A program made the translations under genes and the position numbers. DNA of 64,000 nucleotides, from NCBI GenBank assembly GCA_021816765.1, contig JAKAXB010000008.1, positions 1-64,000 of the forward strand, in the 5' to 3' direction. Below the pieces are notes generated by a model. The model was given only the letters and a program-made list of their open reading frames with translations, searched no databases and had not been told where the DNA came from. The first letter of the stretch is position 1, and every line of letters starts with the position of its first letter. The DNA is from Natronospirales bacterium (GTDB taxonomy: Bacteria > Pseudomonadota > Gammaproteobacteria > Natronospirales > REEB76). Positions 1 to 64,000 of this stretch are shown piece by piece.

Positions 1-51
1 GGCGAACAGTATCGCCACCAGCAGGATTTTCATGCGCGCGGACAGGACCAT
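1..51 (-). CDS. 5' end of a putative exported protein (partial)
   Basis: Only the start of this gene lies in the window; it runs off the left edge. Reading leftwards from an ATG at 33 gives MKILLVAILFA, a lysine followed by a hydrophobic run, which looks like the start of a signal peptide. A second in-frame ATG at 51 adds MVLSAR and is closer to a G-rich stretch that could act as a ribosome binding site, so it is taken as the start here. A TATAAT at 113-108 on the same strand could be its -10 box, but no good -35 is visible. The product cannot be identified. Confidence 0.4.
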   Translation of the reverse strand, partial: MVLSARMKILLVAILFA

Positions 52-163
52 GAGGTGCCCCCGGACCGGCCGGGAACACCCGACGGGCCGTATTTTCAAA
101 GCGGCAGATTATATACGCTCAGGTACCATCGCGGCCTGTACACGCCGGATTCTTACCGGGTTT

Positions 164-607
164 TCATCTATGCAGGGGCGCGACCAGACCGGTCTCGCGG
201 AAGCGCCGGTAGTCGGACAGGATCAGCGCGTGGTCAAAGGTCAGCGGCGGCGGTGCCAGCGGATCGAATGTCCCGAGGTGCGCCGCATCGTCGCCGGCCC
301 GGGGCTCGCCCCGCGCTTCGGCCACATACACTGCGCTCACGGTGTGACCGCGGGTATCGCGCTGCGGATCGGAATAACAGCCCAGCAGTGCCTTGAGGCA
401 GATTGCAAGGCCGGTTTCTTCCCCGGCCTCCCGCACGGCGGCGTGTTCCAGCGTCTCGCCCAGATCCACGAAGCCGCCTGGCAGCGCCCAGCCGTGGGGT
501 GGATTGCGTCGCTCGATGAGCACGATGGGCCGCCCCGGCCGATCGCTCAGCTCGATGATGATGTCCACGGCGATGAGGGGAGTAACGGGGCGCGGCATGC
601 CGGTCAC
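164..607 (-). CDS. NUDIX hydrolase
   Basis: This 147-residue protein probably hydrolyses a nucleoside diphosphate linked to another group; ADP-ribose-type substrates are typical of close relatives. The full NUDIX signature G-x5-E-x7-REUxEExGU is present at about residues 45-67 (GFVDLGE, then REAGEETGL), which supplies the Mg-binding glutamates. The N-terminal VDIIIEL strand and the PPHGWALPGG segment fit the family fold, and the length is normal. The start is a GTG whose bases overlap the stop of the upstream gene (GTGA), so translation is probably coupled. It is the last gene of a run of four that starts with vapB. The exact substrate cannot be read from sequence. Confidence 0.9.
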   Translation of the reverse strand: MTGMPRPVTPLIAVDIIIELSDRPGRPIVLIERRNPPHGWALPGGFVDLGETLEHAAVREAGEETGLAICLKALLGCYSDPQRDTRGHTVSAVYVAEARGEPRAGDDAAHLGTFDPLAPPPLTFDHALILSDYRRFRETGLVAPLHR

Positions 608-1161
608 TTTCCCGCTGGCCGCGAACGCAGCGCGCGATTGGCTGCTTCCAGATCAAACCGCTCCGCGTCCCAGTCTTTGCCCAGCCAGCGGCGCAGCTCG
701 CGATGCCGCGGATGGCGGGGATCGGCCAGTGCGTCCAGCAGTTCCTGATAACCCGGCGGACCGCCGCAATCCTCCGGGGGACAGGCGCGCGCGCCGTCGA
801 AGCATAGCGGACGCAGCAACTCGGCGGCCAAGGTCTCGATTTTCTCCACCTGGATATCGTGTTCCCAGTTGTCGCCGAAGTCATAGCTGTACAAAAACCT
901 CGCGCCTTTTGCCAGTTTGAGCGCTTGCAGCGTGACCTTGGTCTCATCAATCAATTCTTCCGGCGCATCCTCATGGAGTGGACCGTAGCGGCGTCCACCG
1001 ATGAAAAATTCGTGCAGATGCGAATCGCTCCAGCCCATGGCGCCCTGGATGGCGTCGTGCAAGTCCGCCAGCGTGGCAGCGGAGCGTATGCGCAGACATC
1101 GCCAGATTGGCGGTTCGAGGTATTGCAATTGCACCCGGAGTTCCAGCACTGCGCGTAGCAT
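604..1161 (-). CDS. Plasmid pRiA4b ORF-3-like family protein
   Basis: This 185-residue protein belongs to the pRiA4b ORF-3-like family (PF07929). Diagnostic segments are LEPPIWRCLRI near the N-terminus, IQGAMGWSDSHLHEF, YSYDFGDNWEHDI in the middle, and PPEDCGGPPGYQELL near the C-terminus. No biochemical function is established for the family; members turn up on plasmids, in mobile regions and beside toxin or defence genes. The ATG lies one base after the TGA of vapC (TGACATG), and its own stop overlaps the NUDIX start, so all three are likely translated from one message. The family assignment is firm; any role in regulation or defence would be a guess. Confidence 0.88.
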   Translation of the reverse strand: MLRAVLELRVQLQYLEPPIWRCLRIRSAATLADLHDAIQGAMGWSDSHLHEFFIGGRRYGPLHEDAPEELIDETKVTLQALKLAKGARFLYSYDFGDNWEHDIQVEKIETLAAELLRPLCFDGARACPPEDCGGPPGYQELLDALADPRHPRHRELRRWLGKDWDAERFDLEAANRALRSRPAGK

Positions 1162-1162
1162 G

Positions 1163-1573
1163 TCAGGCGGCCCAGTTCTCGATTTTCAATTTCGGAACCC
1201 GGCGGAATTCACGCTCGTTGTGGGTGACCAGCGTCAAACCCTCGGCCAAGGCATGCGCTGCAATCCATAGATCATTGGCGCCAAACGGCGTGCCCTTGCG
1301 CTCCAGCGCGGCCCGCAGCTCGCCATAACGGCGCGCCGCCTCCGCCGGCAGAGGCTTGACCCCGGCAACGCTGATCAATGCCGCGAGATTCTTCCAGGCG
1401 ACTTGCGGATAGCTGCTTTTAGCCGCTCCGGTGCAAAGCTCGCCGAAAACAATAACCGACAGCGCGGCCTCACCCGGCTTGAGCGCGTCGAAACGCGCAA
1501 GCACTGTCGGCGCGCGCCGTGCCACCGCATAAATGCAGATGTCCGTATCCAGCAAATATCGGCAGGCAACCAC
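1163..1573 (-). CDS. vapC: VapC-type PIN-domain ribonuclease toxin
   Basis: This 136-residue PIN-domain protein is the toxin of a type II toxin-antitoxin pair; VapC enzymes cleave RNA, often a tRNA anticodon loop or rRNA. The metal-binding acidic residues of the fold are visible: the aspartates of LLDTDICIY at the N-terminus, the glutamate of GELCTG in the middle, and the aspartate of NDLWIAAHA, followed by LVTHNEREF. All catalytic positions look intact. Translation begins at a GTG that shares one base with the vapB stop (TAGTG), a coupled arrangement typical of TA operons. The RNA target is unknown. Confidence 0.93.
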   Translation of the reverse strand: MVACRYLLDTDICIYAVARRAPTVLARFDALKPGEAALSVIVFGELCTGAAKSSYPQVAWKNLAALISVAGVKPLPAEAARRYGELRAALERKGTPFGANDLWIAAHALAEGLTLVTHNEREFRRVPKLKIENWAA

Positions 1574-1800
1574 TAGAACGGCTCCACCTCATCCGGCGGC
1601 GGATCATCCAGGTCACTGCCGAAATCCCCGGGCAGCGGTGGTATCGTGCTCAGCAACTCGCTTAACCGCGGCAGCTTTTCCCGCAGCACCACTTCCTCGC
1701 CGCGCCGGAAGATCTCCACCTCCTTGGCGCGGAAGCGGAACTCCTTGGGCAGCCGCACGGCCTGGCTGTTGCCGGATTTGAAGATGCGCGCGGTGCTCAT
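1573..1800 (-). CDS. vapB: VapB-type AbrB-fold antitoxin
   Basis: This 75-residue protein neutralises the VapC made from the next gene and probably represses the operon. It opens with MSTARIFKSGNSQAVRLPKE, the swapped-hairpin AbrB/SpoVT DNA-binding motif of VapB/MazE antitoxins. The acidic, proline-rich tail (about residues 55-75) is the part that normally wraps the toxin. The ATG at 1800 is chosen over an upstream in-frame start because a GGAAG lies seven bases before it, and the upstream start would fall inside the promoter and operator. The operator candidate lies 16-36 bases upstream. Confidence 0.9.
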   Translation of the reverse strand: MSTARIFKSGNSQAVRLPKEFRFRAKEVEIFRRGEEVVLREKLPRLSELLSTIPPLPGDFGSDLDDPPPDEVEPF

Positions 1801-1815
1801 GATCTGACTTCCAAT

Positions 1816-1836
1816 GTATATACGTGAAGTATATAC
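1816..1836. promoter_or_regulatory. Twin GTATATAC operator candidate for VapB/VapC
   Basis: Two identical copies of the self-palindromic octamer GTATATAC lie at 1816-1823 and 1829-1836, 13 bases apart centre to centre, separated by GTGAA. They overlap the -10 box and probable start point of vapBC. VapBC complexes usually bind repeated palindromes in their own promoter; that this is such a site is inferred from position and symmetry. Confidence 0.6.
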
Positions 1837-1855
1837 ACGATACAATGCCTGTCAA
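1828..1855 (-). promoter_or_regulatory. Sigma-70 promoter of the vapBC operon
   Basis: On the minus strand there is a perfect TTGACA at 1855-1850, a 16-base spacer, and TATACT at 1833-1828. Transcription would start near 1821, about 20 bases before the vapB ATG. The -10 box is embedded in the second copy of a GTATATAC repeat, so a bound repressor would block polymerase directly. Confidence 0.75.
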
Positions 1856-1952
1856 TGCCGCTGATGACGCGGGCGGAGACTTCACCTGTCCGCGCGAATG
1901 TCCCAATATCCACCCGATACTGGAACAGCGATGTTGGTTTCGCAAACGGCCT

Positions 1953-2189
1953 TCACCGGCCCAGGTAACGTTCAAGATTGCGCTGACTGAGGATGCCTTT
2001 TTCGCGCGCCTTGCGCTGCCAGTATCCCTGCAAGGTTTTGAGTTCGCCCTTGAGCCTTGCGGCACGCGCGGCGCGCAGTGCGTCCTGGATCACCGCGCTC
2101 AGGGTCTTGCCCTCGGCTTCGGCCTGCTGCTCCGCTTCGCGGGCAAGATCGGGCGGCAGAGAGATGGTTTTCTTCAAGGCACCGGCCAT
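1953..2189 (-). CDS. Orphan ribbon-helix-helix (CopG-like) protein
   Basis: This 78-residue protein starts MAGALKKTISLPPDLAREAE, the beta-strand and first helix of the ribbon-helix-helix fold, followed by a second helix (KTLSAVIQDALRAAR) and a basic C-terminal extension. Such proteins are usually antitoxins that also repress their own promoter. The ATG at 2189 is preferred over a GTG six bases upstream because GAGG sits five bases before it. No partner toxin follows: the next gene downstream is vapB, 152 bases away with its own promoter. It may be a leftover half of a TA pair or a stand-alone regulator. Confidence 0.7.
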   Translation of the reverse strand: MAGALKKTISLPPDLAREAEQQAEAEGKTLSAVIQDALRAARAARLKGELKTLQGYWQRKAREKGILSQRNLERYLGR

Positions 2190-2204
2190 AACCACCTCAT
2201 TCGG

Positions 2205-2220
2205 TATGAAATGCTATGAA
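2205..2220. promoter_or_regulatory. TATGAA direct repeat upstream of the RHH gene
   Basis: TATGAA occurs at 2205-2210 and again at 2215-2220, ten bases apart (one helical turn), just ahead of the ribbon-helix-helix gene. Tandem short sites spaced by a helical turn suit RHH dimers binding side by side. It is a weak inference from spacing only. Confidence 0.3.
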
Positions 2221-2303
2221 TGACGATTATCCTCTACTTAACAGAGAGCACATCAAGGATTTAGCCTGTATAAAGACAGACCGATTCTGCTCATTGGTGG
2301 CTT

Positions 2304-3095
2304 CTAATTGCTGTTATTCCCTTTCTTGCAAACATTCAGCAGTACGCCGGGCGCTGGTGGCCAAGATCCGCTATAGAAATAGCGGAAATCGCTAAAGTGG
2401 CGCTGACGGAAAGTATCTTTATATTCACATCGTCCATAGATATAGATAGCATGCGTGGGAGGATTGACACTAATCCCTGTGATTTCAGCAGGGGTCAATG
2501 CACGACCATATTTCCAAGTACGCGGAATTTCCGCTCCCGCGCCTACAGAGAATTCAATATCAGGTTGGAGAGAGGGTATGACCAGCAGCCTATCTTCATC
2601 AGTTACGGGAATAAGGGCTATTTCAATATGACTGACTACATTGTATGCAGGAGTCTGTCCGCTATTCCTCATCATCAAGTGGGTTAAGGGGAAACCCGCG
2701 AAGGCCGCCATAGGTGGAATGACCGTAGTCCCATCAAAAATGCCAACACTGACTGGCAATAAATAAGCCCGCAATTGAGCGCGAGTAGTGATGTATTGCT
2801 GTCGACTAATCCAAGCCAATCCAGCAGTAATGAACATAAGCAACACTGTGGCCAGCGCGGTAATACCTGCGCCGTTTTCATTGGCAAATCCACCAATACA
2901 AGACAGAACAACGCCGCCATTAGACGAAGCGGGAACGAGGACAGCGGTCGCTTGATTGTTTTTGTATTGGGGAGCTGGATATTGTCCTTGATTATTTATG
3001 CAATATCTAAAATTTGTAGATGACTGCAAGACCCCGACAATTCCAAGTAGAAGAATTAATGCTATCAATGCATGTGGCCAGTATTTCCTTATCAT
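2304..3095 (-). CDS. Membrane protein of unknown function
   Basis: This 263-residue protein is not recognised. It has a first membrane segment at about residues 9-24, a loop of about 45 residues with two cysteines, a second segment at about 78-95 (ALATVLLMFITAGLAWI), and then a long soluble domain beginning RQQYITTRAQLRAYLLPVSV. That layout, two membrane passes then a polar domain opening with a TxxxLRAYL-like stretch, is common in uncharacterised accessory-region proteins. The ATG at 3095 is preferred because AAGGGG lies six bases upstream; an ATG at 3101 would touch it. Base composition is clearly more AT-rich than the chromosome around it, which suggests recent transfer. Confidence 0.7.
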   Translation of the reverse strand: MIRKYWPHALIALILLLGIVGVLQSSTNFRYCINNQGQYPAPQYKNNQATAVLVPASSNGGVVLSCIGGFANENGAGITALATVLLMFITAGLAWISRQQYITTRAQLRAYLLPVSVGIFDGTTVIPPMAAFAGFPLTHLMMRNSGQTPAYNVVSHIEIALIPVTDEDRLLVIPSLQPDIEFSVGAGAEIPRTWKYGRALTPAEITGISVNPPTHAIYIYGRCEYKDTFRQRHFSDFRYFYSGSWPPAPGVLLNVCKKGNNSN

Positions 3096-3101
3096 TAGCA
3101 T

Positions 3102-3397
3102 CCCCTTATAGTGATCCTAAATATGTCCGCGTTCTCCCGGTTGTTGTATCGGAACTGGAACCCCGCGACGTAGAGCGGCAAATATTTCCTACTGACTTTG
3201 CCGCTTGTCAGTCACCAAAAAGTTTACTTTGTGAGATACAGACTCTCTCCATTTCTTGGGATTCAAACTAGCCCATCAAATCGCTTCTGTCCAGTAGGGG
3301 CTAATCGCCCTATGAATTATATACGTCGCCGCCACGACGATCTCAATGTTTGTTTCATCGGGTTACGCTGCACTAACCAGACCTACGGGATTGCCGT
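3102..3397. other. Intergenic stretch with an inverted repeat and a degenerate dispersed repeat
   Basis: No gene is seen here. AGCGGCAAA at 3174-3182 is mirrored by TTTGCCGCT at 3197-3205, a perfect 9-base inverted repeat around a 14-base loop; neither side is followed by a T-run. At 3356-3389, just beyond the restriction gene stop, the minus strand reads CCCGTAGGTCTGGTTAGTGC followed by AGCGTAACCCGATG. From memory this resembles a diverged copy of the GTAGG-TGGGTTAGCG-AGCGTAACCCA intergenic repeat seen in many beta- and gammaproteobacteria. The block is AT-rich like the neighbouring membrane gene. Confidence 0.45.
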
Positions 3398-6265
3398 TCA
3401 ACGGCGACGGGTGCGTTTTGACTTCTCGACTGCCGGTAGCAACGTGGTGTATTTCTGGTAGAGATCGAACAGGAAGGCGACGCGCTCGGCGTCGGAATTG
3501 AAACTTTTCTTGCCGTAGGCCGCATCCACCGCACGATCCAGCGCCGTATGCGCTTCGCGCAGCGCGGGTGGCATGGACACGGGATCGTAGAGATCGGCCA
3601 GCGAGGCATTCGGAAACTGCTGGCGCGCATCCAGCACGCCTTGTGCGGCTTTTTCCACCGCCGCTTTCTGTTTATCACCCACATCCTGCGGCCAGGGAAA
3701 ATTATTGTAGACGATCTGATTGGAATAGCGATAGCGACTTTCCAAACGTCCAGCAACATATCGGACCCAGGCCATGTGCATGGCGGAAGACAGGACACCA
3801 AAGTGAAAATTGCTAGCGTCAGGAATCAACTGTAATAAGTCGCTGCAAATGACGATAGAAGGTATGAATCCAACAGGTATATATACGCGGCGTTCACCAC
3901 TCACTTTCGGAATAACTAGATAGCCTTCCTTCGGCATATTTTCAACATGAAAACGTGTCGGTCGTTCGGCAATCTTGCGCGTGGGTGCACTTTTACTCGC
4001 AAGACGGAATTTACGCACCGCTTCCACGCGCTCCATAACCAAAGGCATGTCCCGCAATATCTGGGGTGGACAATCACCCAGCCACAGCACCCAACGATGG
4101 TAGTCATAGAGGAACTCGTCTGCTCCCAGCCACTGGCGGAAATAAGGCCCTGCTTTCGGTTCACGCTTCACGAACTCTGTTTTTTCTTCATCGGTGAACA
4201 AGTAATGGCCGCCATCAATGGGCTTATTGCCGATACCCATTTCCGGCACCTGACACATGGGCAAGTCACGGCGGCCGATAAGCACATCCGCAGCATCCAC
4301 CAGATACGGATTGATGTTGACCGCGCTGGTTTCGTGCGGATGACCTTTGATATCGGGATAATCAAAAAGAACTTTAGATGATGCATCAAACAACGCGAAG
4401 CCGATGATGACGCAATGCACCGCCGCCATGCCGCGGGCTTCGTTGCTCCACTGAAAGGTGCGGTGGGCAAAATGGATTTTCACGCCCCGCCCCAGCAACC
4501 AGCCCCACAACACCGCCACTTGTTCGCCCTGGGTGATGGAATTGGTGGACACGAAGGCGATTTTCACACGGTCTTTTTGCGCGACCGCACCGCTCAGGCC
4601 GGAAAGCAAGTCCTCGGTCCGGTTGTCGCCCTTCAAATACTGAACTGCTTTCACGTACCAAGCGGTCACGTAATCCAGTAAACCGTAAGAGGGAATATCA
4701 CCGCAAACGCTTTCCATGTCGGCACGCTGGTCGTCAGCCATGTATTTGGCGCCCACAAACGGTGGATTGCCAAGGATATAGTCCACCCGCTCGGCTGGAA
4801 TCACTTCGTTCCAGTCAATCCGCAATGCGTTAGCACAGCGGATAGTGGCAGCATGAGTTAAAGGCAGGCGGCGGTAATAAAAACCGAATTCCTCCGACAC
4901 CCGCATGTTCATCTGGTGATCCATGAGCCACAGGGCCACCTGGGCGATCTGCGCCGGGAATTCCTCGATCTCGATGCCGTAGAACTGGTCCACGTTGACG
5001 TTGATGAGCTGAAATACATCAATATGTAATTGCCCGGTCTCGCGCTCCATAGCAAGCGCGGCGCGCAGGATATCCAGCTCCAACAGGCGCAACTCCCGGT
5101 AGGCGATCACCAGGAAGTTTCCGCAGCCGCAGGCGGGGTCGAGAAACCTTAATGCCGCCAGTTTCTTGTGGAACTCGAATAAGCGATTGCGGTTGTTACG
5201 GGCTTTCTCGAATTCCGCCCGCAACTCGTCCAGAAACAGGGATTTCACCACCTTGAGGATGTTTTTCTCGCTGGTGTAGTGGGCACCGAGATTGCGCCGC
5301 GCCTTGTCATCCATGACGCTCTGGAACAGCGCGCCGAAGATGGCCGGGCTGATGCGGCCCCAGTCCAGTACGCACGCATCCAGCAATGCCGTACGCATGC
5401 CGGAGGTGAAGGCCGCCACATTCAGCCGTTCCTCGAACAGCCTGCCGTTCACATACGGGAAGGCTGCGAAACGTTCGTCCAGATTCTTCTGGCGTTTGTT
5501 CTCCGGCGTATTCAGCACCTGGAACAGCAGTTCGAGCTGCGAGCCGAAATCACTGCCATCCTCGCGGGTGCAGGTCTCGATCCACTCGCGGAACATGCCC
5601 TTCTGGTCGAAGATGGTGGTGTCTTCCGCGAACAGGCAGAACAACAGCCGCACCAGCATTACTTCCAGCTCATGACCGGCATAGCCGCCGGCTTTGAGCT
5701 GGTCGTGGAGCCGGCCCATTTTCTCCGCGGCCTTGATGTTGACCGGATCCTGCTCCTGGATGCGCTGAGTGGTGTAACCGGAGATGAAACCGAACAGGCC
5801 GATTTTCTTGTGCAGGTCCTGGAGCGGGAATTCGCTTTTGGTGTCCGCTTCCAGGTCGTAAAGGCGGATGCGCGCGAAATCCGAAACAATCACATAGCGC
5901 GGCAGGTCGCGCTCTTGCAGACCGGGGAAATAATCGAGTGCCTGCTGGTAGGCGGTATCCAGGTCCTTGCCCGCAGATTTGTGTTCCGCGATGAGCGTGC
6001 CTTTCCAGAAAAGATCAATGAATCCGGCATGACCGCCCTTGCCGCCCTTCGCGGACAAATCGCCGGTTTCCAGGCGCTGGCGCAGGTGTTTTACCGGCTC
6101 TTCAAAGGACGCCACCCGCCGCCGGCTGATGCCGAAGACGTTGAAGAATTCGTTCCAGAAAGTCTGGGCTTCCGCCTTCTCGCGCCGTTCGCTTTCCCAC
6201 TCACGGGCGAAGCGCAGCGCGCGGTCACGGATTTCGTTGGGCGAGAGCGGTTGGGATTGGACCAT
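3398..6265 (-). CDS. MmeI-like type IIL restriction-modification enzyme
   Basis: This 955-residue protein combines DNA cleavage, adenine methylation and target recognition in one chain, as in MmeI. Near the N-terminus D84-x9-E94-H-K96 (FIDLFWKGTLIAEHK) matches the nuclease motif of MmeI in spacing and place. A helical linker follows to about residue 325. The methyltransferase core has motif I DPACGCGNFL at 376-385 and motif IV NPPF at 500-503, followed by a recognition domain and a C-terminal tail. Length fits MmeI-family enzymes, which modify one strand and cut about two helical turns away. The frame is open and key residues are present, so it looks functional. The recognition sequence cannot be predicted here. 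It lies 83 bases downstream of the yjjJ-like gene on the same strand. Confidence 0.88.
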   Translation of the reverse strand: MVQSQPLSPNEIRDRALRFAREWESERREKAEAQTFWNEFFNVFGISRRRVASFEEPVKHLRQRLETGDLSAKGGKGGHAGFIDLFWKGTLIAEHKSAGKDLDTAYQQALDYFPGLQERDLPRYVIVSDFARIRLYDLEADTKSEFPLQDLHKKIGLFGFISGYTTQRIQEQDPVNIKAAEKMGRLHDQLKAGGYAGHELEVMLVRLLFCLFAEDTTIFDQKGMFREWIETCTREDGSDFGSQLELLFQVLNTPENKRQKNLDERFAAFPYVNGRLFEERLNVAAFTSGMRTALLDACVLDWGRISPAIFGALFQSVMDDKARRNLGAHYTSEKNILKVVKSLFLDELRAEFEKARNNRNRLFEFHKKLAALRFLDPACGCGNFLVIAYRELRLLELDILRAALAMERETGQLHIDVFQLINVNVDQFYGIEIEEFPAQIAQVALWLMDHQMNMRVSEEFGFYYRRLPLTHAATIRCANALRIDWNEVIPAERVDYILGNPPFVGAKYMADDQRADMESVCGDIPSYGLLDYVTAWYVKAVQYLKGDNRTEDLLSGLSGAVAQKDRVKIAFVSTNSITQGEQVAVLWGWLLGRGVKIHFAHRTFQWSNEARGMAAVHCVIIGFALFDASSKVLFDYPDIKGHPHETSAVNINPYLVDAADVLIGRRDLPMCQVPEMGIGNKPIDGGHYLFTDEEKTEFVKREPKAGPYFRQWLGADEFLYDYHRWVLWLGDCPPQILRDMPLVMERVEAVRKFRLASKSAPTRKIAERPTRFHVENMPKEGYLVIPKVSGERRVYIPVGFIPSIVICSDLLQLIPDASNFHFGVLSSAMHMAWVRYVAGRLESRYRYSNQIVYNNFPWPQDVGDKQKAAVEKAAQGVLDARQQFPNASLADLYDPVSMPPALREAHTALDRAVDAAYGKKSFNSDAERVAFLFDLYQKYTTLLPAVEKSKRTRRR

Positions 6266-6348
6266 GAACCCGCGGTTCCTTGTTTTGGAGACTATGTCAT
6301 GCCACCGAAGACAACTGTTTTCCGCTGGTGCTGCAATGCTGCGGCTCT

Positions 6349-7629
6349 TCAGTCAGGCGGCCGCGCGGCCAGCTTGCGGAAGACCGGGCTGATGCGTTCA
6401 TCCCCGGCCACGCGTTGCCAGAATTCAGCCGCGAGCGCCGCGGCTTCCGGCCATACCTCCAAAACCTGCGCACGCGGGCGCACGCGGGCGGTGGGTACGT
6501 CCGGCACGATACCATTTTGAGGCGCGAACGCCATGGGCAGCATGTCGTAGGCCGGAGCCAGTTCCAACCGGGGTTCACGACGCAGGCCATCCGAAAAAAA
6601 GGCGAGATTGCCGAAATGCCGGTCGCTGTTGCCGATGAGTTCGCCGAAGGCTTCCAGTAAAAGGATACGGCGCGCATCCTCCGCCGTCAGCAAGCCATCC
6701 CGTGCCAGACGACCGGCCAGTGCCGGCCAGTTGTCACGTTGACCATACAGGCTGTCATCCAGCGGGCCGGCGGTGAACACACTGCGCCGTCCGCGCGCCT
6801 CCACACGGTCGAAACGTTCCACCTCCAGAAACCGCTGAGTACCGACATCCACGATGCGCGAGACAACGGCGGGAATGCCGTGCACCTGCAATACCTCAAG
6901 GGCCAGCGATTCACACGCCAGCAGGTCGCGCCAGCGCTGATCGGTGGGATTGTCGTCGCCGAGGGTGAATTTCACGATGACGTGGCGGACACCGGTCCAG
7001 GCGGTGAACTTGGCCTGTTCGCCGCCGGCGGAAGAACCGGCCGCACCCGCGGCGGCGGCGCGCGCCAGACGCGGATAGTCTTCGCGAGCCACCGGCGCGC
7101 GCGCTTGCGCCGAGAAACGGTCCAGGGATTCTTCGCCGATAATCAAATCGCCCGCGCAATCCTCGCCGCGCCGCGCCACGGCCATGAGACGGTGATCGTC
7201 ATTCCAGTCCTGCAAACGGCGCGGCACGCCAAGCTCAGCATGGATATCCGCAAAGCGCCGGCCGAGATAGCCCTGGGGCGCCATGTCTGCAACCACCGGC
7301 GGCAGCCCTTCGAATACATCGCCTGTGCTTTGCGCCTGCTCCAGCCAGTGCCAGCCGCCGCCTGCCAGAAGGTGCAGGCTGGCGACACGTTCAACCAGCC
7401 CCGCCTGGTTTACCCGATACACCGGCAACTGTGACGGTATGCCCGGTATTCGGCGATAGACTCCATAGCGCGCGCCGCGCCGTCGGCCGATGCGTACCAC
7501 CTCCCCTTTCAGCCCCTTGACCAGTCGCGAAAGGGTGGGCCGGCTGGTATCCAGGGTCCGCAACAACTCGCCTGCCGGCATGACGCCCCGGCGGGCAAGT
7601 AAAGTCATTATGTCCAGCGATTCAGCCAT
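6349..7629 (-). CDS. yjjJ: HipA-family kinase toxin, YjjJ-like
   Basis: This protein of about 426 residues is a HipA-fold Ser/Thr kinase of the YjjJ (HipH) type. A winged-helix-like N-terminus (LDTSRPTLSRLVKGLKGEVV) replaces the need for a separate HipB, as in E. coli YjjJ. Kinase landmarks are GGEQAKFTAW (nucleotide loop), GNSDRHFGNL (catalytic loop) and LAPAYDMLPM (metal-binding segment). The ATG at 7629 is used; an ATG at 7644 is also in frame, and neither has a clear ribosome site. No antitoxin gene adjoins it. HipA proteins phosphorylate translation factors and can arrest growth; the target of this branch is not evident. It sits in the island beside the restriction enzyme. Confidence 0.82.
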   Translation of the reverse strand: MAESLDIMTLLARRGVMPAGELLRTLDTSRPTLSRLVKGLKGEVVRIGRRRGARYGVYRRIPGIPSQLPVYRVNQAGLVERVASLHLLAGGGWHWLEQAQSTGDVFEGLPPVVADMAPQGYLGRRFADIHAELGVPRRLQDWNDDHRLMAVARRGEDCAGDLIIGEESLDRFSAQARAPVAREDYPRLARAAAAGAAGSSAGGEQAKFTAWTGVRHVIVKFTLGDDNPTDQRWRDLLACESLALEVLQVHGIPAVVSRIVDVGTQRFLEVERFDRVEARGRRSVFTAGPLDDSLYGQRDNWPALAGRLARDGLLTAEDARRILLLEAFGELIGNSDRHFGNLAFFSDGLRREPRLELAPAYDMLPMAFAPQNGIVPDVPTARVRPRAQVLEVWPEAAALAAEFWQRVAGDERISPVFRKLAARPPD

Positions 7630-7631
7630 GC

Positions 7632-7682
7632 TGAAACAATACATGAAACAATAATGTTTATATAACTTATTGTATTATATAA
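7632..7682. promoter_or_regulatory. AT-rich repeat region upstream of yjjJ
   Basis: TGAAACAATA is repeated at 7632-7641 and 7644-7653, twelve bases apart. The palindromic octamer TTATATAA occurs at 7658-7665 and 7675-7682, 17 bases apart. On the minus strand several TATAAT-like boxes fall here. The winged-helix N-terminus of YjjJ could bind such repeats to control its own gene; this is inference from position and symmetry. Confidence 0.35.
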
Positions 7683-7750
7683 GTAAATTTATATTTTACG
7701 AGGTCAATATGAAACATTTTTCCCTGGCTGGCTCCCGGGCAGCCGGGTGC

Positions 7751-8140
7751 TCACAGGCCCTGCTTGAAGCGATGGATGAGCCGGCGGGATTTCTTGTCGG
7801 GGCGTTTGGCGGGCGCGGGACTCGCCAGGGCCGCGAGCTTGCGCAGCTCCGCATGCCGCGCCCGGGTCTCCTGGCTGGCCACGGTTTCCTCATAAAGCTG
7901 TTGCGCGGCGCCGGCGGCGCCGCGTTTTGCAGACAGCCCACGCACCACGATCTGGTAACGCTCGGCATCGCGGGTGATTTCCAGCCGGTCGCCGATGCGT
8001 ACCTCGTGGGCGGGCTTCACACGCGCGCCATTCACATGCACCTTGCCGCCCGCGACGGCGGCGGCCGCCAGCGTACGCGTCTTGAAAAATCGCGCGGCCC
8101 ACAGCCATTTGTCCAGCCGCACGCGTGCCGTCTGCTCCAT
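7751..8140 (-). CDS. hslR: Ribosome-associated heat shock protein Hsp15
   Basis: This 129-residue protein carries an S4 RNA-binding domain (about residues 8-70) starting VRLDKWLWAARFFKTR and including GGKVHVNGARVKPAHEVRIGD, both hallmarks of Hsp15. The basic C-terminal tail (KRPDKKSRRLIHRFKQGL) is also typical. Hsp15 binds 50S subunits carrying a stalled peptidyl-tRNA after premature dissociation and helps recycle them. It reads towards the accessory island and marks its right-hand border, divergent from kbl. Confidence 0.92.
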   Translation of the reverse strand: MEQTARVRLDKWLWAARFFKTRTLAAAAVAGGKVHVNGARVKPAHEVRIGDRLEITRDAERYQIVVRGLSAKRGAAGAAQQLYEETVASQETRARHAELRKLAALASPAPAKRPDKKSRRLIHRFKQGL

Positions 8141-8213
8141 AAGGACGTCCTTCGAATGTCCGCTGCATTATCGCCGTTGCCGCAGCCGGGTGGGCGCCCG
8201 CCAAAACTGTCAC

Positions 8214-8222
8214 TGGTATAAT
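8214..8222 (+). promoter_or_regulatory. Extended -10 promoter of kbl
   Basis: TGGTATAAT at 8214-8222 is an exact extended -10 element (TGnTATAAT). No recognisable -35 lies upstream, which is common for this promoter class. Transcription would begin near 8229, about 25 bases before the kbl GTG, with GGAG at 8245-8248 as ribosome binding site. Confidence 0.6.
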
Positions 8223-8253
8223 CTGCCGCCTTTTCCCCGCCCCCGGAGCCCGC

Positions 8254-9444
<1,191 letters not shown>

Positions 9445-9451
9445 ATTAATT

Positions 9452-9524
9452 TGTGGGAGCGGTGGTCTCCACCGCGATGATCCCACCCTACGGGGCTTCC
9501 AAGGGTCGCGCGGCGCTCCTACAA
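9452..9524. repeat. REP-like palindrome pair between kbl and tdh
   Basis: TGTGGGAGCGGTGGTCTCCA begins the first unit (9452-9478), which folds on GCGGTGG/CCACCGC. The second unit (9505-9524) reads TCGCGCGGCGCTCCTACAAC in the opposite orientation. GGAGCG...CGCTCC head-to-head pairs flanked by TGTRGGAG are the signature of REP elements in pseudomonads and xanthomonads. No second copy was noticed elsewhere in the window. Confidence 0.65.
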
Positions 9525-9577
9525 CAGGAATTACCGCGTCCCGGAACCGCCGCATAAACCACTTCGAGGTCCGTTAC

Positions 9578-10603
9578 ATGAAAGCACTGGTCAAAGCTAA
9601 GGCGGCTGAAGGTATCTGGTTGCAGGATATGCCCAAGCCCAAAATCGGCCCCAATGATCTGTTGATAAAAATAAAAAAGACCGCCATCTGCGGCACCGAC
9701 ATCCACATCTATAACTGGGACGAGTGGGCACAGAAAACCATTCCCGTGCCCATGACCGTGGGTCACGAATTCGTGGGGGTGGTGGCGGAGATCGGCAGCG
9801 AAGCGCAGGGCTTCAAAATCGGCCAGCGCGTCTCCGGCGAAGGCCACATCACCTGCGGCCACTGCCGCAATTGCCGCGCGGGACGGCGGCACCTGTGCGC
9901 CAACACCGTGGGGGTGGGCGTGAACCGCCCGGGCTGCTTCGCCGAATATCTCGCCATCCCCGCCATGAATGCCTTCCCGCTGCCGGACGCCATCAGCGAC
10001 GACATCGCCGCATTCCTGGATCCGTTCGGCAACGCCACCCACACGGCGCTGTCCTTCGATCTCGCGGGTGAGGACGTGCTCATCACCGGCGCCGGTCCCA
10101 TCGGCGTCATGGCCGTGGCCATCGCCAGGCACGTGGGGGCGCGCCACGTGGTCATCACCGACGTGAACGCTTACCGCCTGGGACTGGCGACAAAAATGGG
10201 TGCCACGCGCGCCGTGAATGTACAGAAGGACAAACTCGAAGATACGATGAAGGAGCTAAGGATGACGGAGGGTTTCGACGTGGGCCTGGAGATGTCCGGC
10301 AACCCGCAGGCCTTCCGCCAGATGCTTGCCGGCATGCGCCACGGCGGCAGCATTGCGTTGCTCGGCCTGCCGCCGGGTGAAACCGCCATTGACTGGAACC
10401 AGGTGATCTTCAAGGGTCTCATCCTCAAGGGCATCTACGGCCGCGAGATGTTCGAGACCTGGTACAAGATGGCCGCCATGCTGCAGAGCGGCCTCGACCT
10501 CACGCCGGTGCTCACGCACCACTTCCCTATCAACGATTTTCAGCAGGGCTTTGACGTGATGCGTTCCGGGCAGTCCGGGAAAGTAGTGCTGGACTGGTCC
10601 TGA
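9578..10603 (+). CDS. tdh: L-threonine 3-dehydrogenase
   Basis: This zinc-dependent NAD dehydrogenase of 341 residues oxidises threonine to 2-amino-3-ketobutyrate, the substrate of Kbl. All metal ligands sit at the E. coli positions: catalytic C38, H63 and E64, and structural C93, C96, C99 and C107. The dinucleotide-binding turn is [15 protein letters not shown]. The C-terminal [15 protein letters not shown] segment is diagnostic. The ATG follows CGAGGTCC by a normal distance. With kbl it forms the threonine-to-glycine plus acetyl-CoA route; the order is kbl-tdh as in E. coli, but with a REP-like spacer. Confidence 0.97.
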
Positions 10604-10703
10604 TAAAAACGCTTGCGGAACGGCGCCCGGCGGGAACTTGCCGGCAGCATCGCGGTCCCTTCGTGCTAACATCCTTGTGCATCCATTTGCCCGGCACCGA
10701 CGC

Positions 10704-11066
10704 ATGCAATCAGCCGCCCCCTGGGTTCTACCCGTCAGCCGTGATCACCCGGCTGCGGGCGGCGGCATGTTGACGCGCCTGCGGCACCGGCCCTGGTTCC
10801 GCTGGCTGGCGCTGTTTGCATTGTTGTGCGCTATCGGGTTGTACTCCCTGGACGCCAACCATCAGCACCGCAGTCAGGCCGGCGAACTGCTGTGCCCCGT
10901 CTGCCATGTCATCGCCCACGGCGCCCTCGATATCCTGACCCCCACATTCAATCCGTTGCCCAGCGTCGGCATCGGGTATTTCCTGAGCTTCTCACCGCAC
11001 CAGACTTCTCTCCCGCCGCACCGTTTCGCGGTCAAACCCCAGTCCCGCGCCCCGCCCGCCCGCTAA
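10704..11066 (+). CDS. Small membrane protein with HxH and CPVC-H-H motifs, DUF2946-like
   Basis: This protein of about 120 residues has one membrane segment (WFRWLALFALLCAIGLYSL) followed by ANHQHRSQAGELLCPVCHVI and an AH pair. The HxH plus CxxCH cluster just outside the membrane looks like a metal site. The arrangement resembles the DUF2946 family, often found beside copper genes, but the match is by pattern only. The start is uncertain: ATG at 10704 or at 10767, neither with a good ribosome site; the later start still includes the membrane segment and cysteines. A perfect 8-base hairpin (11081-11099) lies just after the stop but lacks a T-run. It precedes the barrel and copper genes on the same strand. 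Confidence 0.55.
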   Translation: MQSAAPWVLPVSRDHPAAGGGMLTRLRHRPWFRWLALFALLCAIGLYSLDANHQHRSQAGELLCPVCHVIAHGALDILTPTFNPLPSVGIGYFLSFSPHQTSLPPHRFAVKPQSRAPPAR

Positions 11067-11229
11067 CTCCACGCGCAACGCACCGGAGTTCCTCCGGTGA
11101 CACGCGCTTCGTTGTCACACTCCGCATTCCGGACGCGGCCCATATACCGCCCGGCAACGCGCTGTGCGCATACCCGAACCCATGATATTTGCGTGCCACA
11201 TTCATGCTCGGCACGCAGGGAGCAGGTGA

Positions 11230-12225
11230 ATGAAAGTCTGGAATTGTATGACTGCAAACCGGCAAGCGTTGACTCCGGACTATGCCGCCGGCACATCGGC
11301 TCTGACCGCAACCGGGAAATATTGTGCTGTGCACCGCCGTGTGAAATCCTCCGGAGCGCGCGGCTGGGGCGTGATGCTGTTCACCGTGGCCGCACTCCTG
11401 CCGGCCGCCGCCGAGGCGCACGCCATTGTCGGCATGCGCCTGTTTCCCGCGACGCTCAGCTTCGATGATCCCGGCGTCGCCGCGGAACTGCCTCTGAATT
11501 TCAGTTCCATCCATACCGGTAACGGTGTACAGGATACTTTCTCGATGGCCTATGCCCAGCTCCTCACCAAGAAGTTCGGCCTGGTGGTCAGCGGGAATTA
11601 CCAGCAACTGGTGCCGCAGATCGGCCCCAGCCAGAGCGGCTGGGACAATTTCACCGTGGCGGCCGCCTACCAGCTCTACAAGAATGACACCGACGAATCC
11701 ATCGGCATGTTGCAGCTCGCCGACACCCTCGGTGGCACCGGCAGCCGCACCATCGGCACGCCGTATTCCACCTACACGCCGGAGTTTGCCTTTGGTCAGG
11801 GGTTCGGCTTCCTGCCGTACAAGCTGCGCTACCTGCAACCCTTCGCCCTGACGGGCGCAGTCTCGGAGAGTTTCCCGACGAATTCGGCGGCGCCGCGGAC
11901 GTTCAACTGGGCGCTCTCGTTCCAGTACAGCATCCCTTATCTGCAAAACTTCGTGAAATACGTGGGCATCAAGGCGCCGTTCAACAACATGATACCGATC
12001 GTCGAGATCCCCATGCAGACCTGTCTGGACGCGGCCTGCACGGCACGCACCACCGGCTACATTGATCCGGGAGTGATCTGGATCGGTCATTACTTCCAGT
12101 GGGGCGTGGAACTGCAGGTGCCGACCAACCGGGCCAGCGGCAACCGTGTGGGAGTCCTCTTCGGAGTGGATTTCTACTTCGACGATCTCTACCCCCACAG
12201 CCTCGGCGCACCCATTTTCAACTGA
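11230..12225 (+). CDS. Outer-membrane beta-barrel candidate in the copper cluster
   Basis: This 331-residue protein is not assigned to a named family. A hydrophobic stretch (GVMLFTVAALLPAAAEA) followed by HAIVG looks like a signal peptide with cleavage before the histidine. The mature part is rich in alternating aromatic strands (FALTGAVSESF, WALSFQYSIPY, GHYFQWGVELQVPTN, VGVLFGVDFYF) as in outer-membrane barrels, and ends with an aromatic strand region. The ATG at 11230 has GGGAG seven bases upstream, but would leave about 45 residues before the hydrophobic core; a GTG at 11341 or ATG at 11374 would give a normal signal peptide. A hairpin (11190-11217) precedes the ribosome site. It is 20 bases upstream of copC, so it may act with CopC/CopD at the outer membrane. 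Confidence 0.65.
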   Translation: MKVWNCMTANRQALTPDYAAGTSALTATGKYCAVHRRVKSSGARGWGVMLFTVAALLPAAAEAHAIVGMRLFPATLSFDDPGVAAELPLNFSSIHTGNGVQDTFSMAYAQLLTKKFGLVVSGNYQQLVPQIGPSQSGWDNFTVAAAYQLYKNDTDESIGMLQLADTLGGTGSRTIGTPYSTYTPEFAFGQGFGFLPYKLRYLQPFALTGAVSESFPTNSAAPRTFNWALSFQYSIPYLQNFVKYVGIKAPFNNMIPIVEIPMQTCLDAACTARTTGYIDPGVIWIGHYFQWGVELQVPTNRASGNRVGVLFGVDFYFDDLYPHSLGAPIFN

Positions 12226-12245
12226 GGTCAATCAGGAACATCATC

Positions 12246-12620
12246 ATGAAAACCCAATTCGCACGCCGCCTCCTTGCAGCCGGGCTGTTCGTGCTCGCCT
12301 GCGGGACCGCCGCCGCGGTCTCGGCGCACGCCTTCCCGGACAACTCCTCACCGCACGTGGGCGCCAGCGTGAGTCCCGCTCCCAAACAAGTGAAGATCTG
12401 GTTCAATGCCGATATTGAACCGTTGTTCTCGACGCTCATCGTCAAGGATTCAAACGGCAACCAGGTGAGCATCGGCAAGGGTGCCATTCCTTCCGGCCAG
12501 ACCGCGCTGCTGGTGACCCAACTCCAACCGCTGCCTCCCGGTCTGTACGCCGTGTACTGGAGCGTGATTGCCCGCGATGGCCATCACACCGAAGGGCGCT
12601 GGTATTTCACAGTCAAATAA
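12246..12620 (+). CDS. copC: Periplasmic copper-binding protein CopC
   Basis: This 124-residue protein has a signal peptide ending near VSAHAFPD, so that a histidine becomes the first mature residue, as needed for the Cu(II) site of CopC. The second part of that site is in the C-terminal ARDGHHTEGRWYF, which supplies Asp and His. The fold signature APKQVKIWFNADIEPLFS and VYWSVIARDGH are typical. The methionine-rich Cu(I) loop of plasmid CopC is absent, as in most chromosomal forms. It binds copper and passes it to CopD, encoded 12 bases downstream. Alternative YobA-type naming would mean the same fold. Confidence 0.9.
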   Translation: MKTQFARRLLAAGLFVLACGTAAAVSAHAFPDNSSPHVGASVSPAPKQVKIWFNADIEPLFSTLIVKDSNGNQVSIGKGAIPSGQTALLVTQLQPLPPGLYAVYWSVIARDGHHTEGRWYFTVK

Positions 12621-12632
12621 CGGAGACGCACC

Positions 12633-14159
12633 ATGCATCCGCTCTACATCACGTTCACCGCCATTGATGTTTTCGCCACCGTGCTGACGCTCGGCGTGCT
12701 CGCCTGCGGACTGTGGGTGGTGCCGCACGAAGCCGCCGAAGCCTTCCACCGGCCGCTGTGGCGCATGTTCGGCGTATCGCTCGCGCTGCTCACCCTGAGC
12801 AGCGTGCTGATCCTGCTGTCCAGAAGCCTGGAGATGAGCGGCGGACCGTTGTCGGCCTTGCCCGGCGTGGTACCGATGGTGCTTTCCGGCACGCATTACG
12901 GCCGTGTTTGGTGGGTACGGCCGCCGCTGCTGTTGTTATTGTGGATTGCCTGGATCGGCGGCCGGCGTTACCGCAATACCCGGGCCCTGGGCTGGGTGAT
13001 GTTCGCGGCCGCCGCCATCATCGCCTTCACCCGCAGCGAGACCGGGCATCCGGCTGACCACGGCGACTTCACCTTTGCGGTGTGGGTGGACTGGCTGCAT
13101 CTCATGGCCGCGGGTCTGTGGATCGGCAGCCTGTTCGGCATGACGCTGGTCATCTTTCCGCGGCTGCGCCGTCACCATCCGGATCACCCGGTGCTCGCCG
13201 CGGACATCTTCCAGCGGCTTTCCACCCTGGCGGGCCTGGCGCTGGCGCTGATTCTCGTCACCGGCATCTATACCGCGTGGAAGCAACTCGGCGCCTGGCC
13301 CGTCTTTGTCACCACTTCCTACGGCCGCACGCTGCTGGTGAAACTCTCGCTGGTAGCCATATTGATCCTGATCGGCGCCCATAACCGTTACTTCAAGCTG
13401 CCGCGCCTGCAGCAGGCGGCGGGGCGGGTGCGGCCTTTGCCCCGCTGGATCGCCTGGACCCTGCGCAAACCGGCGGCACCCGCCACAGCGGATGCAGTCA
13501 CCACCGCCCAGCGGCTGCGTGCCTGCACCCACGCGGTGAAAGCGGAGAGTCTGCTCGGTGTGGGCGTGCTGGTGGCCGCCTCGGTCCTGTTGCACGGTAT
13601 GCCGCCGGCGGCCATGAGCGCCATCCCCGCTTTCGGCGGCACCATGTCCATGGGCGGCACGTCGTCTTCCCTGTCCGTGCCGGATGCAGGCACGGCGTCC
13701 GCCGCCACAAGCGCGGCGTCACCCGCCGCCGCAGCCCCCGCGATGTTTGACTTCGGCGCGCCGGGGAAAGCGAGTGAGGTGCGCGCGACCCTGCGCATCC
13801 GTGCGCTGGACAGCATGCGCTTCGAACCCGCAGAGGTGCATGTGAAGCCCGGCGAAACCGTGCGCTTCGTGGTCACCAACCGCGGCAAGCTGGTGCACGA
13901 ATTCGTCATCGGCGATGCCAGGGAACAGCGGGAACACGAATTGGAAATGCAGAAGATGCCGGATATGCCGATGCACGATCCCAACGGCATCACCCTGCCG
14001 CCCGGAAAGACCCGTTCGATTATCTGGACCTTCCCGGACCGGCCCATGCGGGTGGAATACGCCTGTCACCAGCCCGGCCACTTCGCCGCCGGCATGGTGG
14101 GCCGGATTCTGGTGGGACAGATGCCGCGTAAAACCCCGGGGCCGCCAGCCAGACCGTGA
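12633..14159 (+). CDS. copD: CopD membrane protein fused to a C-terminal cupredoxin domain
   Basis: The first 330 or so residues form a CopD copper-transport membrane domain with about eight hydrophobic segments and conserved histidines (VDWLHLMAAGLWIGSLFGM). After a Gly/Ala/Ser-rich linker (about 340-375), a plastocyanin-like domain follows, with GETVRFVVTNRGKLVHEFVI and YACHQPGHFAAGM. The His, Cys, His and Met of a type 1 copper site are all present. A separate cupredoxin normally does this job, so the fusion would place a copper carrier or electron shuttle at the membrane exit. The start has GGAGA upstream. A weak hairpin (14201-14217) lies after the stop. Confidence 0.88.
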   Translation: MHPLYITFTAIDVFATVLTLGVLACGLWVVPHEAAEAFHRPLWRMFGVSLALLTLSSVLILLSRSLEMSGGPLSALPGVVPMVLSGTHYGRVWWVRPPLLLLLWIAWIGGRRYRNTRALGWVMFAAAAIIAFTRSETGHPADHGDFTFAVWVDWLHLMAAGLWIGSLFGMTLVIFPRLRRHHPDHPVLAADIFQRLSTLAGLALALILVTGIYTAWKQLGAWPVFVTTSYGRTLLVKLSLVAILILIGAHNRYFKLPRLQQAAGRVRPLPRWIAWTLRKPAAPATADAVTTAQRLRACTHAVKAESLLGVGVLVAASVLLHGMPPAAMSAIPAFGGTMSMGGTSSSLSVPDAGTASAATSAASPAAAAPAMFDFGAPGKASEVRATLRIRALDSMRFEPAEVHVKPGETVRFVVTNRGKLVHEFVIGDAREQREHELEMQKMPDMPMHDPNGITLPPGKTRSIIWTFPDRPMRVEYACHQPGHFAAGMVGRILVGQMPRKTPGPPARP

Positions 14160-14399
14160 ACCAGCACGCCGTCACGCAAACCGGCGGCGGGTGACTTGTG
14201 ACTTGCATCCAGCAAGTTTGCGGCGCACCAACTTCGAGGCGTGCCGCACGCTCGCGGAAACGGTGATGGCGCGAGCATGAACTGCCGTAGGCATGCGTCA
14301 AGTGCGCTTGAGATCAGCCGTGAAGATGTCCCCTGCGCCGGGGTTGCACAGGACGCAAACAGTGATCCGGCGGCACCAACTCATCCGGCCTGCACTGCC

Positions 14400-15266
14400 T
14401 CACCTGGAGATATCTGCACGCAGACGCCAGTGCCTGACCTGCTGCACCAGCGTGATCACGCCGATCAGCAGTACCACCACCATGACCAGCAGGAAACCCA
14501 GATTCAAGTGGGCCAGATTGTGCACGCGCAAGCCGGTGGCTACTTCGAAATCAGCCCAGCCCGGCGCCACCAATCCGAACAGCCCGCCGGCGATGAATAC
14601 CAGCCCGCCCCATCCCAGGGTGCGTCCCGCCGTGGTCAGCGCCACTTCACGGATGGCCGTCGCCGGCAGTCCCAGGCGCAGCGTAAACCAGCCAAACAGC
14701 GCCCCCACGGCGGCCTGCACCACGGTAGTGCCCAAACCAAACAGGGCGCCGGGCACCCAGCCCCAGGCGGCACTGGGCATGGCTGGGGACAGTACCGTAT
14801 ACAGGATCAGTGCGAAGGCGCCGAAGCCGAATCCGGCGATCAGGCCGTGTACGGCCGGCATCCACAAGCGCGGTGCGCGCAACACACATCCGTCGCTGCG
14901 ACCGGCGCTGTGCGGTGTCCATAAATGCCAGATATGCCCGCCGAGCATGTGACGGCCGGCCAGCCACATGACCACGCCCACCACGATGTACACCACGTAA
15001 TTCAGCGCCGCGCTGGCGGTGAACCAGTGATCCAGCGCCAGATAGGCAAGTTCACTGGCCAGTGCGCGCTGCACAGTGAACGCCAGTGAGAAGATCAGGC
15101 CCGCCAGCAGGCCCTTGCGGGTGGAGTAGCTCCCCACGGCATAGCTGAATGTGATGGGCCAGGTGTGCTCGTCGGGCGTGATACCGTGAACGATGCCCAG
15201 CAGGAACGCGGTCATCATGGCCGCCTCCAGGGACAGGCCCGCATGGGGTGCCCACAGGTCAATCAT
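14400..15266 (-). CDS. NicO/UreH-like nickel-cobalt transporter homologue
   Basis: This 288-residue integral membrane protein has about seven hydrophobic segments. Near the N-terminus it reads GIVHGITPDEHTWPITFSYA, an HxxxxDEH motif like the H-x4-D-H metal motif of nickel/cobalt permeases, and further histidines occur in the loop GRHMLGGHIWHLWTPHSAG. Those traits point to the NicO/UreH/TauE-like group of transition-metal transporters; the substrate is not certain. The ATG has AGGGTG five bases upstream. It lies 27 bases after sppA on the same strand, so it may be co-transcribed with it, and it converges on copD. The position next to the copper cluster suggests a related metal role. Confidence 0.65.
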   Translation of the reverse strand: MIDLWAPHAGLSLEAAMMTAFLLGIVHGITPDEHTWPITFSYAVGSYSTRKGLLAGLIFSLAFTVQRALASELAYLALDHWFTASAALNYVVYIVVGVVMWLAGRHMLGGHIWHLWTPHSAGRSDGCVLRAPRLWMPAVHGLIAGFGFGAFALILYTVLSPAMPSAAWGWVPGALFGLGTTVVQAAVGALFGWFTLRLGLPATAIREVALTTAGRTLGWGGLVFIAGGLFGLVAPGWADFEVATGLRVHNLAHLNLGFLLVMVVVLLIGVITLVQQVRHWRLRADISR

Positions 15267-15293
15267 CTCACCACCCTGCCGGCGCGACGCATG

Positions 15294-17156
15294 TTACCGG
15301 ACATTGCAAAAGCAGAAGGCGTAGATACCCCGCGGATCGGTGAAGGTATTGAGAGTGTCCGCCAGTCCCTTCATCTCGTTGTACCACGGCGTGGCGTACA
15401 GATTGGTTTGCGGCAACAGGCTGGAAGCCAGACTGGAATTGCCGTTATTGGCCATTTCGATGAGCAAGCGGTCCGTGAGGCTCAGGGGTTTCTCGAGGTA
15501 CTGCACGCCGTAATGCGGCCCAAGCTTGGCGAGTCTGGCGGCGGCGGCGATCGCATCCTGCAGACCGCCGAATTTGTCCACCAGGCCGATCTTGCGCGCC
15601 TCGCTCGCCGGCCACACATAACCCTGGCCGATCGCGTTCACCTGCGCCACCGGCAGGTGGCGGAACTTGGCCACCTTGGTGATGAACTGCTGGTAGCCGT
15701 AGTTGACGGTGAGCTGGAACGCCTGCTGCATCGCCGGAGACATGGGCAGCAGCGGGTTGAACGCGCCGGATAGCGGCGTGCTGCCCACCCCGTCGGTATG
15801 CACGCCGATCTTGGCGAGCGTCTTCTGGAAGGTGGGGAACAGGCCGAAGATGCCGATGGAGCCGGTGATGGTGGTGGGATTGGCGTAGATTTCGTCGCCC
15901 GCCATGGAAATCCAGTAGCCGCCGGAAGCGGCGACATCGCCCATGGAAACCACCACCGGCTTGCCCGCCTCGCGCGTGAGCTCGATCTGACGCAGGATCA
16001 GGTCGGAAGCGAAGGCGCTGCCGCCGGGGCTGTTGACGCGCAGCACCAGCGCCTTGACGTGGGCATCGTAGCGCGCCTGTGCGATGAGCCGCGCGGTGGA
16101 ATCCCCGCCGATGGCGCCGGGAGGTGCGTTGCCGTCCACGATGTCGCCCTGGGCCACCACCACGCCGACGGCGTTGGCGCCGTCGCTGCCGGCGGATTCG
16201 CCATCCACGGCGTGCAGATACTGTTCGAAACCGATCTGGCGGAAGCTGTGGCCGGACCGGCCCACCACTTTCTCCACTGCCGCCTGCATTTGATCGTCGT
16301 CGGCGATTTTATCCACCAGCCCGGTCTTCAATGCCAGCTCCGCGGCGTTGCCGCCGACCGCCGCGAGATCGGGACCGATGTCATCCACATAGCCCGTAAG
16401 CACCCCGGGCTTGAGGTCCCGTGCCTTGCGCACATCCCTCCGATAACTGCCCCACAACGAATCGAGCACGCCGCTCCAATCCCGGCGTGCATCCGGCGAC
16501 ATGTCATTGCGGATAAAGGGCTCGACCGCGGATTTGTACTTGCCGACGCGGAACACGTGGACTTCCACGCCGAGCTTGTCGAGGGCATTTTTGAAATAGG
16601 GCTGGTAGAGACCATACCCATGCAGGAACACCTGGCCCTGGGGATGAATGAAAACGGTATTCGCCATGGAGGCAAGGTAATACTGGCTCTGGTCATAGGA
16701 ATCGCCCAGCGCGAACACCGGTTTGCCGCTCTTGCGGAAGTCGCGGATGGCGCGGCCGATGTCCTGCAGGTTGCTCAGGCCGGCACCGCCCAGAAAACCG
16801 CCGCCTTCCAGTTCATCGGTCTCCAGCACCAGCGCCTTGATGCGGTCGTCCTTGCGGGCATGCTCGATGGCGGCGATCACGTCGCGCAGGCGCGTCTGCG
16901 GTGTCACCTTCTGGCCGAGCAGCTTGGCCACGGCCCGTTGCGCGGGGTCGCCTGAGTACTGATCCACCAGGTCGCCACGCAAGTTCACCACCAATGCCGC
17001 CGGGGACGGCACGGCGGGTTTGTGTGAAACGAATACGGCAACGAGAATGACAATCACCACGAAGGTGATGAACAGGTCAATCACCAGGCGACAGAAAAAA
17101 TCATACACATGCCAGGTGCCGCCAAAGATTTGTACCAGGAAGTTCTTGTCGCGCAT
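15294..17156 (-). CDS. sppA: Signal peptide peptidase SppA, 67K type
   Basis: This 620-residue inner-membrane protease degrades signal peptides released after export. One N-terminal anchor (about residues 23-43) precedes two tandem SppA domains. The Ser-Lys dyad is intact: K208 in RVGKYKSAVEPF and S411 in GDVAASGGYW, matching K209 and S409 of E. coli. The full double-domain length is normal for the long form. The ATG at 17156 is preferred to a GTG at 17168 because a GAGTGGA stretch lies just before it. A terminator for the upstream decarboxylase lies 25 bases before the start, so sppA should have its own promoter, not clearly visible. Confidence 0.94.
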   Translation of the reverse strand: MRDKNFLVQIFGGTWHVYDFFCRLVIDLFITFVVIVILVAVFVSHKPAVPSPAALVVNLRGDLVDQYSGDPAQRAVAKLLGQKVTPQTRLRDVIAAIEHARKDDRIKALVLETDELEGGGFLGGAGLSNLQDIGRAIRDFRKSGKPVFALGDSYDQSQYYLASMANTVFIHPQGQVFLHGYGLYQPYFKNALDKLGVEVHVFRVGKYKSAVEPFIRNDMSPDARRDWSGVLDSLWGSYRRDVRKARDLKPGVLTGYVDDIGPDLAAVGGNAAELALKTGLVDKIADDDQMQAAVEKVVGRSGHSFRQIGFEQYLHAVDGESAGSDGANAVGVVVAQGDIVDGNAPPGAIGGDSTARLIAQARYDAHVKALVLRVNSPGGSAFASDLILRQIELTREAGKPVVVSMGDVAASGGYWISMAGDEIYANPTTITGSIGIFGLFPTFQKTLAKIGVHTDGVGSTPLSGAFNPLLPMSPAMQQAFQLTVNYGYQQFITKVAKFRHLPVAQVNAIGQGYVWPASEARKIGLVDKFGGLQDAIAAAARLAKLGPHYGVQYLEKPLSLTDRLLIEMANNGNSSLASSLLPQTNLYATPWYNEMKGLADTLNTFTDPRGIYAFCFCNVR

Positions 17157-17180
17157 GCGGGGTTCCACTCAAGTGTGTGA

Positions 17181-17208
17181 ATTAAAAATCCCCGATTGCG
17201 GGTCGGGG
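17181..17208 (-). terminator. Rho-independent terminator after the decarboxylase
   Basis: On the minus strand CCCCGA (17208-17203) pairs with TCGGGG (17195-17190) around a 7-base loop, and ATTTTTAATT follows at once. It lies about 100 bases past the decarboxylase stop and ahead of sppA. Confidence 0.7.
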
Positions 17209-17305
17209 AGTCCGGAGGTGGCCGTCTTGAAGACAAACCCTGCCTCTATCTGTGATGCCTGCCCGTACCGGGCCGACTATTCCATAACAAACCAACTGCG
17301 GTCTA

Positions 17306-18682
17306 TTATGCGCCAGCAGCTTCGTTAGCGGCATCATCCAGAATCGCAGTAATCCGCGGCAGCCAGTCCTTGTGCTCCGCCTTCATCAGGCAGGAACGCA
17401 GGGCGGTGACGCTTTCAGCGTCGCACTCCAACGCAGGCCACCAGGCCGCCGTCAGCTCACCGGGCACGCGCAGCAGCGCCAGGTGCAGTTGGCGTTGCGC
17501 GGCGGCATCAAAGACCGCCTGTGCGCGACGGCCGGCTTCCGCCCGGCCCCGCGCCGCCAATGTCCACACCACGATATCCAGTTCCGGCGCCGGCCCGGCA
17601 AGATAGCGCCGCTCCTCTGATACATGCTGATGCAATGTCCATGCCGCCTGATGTGAGTCCGCGAGCCCCCGGGCGAATTCCCCGCCGCGCACCATGGGCA
17701 GCAGCTGCTGGGTAGCCCAGAGGGCTACCGCCGCTGCACCGGGACGCGAGCATTCCAGGCTGATTTCACCGAGATGCCGTTCCGCAGATGTGAAATAGGT
17801 ATAGGGCGAGTCGTGTTGGTAGAAGCGGCCCTCCGCCGCATCGCGCAACAGTATGCAGCCACAGCCGTAGGGTTGCAGGCCGTGCTTGTGCGGGTCCACC
17901 ACGATGGAATCGGCCTGCCCTATCGCCGCGAAGGCGTCACGCGCGTTGGCATCCAGCGTCTCCACCAGGGTGAAGTAACCGCCGTAGGCGGCGTCCACAT
18001 GTACGCGGAACCCGTAACGCTCACGCAGTTTCAGGATTTCATGCAGTGGGTCCACGGCGCCGAGGGCGGTAGTGCCGAGGGTCGCCACCACGGTGCTTAC
18101 GGATTCACGCTTCAATGCATCTTCGAGCACATTGATATCCATACGGCCCATCGCATCCACCGCCAAGCCCTGGAACGGCAGTTGCAGCACTTCGCACATA
18201 CGTGCGTGGGTGTAATGGGCCTGGCTGGAGGCGAGTACCCGACCCCGGTGACGTGCATGCCGCGCGACCCATAAGGCTTCCAGGTTGGCAATAGTACCGC
18301 TGGCACAGAGATGGCCCAGGTGTCTTTCAAAACCGAACATGCGCGCGATGTTCGCCACGGCTTCCTTCTCCATGGCGGAGCTGGCGCGGCCGCCGTCGAG
18401 GGCGTGATTGTTGGGGTTGAGATACAGCGCCAGCATGTAGGCGAGCCGGGCCACCGGATGGGGCGGCTTCAGCATTTGTCCCGCATACAGCGGATGGGGA
18501 TAGGGGAAATTATCCTGCAGCCTGTTTGCGGTTTCGTTGAGCACCGCGCGTGCGCGCGGTGACTGTACCTGCATATTGAGCTCCGGCAGATCACGGAAAC
18601 CCTGATCGAGTATCCTCAAGGCTTCTTCCAGATAGTTCAGGTCATTGCGTTCAAACATGGGCGCATTTGCCGCAACGTGCAT
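17306..18682 (-). CDS. Group II PLP-dependent amino acid decarboxylase family protein
   Basis: This protein of about 458 residues is a fold-type I, group II PLP decarboxylase (glutamate, tyrosine or aromatic amino acid type). The Schiff-base lysine is in SIVVDPHKHGLQPYGCG at about residue 266, the aspartate that contacts the pyridine ring is in VHVDAAYGG, and CASGTIANLEAL matches the phosphate-binding region. Flanking genes give no hint of the substrate, and decarboxylation could even be replaced by an aldehyde-forming or lyase activity, as in some relatives. The ATG at 18682 has GGAAA just upstream; a GTG at 18700 and ATG at 18658 are alternatives. A good terminator follows. Confidence 0.85.
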   Translation of the reverse strand: MHVAANAPMFERNDLNYLEEALRILDQGFRDLPELNMQVQSPRARAVLNETANRLQDNFPYPHPLYAGQMLKPPHPVARLAYMLALYLNPNNHALDGGRASSAMEKEAVANIARMFGFERHLGHLCASGTIANLEALWVARHARHRGRVLASSQAHYTHARMCEVLQLPFQGLAVDAMGRMDINVLEDALKRESVSTVVATLGTTALGAVDPLHEILKLRERYGFRVHVDAAYGGYFTLVETLDANARDAFAAIGQADSIVVDPHKHGLQPYGCGCILLRDAAEGRFYQHDSPYTYFTSAERHLGEISLECSRPGAAAVALWATQQLLPMVRGGEFARGLADSHQAAWTLHQHVSEERRYLAGPAPELDIVVWTLAARGRAEAGRRAQAVFDAAAQRQLHLALLRVPGELTAAWWPALECDAESVTALRSCLMKAEHKDWLPRITAILDDAANEAAGA

Positions 18683-18739
18683 TATTTCCGGTGCAGGCAC
18701 CGCCCGGTCTTGCCAAGCTAACGCCGCCTGTCCACGATA

Positions 18740-20641
18740 TCACTGCCGCGACCCGCTTGCCGCAGGTTTGTCCGGCATGAGCATCAGCTGTTGCAGATCA
18801 TGACGCAGCATCGCCTGCTGGCTCGGGTCACTGGTGGCATTCAGCAGGCCCCGGTAGAGGTTGCGCGCATCATCAATGTAGCCGGCCTTGACGAGCATCT
18901 GCGCCGCCTGATAGCGCGCACTCTGCGCCCATTGATCCATGGCATAGGGATCCAGCAATGTGGCGGAACGCAGATACAGCGCTGCGGCCTCGGTGTAATC
19001 ACCCAGGGCCTTGTAGGAATCCGCAATCCAGTAGAACATCTGGCGCGCCTGAGCCGCTGTCAGATTGTCCTGCAACAAGGCCTTGAAGAACGGGATGGCA
19101 TCCCGGTTGCGGCCGATAGTTTGCAGATCAAACAGTACCGGCAGCACATCACCGGGATCCACCTGGATACCGCTCTCGAACAATTGCCGCAGGGCCTTGA
19201 TGCCCGCATCCGGGTTACCGCCCAGGATGAACACCCGCGCGCGTTGCAGTTGCCACGCCGCCGGGTTGGTGTCCGGCGGAGGCTGATCCAGGCCTTGCAT
19301 GAGTTTCGAGGCCAGCGGAATGTCAGGAATATTGAGTACGTCGTTTACCAGAATGTAGCGCACATCCGGCGGAATGCCGCTCACTGTCTTGAAACGGCTG
19401 GAATCCAGATACAAGTGGCGCAGTACCACGTCACCATATTTCTGCTTCTGCACCAACGTGGCAAATTGCCAGTGGGCAACATCCCGCTGCTGCGCAGTGT
19501 GTGCGTTGAAGGCCACGACACTGAACAGTGCGCAGGCACGCACCGGACTGGAATAAAAACGGTTGGACGCTGCCAGAAACCAGGATTGCTCGTCACCTAC
19601 AATGAGTTGCAGCCGGTTGCCCAGGTCCTCGCCGTAACTTATGTAAGCATTCCACAGCATGCCGGGCGTGATGGCGAATACCGCATCCTGCTCCAGCAAC
19701 CCCGGTTGCAAGCCAAGGCCGTTCTGCAGCGCCTGGATGCGTGCTACCGGATTTTCGAGCAGGATGGCGGCTTGTGCTGCAATGAACCAGGCATGCACGC
19801 GTTCCGCTGCTGGCAGCTTGTTGTTGGTGCCGATGGCGACGGCTTTCCCCATCACTTTCGCCGCCGGAATAGTGCCCGCACGCAATGCGGCCAGCAACGC
19901 CAGCATGTCTGCATCCGCACCGCTGCTGCCGCGCAGGGCATCCAGCGCCGCCCGTGGCTGCCGGGTGCGCAGGAACAGGCGTGCTTCCAGCAGCGGCCAG
20001 CGGCCAATGTCCCCGGGATAATCCTGGCGATAGCGGATCACCGCCGTCTGCGCGTCATCCAGACGCCGGTCTTTGAGATAGCTTTGGATTACCAGCTGCC
20101 GTAGCCGGCTCAGGGTTTGCGCATCGGGCGGTGATTTCCGGCTCCAGATGAGCGTACGCAGAATCCGGCGGGCTTCATGGCCGCGGCCCAACTGCAACCA
20201 GGCTGCCGCCACCTGCATTTCCTCCCATTCGCGAAAATCGGGGCCGATACCGGCCGGCAGCTGCCGCACCCGCGCAATGATGGCTTGCCAGGCGTGGGTG
20301 GACTGGTAGAGATAGATGCGTTCCCGTTCCCAGGCCATCCAGCTCACCGCATCCCGGCTGAAATCCGGCTGGTCGCGGTCAAGGAACTGCAGGGCCAGAC
20401 TGGGTGCGCCCGCCGAAACCAGCGCGCCGATGTCCTGCAGCGTCGGCGTGATACTGAATGTGAGTTGCGATGCCGTTTGTGCGGCGGCTGGCGGCTGCGT
20501 GGGTGCCGCCGCTTGCGGGGATGCCGGCTGGGATTTCCCGGACGTTACCTGATTCTGTGGTCGCGCCGCATGCACCGGCGCTGCCATCACCAACAGCCAG
20601 GCGCAAAGAACAATCGGGATGCGCCGTATGGGAACGCGCAT
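18740..20641 (-). CDS. Periplasmic tetratricopeptide-repeat protein
   Basis: This 633-residue protein has a signal peptide (MRVPIRRIPIVLCAWLLVMA, cleaved near VHAA), a 30-residue low-complexity Pro/Ala/Gln linker, and then helical repeats. TPR-like pairs can be seen at about 115-235 (HAWQAIIARVRQL, RGHEARRILRTLI, RRLDDAQTAVIRY) and 480-600 (GNPDAGIKALRQLF, GDYTEAAALYLRSATLL, GYIDDARNLYRGLL). No enzymatic motif was found. Such proteins scaffold envelope complexes; no partner is evident next to it. It starts right after the terminator of the rpsP-rplS operon, so it is transcribed separately. Confidence 0.7.
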   Translation of the reverse strand: MRVPIRRIPIVLCAWLLVMAAPVHAARPQNQVTSGKSQPASPQAAAPTQPPAAAQTASQLTFSITPTLQDIGALVSAGAPSLALQFLDRDQPDFSRDAVSWMAWERERIYLYQSTHAWQAIIARVRQLPAGIGPDFREWEEMQVAAAWLQLGRGHEARRILRTLIWSRKSPPDAQTLSRLRQLVIQSYLKDRRLDDAQTAVIRYRQDYPGDIGRWPLLEARLFLRTRQPRAALDALRGSSGADADMLALLAALRAGTIPAAKVMGKAVAIGTNNKLPAAERVHAWFIAAQAAILLENPVARIQALQNGLGLQPGLLEQDAVFAITPGMLWNAYISYGEDLGNRLQLIVGDEQSWFLAASNRFYSSPVRACALFSVVAFNAHTAQQRDVAHWQFATLVQKQKYGDVVLRHLYLDSSRFKTVSGIPPDVRYILVNDVLNIPDIPLASKLMQGLDQPPPDTNPAAWQLQRARVFILGGNPDAGIKALRQLFESGIQVDPGDVLPVLFDLQTIGRNRDAIPFFKALLQDNLTAAQARQMFYWIADSYKALGDYTEAAALYLRSATLLDPYAMDQWAQSARYQAAQMLVKAGYIDDARNLYRGLLNATSDPSQQAMLRHDLQQLMLMPDKPAASGSRQ

Positions 20642-20663
20642 GGGTACAGGACCTATATGAAAG

Positions 20664-20690
20664 ATGACGGGTGCCAGCGGCGCCCGTCAT
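20664..20690 (-). terminator. Terminator of the rpsP-rimM-trmD-rplS operon
   Basis: ATGACGGG (20664-20671) pairs with CCCGTCAT (20683-20690), and the stem continues inward through a T-G wobble into GCC/GGC, giving a near-continuous 12-pair hairpin with a 3-base loop. On the minus strand it is followed by CTTTCATAT. It lies 27 bases past the rplS stop. Confidence 0.65.
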
Positions 20691-20717
20691 TGTATCAGCA
20701 GCCGCAACGCTCTGTGC

Positions 20718-21059
20718 TCAGACTTTCTCGCGGATACGCGCAGCCTTGCCGGCCAGGTCACGCAGGTAATAAAGCTTGGCGCGGCGTACGTCACCCTTGC
20801 GCTTGATCTCGATGGCGCCGATGGTGGGGCTGTGGGTCTGGAAGGTGCGCTCCACCCCTTCGCCGTGAGATACCTTGCGCACCGTGAAAGAGGAATTCAG
20901 GCCGCGGTTGCTCTTGGCGATGACCATGCCTTCAAAGGCCTGCAAACGTTCACGCTCACCGTCCTTTACCCTCACCTGCACCGCCACTGTGTCACCCGGG
21001 GCAAATTCAGGGATCTTTTTCAGCTGTTCCTTCTCAATCTGTTCGATTATCTTGTTCAT
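20718..21059 (-). CDS. rplS: 50S ribosomal protein L19
   Basis: This 113-residue protein of the large subunit sits at the 30S-50S interface. It starts [20 protein letters not shown] and has the L19 signatures [52 protein letters not shown] and [18 protein letters not shown]. The ATG at 21059 is chosen because it gives the standard length; an in-frame start seven codons upstream would add residues absent from the family. It ends the rpsP-rimM-trmD-rplS operon and is followed by a strong hairpin. Confidence 0.97.
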
Positions 21060-21089
21060 GGCCGTTTCACCTTTGCACAATTCGGGTCA

Positions 21090-21833
21090 TCATGTTTTTC
21101 CGTGTTCGCTGATGAACTCATGCAGCAGCATGCGTTCATCCACACTCAATTCCAGTTTTTCCAACAGCTCAGGGCGGCGCAGCCAGGTACGTCCCAGGGA
21201 CTGCTTCCGGCGCCAGCGGCGGATGGCCGCGTGATCACCGCACATCAACACCTCCGGCACACGCTTGCCGTCTATTTCCTCCGGCCGCGTGTAGTGCGGA
21301 TAATCCAGCAGGCCGTGCATGAATGAATCCTGCGCCGCGGAATCCTCGTCGCCCAGCGCACCTGGAATCAGTCTTGCCAGCGCATCAATCAGCACCAGCG
21401 CCGGCAGCTCGCCGCCGGAAAGCACGTAATCGCCGATGGAGATTTCCTCATCCACCTCGGCCTCGATGACGCGCTCATCAATGCCTTCGTAACGTCCGGC
21501 CACCAGCGCCAGCGCTTCCCGTGTTGCAAGACGCTGCACACCTTGCTGTTCAAGCCGCTTGCCCTGCGGACTCAGATAAATTACGTGTGTCCCGGCACCC
21601 GCCGCTCCCCGCGCCGCCGCAATCGCCGCGCGCAGGGGCTCCACTTTCATCACCATGCCCGGACCGCCGCCGAACGGGCGATCATCCACGCTGCGGCGCT
21701 TGTCGGTGGCATACGCCCGCGGATTCCAGCTCCTGACCTTGAGCAGTCCGCGTTCCACGGCACGCCCGGTAACGCCGAACGCCAGCAGCGTGTCCACCAT
21801 CTCCGGAAAGAGCGTCACCACTTCAATACGCAT
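21090..21833 (-). CDS. trmD: tRNA (guanine37-N1)-methyltransferase
   Basis: This 247-residue SPOUT enzyme methylates G37 next to the anticodon to prevent +1 frameshifting. It begins [20 protein letters not shown]. The trefoil-knot SAM pocket is seen in [23 protein letters not shown] and [21 protein letters not shown], and the catalytic aspartate lies near [11 protein letters not shown]. The ATG at 21833 has AGGGTGGG upstream and gives the usual N-terminus. It follows rimM by 10 bases and precedes rplS by 30 bases. Confidence 0.97.
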
Positions 21834-21843
21834 GACGCCCACC

Positions 21844-22356
21844 CTAAAAATCCGCATCCCAATCCACGCAAATCACTTGCGCGTCGAGATCCACATCCTT
21901 GATGACCTGGCCGTGAACGAAGGGGATCAACCGTTCACGCTCGCCCTGCACCACCAGCACGTCGTTGGCGCCGGTAGCCAAGAGACTCTTTACGCTGCCA
22001 AGCAGGCGACCGTCGGCGAGCCTCACTTCCAATCCCACGAGATCGGCCCAGTAATATTCACCGGGCCGGGTCGCCGGCAGTTGCTCGCGGCGCACTGCAA
22101 TGGCGGCGCCCACCAGAGCCGCCGCCTGGTCGCGGTCGGTGACGCTTTCCAGCCGTGCGATCACGCCTTTGCCGTGGACGCGGCCTTCCGCCACCTGCCA
22201 CTCCCGCCACTCGCCGCCGAGTTCCAGCAGCCAGGGACGGTATTGCACGATCTTTCCCCGCGGCTCGGTCCAGGAGAGCAGCTTCATCCAGCCCTTCACG
22301 CCGAACAAACCCGCAATCTTGCCGAGGACAACGCGCCGCGATTCTCGCTCAGCCAT
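21844..22356 (-). CDS. rimM: Ribosome maturation factor RimM
   Basis: This 170-residue protein assists 16S 3'-domain assembly by binding S19. The N-terminal barrel contains [18 protein letters not shown] and the C-terminal PRC-barrel contains [15 protein letters not shown] and [15 protein letters not shown], both diagnostic. The ATG at 22356 gives a normal start; a TTG at 22380 that would overlap the rpsP stop is also in frame but adds residues not usual for the family. It is the second gene of the operon. Confidence 0.95.
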
Positions 22357-22376
22357 GGCGCGGACAGGCGCCGGAG

Positions 22377-22625
22377 TCAAACGGCGACCTTGTGCTCCTT
22401 GATAAGATAGGCAACACGATCCGACGGCTGGGCGCCCTTGGAAATCCAGTACTTGACGCGCTCGGCATCCAGACGCAGCGTTTCCTCATGGCTCACCGCC
22501 ATGGGATTGAAAAAGCCGAGGCGCTCAATATAGCGGCCGTCGCGGGCGGAACGGCTGTCGGTCACGACCACGTGATAGAAGGGGCGCTTTTTGGCGCCAC
22601 CGCGCGTTAAACGAATGGTCACCAT
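22377..22625 (-). CDS. rpsP: 30S ribosomal protein S16
   Basis: This 82-residue small-subunit protein starts [20 protein letters not shown], the S16 signature, followed by [10 protein letters not shown] and [17 protein letters not shown]. Length and order (rpsP-rimM-trmD-rplS) are standard. The ATG at 22625 is preferred to an in-frame start 15 codons upstream, which would extend into the leader. The operon promoter lies about 70 bases upstream. Confidence 0.97.
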
Positions 22626-22693
22626 GGAATTCAATACCCTCTGAATGCGAATCCGGGCCCGACCGGGCAACCGGCCGTGAAAGTGGACTGCGC

Positions 22694-22721
22694 ATTTTAC
22701 GGGATTTTGGCCAAAAGTGAA
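22694..22721 (-). promoter_or_regulatory. Promoter of the rpsP operon
   Basis: On the minus strand TTCACT (22721-22716), a 16-base spacer and TAAAAT (22699-22694) form a good sigma-70 promoter. The start point would be near 22687, about 62 bases before the rpsP ATG. It lies in the 229-base gap after ffh, which holds no gene. Confidence 0.55.
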
Positions 22722-22854
22722 GGGGACTGGGGCGGATGAGGCCTACATTGGTAACTACAGGTCAGGGCATATCGGGCGGCCGGGCACCATCGCAGGAATA
22801 CCGGGGCGGATGGCGCGCCGCAAAGGATTGCCTCCCGCACCCCCCAGCGGGAAT

Positions 22855-24213
22855 TCACCCGGATCCGAAACCCGGCGGTAATCGCCCTTTCAGTCCGCGC
22901 ATCATACGTACCATGCCGCCTCCGGCCATCTGCTTCATGACCCGGGAGAGCTGCTCGAACTGTTTCAGCAGGCGGTTCACTTCCTGTACCTGGGTGCCGG
23001 AACCCAGAGCAATGCGCCGCCGCCGCGAGCCGTTGAGTATCTCCGGCCGTCGCCGTTCCTTCGGCGTCATGGAATTGATGATGGCGATCTGGCAACGGAC
23101 ATCCCGGTCGTTGAACTGCGCCTTGGCCTGTTGAGGAATCCGGCCGGCGCCGGGAAGCTTATCCAGCATGGCCGACAGGCCTCCCATGGCCTGCATCTGC
23201 TGCAGTTGATCGCGAAAATCCTCCAGATCAAAGCCCTTGCCTTTCTTGATCTTATGGGCAAGCTTTTCAGCCTTATCGTGATCCACGTTCTGCCGGGCTT
23301 CTTCCACCAGCGACAGCACATCCCCCATACCGAGAATGCGCGAAACCAGCCGGTCGGGATGGAACAGTTCCAGGGCCGTGGTCTTTTCGCCCATACCCAG
23401 GAACTTGATGGGGGAGCCGGTGACATGTTTCACCGACAGTGCCGCGCCGCCGCGCGCGTCACCATCCGCCTTGGTGAGCACGACGCCGGTAAGCGGCAAG
23501 ACCTTGCCGAAGGCCGCCGCTGCATTGGCGGCATCCTGTCCGGCCATGGCATCGACCACAAACAGGGTTTCGACCGGGGAGACCGCCGCGTGAATGTGCT
23601 GCGCCTCCCGCATCATTTCCTCATCCACGTGCAGACGGCCGGCGGTATCCACGATGAGCACGTCAAAGAAATGCTTGCGTGCGTCTTCGAGTGCTGCTTG
23701 CGCAATCTGCACGGGCGCATCGCCTGCCAGAGAAAAATATTCCACACCGATCTCGCCGGCAAGCTTCTGCAGTTGTTCGCGCGCAGCGGGGCGATACACA
23801 TCGGCGCTTACCAACGCTACTTTCTTGTCGAGGCGTTCGTGCAGATAACGTGCCAGCTTCGCCGCGGTCGTGGTCTTGCCGGCGCCCTGCAGGCCGGTAA
23901 GCAATATCACCGCCGGCGGACGCGTGCTGAGATTGAGCGGTGCATCGTCGCTGCCCATGACAGCCAGCAGTTCGTCATGCACGATCTTGATGAATACCTG
24001 TCCCGGCGTGAGGCTCTTGAGTATTTCCGCACCCAGGGCCCGCGCGCGCACCTGTTCGGTGAAGGCTTTCACCACCGGCAACGCCACGTCGGCTTCCAAC
24101 AATGCCATGCGTACGTCACGCACGGCATCGCGGATGTTGCTTTCCGTGAGCCGGCCGCTACCGCGCAATACGGCAAGCGTGCGCGCAAGACGGTCGCTTA
24201 AAGCTTCAAACAT
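22855..24213 (-). CDS. ffh: Signal recognition particle protein Ffh
   Basis: This 452-residue GTPase binds signal sequences on nascent inner-membrane proteins with 4.5S RNA and delivers them to FtsY. The N domain is followed by the G domain with LTGLQGAGKTT (P-loop), DVYRPAAREQL, VDTAGRLHVDEEMM, TKADGDARGGAALS and GMGEKT. The C-terminal M domain is methionine-rich (QLQQMQAMGGLSAMLDKLPG, MKQMAGGGMVRMMRGL) as needed for RNA and signal peptide binding. The length is standard. It lies 30 bases after a metallo-beta-lactamase-fold gene on the same strand; a TATAAT sits at the end of that gene but lacks a -35. Confidence 0.97.
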   Translation of the reverse strand: MFEALSDRLARTLAVLRGSGRLTESNIRDAVRDVRMALLEADVALPVVKAFTEQVRARALGAEILKSLTPGQVFIKIVHDELLAVMGSDDAPLNLSTRPPAVILLTGLQGAGKTTTAAKLARYLHERLDKKVALVSADVYRPAAREQLQKLAGEIGVEYFSLAGDAPVQIAQAALEDARKHFFDVLIVDTAGRLHVDEEMMREAQHIHAAVSPVETLFVVDAMAGQDAANAAAAFGKVLPLTGVVLTKADGDARGGAALSVKHVTGSPIKFLGMGEKTTALELFHPDRLVSRILGMGDVLSLVEEARQNVDHDKAEKLAHKIKKGKGFDLEDFRDQLQQMQAMGGLSAMLDKLPGAGRIPQQAKAQFNDRDVRCQIAIINSMTPKERRRPEILNGSRRRRIALGSGTQVQEVNRLLKQFEQLSRVMKQMAGGGMVRMMRGLKGRLPPGFGSG

Positions 24214-24243
24214 GGATTTACGCCGGCAAAGTGTACGACGCGA

Positions 24244-25008
24244 TTATAATTCAAAAATCTCGCCGCCCCTGAGCCGATGTACACGGCGCTCAGGCAGTGC
24301 CTTCCGTACTTCCGAGAAAATCAGCTCTTCGGAACCGGGCTTGAGGTGCGTGATGTAGATTTCCGGGTCATGGCGCAATTTCTTCATATCCAGCGCCAGC
24401 GTCCGCGGGCAGTAGTGGCAGGACAGTTCAGCCAACTTTTCATTGTAATCGGCAAAGGCCGTTTCCACCATCAGTACATCCACCCGCGGACATTCATTGA
24501 GGACCTCCCAGAAAAGATCGTTGGTGGTGGTGTCGCCGCTGAAGGCGAACATCCTGCCGTGACTTTCAACGCAATAGCCCACCGCCGGCACCGTATGCCG
24601 GACCTCAATCATGTGAATACTGCGGTCAGTGATGTTTATGCGGCTGCCCGGCCACATCGGCTCGTAGCGGAGTGCCGGTGCCGCGGGGCTCGGTAGCTCG
24701 GCGAAATCCGGCCACATGACCCAGTTGAAAATGTGCTGACGGAGCGCCGCGAGAGTTTCCTCGCGGCCGTGCACTGCGATGGGCCGATTGCGCATATCGA
24801 AAACCGTATCCAGGAGCAGCGGCAGGCCGGCGGTATGGTCCAGATGGGAATGGGTGAGGAATACATGCTCGATGCGGCGTATCTCGGCCAATGGCAGATC
24901 GCCTATGCCGGTACCCGTGTCGATAAGAATATCGTCATCAATGCGCAGTGAGGTGGTACGGAGTTCCGCTCCAATGCCACCGCTGCAGCCCAGCACCTGT
25001 ACTCGCAT
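24244..25008 (-). CDS. Metallo-beta-lactamase-fold hydrolase, class II cyclic-nucleotide phosphodiesterase-like
   Basis: This 254-residue protein has the metal motif THSHLDHTAGLP (HxHxDH), a second-site histidine in EVRHTVPAVGYCVE, the aspartate of AFSGDTTTNDLFW, and a final histidine in YITHLKPGS. The long HIFNWVMWPDFAEL segment and overall layout resemble proteins annotated as 3',5'-cyclic-nucleotide phosphodiesterases, but the same fold includes RNase Z-like and other enzymes, so the substrate is unproven. The ATG at 25008 (MRVQVLGCSGGIGAELRTTS) is chosen; the in-frame start six codons upstream lacks support. It is the first gene of a pair with ffh. Confidence 0.75.
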   Translation of the reverse strand: MRVQVLGCSGGIGAELRTTSLRIDDDILIDTGTGIGDLPLAEIRRIEHVFLTHSHLDHTAGLPLLLDTVFDMRNRPIAVHGREETLAALRQHIFNWVMWPDFAELPSPAAPALRYEPMWPGSRINITDRSIHMIEVRHTVPAVGYCVESHGRMFAFSGDTTTNDLFWEVLNECPRVDVLMVETAFADYNEKLAELSCHYCPRTLALDMKKLRHDPEIYITHLKPGSEELIFSEVRKALPERRVHRLRGGEIFEL

Positions 25009-25123
25009 GCGGCTCGCCTCGTGCACCGTACCGCGCCAAGCCTAACACAGGCGACTTCACCCGGCGGCTGTGCCTGTGCGATGATGGAACCGTATTATCC
25101 CCTTCCCATCAAGCAGGAATGTG

Positions 25124-25954
25124 ATGCGCTTCACGGGTTTGGCCATTCTTGACCTGGTTCTGTACTGCCTTGCCGCCATGGCGTTGCTGCTGGCGTTCTT
25201 CAAGAGCGGACCGGTCTTCCTCCGCGAACGCATGGGTTTCGCCGGCAGCACTGCCGTGGCTGCGGTGTTGCTGCACACCATCTTGCTGTACTCGCTGATT
25301 TTTACCCTGCGTGGCATGGACCTGGGCTTCTTCAATACCGCTTCGCTGGTGGGCTGGATGGTGGCGCTGATCGCGCTCGTCAGCTTCTTCAAACCTCATT
25401 TCGAGAATCTGGGTGCGGTGCTGTTCCCGCCAGCAGGCATCAGTATCCTGCTGGCGGAACTGCTGCCCAGCGACAAGCTCTGGGTCATCGAAACCGACTG
25501 GCCGCTGGACGCGCACATCATCATGTCCCTCATGGCCTACAGTCTGCTCGCCGTCGCCGCGCTGCAGGCGATATTGATCGCCGTACAGGAACGCCGCCTG
25601 CGGCGACGTGTACCCAGCGGCGTATGGAGCGCGCTGCCCCCGCTGCAAATCATGGAACGCTTTCTTTTCCAGCTCATTACCACGGGTTTTATCCTGCTGA
25701 CGCTGGCGTTGTTCACCGGCCTGATTTTTGTGAAGCACATCTTTGAACAGCATCTGGTTCACAAGACCGTACTTTCGTTGCTGGCCTGGCTGGTATTTGC
25801 AATTCTTCTGTGGGGGCGCTGGAAGTTCGGCTGGCGCGGGCGCACCGCTATCCGCTGGACGATCGGCGGTTTCGTGGTGCTGATGCTCGCCTACTTCGGC
25901 AGCAAACTGGTACTGGAGCTCATCCTGGGCCGGCATTGGAATCTCATGTCCTGA
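25124..25954 (+). CDS. CcsA/YpjD-type inner-membrane protein (cytochrome c assembly family)
   Basis: This 276-residue protein has about eight hydrophobic segments and matches the CcsA/CcmC-like cytochrome c assembly family. Histidines lie in LLHTILLYSLIF, DAHIIMSLMAYSLLAV and LVHKTVLSLLAWLVF, the last two like the heme-contacting residues of that family. The tryptophan-rich WWD loop of true heme-handling proteins is not obvious, so a role in heme transfer is not certain. ATG at 25124 is used, with AGGA upstream; a GTG lies one codon earlier. The same gene is often found next to ffh, as here. It is 16 bases from the corB gene. Confidence 0.78.
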   Translation: MRFTGLAILDLVLYCLAAMALLLAFFKSGPVFLRERMGFAGSTAVAAVLLHTILLYSLIFTLRGMDLGFFNTASLVGWMVALIALVSFFKPHFENLGAVLFPPAGISILLAELLPSDKLWVIETDWPLDAHIIMSLMAYSLLAVAALQAILIAVQERRLRRRVPSGVWSALPPLQIMERFLFQLITTGFILLTLALFTGLIFVKHIFEQHLVHKTVLSLLAWLVFAILLWGRWKFGWRGRTAIRWTIGGFVVLMLAYFGSKLVLELILGRHWNLMS

Positions 25955-25970
25955 GCGAGGTGATTCGATT

Positions 25971-27269
25971 TTGGAAAATATTCCGCTTTGGGCACTCATC
26001 GTCGCGCTGATCATCCTGCTGATCCTCTCCTCGTTCTTTTCCGGTTCCGAGACCGGACTTATTTCCCTCAATCGCTATCGGCTGCGGCATCTGGCCCGCG
26101 CAGGCCATCGTGGCGCGATGCTCGCGGACCGCCTGCTGCAACGCCCGGATCGCCTGATCGGTATCGTGTTATTGGGCAATACCCTCGCCAATGCCTTTGC
26201 TACGGCGCTGGCGACCCTGATCGCCTTACGCATCGGCGGTGACAGTGCGGTGCTGGTAGCCACCATTCTGATTGCGCTGCTGCTGCTGATCTTCGGCGAC
26301 CTGGCACCCAAGACCCTGGCGGCCCTGCATCCAGAAACACTCGCCTTCCCCGCGGCATTCGTGTTGACGCCCCTGCTGCGGATCCTCTATCCCATCGTGT
26401 GGGTGGTGAACCTGCTCGCCAACTCCGTACTTTTGGCGTTCGGCGTGCGCAATCATTCTCCCGATCCGCGTTCCATGAGCCGTGAAGAACTGCGCAGCGT
26501 CGTGATGGAAGCCGGTGCGCTCATCCCCAAGCGTCATCAGCACATGCTGCTCAGCATCCTCGACCTGGAAAAGATCAGCGTGGAAGACATCATGGTGCCG
26601 CGCAACGAGATCGTGGGCATTGATATCAGCGCCGACTGGGACGAGATCATGGCGCAGCTCAGGACCAGCCAGCACACTCGTCTGCCCGTGTATGAAGGCA
26701 GCATAGATGATGTCCTGGGTTTCGTGCATGCGCGCCAGTTCCTGCACCTGGTGGTGCACCAGGAACCCACACACGCCATGTTGCGTGCCATCCTGCACGA
26801 TGCGTATTTCGTGCCGGAGGGCACCTCACTGCAACGCCAGCTCCTGAATTTCCAGGCCGCCAAGCGGCGTATCGGCTTGGTGGTGGATGAGTATGGCGAC
26901 ATCCAGGGGCTGGTGACGCTGGAAGACATCCTGGAGGAAATTGTGGGTGAGTTCACCAGCGACCCGGCGGCCCAGCACAAGGATATATATCAGGATACCG
27001 ATGGCAGCTATCTGGTGAACGGCAGCGCCAACGTGCGCGCGCTCAACCGCGCCATGCACTGGCAACTGCCCACTTCCGGCCCCAAAACCCTCAACGGTCT
27101 GATCCTGGAATACCTGGAGACCATCCCCCAGCCCGGCACCAGTCTTAAACTGGCGGGCTATCCACTGGAGATCGTGCAGACCACGGGTAGCGCGGTGAAG
27201 ACCGTGCGCATTCAGCCGATGGCAGTTGAAGTTTCAGAAGACAAGAAATTAAGGAGCAAATCAGAATAG
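25971..27269 (+). CDS. CorB/CNNM-type membrane protein with CBS domains
   Basis: This 432-residue protein has a DUF21 membrane domain (about residues 1-170, opening PLWALIVALIILLILSSFF), two CBS domains that bind adenosine nucleotides (VEDIMVPRNEIVGIDI and VDEYGDIQGLVTLEDILEEI), and a C-terminal CorC_HlyC domain. This is the CNNM/CorB architecture, linked to magnesium or cobalt transport in other bacteria. The start is TTG, with GAGGTG about eight bases upstream. It follows the CcsA-like gene closely and converges on radA, with a GC hairpin between them. Confidence 0.87.
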   Translation: MENIPLWALIVALIILLILSSFFSGSETGLISLNRYRLRHLARAGHRGAMLADRLLQRPDRLIGIVLLGNTLANAFATALATLIALRIGGDSAVLVATILIALLLLIFGDLAPKTLAALHPETLAFPAAFVLTPLLRILYPIVWVVNLLANSVLLAFGVRNHSPDPRSMSREELRSVVMEAGALIPKRHQHMLLSILDLEKISVEDIMVPRNEIVGIDISADWDEIMAQLRTSQHTRLPVYEGSIDDVLGFVHARQFLHLVVHQEPTHAMLRAILHDAYFVPEGTSLQRQLLNFQAAKRRIGLVVDEYGDIQGLVTLEDILEEIVGEFTSDPAAQHKDIYQDTDGSYLVNGSANVRALNRAMHWQLPTSGPKTLNGLILEYLETIPQPGTSLKLAGYPLEIVQTTGSAVKTVRIQPMAVEVSEDKKLRSKSE

Positions 27270-27271
27270 AT

Positions 27272-27288
27272 CCCTGCCTTCGGCAGGG
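27272..27288. terminator. Hairpin between convergent corB and radA
   Basis: CCCTGCC (27272-27278) pairs with GGCAGGG (27282-27288) around a TTC loop. It lies just after the CorB stop. No long T-run follows on either strand, so it may stop transcription only weakly or shield both 3' ends. Confidence 0.4.
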
Positions 27289-27304
27289 AAGGACGAGGTA
27301 AAGA

Positions 27305-28660
27305 TCAAATCGCATCCAACGCTTCCTGAAGCCGGCTCACCTGTGTTATCTGAATACCATCAACACCGCCTTTCCGCGGCGCATTACCCTTGGGCACGAT
27401 GGCGCGCTTGAAACCGTGTTTGGCGGCTTCACGCAGCCGTTCCTCGCCGTTATAGACCGGGCGGATTTCCCCGGCAAGCCCCACTTCACCGAACAAGACG
27501 AGATCATTCGGTAGCGGTTTGTCACGGTAACTGGACAAGGCAGCCAGCAGGATCGGCAGATCCGCGGCGGTTTCGTTGACACGCAGGCCGCCCACCACGT
27601 TCACGAACACGTCGCGGTCGAACATGGCGATGCCGCAGTGGCGATGCAGCACGGCGAGCAGCATGGAGAGACGGTTGGGATCGAGACCCACCGCCACGCG
27701 GCGCGGATTGGCGAGATGGCTTTCGTCCACCAGCGCCTGCACTTCCACCAGCATGGGGCGGCTGCCCTCGCGGATCACGGTCACGGCGCTGCCGCTCACC
27801 GGTGTGGCATGGCGCGAGAGAAAAATCGCCGAGGGATTTTTTACTTCCTTCAAACCGGATTCGGTCATGGCGAACACGCCCAGTTCATTCGCGGCGCCGA
27901 AACGGTTCTTCACCGCGCGGATGACCCGGTAGCGGCTGCCGGCGTCATTCTCGAAATACAGCACCGTATCCACCATGTGTTCCAGCACCCGCGGACCCGC
28001 AATGGCGCCTTCCTTGGTGACATGGCCCACCAGAAACACCGCCGTACCGCTGCTCTTGGCGTAACGCACCAGAAGGCCGGTGGATTCGCGCAACTGCGCC
28101 ACTGCACCGGGGGCCGATTGCAGGATTTCCGTGTACATGGTCTGGATGGAATCCACCACCAGCACTGCGGGCTTGAGTTTTGCCACGGTGGCCAGCATAC
28201 GTTCCACGCTGGTTTCCGCGGCAAGCTGCAGGGGACTGGCCGCCACGCCCAGCCGCCGGGCCCGCAGACCCACCTGCTCCAGGGATTCTTCACCGGTGAT
28301 GTAGAGCACCGGCCGGCTGTCGGCCAGGCTGGCCGCCGCCTGCAGCAGCAGGGTGGATTTGCCGATACCGGGGTCGCCGCCGATGAGCGTGACGGAGCCG
28401 GGCACCAGCCCCCCGCCCAGCACCCGGTCCATTTCATCCAGACCCGTGCCCAAGCGCGGCTGCGCCTGGCCCTCCACCTCTGCCAGCCGCCGTACTTCCG
28501 CGTCTCCGGAGGAGGCCTGCTGCGAACCGCGGGCCGGCTTTTCAGGCACGCGGGCTTCCACCAGGGTGTTCCAAGCGCCGCAATCGGGGCACTGACCGGC
28601 CCATTTGAGGGACCGTCCGCCGCAGGCATCGCAGACATACACGGTTCGTATCTTGTTCAC
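27305..28660 (-). CDS. radA: DNA repair protein RadA (Sms)
   Basis: This 451-residue RecA-like ATPase helps branch migration in recombinational repair. It has an N-terminal C4 zinc finger (VCDACGGRSLKWAGQCPDCG), Walker A GGDPGIGKST, the RadA-specific KNRFGAANELGVF motif, and a C-terminal Lon-like domain. All expected parts are present at normal length. The start is GTG, which gives the usual zinc-finger N-terminus. The gene reads towards corB and diverges from the kinase gene. Confidence 0.97.
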   Translation of the reverse strand: MNKIRTVYVCDACGGRSLKWAGQCPDCGAWNTLVEARVPEKPARGSQQASSGDAEVRRLAEVEGQAQPRLGTGLDEMDRVLGGGLVPGSVTLIGGDPGIGKSTLLLQAAASLADSRPVLYITGEESLEQVGLRARRLGVAASPLQLAAETSVERMLATVAKLKPAVLVVDSIQTMYTEILQSAPGAVAQLRESTGLLVRYAKSSGTAVFLVGHVTKEGAIAGPRVLEHMVDTVLYFENDAGSRYRVIRAVKNRFGAANELGVFAMTESGLKEVKNPSAIFLSRHATPVSGSAVTVIREGSRPMLVEVQALVDESHLANPRRVAVGLDPNRLSMLLAVLHRHCGIAMFDRDVFVNVVGGLRVNETAADLPILLAALSSYRDKPLPNDLVLFGEVGLAGEIRPVYNGEERLREAAKHGFKRAIVPKGNAPRKGGVDGIQITQVSRLQEALDAI

Positions 28661-28763
28661 GGGATGAAGGGGTTTTGCGTTCCAGGACGAGCCGATGGTA
28701 GCACGCCTATTCCCGACAACCGGCAGGGGTTTTGGCTTCCGTTTTGGTGAAAATTCAAGGTAT

Positions 28764-28789
28764 TATGGTCTATCCTTAACATAACCATA
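28764..28789. promoter_or_regulatory. Possible operator upstream of the CHASE2 kinase
   Basis: TATGGT (28764-28769) is mirrored by ACCATA (28784-28789) around a 14-base spacer in the AT-rich leader of the kinase cassette. It could be an operator dyad; no good -35 and -10 pair was identified with it. Confidence 0.25.
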
Positions 28790-28804
28790 TAAGTGAGGAT
28801 TGGG

Positions 28805-31456
28805 GTGAAACAGCGCTTCTGGACCGCCGATTGGTTTGCGGGGCTGGTCTACGGAGCAGTCTTCCTGCTGGTCGCCTACGTGCTTTTCCCCACTGTCTTT
28901 CAGCGCCTTGAAACCGGGGCCTACGACCTGGGCGTGAACCTCACCCACGCCGCGCCCAGTAAAAACATCGCCGTCATCGCCATTGACGACGCCAGCATCA
29001 ACGCCCTGGGCCGCTGGCCCTGGCCGCGGGATTATCACGCCGACCTCATTACCATGCTGTCCAAGGACGGCGCCAAAGTCGTCGGCCTGACCATTTTCCT
29101 GTCCGAACCGCAGGTGGATCAGGGCGGCATATTTATCCGGGACATGATGAACTTCTATGACCATTGCTCGTCGCTTGGCAGCGTGGCGCCCTTTGGCTCC
29201 AGCGGTGCCATACCCGCCGCGACAACGAGCACGCCCGCCGCTTCCGCCAACTGCGGCAGCGCGCCGACCCATCCCCCTGGCAGCACGACCCTGAGCGTAC
29301 CGCCCCAGGTAAAACAGGATCTGCTCACGCTGCGTGGCAAAATGCAGCTGGCCGAGCAGACCCTGAACACGGATGCGAAGCTCGCTGCCAGCATCAAGTC
29401 CGCCGGTAACGTGGTGATCCCCATGCTGTTCAAGCTGGGCGAGCCGCTCGGCAACCCCGCCAGCCGGACGCCGGATTACCTGCTCAGGAATGCGCTTGGC
29501 CCGCTGGTAAATACACCCAACAATGCCGATCAACCCTACCCCGCCAAATCCATGCTGGCGCCGGAGGCAGCCTTCGCCAAGTCTGCCGCGGCGCTGGGTT
29601 TCCTGGACGACCTGCCGGATGCGGACGGTACGCTGCGCTCCGAACCGCTGGTGCTGCGCTATTACGGCATCTACTACCCCTCGCTGGCGCTGGCGGTTGC
29701 CATGAAGGCGCTGAACCTGCAACCCCAGGATGTGCAGGTGGAACCTGGCAAGGGCGTGAAGGTCGGCCATCTCTTCATCGGCACCGACGCACACTTCCGC
29801 ATGCACAACTTCTATTACACCGCCGGCAACGGTGAAACACCGTTCCCGGTGTATTCCTACGCGGATGTGTATCTCGGCAAAATCCCGCCTGCGGCATTTC
29901 AGGACAAGATCGTGCTTATCGGCGCCACCGCACTTGGCATCGGCGACCGCTTTCCGACGCCCACTTCCGCCAATATGGCGCCGGTGATGGTCATCGCCAA
30001 CGTGGTATCCAGCATCCTGCAGCAAAACTTCTATACGGTACCCCCCTGGACGCACATCGTTACACTTGTTGCGATACTGCTGCTCATCGCCTACCTCGCC
30101 TTTGTCATGCCGCACCTCAAACCCGGCTGGGCGGCACTTTTCAGCGTGCTGCTGCTGATTGCGCTGTGCATGACTGAATTCGGTTTCATGGAAAGCCACT
30201 TCGTATGGATCGAACTCATGCTGCCGGCATTGCTGCTGGTCACGGGTCACCTGTTCATGACCGTGAAGATGTTCCGCGTGACTGACAAGCTGCGGCTGCG
30301 CAGCGAGGCGGACAGCGCCGAAAGCAACAAGATGCTGGGCCTGGCTTTCCAGGGCCAGGGTCAGCTGGACATGGCCTTCGAGAAATTCCGTAAATGCGTC
30401 ATGGACGACAGCATTGCCGACCTGCTCTACAACCTGGGGCTGGACTATGAACGCAAACGCCAGTTCAACAAGGCCGGTTCCGTGTACAAATACGTGGCCG
30501 ACTACAATCCCAAATTCCGCGACGCGAGCCAGCGCCTCAAACGCTCGCAGCAAATCGAGGGGACTGTGGTGCTGGGCGGTGGCACCACCGCCAATGGCAC
30601 GCTCATCCTCGGCGACAATGTGCAGAAGCCCATGCTCGGCCGCTATCAGGTGGAAAAGGAACTGGGCAAGGGCGCCATGGGCGTGGTCTACCAGGGCCGT
30701 GATCCCAAGATCAATCGCGTGGTGGCCATCAAGACCATGGCTCTGTCGCAGGAATTCGAGGCGGATGAAATTGACGAGGTGAAGCAGCGCTTCTTCCGCG
30801 AAGCGGAAACCGCCGGCCGCCTGAATCACCCCCATATCGTCACCATCTACGATGCCGGCGAGGAACACGATCTCGCCTACATCGCCATGGAATTCCTCAA
30901 GGGCCGTGACCTCACCCACCACACCAAGCCCAACACGCTGCTGCCCGCGCCTCTGGCGATGGAGATCATCGCGCGCGCGGCCGACGCGCTGGATTACGCC
31001 CATGCCCAGAACGTGGTACACCGCGATATCAAGCCGGCGAACATCATGTACGAGCAGGATACCGGCGCCATCAAGCTCACGGACTTTGGCATCGCGCGCA
31101 TCACGGACTCCAGCAAAACCAAGACCGGCATGGTGCTGGGTACGCCTTCCTACATGTCGCCTGAACAACTGGCCGGCCGCAAGGTGGATGGCCGTTCCGA
31201 CCTGTTCTCGCTGGGCGTCACCCTCTACCAGTTGCTCACCGGGCAACTGCCGTTCCGGGCGGAGTCCATGGCGACGCTCATGTTCAAGATCGCCAACGAA
31301 GCGCATGCACCGGCCACCACCCTGCGCCCCGACCTGCCGGACTGTGTCAATACACTCATGGACAGAGCTTTGCAGAAAAACCCCGATATGCGCTATCAAC
31401 GTGGCGCGGATTTCGCCCATGACGTGCGTGCCTGTGCCGCGAAAATCGGTCACTGA
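28805..31456 (+). CDS. CHASE2-TPR transmembrane Ser/Thr protein kinase
   Basis: This 883-residue protein is a membrane sensor kinase. One membrane pass near residues 10-30 leads into a CHASE2 sensor domain outside the membrane (AIDDASINALGRWPWPRDYH, then KIVLIGATALGIGDRFPTP near its end). Three membrane passes lie at about 415-488, then a TPR-like segment at about 500-590 (GQGQLDMAFEKFRKCV, RQFNKAGSVYKYVADYNP). The kinase domain from about 610 has GKGAMGVVYQG, VAIK, HRDIKPANIM and DFGIARI, so all catalytic residues are intact. The GTG at 28805 is chosen because GAGG lies six bases upstream; an in-frame GTG at 28793 overlaps that site. PP2C and FHA genes follow. Confidence 0.92.
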   Translation: MKQRFWTADWFAGLVYGAVFLLVAYVLFPTVFQRLETGAYDLGVNLTHAAPSKNIAVIAIDDASINALGRWPWPRDYHADLITMLSKDGAKVVGLTIFLSEPQVDQGGIFIRDMMNFYDHCSSLGSVAPFGSSGAIPAATTSTPAASANCGSAPTHPPGSTTLSVPPQVKQDLLTLRGKMQLAEQTLNTDAKLAASIKSAGNVVIPMLFKLGEPLGNPASRTPDYLLRNALGPLVNTPNNADQPYPAKSMLAPEAAFAKSAAALGFLDDLPDADGTLRSEPLVLRYYGIYYPSLALAVAMKALNLQPQDVQVEPGKGVKVGHLFIGTDAHFRMHNFYYTAGNGETPFPVYSYADVYLGKIPPAAFQDKIVLIGATALGIGDRFPTPTSANMAPVMVIANVVSSILQQNFYTVPPWTHIVTLVAILLLIAYLAFVMPHLKPGWAALFSVLLLIALCMTEFGFMESHFVWIELMLPALLLVTGHLFMTVKMFRVTDKLRLRSEADSAESNKMLGLAFQGQGQLDMAFEKFRKCVMDDSIADLLYNLGLDYERKRQFNKAGSVYKYVADYNPKFRDASQRLKRSQQIEGTVVLGGGTTANGTLILGDNVQKPMLGRYQVEKELGKGAMGVVYQGRDPKINRVVAIKTMALSQEFEADEIDEVKQRFFREAETAGRLNHPHIVTIYDAGEEHDLAYIAMEFLKGRDLTHHTKPNTLLPAPLAMEIIARAADALDYAHAQNVVHRDIKPANIMYEQDTGAIKLTDFGIARITDSSKTKTGMVLGTPSYMSPEQLAGRKVDGRSDLFSLGVTLYQLLTGQLPFRAESMATLMFKIANEAHAPATTLRPDLPDCVNTLMDRALQKNPDMRYQRGADFAHDVRACAAKIGH

Positions 31457-31478
31457 AACAAATAAAGCCTGTTGACAC

Positions 31479-32306
31479 ATGAGTTACAAGGGCAAACTCA
31501 ATTTCGTGGGGCTCACGGACAAGGGCCTGATCCGGCCCAATAACGAGGATGCCATCCACATGGACTTGGAAACCGGGCTGGTGGTGGCGGCTGATGGCAT
31601 GGGCGGTTACAAGGCTGGCGAGATCGCCAGCGGAATCGCCGTGGAAATCATCCAGGAATCCGTCGGCAGCGGCCTCAAGGATGTGCGCAAACGCATCGGC
31701 GTCAGCGATAGCGGGTATTCCCATGAAAGCGTGCTGCTGCGCAACGCCATCACGCGTGCCAATGAAATCATTCACGATACTGCCAAAAGTCAGCCGCAGT
31801 GCGAAGGCATGGGTACTACGGTGGCGACCTGCCTGTTCTACAACAACCGCGTATCCATCGCCCATGTGGGCGACTCGCGAGTTTACCGCCTGCGCCACGG
31901 TCACTTCGATCAGGTGACCACGGATCATTCCCTGCTGCAGGAACTGGTGGCACGCGGTTTCTACACGCCGGAGGAAGCCCGCCGCTCCCTCAACAAGAAC
32001 CTGGTGACCCGCGCTCTGGGCATAGAACCCACAGTGCAGGTGGACTTGCAGGAGGACGTGGCGCTGCTGGGTGATATATACCTGCTCTGTACCGACGGGC
32101 TGCATGATATGGTCACGGATGCGGATATTCACTTAACCATAGACACGTTTAGTGATAACCTTGAAACCGCAGCCAGACAGCTCGTCAAGCTGGCAAACGA
32201 CAACGGTGGCCGCGATAACGTGTCCGTGGTGTTAGTCAAGCCGATCACGTCGTTTGAGAACGAGAAAAAAGGTTTCTTCGAGCGATTTACCGAATGGTTT
32301 TCATGA
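31479..32306 (+). CDS. PP2C-family protein phosphatase
   Basis: This 275-residue Ser/Thr phosphatase would reverse the phosphorylation made by the kinase upstream. Family motifs are present: GLIRPNNEDA near the N-terminus, VAADGMGGYKAGEIAS (metal-binding aspartate and glycine pair), GMGTTVATCLFYNNRVSIAH and GDSRVYRLR in the middle, LCTDGLHDMVTD and GGRDNVSVVLV at the C-terminus. It is soluble, with no membrane segment. It starts 22 bases after the kinase stop, in operon position, and 57 bases precede the FHA gene. Confidence 0.93.
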   Translation: MSYKGKLNFVGLTDKGLIRPNNEDAIHMDLETGLVVAADGMGGYKAGEIASGIAVEIIQESVGSGLKDVRKRIGVSDSGYSHESVLLRNAITRANEIIHDTAKSQPQCEGMGTTVATCLFYNNRVSIAHVGDSRVYRLRHGHFDQVTTDHSLLQELVARGFYTPEEARRSLNKNLVTRALGIEPTVQVDLQEDVALLGDIYLLCTDGLHDMVTDADIHLTIDTFSDNLETAARQLVKLANDNGGRDNVSVVLVKPITSFENEKKGFFERFTEWFS

Positions 32307-32363
32307 GGTATCGGCACGCACCGATCGCGTTCCACAGGAACTGATACTTAACGAGGCAGACCC

Positions 32364-33080
32364 ATGGGCAAGCTCATACTCACGCTGGACGGACAGGAAC
32401 TCGCGCAATACGAACTCGAGAAGGAGCGCTACACTATCGGTCGGCTATCGGACAACGATATTCATATAGATAACATGGCGGTGAGCGGCCACCACGCCCT
32501 GATTCTCAATATCCTCAAGGATTCGTTCCTGGAGGATCTCAACAGCACCAATGGCACTTACGTCAACGGCAAGCTCATCAAGAAGTATGCATTGCAGGAG
32601 GGCGATGTCATCACCATCGGCCGTCACCAGCTCAAGTATCTGAGCGGACGCGGCGATGCGGGCGAGAGTGAATTCGAACGCACCATGGTCATCAAACCGG
32701 GTGCCACGGGCCAGCCGGGCGCGCCCAGCCTGGACAGCGTCAATCGCGCCATTGCCCAGGCGGGCGTCGGCATAGCCCCCGTGGGGGAAACCACCAAAAC
32801 CACCCTGCCCAAGGGAAAACTGCAGGTGCTCTCCGGCAGCTTCGCCGGCAAGGAGCTGGAACTCGTCAAGGCACTCACGACGCTGGGCCGGCCGGGAGTG
32901 CAGGTGGCCGCCATCACGCGTCGCGCCGACGGCTTCTACATCGTGCATGTGGAAAGCGGCCAGGGATTCCCCACGGTGAACGGCAGGGAAATCGGTGCCG
33001 AAGCGCGCAAGCTGGGAGACAACGACGTAATCGAACTGGCGGGCGTGAAGATGGGCTTTTATACTCTGCCGAACACCTGA
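32364..33080 (+). CDS. Protein with two FHA domains
   Basis: This 238-residue protein has a canonical FHA phosphothreonine-binding domain at the N-terminus (YTIGRLSDNDIHIDNMAVSGHH and LNSTNGTYVNG, then EGDVITIGRHQLKYL), a linker of about 60 residues, and a second FHA-like domain at about 150-235 (TTLGRPGVQVAAITRR, FPTVNGREIG, GDNDVIELAG). No catalytic motif is present. With the kinase and phosphatase next door it is a likely adaptor that docks on phosphorylated proteins. The conserved Arg-Ser-Asn pattern is full in the first domain and less clear in the second. It converges on alr. Confidence 0.92.
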   Translation: MGKLILTLDGQELAQYELEKERYTIGRLSDNDIHIDNMAVSGHHALILNILKDSFLEDLNSTNGTYVNGKLIKKYALQEGDVITIGRHQLKYLSGRGDAGESEFERTMVIKPGATGQPGAPSLDSVNRAIAQAGVGIAPVGETTKTTLPKGKLQVLSGSFAGKELELVKALTTLGRPGVQVAAITRRADGFYIVHVESGQGFPTVNGREIGAEARKLGDNDVIELAGVKMGFYTLPNT

Positions 33081-33118
33081 CAGGACTTGCCGTGCTTTAT
33101 CTCAGGCGTTCCCAATGA

Positions 33119-34246
33119 TTAACGGCCGATGGAATGAACGCTCGATAGCGCGGCAGGCGCTTGGTTTCCCTCCACCACGCTGAACTTCACCCGCTGGGTG
33201 ATACCGCACAGCAATTCGTAAGCAATGGTGCCGGCGGCGCGCGCGATTTCTTCCACCGGCAGTTCCGCACCCCAGAGCAGCACGGGATCGTGCACGCGCG
33301 CCCGCGGCACACCGCGCAGATCAAGGGAAATCATGTCCATGGCCACCCGCCCGACCAATGGCACCCGTATCCCGTTTACCAGCACCGGCGTGCCGCTGGG
33401 CGCGTGCCGCGGATAACCGTCACCATAGCCGATGGCGGCGATGCCGATGCGCATGTCTTCCGGTGCCACCCAGCCGCCGCCGTAGCCCACTGCCTCACCC
33501 TCCTTCACCTGCTGCACCGCAATGAGCGCGGTACACAGGGTCATAGCGGGAAGCAGACCCTCGTCTCTCCCGCTGCGACCGGCAAAGGGCGAGACGCCGT
33601 AGAGCAGGATGCCGGGACGCAGCCAGTCAGCATGGCTGTTGGGCCAGGCGAGGATGCCGGCGGAATTGGCGATACTGCGCTCGGCATTGATGCCGGCCAG
33701 GGCCGTGGTGAATGTTTCCAGCTGCAGTTGCGTGCGCGGATTGGCGGTTTCATCGGCACAGGCGAGATGGGTCATGAGGCGCACTGGCCCCCGCACCGCG
33801 CGCGCGGCGCTGAGACGTTGCCAGGCGGTGCGTGCCTCGCCAGGCGGGAAACCGAGACGGTGCATGCCGCTGTCCACCTTGAGCCAGACAGTCAGCGCAT
33901 GTTGCAGGTGGGACGCCTCCGTGAGCGCAAGCTGGTGAGCGTCGTGCACCACCACTTCGCAGCCGATCCTGGCCGCCTCCTCCAGCTCCAGCGCACTAAA
34001 CACCCCTTCCAGCAACACGATGGGATGCGCCAGACCCGCATGACGAATCTCGACCGCCTCATCGAGGCAGGCGACGGCGAATGCGTCGGCTCCAGCCAAT
34101 GCTCGAACCGCGGGCACGATGCCGTGACCGTAGGCATTGGCCTTCACCACCGCCATGATGCGCGCACGGGGTGCAAGCGCGCGTGCCCGCTCCAGGTTGT
34201 GACGCAGTGCGGAAAGATTGATGATGGCGCCGGCAGCACGGCTCAC
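33119..34246 (-). CDS. alr: Alanine racemase
   Basis: This 375-residue PLP enzyme makes D-alanine for peptidoglycan. The Schiff-base lysine is K35 in MAVVKANAYGHG, and the second catalytic residue, a tyrosine, is in IAAIGYGDGYPRHAPSG. The C-terminal domain with VGRVAMDMISLDL is normal. Translation starts at a GTG that overlaps the dnaB stop (GTGA), so it is coupled to dnaB as in many gammaproteobacteria. A separate dadX copy is not in the window. Confidence 0.96.
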   Translation of the reverse strand: MSRAAGAIINLSALRHNLERARALAPRARIMAVVKANAYGHGIVPAVRALAGADAFAVACLDEAVEIRHAGLAHPIVLLEGVFSALELEEAARIGCEVVVHDAHQLALTEASHLQHALTVWLKVDSGMHRLGFPPGEARTAWQRLSAARAVRGPVRLMTHLACADETANPRTQLQLETFTTALAGINAERSIANSAGILAWPNSHADWLRPGILLYGVSPFAGRSGRDEGLLPAMTLCTALIAVQQVKEGEAVGYGGGWVAPEDMRIGIAAIGYGDGYPRHAPSGTPVLVNGIRVPLVGRVAMDMISLDLRGVPRARVHDPVLLWGAELPVEEIARAAGTIAYELLCGITQRVKFSVVEGNQAPAALSSVHSIGR

Positions 34247-35643
34247 GTGTACTCTCCCGCGTCCTCGGAAATATAGTTCTCGAAGCGGGTATAGGCACCG
34301 AGGAAAGTAGCCTTCACAGTGCCGATGGGGCCATTGCGCTGCTTGCCGATGATGATTTCCGCCACACCCTTATCGGGACTGTCTTTGTCATAGACTTCAT
34401 CGCGGTATATGAAGGCGATCAGGTCCGCATCCTGCTCGATGGAGCCGGATTCGCGCAGGTCCGACATGATGGGCCGGCGGTCGGGGCGCTGTTCGAGGCT
34501 TCTGTTGAGCTGCGACAGGGCAATGACAGGGATATGCAGTTCCTTGGCCAGGGATTTCAGGCTGCGGCAGATCTCCGAGATCTCCGTGGCACGGTTCTCG
34601 CGGGTGCCCGGCACCGACATGAGCTGCAGATAGTCCACCACCATGAGACCCAGGTTGTGTTCTCGCTTCAATCGCCGCGCACGCGCGCGCAATTCCGTGG
34701 GGGTAAGCGCACCGGTATCGTCAATGTACATGGGTGCCTTGGACATGATGGCGATGGCGGAACTCACGCGCTGCCAATCCGCCTGGTCGAGCTGACCGGT
34801 GCGTACCTTCTGCTGATTGATGCGCCCCAGCGAGGAAATCAGCCGCAGCGCAAGCTGTTCACCGGACATTTCCATACTGAAGATGGCTGTAGGTACCGGA
34901 TTCTCGGGACGACAGGCGCAATATTCGGCGATATTCATCGCGAAACTTGTCTTGCCCATGGAGGGTCTCCCAGCCACAATCACAAGATCGCCGGGCTGCA
35001 GGCCCGCGGTCATCTCGTCGAACTTGTCCAGGCCGGTGGCGAGACCCGTCACCGGATTGTTGGCGTGCATCAATGCGTCGAGCCGGTCCACGGCGGTGGA
35101 TAGCAACTCATTGATGCGCACGTAGCTGCGCTGCAAGCGCCCGCCGCGCTCGGCGATGTTGAACACCCGGCGCTCGGCGAAATCAATCAGTTCCTCGGTG
35201 TTACGGCCCTCAGGGCGGAAGGCGGCTTCCGCCAGCTCACCCCCTACGCGAATCAGCTGCCGAAGCACGGAGCGCTCGCGCACGATATCGGCATACGCGC
35301 GCACATTGGCGGCGGTAGGCGTATCGCGGGCGAGCGTGGCGAGATACGCAAGCCCCCCCGCCTGTTCCAGCTGGTTGCGGCTCTGCAGCCATTCGGCCAG
35401 GGTCACCACGTCAAACGGCGTGCTGCTGTCGGTAAGTTCGGTGATGGCGCGGAAGATCAGCCGGTGATCCTGACGGTAGAAATCCTCCTCCCGCAGGCGG
35501 TCCGCCACCTGCTCCCAGGTGGCGTTGTCCAGCATCAGCCCGCCCAGTACCGCCTGCTCCGCTTCCACCGAATGGGGCGGTATGCGCATGGCTTCCAGCG
35601 CCGCGGCGGCGTGGGTATCAAGACTTTTGACGGCTCCCGGCAT
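34243..35643 (-). CDS. dnaB: Replicative DNA helicase DnaB
   Basis: This 466-residue hexameric helicase unwinds DNA at the replication fork. The N-terminal domain starts RIPPHSVEAEQAVLGGLMLD, the typical contact face for primase. The RecA-like domain has VAGRPSMGKTSFAMNIAEYC (Walker A), LMVVDYLQLMS (Walker B), and PVIALSQLNRSLEQR and SDLRESGSIEQDADLIAFIY at the C-terminus. No intein or insertion is seen. It overlaps alr by four bases. A weak promoter with TTGCAA and TAGAGT is seen upstream, beyond the terminator of the rpsF operon. Confidence 0.97.
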   Translation of the reverse strand: MPGAVKSLDTHAAAALEAMRIPPHSVEAEQAVLGGLMLDNATWEQVADRLREEDFYRQDHRLIFRAITELTDSSTPFDVVTLAEWLQSRNQLEQAGGLAYLATLARDTPTAANVRAYADIVRERSVLRQLIRVGGELAEAAFRPEGRNTEELIDFAERRVFNIAERGGRLQRSYVRINELLSTAVDRLDALMHANNPVTGLATGLDKFDEMTAGLQPGDLVIVAGRPSMGKTSFAMNIAEYCACRPENPVPTAIFSMEMSGEQLALRLISSLGRINQQKVRTGQLDQADWQRVSSAIAIMSKAPMYIDDTGALTPTELRARARRLKREHNLGLMVVDYLQLMSVPGTRENRATEISEICRSLKSLAKELHIPVIALSQLNRSLEQRPDRRPIMSDLRESGSIEQDADLIAFIYRDEVYDKDSPDKGVAEIIIGKQRNGPIGTVKATFLGAYTRFENYISEDAGEYT

Positions 35644-35675
35644 GCTGGCTGAATAAAGAAGTTATGAGCGCCTAG

Positions 35676-35705
35676 ACTCTATGTTAGGGAACTCTTGGCT
35701 TGCAA
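35676..35705 (-). promoter_or_regulatory. Possible dnaB promoter
   Basis: On the minus strand TTGCAA (35705-35700), an 18-base spacer and TAGAGT (35681-35676) match four of six bases in each box. It lies about 35 bases upstream of the dnaB ATG and after the rplI terminator, where a promoter is needed. Support is modest. Confidence 0.35.
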
Positions 35706-35734
35706 CTTGACTCGTTAGAAACCGCGCGGTTGCT

Positions 35735-35768
35735 GAAAACGCGCGCGGGGGCCAGTGCCCCCGCGCGC
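35735..35768 (-). terminator. Terminator of the rpsF-rpsR-rplI operon
   Basis: GCGCGCGGGGGC (35741-35752) pairs perfectly with GCCCCCGCGCGC (35757-35768), a 12-pair stem with a 4-base loop. On the minus strand GTTTTC follows directly. It sits 23 bases after the rplI stop and separates the ribosomal operon from dnaB. Confidence 0.8.
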
Positions 35769-35790
35769 AGACCGGGTGATTGACTCCAAC

Positions 35791-36240
35791 CTATTCTTCC
35801 GCCACCACGGTTACCGTGATCTCCACATTCACGTCAGTGTGCAGGTGAATTTCCACCTTGTGCTCGCCGGCCACGCGGATCGGGCCCTGGGGCATGCGCA
35901 CTTCCTTGCGTTCTACCTTGATACCGGAGTTGGTCAGGGTTTCAGCGATGTCCACCGTGCCCACGGAACCGAACAGCTTGCCTTCATTACCCGCCTTGGC
36001 GGCAATGGTGATGCTTTTGCCTTCCAACTCCCGCTTGCGCCCCTGGGCAGCGGTGAACGTATCGGTTGCCTGCTTCTCCAGCTCGGTGCGGCGTTTCTCG
36101 AACTCGGCGATATTCTTCGCCGTGGCCGCCTTGGCCTTGCCCTGGGGAATGAGATAGTTGCGACCATAACCGGGCTTCACCTTTACCTTGTCGCCCAGGT
36201 TGCCGAGATTCTCGACTTTCTGCAACAGAATGACTTCCAT
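35791..36240 (-). CDS. rplI: 50S ribosomal protein L9
   Basis: This 149-residue protein of the L1-stalk base helps keep the reading frame. It starts [20 protein letters not shown] and has the [17 protein letters not shown] signature, a long central helix, and the C-terminal [16 protein letters not shown] domain. The ATG at 36240 gives the usual length; a frame that stays open upstream runs into rpsR and is ignored. It follows rpsR by 16 bases. Confidence 0.97.
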
Positions 36241-36256
36241 GGGTGTTCCTCCCGCC

Positions 36257-36481
36257 TCAATGCTGGTCGGTGTAGGGCAGGAGCGCCAGGAAACGTGCGC
36301 GCTTGATGGCAAGCGCCAACTGACGCTGGTAGAAGGAGCTGGTACCGGTGATACGGCTCGGCACAATTTTACCGGTTTCGGTGATGTAGGCCTTCAGGGT
36401 GCCGATGTCCTTGTAATCAATCTCCTCCACATCCTCTGCCGTGAAACGGCAGAATTTACGCTTGCGAAAAAAACGTGACAT
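36257..36481 (-). CDS. rpsR: 30S ribosomal protein S18
   Basis: This 74-residue protein pairs with S6 on the 30S platform. It starts [20 protein letters not shown] and contains [18 protein letters not shown] and the [20 protein letters not shown] tail that define S18. It lies between rpsF and rplI, 30 bases after rpsF. No priB gene separates it from rpsF, unlike in E. coli. Confidence 0.97.
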
Positions 36482-36511
36482 GTTCAGAGTCCTCGTGATC
36501 GGTTCAGGTGA

Positions 36512-36937
36512 TTACACCGGCTCGGCGCGCACTTCTTCGTCACCGACGCGTTCTTCGTCGCCGCTATCGCCATCGCGCTCCTCGGCATCAAAACGCTCAA
36601 CGCGATCCTCCTTCTCCTCTTTGGGTTTGATGAGGAAGGAAGGCTCGGTCACCGCCACCTCGCGGCCGATGACCAGATGACGCAGCACCGCGTCATTGAA
36701 GCGGAACATGCCTACGAGCTCGTTGAGGGTGGGTAGACCGCACTCTATATTCATCAGAACATAGTGGGCCTTGTGAACCTTGGCGATGGGATAGGCGAGC
36801 TGGCGCCGGCCCCAATCCTCGATGCGGTGAATCTTGCCATCCTCGGATTCGATCATTGAGCGGTAACGCTCAATCATCGCGGGCACCTGTTCACTCTGGT
36901 CAGGGTGGACCAGAAACACGATCTCGTAGTGTCTCAA
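36512..36937 (-). CDS. rpsF: 30S ribosomal protein S6
   Basis: This 141-residue protein begins [20 protein letters not shown] and contains [20 protein letters not shown] and [10 protein letters not shown], which identify S6. The C-terminal tail after about residue 100 is longer than the core and highly charged ([20 protein letters not shown]), an acidic extension like that modified by RimK in E. coli, though without the poly-Glu end. It heads the rpsF-rpsR-rplI operon. A hairpin leader and a promoter lie upstream. Confidence 0.96.
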
Positions 36938-36962
36938 CTCAAGGCTCCTTATGGACTGACCG

Positions 36963-36985
36963 GCTCCCCGTCTGAGCGGTGGAGC
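36963..36985 (-). ncRNA. Candidate S6:S18 autoregulatory leader hairpin
   Basis: In the rpsF 5' leader the minus strand reads GCTCC-A-CCG, a 6-base loop, then CGG-GGAGC, a hairpin with one bulged A. The rpsF mRNA of many bacteria carries a hairpin with an exposed CCG that the S6:S18 pair binds to limit its own synthesis. Position (25-50 bases before the rpsF ATG) and the CCG fit that motif, but here the CCG could also be paired, so it remains a candidate. Confidence 0.35.
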
Positions 36986-37017
36986 AAGGTTCCCGGCACG
37001 GGGCCGGAAGGGCGCGA

Positions 37018-37046
37018 ATCATACCGGAAGGGGTTCGGGCGTGCAA
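37018..37046 (-). promoter_or_regulatory. Promoter of the rpsF operon
   Basis: On the minus strand TTGCAC (37046-37041), a 17-base spacer and TATGAT (37023-37018) form a strong-looking sigma-70 promoter. The start point would be near 37011, leaving a leader of about 75 bases that includes the candidate S6:S18 hairpin. Confidence 0.6.
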
Positions 37047-37405
37047 ATTCAGGGGCCTGTGCCCACCCCCTTCCGGGGGAAAAAGAAAGTATTTTGTGCG
37101 GCCTGTGGTCGCGTAATTTATTGCCGGGTTCCGGTTCCGTCCCCGCACGACGGGTCCGTTACTTTGTGCGGACAAAGAGTTGGACGAAAGAAAACCGCCC
37201 CGGGGATTCCGCGCTGGCCTGAATGTGGCACAGAATCATCCCTGATGCGTTGGCCAGGGTATATATTCCTGTTCACCCGCTCGTTGCACGCGATTCGCCC
37301 TCGCGGCTCGCGTCCTCGGCGGCCGTGCTTACGGCACTGCCCTGTGCGGTCGCGCGAGCGTGGAAGCCTGCTACAGGTCATTCACGGCCGCAGGCCGCTC
37401 AAAAA
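37047..37405. other. Intergenic block between rlmB and the rpsF promoter, no credible gene
   Basis: No supported gene lies here. The block is rich in short open frames on both strands with no family match. Peptide stretches such as FFRPTLCPHKVTD and the DNA text AGTGCCGTAAGCACGGCCGC resemble, from memory, decayed dispersed sequences common between genes in xanthomonad-type gammaproteobacteria. It could be a degenerate repeat copy; no second copy was noticed in the window. It is downstream of the rlmB stop and might also slow transcription from rnr-rlmB. Confidence 0.3.
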
Positions 37406-38152
37406 TTACTTTGAAATACCGCGCTGCCGCAGGGCTTCAAACAACGCCACACCGGCGGCGACGGAGACGTTGAGACTCTCGACGCCGCCCGCCATGGGAA
37501 TATGGGCGAGAAAGTCGCATTCCGCTTTGGAGAGACGCCGCAGGCCCGAACCCTCGGCACCCAGCACCAGTGCCAGCGGCCCCTTCAAGTCCAGTTGATA
37601 GAGTGGCTGATCCGCCTCAGCCGCGAGACCCACGAGCCAGATATTTTGTTGCTTGAGCCAGCGCAAGGTGCGGGCAAGGTTGGTCACCTGGAAGAACGGC
37701 GTCATTTCCGCCGCACCCGCCGCCGCCTTGCGCACTCCAGGCGTCAGCTCCACCGCCCGGTCCCTGGGCGTGATAACGGCTTGCACGCCGGCGGCGTTGG
37801 CGCTGCGCAAACAGGCGCCGAGATTATGGGGATCCTGCACACCATCCAGCACCAGCAAAAATGCCGGCGACCTGAGCGCACCCACGAATGCCTTGAGATC
37901 GTCTTCATCACCCGCCCGGGCCGCGTCTGCCTGCGCCACCACACCCTGATGCCGGCCATTGCCGGTGAGCTCATCCAGTTTTTCCCGTGATACACGCTGC
38001 ACGGATACGTCCCGTTGTGCAGCCTGGGCCAGTAGTGATTCCAGACGCGCATCGTGGCGGCTGTCCTGTATCCAGAGTTGCTGCACCGGCCGCTGCCGCT
38101 CAAACAGCGCCATAACGGCATGCAATCCATACACGAGGTTTTCGCCGCCCAT
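37406..38152 (-). CDS. rlmB: 23S rRNA (guanosine2251-2'-O)-methyltransferase RlmB
   Basis: This 248-residue SpoU-class SPOUT enzyme methylates the ribose of G2251 in the peptidyl-transferase loop. It starts MGGENLVYGLHAVMALFERQ, a substrate-binding N-terminus, and the catalytic domain shows LVLDGVQDPHNLGACLRSAN, LALVLGAEGSGLRRL and IPMAGGVESLNVSVAAGVAL, the three SpoU motifs. It follows rnr by only two bases, so the two are co-transcribed, as in E. coli. Confidence 0.96.
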   Translation of the reverse strand: MGGENLVYGLHAVMALFERQRPVQQLWIQDSRHDARLESLLAQAAQRDVSVQRVSREKLDELTGNGRHQGVVAQADAARAGDEDDLKAFVGALRSPAFLLVLDGVQDPHNLGACLRSANAAGVQAVITPRDRAVELTPGVRKAAAGAAEMTPFFQVTNLARTLRWLKQQNIWLVGLAAEADQPLYQLDLKGPLALVLGAEGSGLRRLSKAECDFLAHIPMAGGVESLNVSVAAGVALFEALRQRGISK

Positions 38153-38154
38153 GT

Positions 38155-40416
38155 TCAGCGTTTCTTGTGCCGGAGCTTCTTTGCGTGCCGCGTGGCCGGC
38201 CGTTCGCTGCGCGTCTCCTGCGCCGAAATTATCGGCTCGAAATCTATCTTGTGTTCTTCCAGATTGACGTTGCTCACGCGCACCCGGATGGGGTCCGTCA
38301 AACGGTAGATACGACCGGAACGCTCGCCCACCATGCGATGCCCCACCGGATCATGGGAATAATAATCGCTGGGCAGCGAGGTGACGTGGACAAGTCCCTC
38401 CACGTACAAATCCTTCAACTGCACAAACAGACCGAAGGGCAGCACCCCGGTGATAAGACCGTCGAATTCCTCACCCAACTTGTCCTGCATGTATTCCGCC
38501 TTGAGCCAGTCCATGGCGTCGCGCGTGGCCTCGTCAGCGCGCCGTTCGGTCATGGAGCAGTGGCTGCCCAGGTTTTCCATCTGCGTCACGGAATACTGGA
38601 AATTCTTCGCCGAGCCGCCGCGCAGCACATGGCGGATGGCACGGTGCACCAGCAGATCCGGATAACGGCGGATGGGCGAAGTGAAATGCGCGTAGTGGCT
38701 CAATGACAGGCCAAAATGCCCGACGTTCACCGGGCTGTACACCGCCTGCGACAGAGAGCGCAACAACACCGTCTGGATGAGCGCTTTGTCCGGCCGCCCT
38801 TTCACCTTGTCCAGCAAGCGGGCGTAATGCATGGCATCCGGCTTCTGACCCCCGCCCAGGGAAAGCCCTAGGGTGCCGAGAAAAATACGCAGTTCCTTGA
38901 GTCCATCCGCATCCGGACTGGCATGCACGCGGTAGAGCGCGGGAATCTGATGTTTTTCCAGAAAGCGCGCTGCCTCCACGTTGGCGGCAATCATGCACTC
39001 CTCGATGAGCCGGTGCGCGTCATTGCGTACCAGCGGCTTGATGGCGGCGACCTTGCGATCCTCGCCGAAGATCACGCGCGTCTCGGTACTGTCGAAATCA
39101 ATGGCCCCGCGCTTTGCCCGTGCTTTGGCCAAGGCATGATAAACGCCATACAGGTTCTCAAGTTGGGACACCAACTGTGCATACTCGCGCCGCAGTTTTT
39201 CATCCTTATCCACCAGGATGCCCGCCACCCTGGTGTAGGTGAAGCGCGCGGCCGAGCGCATCAAGCCTTCATAAAAATGCGCCTGACTGATATTGCCCTC
39301 CGCACTCACACGCATGTCGCATACCATGCATAGCCGATCCACCTCCGGATTGATGGAACACAGGCCGTTGGACAGCACTTTCGGCAGCATGGGAATGACG
39401 CGGTCGGGAAAATACACCGAGGTACCGCGATTGCGCGCTTCCAGATCCAGCGCGCTGCCGGGCTGCACGTAATGAGAAACATCGGCGATGGCTACCAGCA
39501 AACGGAAGCCATTGCCCCTGCGTTCGCAATAGACGGCATCGTCGAAATCCCGGGCATCTTCGCCATCGATGGTCACCAGCGGCGTGTTGCGCAGATCCAG
39601 GCGTCCCTGCTTTGAGGCTTCCGGTACCGATTCATCGAAGGCACGCATTTCCCGCTGCACATCCAACGGCCAGTCATGCGGCAGTCCATGGGCGTGCACC
39701 GCCAGCTCCACTTCCATGCCCGGCGCGTGGCGCTCACCCAGGATGCGTGTCACCCGCCCGATGGGTTCGCTCTGCTTGTCCGGTTGCTGTGTGAGTTCCG
39801 CCACCACCATCTGGCCGGGACGCGCGCCGTTGCGTTCCGCGGCCGGCACCAGCACCGTGTGGGCGATGCGCGAATTGTCCGGCTGCACGAAACTCACGCC
39901 ATGCTCTTCCACGTAACGCCCCGCCACTTCGTGGGTGTTGCGTTCCAGCACGTCCACCAATGAACCTTCCGCGCGGCCGCGCGCATCCCGTCCCTGCACC
40001 CGCACCAGCGCCCGGTCGCCGTGCATGAGCGTGCGCATCTGGCGCGGTGGCAGAAACACGTCATCGCCGCCTTCGTCGGGCTTCAGGAAACCGAAGCCGT
40101 CGCGGTGACCGATGACCGTGCCCGCCACCAGAGGCAAGAGTTTCACCAGGCAGTATTCATCGCGGCGGTTCTGCACCAGTTGACCGTCCCGCAGCATGGC
40201 CGCCAGCCGCCGGCTCAGGGCCTCGAGTTCATCGGTATGACGGAGATGCAGATCCTGCGCCAGCCGCTCAAAGCGCAGTGGTGTACCTGCTTTTTCCAGC
40301 CAATGCAGGATCGCTTCGCGACTGGCGATGGGACGTGCGTACTTCTGCGCCTCGCGTTCCGCATAGGGATCGTGGGGGCGGCGCGCCGCTTTTTGTGGTT
40401 TTGGTTTTTTCTTCAT
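38155..40416 (-). CDS. rnr: Ribonuclease R
   Basis: This 753-residue 3'-5' exoribonuclease degrades structured RNA. It has an N-terminal winged-helix region, cold-shock-like OB folds (IGHRDGFGFLKPDEGGDDVF), the RNB catalytic core with IDGEDARDFDDAVY (metal-binding aspartates) and SHYAHFTSPIRRYPDLLVHR, and an S1 domain (FDGLITGVLPFGLFVQLKDL). Both the N- and C-terminal tails are lysine-rich (MKKKPKPQKAARRPHD). It is shorter than E. coli RNase R mainly at the tail. It diverges from tRNA-Leu. Confidence 0.96.
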   Translation of the reverse strand: MKKKPKPQKAARRPHDPYAEREAQKYARPIASREAILHWLEKAGTPLRFERLAQDLHLRHTDELEALSRRLAAMLRDGQLVQNRRDEYCLVKLLPLVAGTVIGHRDGFGFLKPDEGGDDVFLPPRQMRTLMHGDRALVRVQGRDARGRAEGSLVDVLERNTHEVAGRYVEEHGVSFVQPDNSRIAHTVLVPAAERNGARPGQMVVAELTQQPDKQSEPIGRVTRILGERHAPGMEVELAVHAHGLPHDWPLDVQREMRAFDESVPEASKQGRLDLRNTPLVTIDGEDARDFDDAVYCERRGNGFRLLVAIADVSHYVQPGSALDLEARNRGTSVYFPDRVIPMLPKVLSNGLCSINPEVDRLCMVCDMRVSAEGNISQAHFYEGLMRSAARFTYTRVAGILVDKDEKLRREYAQLVSQLENLYGVYHALAKARAKRGAIDFDSTETRVIFGEDRKVAAIKPLVRNDAHRLIEECMIAANVEAARFLEKHQIPALYRVHASPDADGLKELRIFLGTLGLSLGGGQKPDAMHYARLLDKVKGRPDKALIQTVLLRSLSQAVYSPVNVGHFGLSLSHYAHFTSPIRRYPDLLVHRAIRHVLRGGSAKNFQYSVTQMENLGSHCSMTERRADEATRDAMDWLKAEYMQDKLGEEFDGLITGVLPFGLFVQLKDLYVEGLVHVTSLPSDYYSHDPVGHRMVGERSGRIYRLTDPIRVRVSNVNLEEHKIDFEPIISAQETRSERPATRHAKKLRHKKR

Positions 40417-40445
40417 GCAATGAGTAACTTAGGTAAAGCGTGACA

Positions 40446-40474
40446 TTGACACAGTGGGACGCTGTCGGTAAAGT
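40446..40474 (+). promoter_or_regulatory. Promoter of tRNA-Leu
   Basis: TTGACA (40446-40451), a 17-base spacer and TAAAGT (40469-40474) form a sigma-70 promoter with a perfect -35. The start point near 40481 leaves about 30 bases of leader before the mature tRNA. Confidence 0.65.
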
Positions 40475-40511
40475 GCCGCCCTCCCGCATCGGCTGTATTT
40501 GGCCTGCCCCT

Positions 40512-40596
<85 letters not shown>

Positions 40597-40630
40597 GCAT
40601 CATTACCCGTACACGCCAACAATCTAAAGC

Positions 40631-41932
<1,302 letters not shown>

Positions 41933-41948
41933 CTACCCCCCAATTTCC

Positions 41949-42143
41949 TCAGAACAGGCCGCGTGCCAGATATAGCAGAATAACGCCCACGATCATGCTC
42001 GCCAGGCCCGAGATCCGCAGTACGCGATCATGGGCCTGGACCACGGTAGCCAGCGTGCGCTTGAAACTGCGCGGATTGATAAACGGCATGATGCCCTCGA
42101 TCACCAGCATGAGCCCGATTGCCGTCAGTAGTGCCATCCACAT
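41949..42143 (-). CDS. DUF2065 (YjeT-like) small membrane protein
   Basis: This 64-residue protein has two membrane segments (LLTAIGLMLVIEGIMPFI and ISGLASMIVGVILLYLARGL) joined by a loop with NPRSFKRTLATV. That is the DUF2065/YjeT pattern. The position between hflC and purA is conserved in gammaproteobacteria. Function is unknown. The 180 bases between it and hflC hold no gene; a GC palindrome followed by T6 there (near 42262-42276) reads on the wrong strand to end hflC. Confidence 0.88.
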   Translation of the reverse strand: MWMALLTAIGLMLVIEGIMPFINPRSFKRTLATVVQAHDRVLRISGLASMIVGVILLYLARGLF

Positions 42144-42323
42144 AACGTATGCCCTGTTACTTGTTTCAGGTCTGGCTTGCAGTCCTTGCGGATCGGGGTG
42201 AATGCAACCAGTCCCGCCAATCCTGGTAATCCCCCGGCAAGCGGCACAGCATAGCGTATACCCCGCGGGATTTTTTATCCGGGTGCGCTTCGCCCACCCC
42301 GAGCTTCAGTGCTGCCACCCATG

Positions 42324-43229
42324 TCACCGGTGCGCCGCGGCAGGCGGCTTGAGACCGTCAAAGTATTTCAGAAACCCACTGTCCGGACCGAGCACGATGA
42401 TACTGTTGTTCTTGCGGATGACGCGTCGGTAGGCTTCCAGGCTACGGTAAAAGCGGAAGAATTCCGGATCCTGTCGGTAGGCGCGCGCATAAATCGCCGT
42501 GGCCTCGGCTTCCGCCTGCCCACGGATTGTCTGCGCCCGGGTTTCGGCCTGGGCGAGAATCACCGCCTGCTGCTGATCCGCTTTGGCACGGAGTTCGTCG
42601 GCGGAAACGCTGCCCTGGGCACGGATTTGCGCGGCCTGCGCCGATTGTTGTGCACGCATGCGCTGATACACCGCATCCAGCTGATCCCGCGGGAGAGTAA
42701 GCGCCGTAAGACGTACCGCCTGCACTTCCGCGCCGAGAGCGTGCATCTGCGCATTGAGTCTGCCGGGCAAGTCCCGCAGGAGCGCGGTGTCGCTGCCCGT
42801 GAGCAGTTCGCCGGACGTGTGCGCGGCAAACAATTGGCGCAGCAGTGCAGTGAGCGCATCGTTGATACGGCGTGCACCGCTGCCCTCGTCGCAATCGGTG
42901 GCACGGCAGAAAACGCCTGCATCGCTGATGCGCCATACGGCGGCATAACCTGCATCGAATGTCTTGCCGTCGGCTGTCACGAACTTCATGCGCCCGCCGT
43001 TCTCACGCTCGCCATTCAACGGGATCCACTGCGCATCCAGACCGGCGATCTGTTCCATGAAGGGCAGCTTGAAATGCAACCCGGGTTTGAGACCGGCTTC
43101 CACCACGCTGCCAAAGCGCAGGCGCACGCCCGTCTGGCCTTCAGGCACCACGCCGACGCTCTGACTGACCAGCAGCAGCACAATGATGGCGAGAATAAGA
43201 CTGATGAAGCTACGGTGCAGCGGCATCAT
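42324..43229 (-). CDS. hflC: HflC, SPFH-domain regulator of FtsH
   Basis: This 301-residue inner-membrane protein forms large cages with HflK around the FtsH protease. One N-terminal membrane segment (ISLILAIIVLLLVSQSV) is followed by the SPFH domain (PEGQTGVRLRFGSVV, LKPGLHFKLPF) and a coiled-coil region rich in Ala, Glu and Gln (QTIRGQAEAEATAIYARAY). The tail FFRFYRSLEAYRRVI and SIIVLGPDSGFLKYF is typical. Its start overlaps the hflK stop (ATGA), so translation is coupled. Confidence 0.95.
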   Translation of the reverse strand: MMPLHRSFISLILAIIVLLLVSQSVGVVPEGQTGVRLRFGSVVEAGLKPGLHFKLPFMEQIAGLDAQWIPLNGERENGGRMKFVTADGKTFDAGYAAVWRISDAGVFCRATDCDEGSGARRINDALTALLRQLFAAHTSGELLTGSDTALLRDLPGRLNAQMHALGAEVQAVRLTALTLPRDQLDAVYQRMRAQQSAQAAQIRAQGSVSADELRAKADQQQAVILAQAETRAQTIRGQAEAEATAIYARAYRQDPEFFRFYRSLEAYRRVIRKNNSIIVLGPDSGFLKYFDGLKPPAAAHR

Positions 43230-44359
43230 GCGCCTTCCTTGCCGCTGGCAGCGGCGGGCGCCGGGGTGACGGGATGCATGCCGGTGGTTTTCTTGTCCGG
43301 TGCAGCGGGTGCGGATACCGCTTGCGGGCCGGCGAACGGCTGGCCAAGTTGTACGGTCACGCTGCCGTTCCTGGCGTCCACAATCACTTTATTGGCATTG
43401 CCCAGGATGTCCTGCATGGTCTGCAGATAGAGTTCATCGCGAGTGAGTCCGGGCGCCTTGCGGTAGGCGGCGAGGATTGCATCAAAACGCGCGGTGTCTG
43501 CGCTGGCCTGTCCCACCCGCATAGTACGGTAAGCCTCGGCCTCCGTCAGTTTTGCGGCCGCTGTGGCTTGCGCCCGAGGCAGCAAATCATCGGCATAGGT
43601 CCGGGCTGCTGCCTGCGCCTCGCTGGCATCCTGCCGGGCTTTTTGCACACCGGCGTGGGCGGCAACCACCGTCATGGGCACGCTCACCCGCTGAAACACG
43701 AGGCGCGTCACCGCCAGTCCGGCATGATATGGGCGCAAAGCGATTTCCAGCGATTGACTCGCACGTGCTTCCACCGCGTCCCGGCCGCTCCCCAGGAGGT
43801 CCGCCAAGGTGCTGTGGGCAATGGCGGCACGCACCGCAGCGTCCGTCAAACCTCCCAGCAGGGCCTTGGCACCGGCATCGGTACTCATACGCACTCGTGC
43901 GGGGGCAGCGACATCAAACAGGTAAGCGCGTACATCCTCTATGTGGTAATACACCAGCGTGTCCACCACCACGATATTACCGTCGCTGGTCAGCAACCTG
44001 TTGTAGCTGTGTGCATAGTCGCGGCCCTGCACGCCACTGACGATATCCGCACGACCGATGGGCCAGGGGAGGTGCCAGTGCAATCCAGGTTGCGTAACAT
44101 CTACGTAGCTGCCAAAAACCAAATTCACGCCGCGATTACCGGGCGCCACCCTGTAGAAGCCCGAGATCAGCCAGGCCGCAACAATCACCGGCAGCAGCCA
44201 CCATAGCGCGGCTGCATGAAAATGCTGCCGGCCGCCGTGCTTGCCGCCGAACAATACGCCGAGCCGCTGCTGCAGATTCTTCACCATCCGCTCCAGATCA
44301 GGCGGACGGTTGGCGTTATTCCACGGATCCTTATCCTTCCCTGGTTCATTCCACACCAT
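43226..44359 (-). CDS. hflK: HflK, SPFH-domain regulator of FtsH
   Basis: This 377-residue partner of HflC starts MVWNEPGKDKDPWNNANRPP, the standard opening. One membrane pass (AALWWLLPVIVAAWLISGFY) precedes the SPFH domain (RVAPGNRGVNLVFGSYVD and GLHWHLPWPI), a coiled coil with alanine and glutamine, and a Pro/Ala-rich tail. The ATG at 44359 is chosen over a start 15 codons upstream to match the family. It lies 114 bases after hflX. Confidence 0.95.
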   Translation of the reverse strand: MVWNEPGKDKDPWNNANRPPDLERMVKNLQQRLGVLFGGKHGGRQHFHAAALWWLLPVIVAAWLISGFYRVAPGNRGVNLVFGSYVDVTQPGLHWHLPWPIGRADIVSGVQGRDYAHSYNRLLTSDGNIVVVDTLVYYHIEDVRAYLFDVAAPARVRMSTDAGAKALLGGLTDAAVRAAIAHSTLADLLGSGRDAVEARASQSLEIALRPYHAGLAVTRLVFQRVSVPMTVVAAHAGVQKARQDASEAQAAARTYADDLLPRAQATAAAKLTEAEAYRTMRVGQASADTARFDAILAAYRKAPGLTRDELYLQTMQDILGNANKVIVDARNGSVTVQLGQPFAGPQAVSAPAAPDKKTTGMHPVTPAPAAASGKEGA

Positions 44360-44473
44360 GACAGCGAACCCCCGATTAAACGAATTGCCGTGAAGCTGCC
44401 TCAAAAACGTCGCGAGCGCCGACGCATGCTACCAAAGTCTTGCCAAGCGCAGCAGTGAACGGGCTGACCTCAA

Positions 44474-45757
44474 TCAAAGCGTGAGCAGCGAGGGATTCAG
44501 TCCCTCACGATGACACAGTCGCTGATATTCGCTGCGTGGCAATTCAATCTGCAACAGGGAACTGCCATCCTGCTCCACTTTTTCCTCGCGCACCGCGCCC
44601 AGACCAAAAAAAGCTGCACGCGCGCGGCTCTGGGCCGGTGCAAGCTTCAGCCAACCCTGCACCGTTTCGCTGCGCAAGCGTTCCGCAATGGCCTGCCGCA
44701 GCAGATCCAACCCGGCGCCGCTCATGGCCGACACCCACACACGGCGCGGCTTGCCATCGAGACCGTTTTCCACCGCCGGAAGCTGCCCCGTCAGATCAAT
44801 CTTGTTGAACACCTCGAGTTGCGGCACGCCTTGTGCACCGATTTCCGCAAGTACCGAGTTCACGGTCTCAATATATACGTCCCGTTGCGGGTCACTGGCA
44901 TCCACTACATGCATCAACAGCTCCGCCTCCTCCGTTTCCTGCAGGGTGGAACGGAACGCCGCCACCAAGTCATGGGGTAACTGACGGATGAAACCCACCG
45001 TATCCGCCAGCACCAGTGTGCGGCCTTCATCGAGATGGAGACGTCGCAGCGTGGTATCAAGGGTGGCGAACAGCTGATCTGCGGCAAACATCTCGGCGCC
45101 GGTGAGCTCGTTAAACAGGGTGGACTTGCCGGCATTGGTATAACCCACTATTGAGACGGTAGCCACCTTATGGCGCAGGCGCGTACGCCGGCCCTGTTCG
45201 CGCTGTTCGCACACCCGCTGCAGACGTTTTACCAGTTGTTGTATGCGTTTGCCGATCAGGCGGCGGTCCAGTTCCAGCTGGGTCTCGCCGGGGCCGCGCA
45301 GACCGATACTGCCGCCGCGTTGCCGTTCCAGATGCGTCCAGCCGCGTACCAGACGCGTGGCGATATGGCGGTGCTGGGCAAGTTCCACCTGCAGCTTGCC
45401 TTCAAAGCTGCGCGCGCGTTGCGCAAAGATATCGAGTATCAGACCGGTACGATCCAGCACCCGGCAGCTGAGGAATTTTTCCAGGTTGCGTTCCTGGCTG
45501 GGCGAGAGTTGGTGATTGATCAGCACCAGATCGGCATGCGTCTCCAAGACCTTGGTGCGCACTTCCTCCGCCTTGCCCTCGCCGATGAAAAAATGCGATT
45601 CCGGCACGCGCCGGTTACCGGTCACCACCGCCAGCACTTCCGCGCCCGCGGCTTTGGTGAGTTCCTTGAATTCCTGGAGCAGCTCGTTGCCGGTTGAGGG
45701 ATCGAGGTTGAGGTGAACCAGAACGGCTCGTTCACCGCTCTTTGGACGCTCAAACAA
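44474..45757 (-). CDS. hflX: GTPase HflX, ribosome-splitting factor
   Basis: This 427-residue GTPase releases stalled ribosomes under stress. The start is an unusual TTG, supported because the resulting MFERPKSGERAVLVHLNLD aligns with the known N-terminus. The N-terminal glycine-rich region is followed by an arginine-rich helix (GGSIGLRGPGETQLELDRR) and the G domain with IVGYTNAGKSTLFNEL, LADTVGFIRQLPHDLV and VFNKIDL. It lies 23 bases after hfq, the usual order. The TTG may keep its level low. Confidence 0.96.
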   Translation of the reverse strand: MFERPKSGERAVLVHLNLDPSTGNELLQEFKELTKAAGAEVLAVVTGNRRVPESHFFIGEGKAEEVRTKVLETHADLVLINHQLSPSQERNLEKFLSCRVLDRTGLILDIFAQRARSFEGKLQVELAQHRHIATRLVRGWTHLERQRGGSIGLRGPGETQLELDRRLIGKRIQQLVKRLQRVCEQREQGRRTRLRHKVATVSIVGYTNAGKSTLFNELTGAEMFAADQLFATLDTTLRRLHLDEGRTLVLADTVGFIRQLPHDLVAAFRSTLQETEEAELLMHVVDASDPQRDVYIETVNSVLAEIGAQGVPQLEVFNKIDLTGQLPAVENGLDGKPRRVWVSAMSGAGLDLLRQAIAERLRSETVQGWLKLAPAQSRARAAFFGLGAVREEKVEQDGSSLLQIELPRSEYQRLCHREGLNPSLLTL

Positions 45758-45780
45758 TGCGCCGCCCCGGCATGCGCTGG

Positions 45781-46035
45781 TCAGGCGCTCTCGCCGCCCG
45801 TCTCTCCAACGGTCTCATCGGGCGCCATATTGACATGACGGCTCGGCACCACAGTGGAAATAGCGTGCTTGTACACCATCTGACTCACGCTGTTCTTGAG
45901 CAGGATGACAAATTGATCAAAGGACTCGATCTGCCCCTGCAACTTGATTCCATTAACCAGATAAATCGAGACCGGCACTTTATCCCGGCGCAGTGTGTTC
46001 AGGAAGGGTTCCTGCAGGGACTGACCTTTGGCCAT
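45781..46035 (-). CDS. hfq: RNA chaperone Hfq
   Basis: This 84-residue hexameric chaperone pairs small RNAs with mRNAs. It begins [20 protein letters not shown]; the Sm1 part ([20 protein letters not shown]) and the Sm2 part ([12 protein letters not shown]) are complete. The C-terminal tail is short (about 15 residues) compared with E. coli. The ATG at 46035 is the family start; the frame stays open upstream into miaA, which is ignored. The order miaA-hfq-hflX is conserved. Confidence 0.97.
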
Positions 46036-46126
46036 GACTCGTCTCCTCGTTTTAGTTATCTCTGTCTCTGGGCTCATTGAGTGGCCCGTTTTGTAATGGA
46101 TGCCGTGGCATTGTAGCACAGCAGCT

Positions 46127-47071
46127 TCAGGCCTGGCCCTCCAGGAGGGGCGCCAACTTGGCCTGTACCGTCTGCGGCAAGTGCGCGGCATCGCTCGTAA
46201 ACCAATGTATCTCCTCCTCGGCACGCAGCCACGTGAGCTGGCGCTTGGCAAAGCGGCGCGTGGCTACAATACCCCGCTGTACCGCATCCTCCAGACTGCA
46301 GACGCCCTCCAGGTGCTGCCACAGTTGACGGTAACCCACTGATCGCATGGATGCATGCGTCGTTGTCAGATCGCCCCGCCTGCGCAGATGCGCCACTTCC
46401 TGCAGAAAACCCCCGGCCATCATGGCCTGGAAGCGTTGTGCAATGCGTGCGTGCAGCAACGCGCGGCTTGAGGGCACCAATGCCAGCTTGATAAAGCGAT
46501 AAGACACCGGTTTGACCGCGCCGGCGGCATGCAGTTCCGACATAGGCCGGCCCGTGAGATAAAAAACCTCCAGCGCACGCTGTATGCGCTGCGGATCATT
46601 GACGTGTATGCGCGCTGCGGAGACCGCGTCCACGCGCCGGAGTTCCGCGTGCAATGCACCCCATCCCTGCCGGGCCGCACGGGCATTGATTTCGGCACGC
46701 AAATGCGCATCAGCGACAGGCAGCATGGCAAGGCCATGTTGCAGCGCGCGGAAATACAGCATGGTTCCACCCACCAGCAACGGAATGCGTCCGGCGGCGC
46801 TGATATGGGACATGGTGGCGAGCGCATCCTCGCGGAAACGTCCGGCGGAATAACTTTCCGCCGGATCCAGTATGTCAATAAGATGATGCGGCGCAATACG
46901 CAGGATCGCCGCGTCCGGTTTCGCGGTACCGATATCCATGCCGCGATAGATCATCGCCGAATCCACGCTGACGATGTCGCAAGGGAAATGTCTGACCAGC
47001 TCCACCGCCAGTGCGGTCTTGCCGGAGGCAGTGGCCCCCATGAGCAGGATGGCGAGCGGCGGGGCTCTCAT
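46127..47071 (-). CDS. miaA: tRNA dimethylallyltransferase
   Basis: This 314-residue enzyme adds a dimethylallyl group to A37 of tRNAs that read U-starting codons. It has the P-loop [53 protein letters not shown], and the C-terminal [11 protein letters not shown] and [14 protein letters not shown]. All key motifs are present. Its ATG overlaps the mutL stop by four bases. Confidence 0.96.
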
Positions 47072-48831
47072 CGGCCGCGCAGGAACAGCTTGTCAAGCTC
47101 TGCCATGCTGAGCCGCGCCCAGGTCGGACGGCCATGGTTACACTGGTCGGCACGCGGCGTGCGCTCCATCTCCCGCAGCAGCGCGTTCATTTCCGCAAGC
47201 GTAAGCTCGCGATGCGCACGCACCGAAGTATGACAGGCGCGGGTGGCAAGTACGCGCTCCAACGCGGCGTCGAGGCGCCGGCTGGCGCCGTGTTCAGCAA
47301 TATCCGCCAGCAGATCCCGCAGTAATTGCGCCATGTCCTCGCCCTGGAGCAGCGCCGGCACTTCGCGAATGGCCAGGGTTTCCGGACCACGGCGTTCCAC
47401 CCTGAAGCCGATCTCCGCCAAGGCAGCCGACACCGTTTCCCCTCTGTCCGCTTCGCGGCGGCTGACAGTGACCCCCACCGGCACCAGCAGCGGCTGTGAC
47501 ACCACGCGCCCCGACCCCAGTGATGCTTTCATGCGCTCATAGGTGATGCGTTCGTGAGCTGCATGCATATCCACCAGCACCAGACCCTCGCTGGCGGCGG
47601 CAAGGATGTAGATGCCGTGCAACTGTGCCAGCGCGTAACCCAGCGGCGGTACCGCGGGCGAACCTGTTTGTGACGGAGCGGGCTGCGGTGTTATCTCGTG
47701 CAGTCTTGTATAGGCAGCCATATCTTCCGCAACGCGCAGCGCCATCGGCTGCTGCACGTGCGGATTCGGGAAAGAGGCCGCCGGCTGTGCTTGCAGCTCC
47801 ATCCCGGGCGCCCGCCCGATCGGGGAATGCGGCGTGGTGTCCTTCAACACCGTTTCCACGGTGCGGAACACATAATCATGCACCAGGCGGCCATCGCGGA
47901 AACGCACCTCGTACTTGGCCGGATGGGCATTCACATCCACGCGCGCCGCATCCAGCTCCAGGTACAGTACATAAGCCGGATGGCGGCCATGAAACAACAC
48001 GTCGTGATAGGCGAGCTTGATCGCGTGGGCCAACAGCTTGTCACGCACCATGCGGCCATTCACATAAAAATACTGCAGATCCGGCTGACTGCGCGAAAAG
48101 GTGGGGCGCGCGATCCAGCCACGCAGGATCAATCCCGTCATGGCGTGGGTAAGGTGCAGGGCCTGAGCTACGAATTCCTTGCCCAGTAGCACCGCCACAC
48201 GCTGTTCATGCTCGCGCTGCTCCGTGGCGGCGGCGAGCGCATACACGCCGCGACCGTTATGGCGCACATGCAGGGCCACATCCTGCCGCGCCAGTGCCAG
48301 CCGCCGCAGCACCGTGTCCACGTGGCTGAATTCCGTATGCTCACTTTTCAGAAATTTGCGCCGCGCCGGCGTGTTGAAGAACAGTTCGCGCACTTCCACC
48401 GTAGTACCGGCGGGATGGGGCACTGGCACGGCTTCGCTGTAATGGCCGTGGCCGTCGCCCTCGACGCGCCAGCCATGCCCGTCATCGCGGGTGCGCGAGG
48501 TAATGGCAAGCCGTGCCACCGCACCGATACTGGGCAACGCCTCACCGCGGAAGCCCAGCGTGATGACGTGTTCCAGATCGTCCAGGCTGGCGATCTTGCT
48601 GGTCGCATGACGCGCCAGTGCCAGCGCCAATTCATCCTTGGGAATGCCACCGCCGTCATCGCGCACGCGGATGAGCCGCGCGCCTCCCTGCTCCACCTCC
48701 ACATCAATGCGCGTCGCGTCCGCATCCAGGCTGTTTTCCAGCAATTCCTTCACCACTGATGCCGGGCGTTCCACGACCTCGCCGGCGGCGATCTGGTTGA
48801 TGAGTTGGGGTGGTAAACAGCGGATAGGCAT
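47068..48831 (-). CDS. mutL: DNA mismatch repair protein MutL
   Basis: This 587-residue protein links mismatch recognition to strand removal. The N-terminal GHKL ATPase has INQIAAGEVVERPASVVKEL, DDGGGIPKDEL and TLGFRGEALPSIGAVARL. The C-terminal dimerisation domain contains DMHAAHERITYE, which fits the DQHA-x2-E-x4-E endonuclease motif (Q to M), and CNHGRPTW near the end fits the zinc-binding C-x-H-x-R-P motif. Those are absent from E. coli MutL but present in MutH-free bacteria. The ATG at 48831 gives the usual MPIRCLPPQLINQIAAGEVV start. It follows amiC. Confidence 0.96.
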   Translation of the reverse strand: MPIRCLPPQLINQIAAGEVVERPASVVKELLENSLDADATRIDVEVEQGGARLIRVRDDGGGIPKDELALALARHATSKIASLDDLEHVITLGFRGEALPSIGAVARLAITSRTRDDGHGWRVEGDGHGHYSEAVPVPHPAGTTVEVRELFFNTPARRKFLKSEHTEFSHVDTVLRRLALARQDVALHVRHNGRGVYALAAATEQREHEQRVAVLLGKEFVAQALHLTHAMTGLILRGWIARPTFSRSQPDLQYFYVNGRMVRDKLLAHAIKLAYHDVLFHGRHPAYVLYLELDAARVDVNAHPAKYEVRFRDGRLVHDYVFRTVETVLKDTTPHSPIGRAPGMELQAQPAASFPNPHVQQPMALRVAEDMAAYTRLHEITPQPAPSQTGSPAVPPLGYALAQLHGIYILAAASEGLVLVDMHAAHERITYERMKASLGSGRVVSQPLLVPVGVTVSRREADRGETVSAALAEIGFRVERRGPETLAIREVPALLQGEDMAQLLRDLLADIAEHGASRRLDAALERVLATRACHTSVRAHRELTLAEMNALLREMERTPRADQCNHGRPTWARLSMAELDKLFLRGR

Positions 48832-48896
48832 GGGGCACCACAAAGGCTCACGGAAGCCTAGCTTAGCGGCTGCAGGAGGCTGGAGAAAGAACGCGG

Positions 48897-50129
48897 CTAT
48901 TGACCGCGCTGGCTACGACTGGCGACCGCGTAGTCCGAAGATTGGTCAGCGGCAGATACCGCCTCGGTGTGCAGCTTGTGACGGGCTTTCATCATGGCCA
49001 GCTCGGTGCCGGGCGGCGGATACTGGTCAAAATAATTTGTCACCCCCCCCAGGATCGCTTTGGCGATTTTTTCCTGGTAGGCGGAGCTCATAAGCAGGCG
49101 CTCTTCCTGCGGATTGGTGATGTAGTCGGTCTCCACCAGGATGGAGGGGATATCCGGCGATTTGAGCACAACGAAGGCGGCCTGCTGCACGTGGAAACGG
49201 TGCATGGGACCGAGCCTGGACAATTGCCGCGCCACACGGTTGCCCACATCCAGACTGGCGCTGATGGTGGCGGTCTGTGACAGATCGATGAGTACCGAAG
49301 CCAGCATGCTGCTCTTGTTGGCGAGGGATACGCCGCCCAACAGGTCGGAGTCGTTTTCACGCTCTGCCAGCAGGCGGGCGTGCTCGGAAGACGCGCCGTG
49401 CATGGACAATGCGTACACCGTAGCCCCGTCAGCGTAGCCATCGCGGGCTGCATCGCAATGAATGGAGATGAAGATATCGGCATGGGCCGCGCGGGCGCGG
49501 TCAATGCGCTGGCGCAGTGTAAGGTAGTAATCTCCGTTACGGGTCAGGAATGGTCTGAAACCCGGTTGCCTCGCCACCAGTGCCGCGAGCTTGCGGGCAA
49601 TCTGCAGCGTGATGGTTTTTTCCATAACGCCATGGGGGCCGATGGCACCGGAATCAATGCCGCCGTGACCGGCGTCAATGGCCACCACAATGTCACGGCC
49701 GGTCTGGGGCACGGCGGTGGCCGCGGTAAGTACCGGACGGCGTTCCGCCTGGTCATTCCGCCCCGCGCTGTACAGGTACACCAGAAGTTGCGCACCGCCG
49801 GGACTTTGCCGCACCAGGCTGCGTGGCGTGGCACGCTGCTTCAAATCCAGCACCACGCGCAGATTGTCGCGGCCATGCACACCACTACGCAAATCCCTCA
49901 CCGCTCCCTGACCCGGCGGCAGGTTGGTGTCGAGGCGCGCGTTGTCCACATCAATGACGATGCGGTTCGGGTCGCTCAGGGTGAAAATGCGGTGTTCCAC
50001 CGGTCCTGAAAGATCGAAAACCACGGCCGTATGCCCGTCACGGGAGGAGAAATGCACCCCCTGCACACTCACAGGTACAGCCAGTGCCGCCACCGGCCAG
50101 AGGATCATCAGAGCCAGCAATAGCTTCAT
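48897..50129 (-). CDS. amiC: N-acetylmuramoyl-L-alanine amidase, AmiC-like
   Basis: This 410-residue periplasmic amidase cleaves septal peptidoglycan. A signal peptide (MKLLLALMILWPVAALA) is followed by an AMIN domain (VQGVHFSSRDGHTAVVFDLS to about residue 125) and the zinc amidase domain with AIDAGHGGIDSGA, MEKTITLQIA, FISIHCDAARDG and ILVETDYITN, which hold the zinc ligands and catalytic glutamate. No LysM tail is present; the last 40 residues are polar. The ATG at 50129 is chosen because the promoter at 50160-50187 places the transcript start near 50154, which excludes an upstream ATG (50168) and makes another (50153) leaderless. Confidence 0.93.
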   Translation of the reverse strand: MKLLLALMILWPVAALAVPVSVQGVHFSSRDGHTAVVFDLSGPVEHRIFTLSDPNRIVIDVDNARLDTNLPPGQGAVRDLRSGVHGRDNLRVVLDLKQRATPRSLVRQSPGGAQLLVYLYSAGRNDQAERRPVLTAATAVPQTGRDIVVAIDAGHGGIDSGAIGPHGVMEKTITLQIARKLAALVARQPGFRPFLTRNGDYYLTLRQRIDRARAAHADIFISIHCDAARDGYADGATVYALSMHGASSEHARLLAERENDSDLLGGVSLANKSSMLASVLIDLSQTATISASLDVGNRVARQLSRLGPMHRFHVQQAAFVVLKSPDIPSILVETDYITNPQEERLLMSSAYQEKIAKAILGGVTNYFDQYPPPGTELAMMKARHKLHTEAVSAADQSSDYAVASRSQRGQ

Positions 50130-50159
50130 GCCCGGACCGAGATGTGGGGACATGCAGTA

Positions 50160-50187
50160 GTTATACACAATCCTTCAGGGATTTCAA
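50160..50187 (-). promoter_or_regulatory. Promoter of amiC
   Basis: On the minus strand TTGAAA (50187-50182), a 16-base spacer and TATAAC (50165-50160) match five of six bases in each box. A very AT-rich stretch upstream (50188-50230) could act as an UP element. It fixes the likely amiC start at 50129 and shows that mutL, miaA and hfq may be read from here. Confidence 0.7.
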
Positions 50188-50251
50188 GGCTTTTTATTAA
50201 TGAATTTATATAGATACAACGGTATCTTATAGCTTAGCCTGAGAAACGGAC

Positions 50252-50752
50252 TCAACCCGGATTGGCTAGCCCCGGCATGGCAGCACCCTGGACGCCGGCC
50301 CGCCACGCCTCGACCAGATTCCTGCCCCGCCCGCTGGGGGCTTCAACCTGTACTTGCCGGCCCGGCTCCCGCAGCTGGATATTCAATTTCAGGTCCGGTG
50401 GCGGCAGCGCGCCCGCGCCCCGTTCCGGCCATTCCACAAATATCCATTGCTCCGGATCATCCAACTCGCGAATCCCAAGGAACTCCAATTCATCTGCTGC
50501 GCGTATGCGGTACAAATCCAAGTGCTGAAACAGCCGGCCCGGAAACTCATAGCCCTCCATGAGAGTGTAGGTTGGACTGCGCACCCGGCCGGTAAAGCCC
50601 AGACCGCGCAGCACGCCACGCACCAGGGTGGTCTTGCCAGCACCCACCTCACCCGCGAGGTACACCACAGCACCGCTTTTCAGCGCGTGTGCCAGTTGCA
50701 CGCCCAGCGCCTCCATCGCCGTGGCATCAGCTACCGTGAAAAACCGACTCAT
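50252..50752 (-). CDS. tsaE: tRNA threonylcarbamoyladenosine ATPase TsaE
   Basis: This 166-residue ATPase supports TsaB-TsaD in forming t6A37 of tRNA. It has YLAGEVGAGKTTLVRGVLRG (Walker A), SPTYTLMEGYEF, HLDLYRIRAADELEFLGI and IFVEWPERG, all typical. Its ATG overlaps the nnrDE stop by four bases (ATGA). The last 30 residues run into a variable tail. tsaE between nnrDE and amiC is the usual gammaproteobacterial order. Confidence 0.95.
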   Translation of the reverse strand: MSRFFTVADATAMEALGVQLAHALKSGAVVYLAGEVGAGKTTLVRGVLRGLGFTGRVRSPTYTLMEGYEFPGRLFQHLDLYRIRAADELEFLGIRELDDPEQWIFVEWPERGAGALPPPDLKLNIQLREPGRQVQVEAPSGRGRNLVEAWRAGVQGAAMPGLANPG

Positions 50753-52218
50753 GCATTGACCACGCTGCGCAACGCCGCGATCAGGTCGCGCGCCGTCAAT
50801 CCCCGCTCGCCGGCTTGAGCAGCTTGGTCTCCCGCGAGCGCGTGCACGCAGACGCCGGCGCGGGCCGCATCTGGCAAAGACAGGCCTTGGGCAATCAACG
50901 CGGCAATCACGCCGGTCAGCGCGTCACCCATGCCTGGTGCCGCCATGCCGGGGTTGCCGTGGATGCAGACCGCTGGCGTTTCATCGCTGGCCGCGACAAT
51001 GCTGCCGGTCCCTTTGAGCACCGCCACGCCCCGATACTGTTCCACTAGTTGCTCGGCCGCTTGATAGCGATCCACCTGCACCGACTCTGTGGACAACTTG
51101 AGCAGGCGCCCGGCTTCACCCGGATGGGGCGTCAGTACCCACTGGCCGCGAGCCATGGGATGCGCCGCCAGCAGATTGAGGGCATCCGCATCCACCACCA
51201 GCGGCAGCGGTGTATCCAATGCCCGCGCCAGCAAGGTGCGACCCCAGTCGTCCCCGCCCAGACCCGGACCGATGGCGATCACCGTGGCGCATGCCATGAG
51301 CGGCACCACGTCTCCGGCGGTTTCCATGCCATGCACCATGGCTTCCGGCAAACCGGCGAGCAAACCCGCCACGTGTGCCGGACGCGTGGCGACGGTCACC
51401 AGCCCGGCGCCGCTGCGCAGTGCGGCTTCGGCGGTAAGGCGCACCGCTCCACCCATGCCCAGGTCACCGCCGATTACCAGCACGTGACCGAACCGGCCCT
51501 TGTGGGCCGAGCGCGGACGCCGTGGCAGGCGCGTTTCCGCATCACTGATACAGCGTGCCACCGGTATGGTATCCGCGTAAATCTGCGATGGCACCCCCAG
51601 AGCCGCCAACTCTATGCCGCCTGCGCAAGCCGGTCCTTCGCCGGTAACGAGACCAGCTTTCATACCGATAAAGGTCGCAGTCACAGTGGCGCGCACCGCT
51701 GCCCCCATCACCGCGCCTGTATCCGCATTCAGGCCGGAAGGAATATCCAGCGCCAGCACCGGCCGGTCGCATTGATTGATGAATTCCACCGCTTCCCGCC
51801 AGCGACCTTCCAGCGGACGGCTCACACCAATGCCGAACAGGGCATCCACGATCACATCCGCATCCGCCGGCAGCGCGCCGTTGAACGGCTCTTCATGCCC
51901 TTTCGCGGACAGATACTTGGCGCGTGCTGCCCCGGCGGCGGACAAGTGCGCCATGTCACCCAGGTTCAACACGCTCACGCGCCGCTTCGCGTCCCTGGCT
52001 TCCGCAGCCAGCACATAACCGTCACCGGCGTTGTTGCCGGCACCGGCAAACACAACGATATGCCGCGCCTCAGGCCAGTGGTTCAGCAGCGCCTGCCACG
52101 CCGCCGCACCGGCGCGGTGCATGAGCTCCTCCGCGGAAATGCCATGAATTTCGATGGCACGGCGATCCAGTTCCCGCAACTGGGCCGCACTGTACAACGC
52201 TTGGGAAAATACCGACAT
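50749..52218 (-). CDS. nnr: Bifunctional NAD(P)H-hydrate epimerase / ADP-dependent dehydratase
   Basis: This 489-residue repair enzyme restores damaged NADH and NADPH hydrates. The N-terminal half is the epimerase (NnrE), with HRAGAAAWQALL, FAGAGNNAGDGYVLA and VDALFGIGVSRPLEG. The C-terminal half is the dehydratase (NnrD), with GHVLVIGGDLGMGGAVRLTA, IGPGLGGDDWG, VLTPHPGEAGRLL and GNPGMAAPGMGDALTGVIAA. The ATG at 52218 gives MSVFSQALYSAAQLRELDRR. A TATAAT ends six bases before this ATG, so the transcript may be leaderless. It diverges from queG. Confidence 0.95.
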   Translation of the reverse strand: MSVFSQALYSAAQLRELDRRAIEIHGISAEELMHRAGAAAWQALLNHWPEARHIVVFAGAGNNAGDGYVLAAEARDAKRRVSVLNLGDMAHLSAAGAARAKYLSAKGHEEPFNGALPADADVIVDALFGIGVSRPLEGRWREAVEFINQCDRPVLALDIPSGLNADTGAVMGAAVRATVTATFIGMKAGLVTGEGPACAGGIELAALGVPSQIYADTIPVARCISDAETRLPRRPRSAHKGRFGHVLVIGGDLGMGGAVRLTAEAALRSGAGLVTVATRPAHVAGLLAGLPEAMVHGMETAGDVVPLMACATVIAIGPGLGGDDWGRTLLARALDTPLPLVVDADALNLLAAHPMARGQWVLTPHPGEAGRLLKLSTESVQVDRYQAAEQLVEQYRGVAVLKGTGSIVAASDETPAVCIHGNPGMAAPGMGDALTGVIAALIAQGLSLPDAARAGVCVHALAGDQAAQAGERGLTARDLIAALRSVVNA

Positions 52219-52224
52219 GGCGGC

Positions 52225-52230
52225 ATTATA
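52225..52230 (-). promoter_or_regulatory. TATAAT immediately before nnrDE
   Basis: On the minus strand TATAAT at 52230-52225 is followed by GCCGCC and then the ATG of nnrDE. A start point at the normal distance would fall on or next to the A of ATG. No convincing -35 is seen, so activity is uncertain. Confidence 0.35.
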
Positions 52231-52255
52231 TACAGCACGCCACCCGAAACGGTTT

Positions 52256-53338
52256 ATGCACCCGGAACCCATTTCCACCCTGGACTTTGCCGCACTCGCG
52301 CTGGCCATCAAGGGCTGGAGCCGGGAACTGGGCTTCCAGCAGTTGGGTATCAGCGATGTGAACTTGGCGAAAGACGAGCAGCGCCTGCTGCAATGGCTCC
52401 GGCAAGAGCGTCACGGCGAGATGGGCTACATGGCGCGCCACGGCACGCGCCGCAGCCGTCCGGCGGAACTGGTACCCGGCACCCTGCGGGTGATTTCCGT
52501 GCGCATGGATTACTGGCCGGATGGGTCGGAAGAAGCAAAGGCCCTGCTTGAAGAAAAGGATCGCGCGTACATCGCCCGTTATGCTCTCGGCCGCGATTAC
52601 CACAAAGTATTACGCAAGCGTTTGCAGAAGCTCGCCGGCCGGATTCAGGATGAAATCGGCGCCTTCGGCTACCGCGCCTTCACCGACAGTGCGCCGGTGC
52701 TGGAAAAGGCGCTGGCGCGCAATGCCGGGCTGGGCTGGATCGGCAAGCACACCAACTTGATAAACAAGAACGCTGGATCCTGGTTCTTCCTGGGCGAGCT
52801 GTACACCGATCTGTCGCTGCCCGTGGATGTACCCGCTGAAAATCACTGCGGCAGCTGTCATGCCTGCATGGATATCTGCCCCACCGGCGCCATTGTTGCC
52901 CCCTACCAGCTCGACGCCCGCCGCTGCATCGCCTATCTCACTATCGAATACAAAGGCCCTATCCCGGTGGAATTCCGCAAGGTCATGGGCAACCGCATCT
53001 TCGGCTGTGATGATTGCCAGCTTTTCTGTCCCTGGAACAAGTTCGCCCGACCCACGATGGAAAAGGACTTCAAACCTCACCACGGCCTTGACGACGCGGC
53101 GCTGGTGGAACTGTTCAACTGGACGGAAGCGGAATTTCTGGAACGCACTGCGGGCAGCGCCATCCGCCGCGTCGGCTACGAATGCTGGCTGCGGAATATT
53201 GCAGTGGCACTCGGCAATTCACCGTCTTCACCGGAAATTATTGCCGCTATGCAATCACGGACAAATTATCCTTCCGAATTGGTACGGGAACATGTGCAGT
53301 GGGCACTGGAACAGCACACGACCCGGCAAGTAATGTAA
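52256..53338 (+). CDS. queG: Epoxyqueuosine reductase QueG
   Basis: This 360-residue cobalamin- and iron-sulfur-dependent enzyme makes queuosine from epoxyqueuosine in tRNA, the last step of that pathway. It contains FTDSAPVLEKALARNAGLGW (cofactor-binding face), two 4Fe-4S ligand sets (CGSCHACMDICPTGAI and CDDCQLFCPWNK), and a C-terminal HEAT-like part (IRRVGYECWLRNIAVALGN). The ATG at 52256 is used; another at 52217 would overlap the nnrDE start codon. It diverges from nnrDE. A small hairpin (53356-53370) lies after the stop, in the convergent gap. Confidence 0.95.
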   Translation: MHPEPISTLDFAALALAIKGWSRELGFQQLGISDVNLAKDEQRLLQWLRQERHGEMGYMARHGTRRSRPAELVPGTLRVISVRMDYWPDGSEEAKALLEEKDRAYIARYALGRDYHKVLRKRLQKLAGRIQDEIGAFGYRAFTDSAPVLEKALARNAGLGWIGKHTNLINKNAGSWFFLGELYTDLSLPVDVPAENHCGSCHACMDICPTGAIVAPYQLDARRCIAYLTIEYKGPIPVEFRKVMGNRIFGCDDCQLFCPWNKFARPTMEKDFKPHHGLDDAALVELFNWTEAEFLERTAGSAIRRVGYECWLRNIAVALGNSPSSPEIIAAMQSRTNYPSELVREHVQWALEQHTTRQVM

Positions 53339-53390
53339 ATCCGGCTCTGATCCACGATTGTCCAACAATCATCCCGTCGGCAACCGGGCT

Positions 53391-53900
53391 TCATTGCTTT
53401 CCTACCTTGCAATTGTGTTTTGCCCACTGCAATTTAATCTCGGGTCCCGACCGCGGCTCGTAATAAAGCCAGACTGGCATGCCTTGTCTGACGATCCTCT
53501 CGATAGGCGAGCCGGCGTTTATGGCAAAATTTATCGCGGTACCATTCAAGTGGATATAATAATACTTTGCCCGGTTACTGGTATATCTGCCCTGCCCAAA
53601 GAGAATTGCACCTTGGTGGATTCGCGCCCAATTCCTATGACCGGTGATGGATTGATACAAAACATATTGCCCCGAATTCTCGATGATCACCTCAATGAGA
53701 CGATCATCCTCCTGATTGGAAAAGCACCATTTTCCGACGGAATACTTCCTGAGACTAGCGACGGAATTGATCCTGGTTTCGGTTCTGTTTTTCTTGTCAT
53801 TATCAGACCTCTCGCATCCATATAGGGTCGCCGTCAACGCAACCAGGATGCATGCCAGGCATATTGTTTTTGAGCATGAACCATGATTGACTGCCACCAT
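53391..53900 (-). CDS. Putative lipoprotein of unknown function
   Basis: This 169-residue protein is not recognised. It has a lipoprotein signal (TICLACILVALTATLYGC with the cysteine after LYG), a polar linker, and a domain of about 110 residues with VGKWCFSNQEDDRLIEVIIE, YIHLNGTAINFAINAG and MPVWLYYEPRS. The pattern could form a small beta-rich fold. The ATG at 53900 has AGAGAG five bases upstream; a frame that stays open for 30 codons upstream is ignored. It is clearly more AT-rich than its neighbours, which hints at transfer. It converges on queG. Confidence 0.6.
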   Translation of the reverse strand: MVAVNHGSCSKTICLACILVALTATLYGCERSDNDKKNRTETRINSVASLRKYSVGKWCFSNQEDDRLIEVIIENSGQYVLYQSITGHRNWARIHQGAILFGQGRYTSNRAKYYYIHLNGTAINFAINAGSPIERIVRQGMPVWLYYEPRSGPEIKLQWAKHNCKVGKQ

Positions 53901-54026
53901 TACAGCTCTCTGAAGCACTGGTTTCCGTTCTGGCAGGCGGCCATCCGATTCGCGAACATTGATCCGCTTTGTGCAAGCCGTACCTTTCATTTCATTGCAA
54001 GCCCACCAAGTCCCCTAAACTTTTTA

Positions 54027-54770
54027 TCAATCAGACCGGACTTTCGTGCTTTGACCATGGCAATCGCGGAAACGTAACCCGCTGCCGCAGGGACAGGGTG
54101 CATCCGGACCTACGGTCGCCGCCTTGTCGAATTGTCCGAGGCTCGCCGGCCGCCGGAAATGCCGTTGCATGGTGAGCTTATCGAAAGGGCCGATGCGCTC
54201 GCGGCCGTCGTGCTTGAAATCCGTGTACTGGCCGTGGGCGTCCACGTAGTGCAGGAAAGTCTGCACCCAGTATTCGCCCGCGAAAGGTTCGCGCCAGTGG
54301 GGCACGTCGGCGCCGCGGTAGACGAGCATGTCGCCGGGCGCCAGCGCCACGGGCTTATCCTGGCCCTCACTTGCCACACACAGCGGCCACAGCGCCGCCG
54401 CCTTGAAACCAAGAGCAAGTGAAGTGCTGATCTCGCAGGAGGGGCGGTCCAGGTGCTTGGGCAGTACCGCGCCGTTGCCGTAGATGCGGAGATAGGAATA
54501 GCACGGCAAAAGCTCCAATCCGGTGGCCTGCTCCACTGCGGGCTTCAGCTCCAGCAGCAGGCTTTCGCTCAACGCATCGGCATACCGGCCAAGCGCGGCG
54601 CGGAACATCTCCTCGCGCAGGTAGTAGCCGGGCCAATTCTGCTGCAGCAGTGCATATGTGGCCATGAACCGGGCGCTTTCGGAGCTGATCACGCCGGGCA
54701 GCAACGTGTAGCCGCTGTGCCGGAACTGGTCGGCGCCGGCAGACGGGGATTGGGACGCGGGAACGCTCAT
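54027..54770 (-). CDS. 2OG-Fe(II) oxygenase-like protein with C-terminal SEC-C motif
   Basis: This 247-residue protein has the pattern of a 2-oxoglutarate and iron dioxygenase: LPKHLDRPSCEIS supplies HxD, and GADVPHWREPF the distal histidine. The fold strands (CYSYLRIYGNG, LALGFKAAALWPL, GDMLVYRGADVPHWRE) fit. At the end, DAPCPCGSGLRFRDCHG is a SEC-C zinc-binding motif, which in SecA and others binds zinc and the ribosome or partners. The substrate is unknown. The ATG at 54770 is the only one that includes the oxygenase start. It stands apart from panD, with a terminator between. Confidence 0.7.
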   Translation of the reverse strand: MSVPASQSPSAGADQFRHSGYTLLPGVISSESARFMATYALLQQNWPGYYLREEMFRAALGRYADALSESLLLELKPAVEQATGLELLPCYSYLRIYGNGAVLPKHLDRPSCEISTSLALGFKAAALWPLCVASEGQDKPVALAPGDMLVYRGADVPHWREPFAGEYWVQTFLHYVDAHGQYTDFKHDGRERIGPFDKLTMQRHFRRPASLGQFDKAATVGPDAPCPCGSGLRFRDCHGQSTKVRSD

Positions 54771-54852
54771 GGACAGCCGGGCTGTTCAAGGAATGAATTT
54801 CAGCTTAAACCTTTGGGGTTCGCAGTCAACCGTGCAGCCCGCCCTGCTCCTC

Positions 54853-54879
54853 AAAAAACCGGGATTCAGGCAGCCTGAA
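54853..54879 (-). terminator. Terminator of the pan operon
   Basis: TTCAGGC (54865-54871) pairs with GCCTGAA (54873-54879) at the panD stop; on the minus strand TCCCGG and then TTTTTT (54858-54853) follow. The gap between stem and T-run is longer than ideal. Confidence 0.45.
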
Positions 54880-55246
54880 CGGGGATGGCATTGGCGGTGC
54901 GGGTAATCTTGTTGTGCTCGTTTAGATAGACGAGCCGCGGCTTGTGGTTGATGGCTTCAGCGGCATTCAGGTGCGCGTAGGCACAGATAATCACGCGGTC
55001 TCCGGGCATGGCCCGATGGGCGGCGGCGCCGTTCACGGAGATGATGCCGGAACCGGTGGCGGCGCGGATGGCGTAGGTAGTGAAGCGTTCGCCGTTGCTG
55101 ACGTTATAGACTTGGATCTGCTCGTAATCGAGGATGCCAGCCGCGTCCAGCAGGCTGCCGTCAATGGCACAGGAACCCTCGTAATCCACTTCCGCATGGG
55201 TTACGCAGGCACGGTGCAGCTTGGCTTTGAGCACGGTAAGTTGCAT
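54866..55246 (-). CDS. panD: Aspartate 1-decarboxylase
   Basis: This 126-residue pyruvoyl enzyme turns aspartate into beta-alanine for pantothenate. The self-cleavage site G24-S25 is in [10 protein letters not shown], with K9 and Y58 in their usual places ([12 protein letters not shown] and [14 protein letters not shown]). The length is standard. The ATG at 55246 is the family start; a long frame upstream is ignored. It is the last gene of the panB-panC-panD set, 58 bases after panC. Confidence 0.97.
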
Positions 55247-55304
55247 GGGATTCCGCCGGGTCTGTGTGACCAGCGGCGATTTTACTCCGTGCCGGCGCCC
55301 ACGC

Positions 55305-56177
55305 TCAAGCATCCGCCCGCGCTGCAACCTGCACTTCGATGTTGTCAATGAGACGCGCCTTGCCGAGCCAGGCAGCCGCCAGCACCACGAAATACCGGGC
55401 ATCCGCATCCGGTGCCGAGAGTGTCTGCGCCACACGAATCGCCACATAATCGGGCCGCATGCCGGCCACGCGCAGTTTTCGCAGCGCCTCCGCTTCAAGC
55501 CGCTGGAAATCACGCCTGCCATGCTTCATTGCCTGTACGACTTCGCCGAGCGTGCGATACAGCAGCGGCGCTGCCTCACGCTCCGACGGCGTGAGGTACT
55601 GGTTGCGTGAACTCATGGCGAGTCCGTCGTTCTCACGTACCGTGGCAATGCCGATGATATTTACCGGCACGCACACATCCTGCACCACACGGCGGATCAC
55701 CGCCAATTGCTGGTAGTCCTTCTGACCGAATAACGCTATGTCCGGCTGGACCATATTGAAGAGCTTGAGCACCATCGTAGCCATGCCGGCGAAATGTCCG
55801 GGACGAAATTCGCCGTCCAGAATGCTGGAAAGCTCGGGAACTTCCACGCGTGTGACCCGCTGTTCTCCGTCGGGATACATTTCCTCGACCGGCGGCGCGA
55901 ACAACAGATCGGTTCCGGATGCCATGAGTTGGATCTTGTCGGCCTCCAGGGTGCGCGGATAACTCTTGAAGTCCTCATTGGGGCCGAACTGCAATGGGTT
56001 CACGAATATGCTCACCACCACGCGCTCCGCCCGCTCACGGGCGTGTTCCACCAGCCGGATATGTCCGGCGTGCAGATTACCCATGGTGGGTACCAAGGCG
56101 ATTTTCTCGCCGGCGATATGCCAGCACTGGATATGGCGACGCAGTTCCGCCACGGTGTGTACGGTCAGTATGGCCAT
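55305..56177 (-). CDS. panC: Pantothenate synthetase
   Basis: This 290-residue ligase joins pantoate and beta-alanine with ATP. It has [20 protein letters not shown] (the HIGH-like ATP motif), [52 protein letters not shown] and MSSRNQYL (KMSKS-like), all complete. The ATG at 56177 gives [15 protein letters not shown]; the frame upstream runs into panB and is ignored. It starts two bases after panB. Confidence 0.97.
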
Positions 56178-56179
56178 CG

Positions 56180-57007
56180 CTAATCGAAGCAGTGCTCGGG
56201 AGCGGGATAACTGCCGTCCCGCACCGCTGTCACGTAGGCTTCGACGGCGGCGCGCGGACTGGCGGCACCGGCCATGAAATTGCGCACGAACTTGGGCCGG
56301 CGGCCCGGGGTGATATCCAGCATGTCGTAGAGCACCAGAATCTGGCCGTCCACATTCGGACCGGCGCCAATGCCGATGACCGGCACCTTGATTTTGCGGG
56401 TGATCTCGGCCGCAAGTGCTTTGGGAACCAGTTCCAGCAGGATGATGTCCGCGCCCGCCTGCTCCAGCAGCAGCGCGTCTTCCAGCATCTGCCGTCCGGC
56501 GGCTTCGCCGCGCCCCTGCACCTTGAAGCCCCCCAGCTTGTGCACGTTTTGCGGACGCAATCCCAGATGCGCGCACACCGGCACGCCGTTCTGGTTGAGG
56601 TAACTCACGATCTCCGCCTGATGGCCGCTGCCTTCCAGCTTCACCATCTGCGCACCGCCTTCCTGCATGAGCCGTGCGGCATTGGCCAGAGCAAGTTCCG
56701 GCGTGGGATAACTCATGAACGGCATATCCACCATGAAGAACGCGCGCTTGAGCCCACGTTGCACCAGTCGGCTGTGATACACCATGTCGTCCATGGTCAC
56801 CGGCACGGTGGTCGCGTGACCCTGGATGACGTTACCCAGGGAATCCCCCACCAGCACCAAGTCCACGCCCGCCGTATCCAGGAGTGCGGCAAAACTGGCG
56901 TCATAGGCGGTAAGGCACGCGATCTTCCCGCCTGCCGCCTTCATTTTTGCCAGCGCCGTAAGAGTGAGTTTTTCCGTCTGGTTGCGATTTTCAGGTTGCG
57001 TGTACAT
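56180..57007 (-). CDS. panB: 3-methyl-2-oxobutanoate hydroxymethyltransferase
   Basis: This 275-residue enzyme makes ketopantoate from alpha-ketoisovalerate with methylene-THF. It contains LTAYDASFAALLDTAGVDLV, VGDSLGNVIQGHATTVPVT (Asp metal ligands), MVKLEGSGHQAEIV, CAHLGLRPQNVHKLGGFKVQ and VIGIGAGPNVDGQILV. Full length. It precedes panC by two bases and follows dgk by 71 bases. Confidence 0.97.
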   Translation of the reverse strand: MYTQPENRNQTEKLTLTALAKMKAAGGKIACLTAYDASFAALLDTAGVDLVLVGDSLGNVIQGHATTVPVTMDDMVYHSRLVQRGLKRAFFMVDMPFMSYPTPELALANAARLMQEGGAQMVKLEGSGHQAEIVSYLNQNGVPVCAHLGLRPQNVHKLGGFKVQGRGEAAGRQMLEDALLLEQAGADIILLELVPKALAAEITRKIKVPVIGIGAGPNVDGQILVLYDMLDITPGRRPKFVRNFMAGAASPRAAVEAYVTAVRDGSYPAPEHCFD

Positions 57008-57078
57008 GTGAGCTTCCTATCCGGCGCAATATCGAGATGAGGTTTCAGCCGGCTGATATGCCAGAGTTTACCGCAGGG

Positions 57079-57723
57079 CTAGCGCGTAGTGGGGTTGAAA
57101 TAATGCCGCCCGCTGCTGACGCGACTGATTTCCTTCACCAGCAGCTCGTAATCCTCTTCGCTGTCCACTGGATTGATGTCGGCGGCATTCACGATGAGCA
57201 GCGGCGAGCGACTGTAATGATGAAAGAAATAGGCATACGCACTGGCGACGCGATCCAGATAATCGCGCTGGATGAATTGTTCGTAACCGACGCCGCGACG
57301 CACAACGCGCTGCACAAGCACCTCCACCGGAGCCTGCAGATATACCACCAGGTCGGGCAGGGGCGCATCCAGCGTCAGATGCTGATACACCTGCTCATAC
57401 AGACCGAACTCGTCATCGTCGAGATTGATCTGCGCGAACAGCCGGTCCTTCTCCAGCATGAAATCGGCGACGCGCAAGGGCGTGAAAATATCCCCCTGGC
57501 GCAGCCGCTGCATCTGGCGCGCGCGCTGGAACAGGAAAGATAATTGCGTCGGCAGGGCGGCATTCTTTGGATCGCGGTAGAAACGCTCCAGGAACGGGTT
57601 CTCCGCGGCGCGCTCCAGCAACGGCTCGCCACCAAAGGTTTCCGCAAGCCGCTGGGCAAGGCTGGTCTTGCCTACGCCGATAGGACCTTCCACCACCAGG
57701 TAACGGGACTGGGCTTCACTCAT
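57079..57723 (-). CDS. Deoxynucleoside kinase family protein
   Basis: This 214-residue kinase belongs to the deoxynucleoside kinase family and most likely phosphorylates a purine deoxynucleoside. It has YLVVEGPIGVGKTSLAQRLA (P-loop), PLRVADFMLEKDRLFAQ (family DRS-like region), and LVVYLQAPVEVLVQRV. A gene of this family between folK and panB is the usual arrangement in this group. The ATG at 57723 overlaps the folK stop by eight bases and gives MSEAQSRY. Substrate preference cannot be told. Confidence 0.87.
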   Translation of the reverse strand: MSEAQSRYLVVEGPIGVGKTSLAQRLAETFGGEPLLERAAENPFLERFYRDPKNAALPTQLSFLFQRARQMQRLRQGDIFTPLRVADFMLEKDRLFAQINLDDDEFGLYEQVYQHLTLDAPLPDLVVYLQAPVEVLVQRVVRRGVGYEQFIQRDYLDRVASAYAYFFHHYSRSPLLIVNAADINPVDSEEDYELLVKEISRVSSGRHYFNPTTR

Positions 57724-58252
57724 CCGGCGTTTCCTTGCACATTTCGATGGCGGGCGACCGGCAACGATCACGCAGGAGCCACACCGGTCCATGACCGGGA
57801 ATCACCAGCGTCGGTGCCACCTCCGCGAGAGGATACAGGACGAAGCTGCGCTCATGTACGCCCGGATGCGGCAGGATCAGCTCTGGCGTGTGCAGTGTCG
57901 CATCACCATAAACAAGCATATCCAGATCCAGTGTGCGCGGCCCCCAATGCAGATCCGTTTCCCGCCGGCGGCCGTGCTGGCGCTCGATGGCGCGCAGGGC
58001 GCGCAGCAAGCTCAGTGGCTGCAGCCATGTTTGCAGCGCCGCCACTGCATTGATGTAGTCCGGCTGATTCGGCGGGCCCAGCGGCCTGCTCCTGTAAAGA
58101 CGGGAACGCGCCACCAGCCGCGTTTCCGGCAGGGCACTCAATTCCGTGAAGGCGCGCTGCACCTGGGCGGCGGGCCTCTCCAGATTGCTGCCGAGACCGA
58201 TATAAGCCGCAACTCCGGCGCGCGCCGCATCAGGCCGGCTGGGAAGTCTCAT
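57716..58252 (-). CDS. folK: 2-amino-4-hydroxy-6-hydroxymethyldihydropteridine pyrophosphokinase
   Basis: This 178-residue HPPK catalyses the first committed step of folate synthesis. It has AAYIGLGSNLERPAAQVQRA, SRLYRSRPLGPPNQPDYINA, LRAIERQHGRRRETDLHWGP, RTLDLDMLVYGD, and ILPHPGVHERSFVLYPLAEV, the full set of pterin and ATP motifs. The ATG at 58252 overlaps the pcnB end by 23 bases in another frame. It is the second gene of pcnB-folK-dgk-panBCD. Confidence 0.95.
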   Translation of the reverse strand: MRLPSRPDAARAGVAAYIGLGSNLERPAAQVQRAFTELSALPETRLVARSRLYRSRPLGPPNQPDYINAVAALQTWLQPLSLLRALRAIERQHGRRRETDLHWGPRTLDLDMLVYGDATLHTPELILPHPGVHERSFVLYPLAEVAPTLVIPGHGPVWLLRDRCRSPAIEMCKETPDE

Positions 58253-59561
58253 GCCGCCGCCGTCCACGCCGGGACCGGCGCCGGCCCCGGACCGGCGTTG
58301 CACCCGGCAAACTACGTTGCTCGCCTGCAGCATCATCCTGAATCCGCGTCCACCAGTCGGCCAGTTCCTTGTCCACTTCACCGGCTTCGGCACGCAGCAC
58401 CAGGAAATCATAGGCGGCGCGGAAGCGCGGATGCGCCAGCAACCGCAGTGGTCGCTTGCCCTCGCGTTGCATAAAGCGTGGCTGCATCTGGTAGATCTCG
58501 ATCATGGGCGCAGCAAAGCGGCGCGGCAGCGCCACATGCGTGATCTGTTCGGCAATGATTTCGTCCGCGGCACGGCGCAGCGCCTCACCCGGAGACATGT
58601 CCCGGAACTCCAAAGCGGCCGCCTGCCGGCGCACCGGCTCCCACAACAGCGCCGCAAACAGGAATGCAGGAGTGACCGATTTGTCCTCGCTCACGCGTGC
58701 ATCGGTGCTGGCAAGCGCCTTGACGATAAAGGTAAGCGGAAAACCCAATTCCTCCGCGGCCAAGGCCGCGTCGGCGCGTGGAAACAGCCGGGCGAACAAA
58801 CCGTAATGACGCAGCCCTTCGAAAGCCTGCAGACCGAAACCATACAGGAAAAGTTTCAGTATTTCTTCGAACAAGCGTGCCGGTGGAATGTCGCTCAGCA
58901 GCGGCGACAGGCGTCTGAGGGGTGATTCCGTATGCGGGTGGAAGCGGAAACCGAGCTTGGCCGCGAAACGCACCGCACGCAGCATACGCACCGGGTCCTC
59001 GCGATAACGGATTTCCGGATCGCCGATGAGCCGCAACACACCCGCGCGCAGGTCGGTGAGGCCGTCCACGTAATCCCGCAGTGAGAAATCGCGGATATCG
59101 TAATAAAGCGCGTTGACGGTGAAGTCGCGGCGGAAAGCATCCTGCTCAAGAGTGCCATAGACATTGTCGCGCAGGATGCGGCCGCCGCCATCGAGCGCAA
59201 TATCGGCGCCGTTATCCTCGTCATGCACCGGCCCCTGGGTGGCACGGAAGGTGGCCACTTCGATGATCTCGTCGCTGAAATGCACGTGCGCGAGGCGGAA
59301 ACGCCGGCCGATAAGCCGGCAGTTGCGGAACAGCTTATGCACTTCCTCTGGACGCGCATCGGTGGCAATGTCGAAATCCTTGGGCTCGCGGCCCAAAAGC
59401 AAATCTCGCACGCCGCCGCCCACAAGATAGGACTCGTAGCCCGCACTCTTCAGGCGGTACAGCACCTTGAGGGCATTTTCGGAGATATGAGTCCGCGAGA
59501 TGTTATGGTCGGCGCGGGAAATGATGCTGGGTGAAATGGGGGACGATTCCTGTGTGCTCAC
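58230..59561 (-). CDS. pcnB: Poly(A) polymerase I
   Basis: This 443-residue nucleotidyltransferase adds poly(A) tails that mark RNA for decay. It has LVGGGVRDLLLGREPKDFDI (GGG and D-x-D active site), RRFRLAHVHF, EQDAFRRDFTVNALYYD, REDPVRMLRAVRFAAKLGF and a basic tail RGRRRSRRGRRRHE. Length and order match PcnB rather than the CCA-adding enzyme; the long arginine tail also favours PcnB. The start is GTG at 59561 (SSPISPSI follows). It diverges from the tRNA-Glu promoter. Confidence 0.93.
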   Translation of the reverse strand: MSTQESSPISPSIISRADHNISRTHISENALKVLYRLKSAGYESYLVGGGVRDLLLGREPKDFDIATDARPEEVHKLFRNCRLIGRRFRLAHVHFSDEIIEVATFRATQGPVHDEDNGADIALDGGGRILRDNVYGTLEQDAFRRDFTVNALYYDIRDFSLRDYVDGLTDLRAGVLRLIGDPEIRYREDPVRMLRAVRFAAKLGFRFHPHTESPLRRLSPLLSDIPPARLFEEILKLFLYGFGLQAFEGLRHYGLFARLFPRADAALAAEELGFPLTFIVKALASTDARVSEDKSVTPAFLFAALLWEPVRRQAAALEFRDMSPGEALRRAADEIIAEQITHVALPRRFAAPMIEIYQMQPRFMQREGKRPLRLLAHPRFRAAYDFLVLRAEAGEVDKELADWWTRIQDDAAGEQRSLPGATPVRGRRRSRRGRRRHETSQPA

Positions 59562-59603
59562 GTACGATCCGTTCCGGGGGTCGCTTCTTCTTTGAGGGCG
59601 AAC

Positions 59604-59631
59604 TTGAGCAAATCCGGTGCGTCCGTATAAT
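59604..59631 (+). promoter_or_regulatory. Promoter of tRNA-Glu
   Basis: TTGAGC (59604-59609), a 16-base spacer and a perfect TATAAT (59626-59631) lie ahead of tRNA-Glu. The start point near 59638 leaves about 14 bases of leader. Confidence 0.7.
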
Positions 59632-59651
59632 ACCACTCCCTTTACGCCCAA

Positions 59652-59727
59652 GCTCCCTTCGTCTAGAGGCCTAGGACGGAGCCCTCTCAAGGCTTAAACA
59701 CCGGTTCGAATCCGGTAGGGAGCGCCA
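59652..59727 (+). tRNA. tRNA-Glu (CUC)
   Basis: This 76-base tRNA has acceptor stem GCTCCCT/AGGGAGC, anticodon loop CTCTCAA with anticodon CTC, T loop TTCGAAT, and an encoded CCA. The anticodon reads GAG. Many gammaproteobacteria have only tRNA-Glu(UUC), so this is probably a second isoacceptor in a GC-rich genome. No partner tRNA follows. Confidence 0.97.
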
Positions 59728-59746
59728 TCTTGCGGATATCCCCAGC

Positions 59747-60343
59747 ATGAGTGCGCCAGATTCCCCGGAACCCGCGCGTCTGGACGCACACCCCGTATCA
59801 CTCACGGCGCCCGGATTATTGCGGCGGCTGGCGTCGGGGTTCTATGACGCACTCATCATGCTGGCTATCTGCATTCTGGCGACATTTCTCATCGTGTCCT
59901 TTGCCCACAATACGGGCTTCGACTCCTTTTATGTCCACCGTCCGGGCGTGAAGCTGATCTACCAATTGGGGCTGCTGACCCTCGGCTACGCATTCTTCGG
60001 CGGTTTCTGGACCCATGGCGGCCAGACCGTCGGCATGCGTACCTGGAAATTCAGGGTTATCTGCGGGGATGGTGCGGCGCTCGGCTGGTACCGCGCACTG
60101 ATCCGCTATCTCAGCATGCTGATTCCCTGGCTGCTGCTGGTACTGGGTCTGGAGTTCCTTATCAATGCCCGCGGTCAGCCGGGACTGGGCGTCAGCGGCA
60201 TCGTTGCGCTGACGAGCTTCGTGCTGGCTATTGCGGGTTTCATCTGGCCGGGATTTGACGCGCGCCGGCTTGCCTGGCATGACCGTCTCTCGGGTACGCG
60301 CGTGGTGCTGTTGCCGAAAATCAGCCGTCCCGGGCGAGCGTAG
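59747..60343 (+). CDS. RDD-family membrane protein
   Basis: This 198-residue protein has the RDD pattern: APGLLRRLASGFYDALIMLA near the N-terminus (Arg and Asp), then three or four membrane segments, including LIYQLGLLTLGYAFFGGFWT and LIPWLLLVLGLEFLI, and the GGQTVGMRTWKFRV loop. The end WHDRLSGTRVVLLPK is typical. No transported substrate is established for the family. It starts 19 bases after tRNA-Glu and may be read from the same promoter. Confidence 0.85.
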   Translation: MSAPDSPEPARLDAHPVSLTAPGLLRRLASGFYDALIMLAICILATFLIVSFAHNTGFDSFYVHRPGVKLIYQLGLLTLGYAFFGGFWTHGGQTVGMRTWKFRVICGDGAALGWYRALIRYLSMLIPWLLLVLGLEFLINARGQPGLGVSGIVALTSFVLAIAGFIWPGFDARRLAWHDRLSGTRVVLLPKISRPGRA

Positions 60344-60534
60344 TCACGCGGCATTAAAAATGTGCAGCACACCACTGATGGTGCAAAAATCACGGGGCGC
60401 GGGGTACTTTTCACGCGTATACTCAATACTGGGCCGAACCGATACGGGCTCGCCATTTTGCCTGGTTACGCTCTGGCCGTCCATGCGCGGCTGTTGAGCG
60501 CAGACCTCGATGTGTCTATCAGGAGGAACAATCC

Positions 60535-60945
60535 ATGAATCAACGCAGTTTGTCCATCATTGCCGTCGCTGTTCTTATGCTACTGGCCGCACCCCTGAGT
60601 CTCGCCGCAGGCAATGCGAATAAAGAGATCGCCACCGCCACGGCACATGCGCAAATGGCTGCCGTTGCACCGAACACAGCCACGGCGGTTATGCATTTTC
60701 ATCACGTGATCAACTGCCTGGTGGGTCCGAAGGGCAAAGGATTCGACGCACATGCGGGCGATCCCTGCAAGGGCATGGGGAACGGCGCGCTGCACGATCT
60801 CGGCCATGCGCCTGCGGTGCATGCCAGGCTGGAGCGGGCACTTGTCTTGTCGGAGCGAGCTCTGCACGCCGGCAACATCAAGACGGCCCGGCACGATGCC
60901 GCGCGTATCGCTCAGGTTCTGAAAACCGCGAGCTCAATCAAGTAG
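60535..60945 (+). CDS. Small exported histidine-rich protein of unknown function
   Basis: This 136-residue protein is not recognised. It has a signal peptide (SIIAVAVLMLLAAPLSLAAG), then an alanine-rich part, MHFHHVINCLVGPKGKGFDA and DPCKGMGNGALHDLGHAP, and a helical tail with ARLERALVLSERALHAG. Eleven or so histidines and two cysteines could bind metal or heme-like groups, but no CxxCH is present. The ATG has a perfect AGGAGG seven bases before it, so expression should be good. The 190 bases upstream hold no gene, and a strong terminator follows. It stands alone. Confidence 0.75.
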   Translation: MNQRSLSIIAVAVLMLLAAPLSLAAGNANKEIATATAHAQMAAVAPNTATAVMHFHHVINCLVGPKGKGFDAHAGDPCKGMGNGALHDLGHAPAVHARLERALVLSERALHAGNIKTARHDAARIAQVLKTASSIK

Positions 60946-60966
60946 AGAGTCACCGATTGTACTGAC

Positions 60967-61004
60967 GCAAGCAGCGGAGACACGTCCGTGTCTCCGCTGC
61001 TTGC
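60967..61004 (+). terminator. Terminator of the small exported protein gene
   Basis: GCAAGCAGCGGAGACACG (60967-60984) is the exact reverse complement of 60987-61004, an 18-pair perfect stem around TC, with TTT after it. It lies 21 bases past the stop and faces the lptG end, so it can also insulate the two convergent genes. Confidence 0.75.
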
Positions 61005-61042
61005 TTTGCCGGTGCCCTGCTGCATCTTCCCGATGGGGATGA

Positions 61043-62104
61043 TCAGCGGATACGGCTCACCGCAACGCCGCTGATAACGGCCAACAGCACCGTGGGAAAC
61101 CAGGCCGTGAATACCGGATTCAGGCCAAATACCACGCCGCTCTCCACAAAAATGCTGTTGAATACGTAAAAGCCGATGCCGATCAGCATGCCGGTCACGA
61201 GCCTCTGGCCGGTGCTGGCAGAACGCAGCGGGCCAAATACGAATGGCAGCGCCAGCAATATCATCGCCAGCAGCGACAACGGCTCCGCCACCCGTCCCCA
61301 TAACGCCGCAATGAAACGGTCTGCGTTCAGTCCGTTGGCCTGCAGGTAATGCACGTACACATACAGGCCGCGGGCCGAGAGGCTGTCGGTATTCACGGTA
61401 AGCAGGCCGAGCAGCGCGGGACTCAGAAAGGTGCGCCATTTGCCGCTTGGTACGCTGCGCACGCTGGCTCCCTGCGGCGCGAACCGCGTCTCGCGCAGCC
61501 CCTCCAGGCGCCACTGACTGTGACTGAATACCGCGGCTTGCGCCTGCGTCACGCTACGCAGCTGATGTTCATCATTTACCCGGTAAATATAGATTCCCTG
61601 GGCAGCGTTGCGTGCGCCGATCTGCTTGACGTTGACAAACAGCGGACCGTCCTTGGCCCAGACCCCGCCGAGCAGGGCGTCGGGATCGTAGCCGGTGAGT
61701 TCGGCGCGGTGTACATCGGCATAGTGCTGGGCGGGCGGCGCGATGAACTCTCCCAACGCCACACATAACGTCAGCAGCACCAGACCGCCGGCTATGGCGG
61801 AAAGACCGAGGCGCGCCACCGACAGGCCGGCCGTACGCATCACCATGAGCTCGTTGTGTGCAGCAAGATCGCCGAGGCCCAGCATGGTGCCCAGCAGCAC
61901 CGCCACCGGGAACACCGCGTAGGCCTGCCCCGGCACATACAGCAGCGTGTACAGTCCCGCATCCACTACCGTGTAATGTCCCTTGCCGACGCTGCCAATT
62001 TCGCCCACGAACGTCACCAGACTGGCGATGGCGGTGAGCACCAGCAGCACCAGCAGCGTGTCCTGGATCACCTGCCGTGCCAGATGGCGGTCCAGCAGGC
62101 TCAT
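61043..62104 (-). CDS. lptG: LPS export ABC transporter permease LptG
   Basis: This 353-residue permease pairs with LptF and the LptB ATPase to lift lipopolysaccharide out of the inner membrane. It has three membrane segments at each end (LLVLLVLTAIASLVTFVGEI and LLAMILLALPFVFGPL) around a periplasmic jellyroll domain. The coupling helix LAAHNELMVMRTAGLSVARL is near the N-terminal block. The ATG at 62104 overlaps the lptF stop by four bases; a frame upstream is ignored. It reads towards the 18-pair hairpin. Confidence 0.95.
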   Translation of the reverse strand: MSLLDRHLARQVIQDTLLVLLVLTAIASLVTFVGEIGSVGKGHYTVVDAGLYTLLYVPGQAYAVFPVAVLLGTMLGLGDLAAHNELMVMRTAGLSVARLGLSAIAGGLVLLTLCVALGEFIAPPAQHYADVHRAELTGYDPDALLGGVWAKDGPLFVNVKQIGARNAAQGIYIYRVNDEHQLRSVTQAQAAVFSHSQWRLEGLRETRFAPQGASVRSVPSGKWRTFLSPALLGLLTVNTDSLSARGLYVYVHYLQANGLNADRFIAALWGRVAEPLSLLAMILLALPFVFGPLRSASTGQRLVTGMLIGIGFYVFNSIFVESGVVFGLNPVFTAWFPTVLLAVISGVAVSRIR

Positions 62105-63210
62105 GTCGGCGCTCTCCCGCTGCGCATCTGCAAGCCGCGCGGCCGATACTGCCGCCAGAGCATGACCAGGGCCGCAGCCAGCAGCAATCCGTGTACCCAC
62201 CAGATGCCGATGCTTTCAGGAGTCACACCACGCTGCAGCCACACCTGCGCCACACCCACCAGGTTGGAGTAGATCACGTAGGCCAAAATACCGGCGAACA
62301 GTCGTCCGTAGCGTCCCTCGCGCGGGGCGGTGCGCGCCAACGGTACCGCAAGAAAGGTGAGCAGCAGCGCCGAGATGGGAACCGACAGGCGCCACTGCAG
62401 TTCCGACTGGGCAGCGGGATTTTCCAGGTGCAACAGCTCGCCGGTGGGATAGACCTCGTAGCCCCCGCCTGCACTCGGCGTAGACGGTTTGATCCGGATG
62501 CCGTGTTCGGCGAACTGCACGATACGGAAATCCGCCTCGCCGGGTGTACCTTCATAGCGGTAGCCATTCTTCAGGATAAACATGCCGGCACCCGTGACAG
62601 CATTGATACGGCGCTCGCCGGTGACGGCGGTGACGATATCCAGTCGCCGGGAACCCCGCGCCGCACCCTGCAGGAACACATCGTGCAGCATGCGGCCGCC
62701 GCCGCTCACGCGCTCCGCATACAGTACGCCGCGTCCGTCCTGGTCCACCTTGAAACTGCCGGACTCGAAACTCCCCACCTGCGCACTGTGGCGGGCGGTG
62801 CTCTTGATGAGGTGGGTCATGCGTGCCGCCCAGGGGGCTAGCTGCAATGACAACAGTGCCAAGACTGCCGCCAGCAGCAAGGCGATCAGCATGAAGGGAC
62901 GGTACACCTGCATCGGCCCCACGCCGCAGGCCATGAGCGTGGTCATCTCGCTGTCGCGGTATAGCCGGCCCAGGGCCAGCAGCACCGCCAGGAACAAGCC
63001 CACCGGTATCACCACGATGAAATAATTGACCGAGGCCAGACCGAACAGTGCGAACACCGTGTCACGCGGCAGCCGCCCGGCTGCCGCATCGCCCAGCAGC
63101 AGCGCGAAGCGGTTGCTCATAAGGATCAGCATGAGCACACCGGTCACCGCCAGCCAAGTGAGCAGGGTCTCGCGGGCCAGGTAGCGGTCAACAATACGTG
63201 TCAATGTCAC
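62101..63210 (-). CDS. lptF: LPS export ABC transporter permease LptF
   Basis: This 369-residue partner of LptG starts at GTG (TLTRIVDRYLARETLLTW); a TTG two codons later has a better placed G-rich ribosome site and may be the true start. It has the three-segment N-terminal block, the coupling stretch YRDSEMTTLMACGVGPMQVY, a periplasmic domain, and a C-terminal three-segment block. Both permeases must pair for LPS transport. It diverges from pepA; the 143-base gap holds no other gene. Confidence 0.95.
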   Translation of the reverse strand: MTLTRIVDRYLARETLLTWLAVTGVLMLILMSNRFALLLGDAAAGRLPRDTVFALFGLASVNYFIVVIPVGLFLAVLLALGRLYRDSEMTTLMACGVGPMQVYRPFMLIALLLAAVLALLSLQLAPWAARMTHLIKSTARHSAQVGSFESGSFKVDQDGRGVLYAERVSGGGRMLHDVFLQGAARGSRRLDIVTAVTGERRINAVTGAGMFILKNGYRYEGTPGEADFRIVQFAEHGIRIKPSTPSAGGGYEVYPTGELLHLENPAAQSELQWRLSVPISALLLTFLAVPLARTAPREGRYGRLFAGILAYVIYSNLVGVAQVWLQRGVTPESIGIWWVHGLLLAAALVMLWRQYRPRGLQMRSGRAPT

Positions 63211-63353
63211 CCCCGGCTGATTTCAGCACCCGGCATGATGCGTTAAACTAGCGCCCGTTTTCTTTCCCGCCGCGTGGACGGGAAACCTGTACCGGCGCTA
63301 ATCATACGCCAGCCAGCCCATAATCCTGATGACCCCTGAGGGGGGAGGCATGC

Positions 63354-64000
63354 ATGCAATTCTCGGTAAAGACAGGCGATCCCACCCAGCTGCGCTGTGC
63401 CTGCCTGCTGGTAGGTGTGTTCGACGGCGGCAAACTCGCACCGCCTACCAATGCTCTTGACAGGGCCAGCGGCGGCTATCTCGCCAAAATCATCCGGGGT
63501 GGCGCACTGGAAGGCCGCAACGGACAGACGCTGCTGCTGTTCCAGGTGCCCGGTCTCGTCGCCGAACGCGTGCTGCTGGTAGGACTGGGCGCGGAAAAGG
63601 ATTTCAACCTGCGCGCCTACCGCAAGTCCGCGTATAAAGCGGTGCGTGCGCTCAATGACAGCGGCGTCAAAGAAGCGGCGAGCACCCTCACCTTGCTCGT
63701 GGCACGTGGCACCGATGCCTACCAGCGTGCCCGGCATGCGGTGGAGGCCGCCGAAGATGCCAGCTACCGCTTCGATGCATGCAAGAGCAAGCAGGAAAAT
63801 CACAAACCGACGCTGCAAAAACTCATGCTGCTGGTGGCGAACCGCGAAGATATGCGTGCGGCGGAACGCGGCATGCGCGATGGCGCCGCTATTGCAGCCG
63901 GCGTGGGGCTGGCGAAAGACCTGGGTAACCTGCCGCCCAATATCTGCACGCCCGCCTATCTGGCCAACGCCGCACACAAGCTGGGCAAGGGCGGCAAGCT
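63354..64000 (+). CDS. pepA: Leucyl aminopeptidase PepA, N-terminal part (partial)
   Basis: The first 215 codons of a cytosolic M17 aminopeptidase run off the right edge. It opens MQFSVKTGDPTQLRCACLLV and shows LLFQVPGLVAERVLLVGLGA and KDLGNLPPNICTPAYLA, which identify PepA; the metal-binding catalytic domain is outside the window. The ATG at 63354 has GGGGGAGG about five bases upstream; another ATG four bases earlier is in a different frame. PepA also acts as a DNA-binding protein in E. coli. The divergent lptF neighbour is conserved. Confidence 0.93.
   Translation, partial: MQFSVKTGDPTQLRCACLLVGVFDGGKLAPPTNALDRASGGYLAKIIRGGALEGRNGQTLLLFQVPGLVAERVLLVGLGAEKDFNLRAYRKSAYKAVRALNDSGVKEAASTLTLLVARGTDAYQRARHAVEAAEDASYRFDACKSKQENHKPTLQKLMLLVANREDMRAAERGMRDGAAIAAGVGLAKDLGNLPPNICTPAYLANAAHKLGKGGK

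Follow-up and report, generated by a model that had tools for sequence, protein, structure and literature searches.

CruR of Bordetella, a DUF2946 protein, is encoded by an upstream ORF; its CxxC motif senses copper, and its C-terminal RAPP motif stalls the ribosome. With copper, transcription is terminated by Rho within a long gap that carries a C>G bubble, and the copper-import operon is switched off. In CruR, the CxxC-RAPP spacing is 45 residues and the gap is 162 nt (PMC9426467). RAPP and RGPP are the sequences that arrest ribosomes most readily, and CruR arrests them in vitro (PMC12992588). CutF is a related DUF2946-like leader of opposite sign, which activates with copper; it has a CxxxC motif, and a stem-loop covers the start site that follows (PMC9973294). 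Few copper-specific outer-membrane transporters have been reported, all of them TonB-dependent, and diffusion through porins is otherwise assumed (PMC12914433).

Three further systems resemble parts of the locus described here. In copper-starved Bacillus subtilis, the CopC-CopD-YtkA fusion YcnJ supports oxidases, and its C-terminal YtkA domain contributes to Cta function (PMC13344008). CopI is a copper-tolerance protein (PMC13308877, PMC7558416); in its stand-alone form it is a copper-stress protein, the loss of which causes copper sensitivity (PMC7558416). Hydrophobic molecules are the presumed cargo of the COG4313 channels, which conduct ions poorly; in the structure 4rl8, an N-terminal segment of roughly 14 residues folds into the lumen (PMC4493636).

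The window, meaning the whole 64-kb stretch of Natronospirales DNA that was analysed, was found by ORF calling to contain a row of four genes on the + strand, in the order leader ORF, barrel, copC and copD-cupredoxin. The same row had been proposed in an earlier sequence-only reading and was borne out. A threonine-dehydrogenase-like gene lies upstream of the row and convergent genes lie downstream. Pfam searches matched the first gene to DUF2946 just below the cut-off, the second to no family, the third to CopC, and the fourth to CopD and Copper-bind; the CopC gene and the CopD joined to a type 1 copper domain of the sequence-only reading were thus confirmed. The row contained no multicopper oxidase and no catabolic genes. 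A promoter scan ahead of the leader gave no convincing site, and an open literature search found no description of such a barrel in a copper row.

The first gene was a cruR-like ORF of 99 aa (10767..11066, + strand) with a hydrophobic, signal-like N terminus; position 10704, the start given in the sequence-only reading, is one among several possible starts. Its DUF2946 match scored 21.2 bits against a gathering score of 23.7 (E 5e-4). A CPVC motif was located at codons 10893-10904 and an RAPP motif, two residues short of the stop, at codons 11046-11057, with 47 residues between them (45-48 in homologues). After removal of genomes fetched by two routes, a leader with the CxxC-45..48-RAPP/RGPP layout was found upstream of the barrel at 59 of 91 loci; the C-terminal motif was RAPP in 58 of these and RGPP in one (L109). 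At two loci (L054 and L057), the leader sits ahead of a copI-barrel pair. A recognisable leader was absent from about a third of the 91 loci, and the close relative G007 has lost it; both observations count against a copper-repressed acquisition system, as do the sub-threshold DUF2946 score and the opposite sign of CutF (PMC9973294).

A C-over-G bubble, a candidate Rho-utilisation region, extended over 10819..11225 (+ strand) with its peak at 10993-11070, covering the 3' two thirds of the leader and running into the intergenic gap. This gap between the leader and the ATG of the barrel gene was 163 nt (11067-11229). C-G excess peaks here for the entire 64 kb, at a value reached by 1.6e-5 of the 78-nt windows on both strands, and the bubble ranked within the top 1% of its own locus at 51 of the 59 homologous leader-bearing loci. 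Folding of the gap was somewhat better than that of shuffled sequences (z -2.4), and the motif of the leader is CxxC, not the CxxxC of CutF. The DUF2946-like match, the CxxC-RAPP spacing, the C>G bubble and the conserved layout led us to reject a working membrane metal protein, as which the gene had been read before; it is almost certainly a CruR-type arrest-peptide leader ORF. Judged by analogy with CruR, ribosome stalling on the leader is very probably the means by which copper is sensed, and the resemblance suggests that copper represses the genes behind it.

The second gene encoded a protein of 331 aa as annotated (11230..12225, + strand). Structure prediction by AlphaFold, with 51 natural sequences as input, gave a 12-stranded beta-barrel (pLDDT 88, pTM 0.81), in agreement with the outer-membrane barrel suspected previously. 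Among solved folds, FapF and 4rl8, a COG4313 channel, were nearest (Z 21-22), with KdgM/NanC lower at about 17; identity with FapF/COG4313 was about 11-12%. The ORF from ATG 11230 is open from the same start in G001 and G007. The N terminus carries a signal-like hydrophobic stretch, and the A-x-A pattern places the predicted mature start at His64 (codon 11419), leaving about 268 residues. Residue -1 to this predicted cut was Ala in all members except L103 (Thr).

The segment before strand 1, HAIxGxRxFPATLxxDDPGVxDE, was highly conserved in the family and begins with the His that follows the predicted cut. This N-terminal His of the predicted mature protein was invariant in every member with a readable N terminus, and it was the only invariant His of the barrel. 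No Pfam family matched the barrel above threshold. Weak matches to PF13557 (Phenol_MetA_deg) were found in 12 of 51 barrels (best E 6e-4), the protein of the window not being among them, and a profile sequence search against solved structures returned nothing useful. Identity with CopB was not supported, since none of the 51 members matched Pfam PF05275 at E up to 1. The 12 strands and the mature length likewise did not support a TonB-dependent transporter, which has 22 strands and a plug domain. The presumed hydrophobic cargo of the COG4313 channels (PMC4493636) counts against reading the barrel as a copper channel.

A contig scan by barrel similarity alone yielded 378 relatives, of which the best 80 were kept. 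Among these best 80 of 378, copC lay directly after the barrel at 75 of the 77 loci with enough downstream sequence, a set that includes some close relatives and the same genomes fetched by two routes. In a phylum-wide draw of 398 genomes that were not chosen for their neighbours, five strong barrels were found besides that of the host, and copC was next in 5/5; this puts the frequency of the family in the draw between 1 and 2%. The barrel-copC pair also occurs on annotated plasmids of Nitrobacter, Robbsia, Caballeronia and Methylocystis, where copD usually comes next and the barrel is listed as hypothetical. Paraburkholderia loci with the row include L073 and L083 (P. fungorum, P. phenazinium). 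The barrel family is uncommon and its copC neighbour is nearly fixed, so that the adjacency is not due to chance; the barrel is tied to copC/copD well beyond the window.

The third gene encoded CopC (12246..12620, + strand; Pfam CopC E 2.7e-18). Its predicted mature chain begins with His (SA|HAFP), contains DGHH, as in the homologues, and has no Met. By its sequence, this CopC is of the Cu(II)-only kind, without the Met-type Cu(I) site. The fourth gene (12633-14159, + strand) encoded the CopD-cupredoxin protein. Its permease part, residues 1-330 (12633..13622; Pfam CopD E 3e-16, NCBIfam CopD 3e-36), had eight long helices in the predicted model. Its Arg-rich loops lie opposite the C terminus, and the added domain should therefore be periplasmic; the invariant CopD residues His139, Asp142 and His156 lie near the predicted periplasmic face. 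In Methylosinus, a copCD mutant did not reveal a critical role of copCD in copper uptake (PMC7558416), which counts against an import function. A single aa3-type oxidase is present in the host, along with a Sco protein.

A disordered linker, residues 333-366 (13629..13730, + strand; pLDDT under 50), joins CopD to a cupredoxin domain, residues 367-494 (13731..14114, + strand; Pfam Copper-bind E 2e-8). The domain had a complete type 1 site (His422, Cys478, His483 and Met488) and a His/Met-rich insert, HELEMQKMPDMPMHD, and its nearest solved folds were AcoP and auracyanin. It matched NCBIfam CopI with E 1e-33, at 116.7 bits against an equivalog cut-off of 280; on this score the fused domain is of the CopI type without being a CopI equivalog. 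The His, Cys, His and Met ligands were kept in 22/22 CopI-type domains, fused or free, a few rows being the same genome twice. The copper-stress role of stand-alone CopI (PMC7558416) counts against a role in copper acquisition.

Different domains were found at the C-terminal end of CopD in the relatives. In the unfused members of the genus, copI is separate and convergent beside copD, and at L054/L057 it lies between the leader and the barrel. A sulfocyanin-like cupredoxin was joined to CopD at L050 and L056 (with a weak SoxE match in L050 only), and PCuAC at L064 (E 3e-24). In a CopD tree from which genomes fetched by two routes had been removed, the four C-terminal states needed five changes, two of them fusions of CopI; the long-branch rows L012, L015, L071 and L111 were unsure. 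The C-terminal fusion of CopD is thus recurrent, with a CopI-type domain (two origins), a sulfocyanin-like domain and PCuAC at the same end. The repeated arrival of unrelated copper domains at one site of CopD argues for a functional handover there.

The fused clade comprised nine rows (support 99/98) and stood apart from the unfused genus members. This position spoke against an inversion within the genus that fused the convergent copI to copD; the probable explanation is exchange of the operon across lineages or an earlier date for the fusion. Full Cox11 was absent from the host and from G001. Loss of Cox11 as the cause of the fusion was also rejected, since the fused G007 has a full Cox11 and the unfused G003 and G008 lack one.

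The closest counterpart of the row was cruR-crtA(bfrG)-crpH(bp2921) of Bordetella pertussis, which shares the DUF2946 leader, the CxxC, the C-terminal RAPP, similar spacing and gap, and the C>G bubble (PMC9426467, PMC12914433, PMC13038864), and in which an outer-membrane protein is likewise second. However, the outer-membrane part of B. pertussis is a TonB-dependent transporter, whereas that of the window is a predicted 12-stranded barrel, and the inner-membrane part is PepSY_TM in the former and CopC/CopD in the latter. YcnJ also brings CopC and CopD together and bears an additional copper domain at the C-terminal, extracytoplasmic end of CopD (PMC13344008). In the window, by contrast, CopC is separate, a cupredoxin stands where YcnJ has YtkA, and an outer membrane with a barrel is present; regulation would be by a leader peptide, whereas YcnK regulates in B. 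subtilis.

CopI of Rubrivivax gelatinosus has the same type 1 ligands and a His/Met-rich insert (PMC13308877, PMC7558416), but the domain of the window is tethered to CopD and is without the N-terminal His-rich stretch, and stand-alone CopI adjoins copA. The COG4313/FapF channels share the predicted 12-stranded barrel and the segment before strand 1 (PMC4493636). The barrel of the window differs in its invariant His-led N terminus and its genomic link to copper, the others being linked to hydrocarbon or amyloid genes. The copABCD/pco systems likewise line up an outer-membrane protein with CopC and CopD; in contrast, the row of the window lacks the CopA oxidase, its barrel is not of the CopB family, its CopC has no Met site and its leader is CruR-like.

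In its two motifs (CxxC and RAPP), their spacing, the long gap and the C>G bubble, the leader matches the studied CruR, whose operon codes for a copper importer that has been linked to respiratory oxidases (PMC12914433, PMC13038864). Together with the barrel-copC linkage, the CopC without a Met-type Cu(I) site, YcnJ, the recurrent CopD fusions and the aa3-type oxidase and Sco protein of the host, this suggests that the row (cruR-barrel-copC-copD::copI) is probably a copper-repressed copper-acquisition operon, with a non-TonB barrel substituting for the known TonB-dependent transporter. Without copper, the ribosome would stall at the RAPP of the leader and cover the Rho-utilisation region, and transcription would read through; copper bound to the nascent CPVC would release the stall, and Rho would end transcription before the barrel gene. 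The barrel would let copper, or a small complex of it, through the outer membrane, CopC would carry Cu(II) through the periplasm to CopD, and CopD would move copper across the inner membrane. At the permease, the tethered cupredoxin may take up copper, change its redox state or hand it on, most likely in the service of oxidase assembly. Copper repression, the passage of copper through the barrel, the import direction and the oxidase destination are the points of this scheme that we infer.

The row of outer-membrane protein, CopC and CopD recalls copABCD, the gene order of which includes these three. The locus could accordingly be read as a copper-tolerance operon of the cop/pco kind, with the barrel in the place of CopB, CopC and CopD handling excess copper, the cupredoxin replacing the multicopper oxidase and a CutF-like leader activating the genes. 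The tolerance function of CopI (PMC7558416, PMC13308877) and the activation by CutF with copper (PMC9973294) agree with this. However, 0/51 barrels matched the Pfam CopB family, a multicopper oxidase and the Met ligands of CopC are missing, and the leader shows the CruR set (CxxC, RAPP, long gap and C>G bubble), CutF being marked by CxxxC and a stem-loop; all this makes tolerance distinctly unlikely.

Two other explanations concern single components, and we consider each of them rather unlikely. The barrel might import copper in an organic complex, or some other small molecule of partly hydrophobic character, while copper ions enter through ordinary porins. The COG4313 channels, implicated in hydrophobic uptake and poor at conducting ions (PMC4493636), point this way, as does the lack of invariant His residues beyond the N-terminal one; the nearly fixed linkage to copC, the lack of catabolic genes in the row and that N-terminal His itself stand against it. 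The tethered cupredoxin might be an electron carrier that reduces Cu(II) at the mouth of CopD or serves the oxidase in the manner of AcoP, CopC and CopD alone moving the copper. This would be compatible with copper acquisition and fits the complete type 1 site and the nearest folds, AcoP and auracyanin, which are electron-transfer cupredoxins. Yet PCuAC, a copper chaperone that lacks a type 1 site, occupies the same CopD end in relatives and, like the YtkA of YcnJ (PMC13344008), argues for copper handling.

For the copper-acquisition operon that we prefer, the alternative route of copper uptake or delivery put forward in the sequence-only reading still fits the evidence and is strengthened by the CruR-type leader; the part that failed was the first gene as a membrane component. 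A more far-reaching proposal is tentative, and we regard it as doubtful: the barrel may be the first known dedicated outer-membrane copper channel family outside the TonB-dependent class. Its His-led segment would bind Cu(II) at the lumen and pass it to CopC, which has an N-terminal His of its own, then to CopD and to a tethered, exchangeable periplasmic copper domain, and one copper-sensing arrest peptide would switch all of them.

The exchange of unrelated copper domains on one end of CopD points to the site at which CopD meets its partners. The crossing of the bacterial outer membrane by copper is barely known, and a small barrel tied to copC and to a copper-sensing leader makes a TonB-independent route testable, such a barrel being present in culturable relatives from Paraburkholderia.

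Convergent to the operon lay a gene for a polytopic membrane protein (14400-15266, minus strand), which carries HGITPDEHTW and is reminiscent of nickel/cobalt permeases; Pfam gave no match for this protein. Its homologue also adjoined the operon in two genus members with the CopD-cupredoxin fusion (L019 and L020). A true member of the NicO family of nickel/cobalt permeases was located on a Robbsia plasmid (L013:3005-4066), where it was divergent from the leader-barrel-copC-copD row.

The search for Cox11 gave no match in the host or in genome G001, and a match was present in four members of the host genus. On host contig C19 (L143:6822-7280), all that was left in the coxA-coxC interval was a stub similar to the beginning of Cox11.

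A short distance 3' of the leader stop, a hairpin (CACCGGAG-TTC-CTCCGGTG) was located at 11081-11099, and it was conserved in G001 with a single difference, in the loop region. The hairpin had no T run and was therefore not considered a plain terminator.

In the Glaciimonas locus L103, an ORF 197 nt upstream of the barrel gene encoded a leader-like peptide, in which CGYC was present and the C-terminal RAPP was replaced by the ending QPPPSR; this ending is possibly a variant arrest sequence, or the product of a decayed leader or a frameshift. In the close relative G007 (L020:5690-6000), the leader gene and the C>G bubble were wholly gone by a single clean deletion of about 365 nt, with the operon and both ends of the region still present. 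G007 represents a natural test case for the leader, and its operon should be without copper control.
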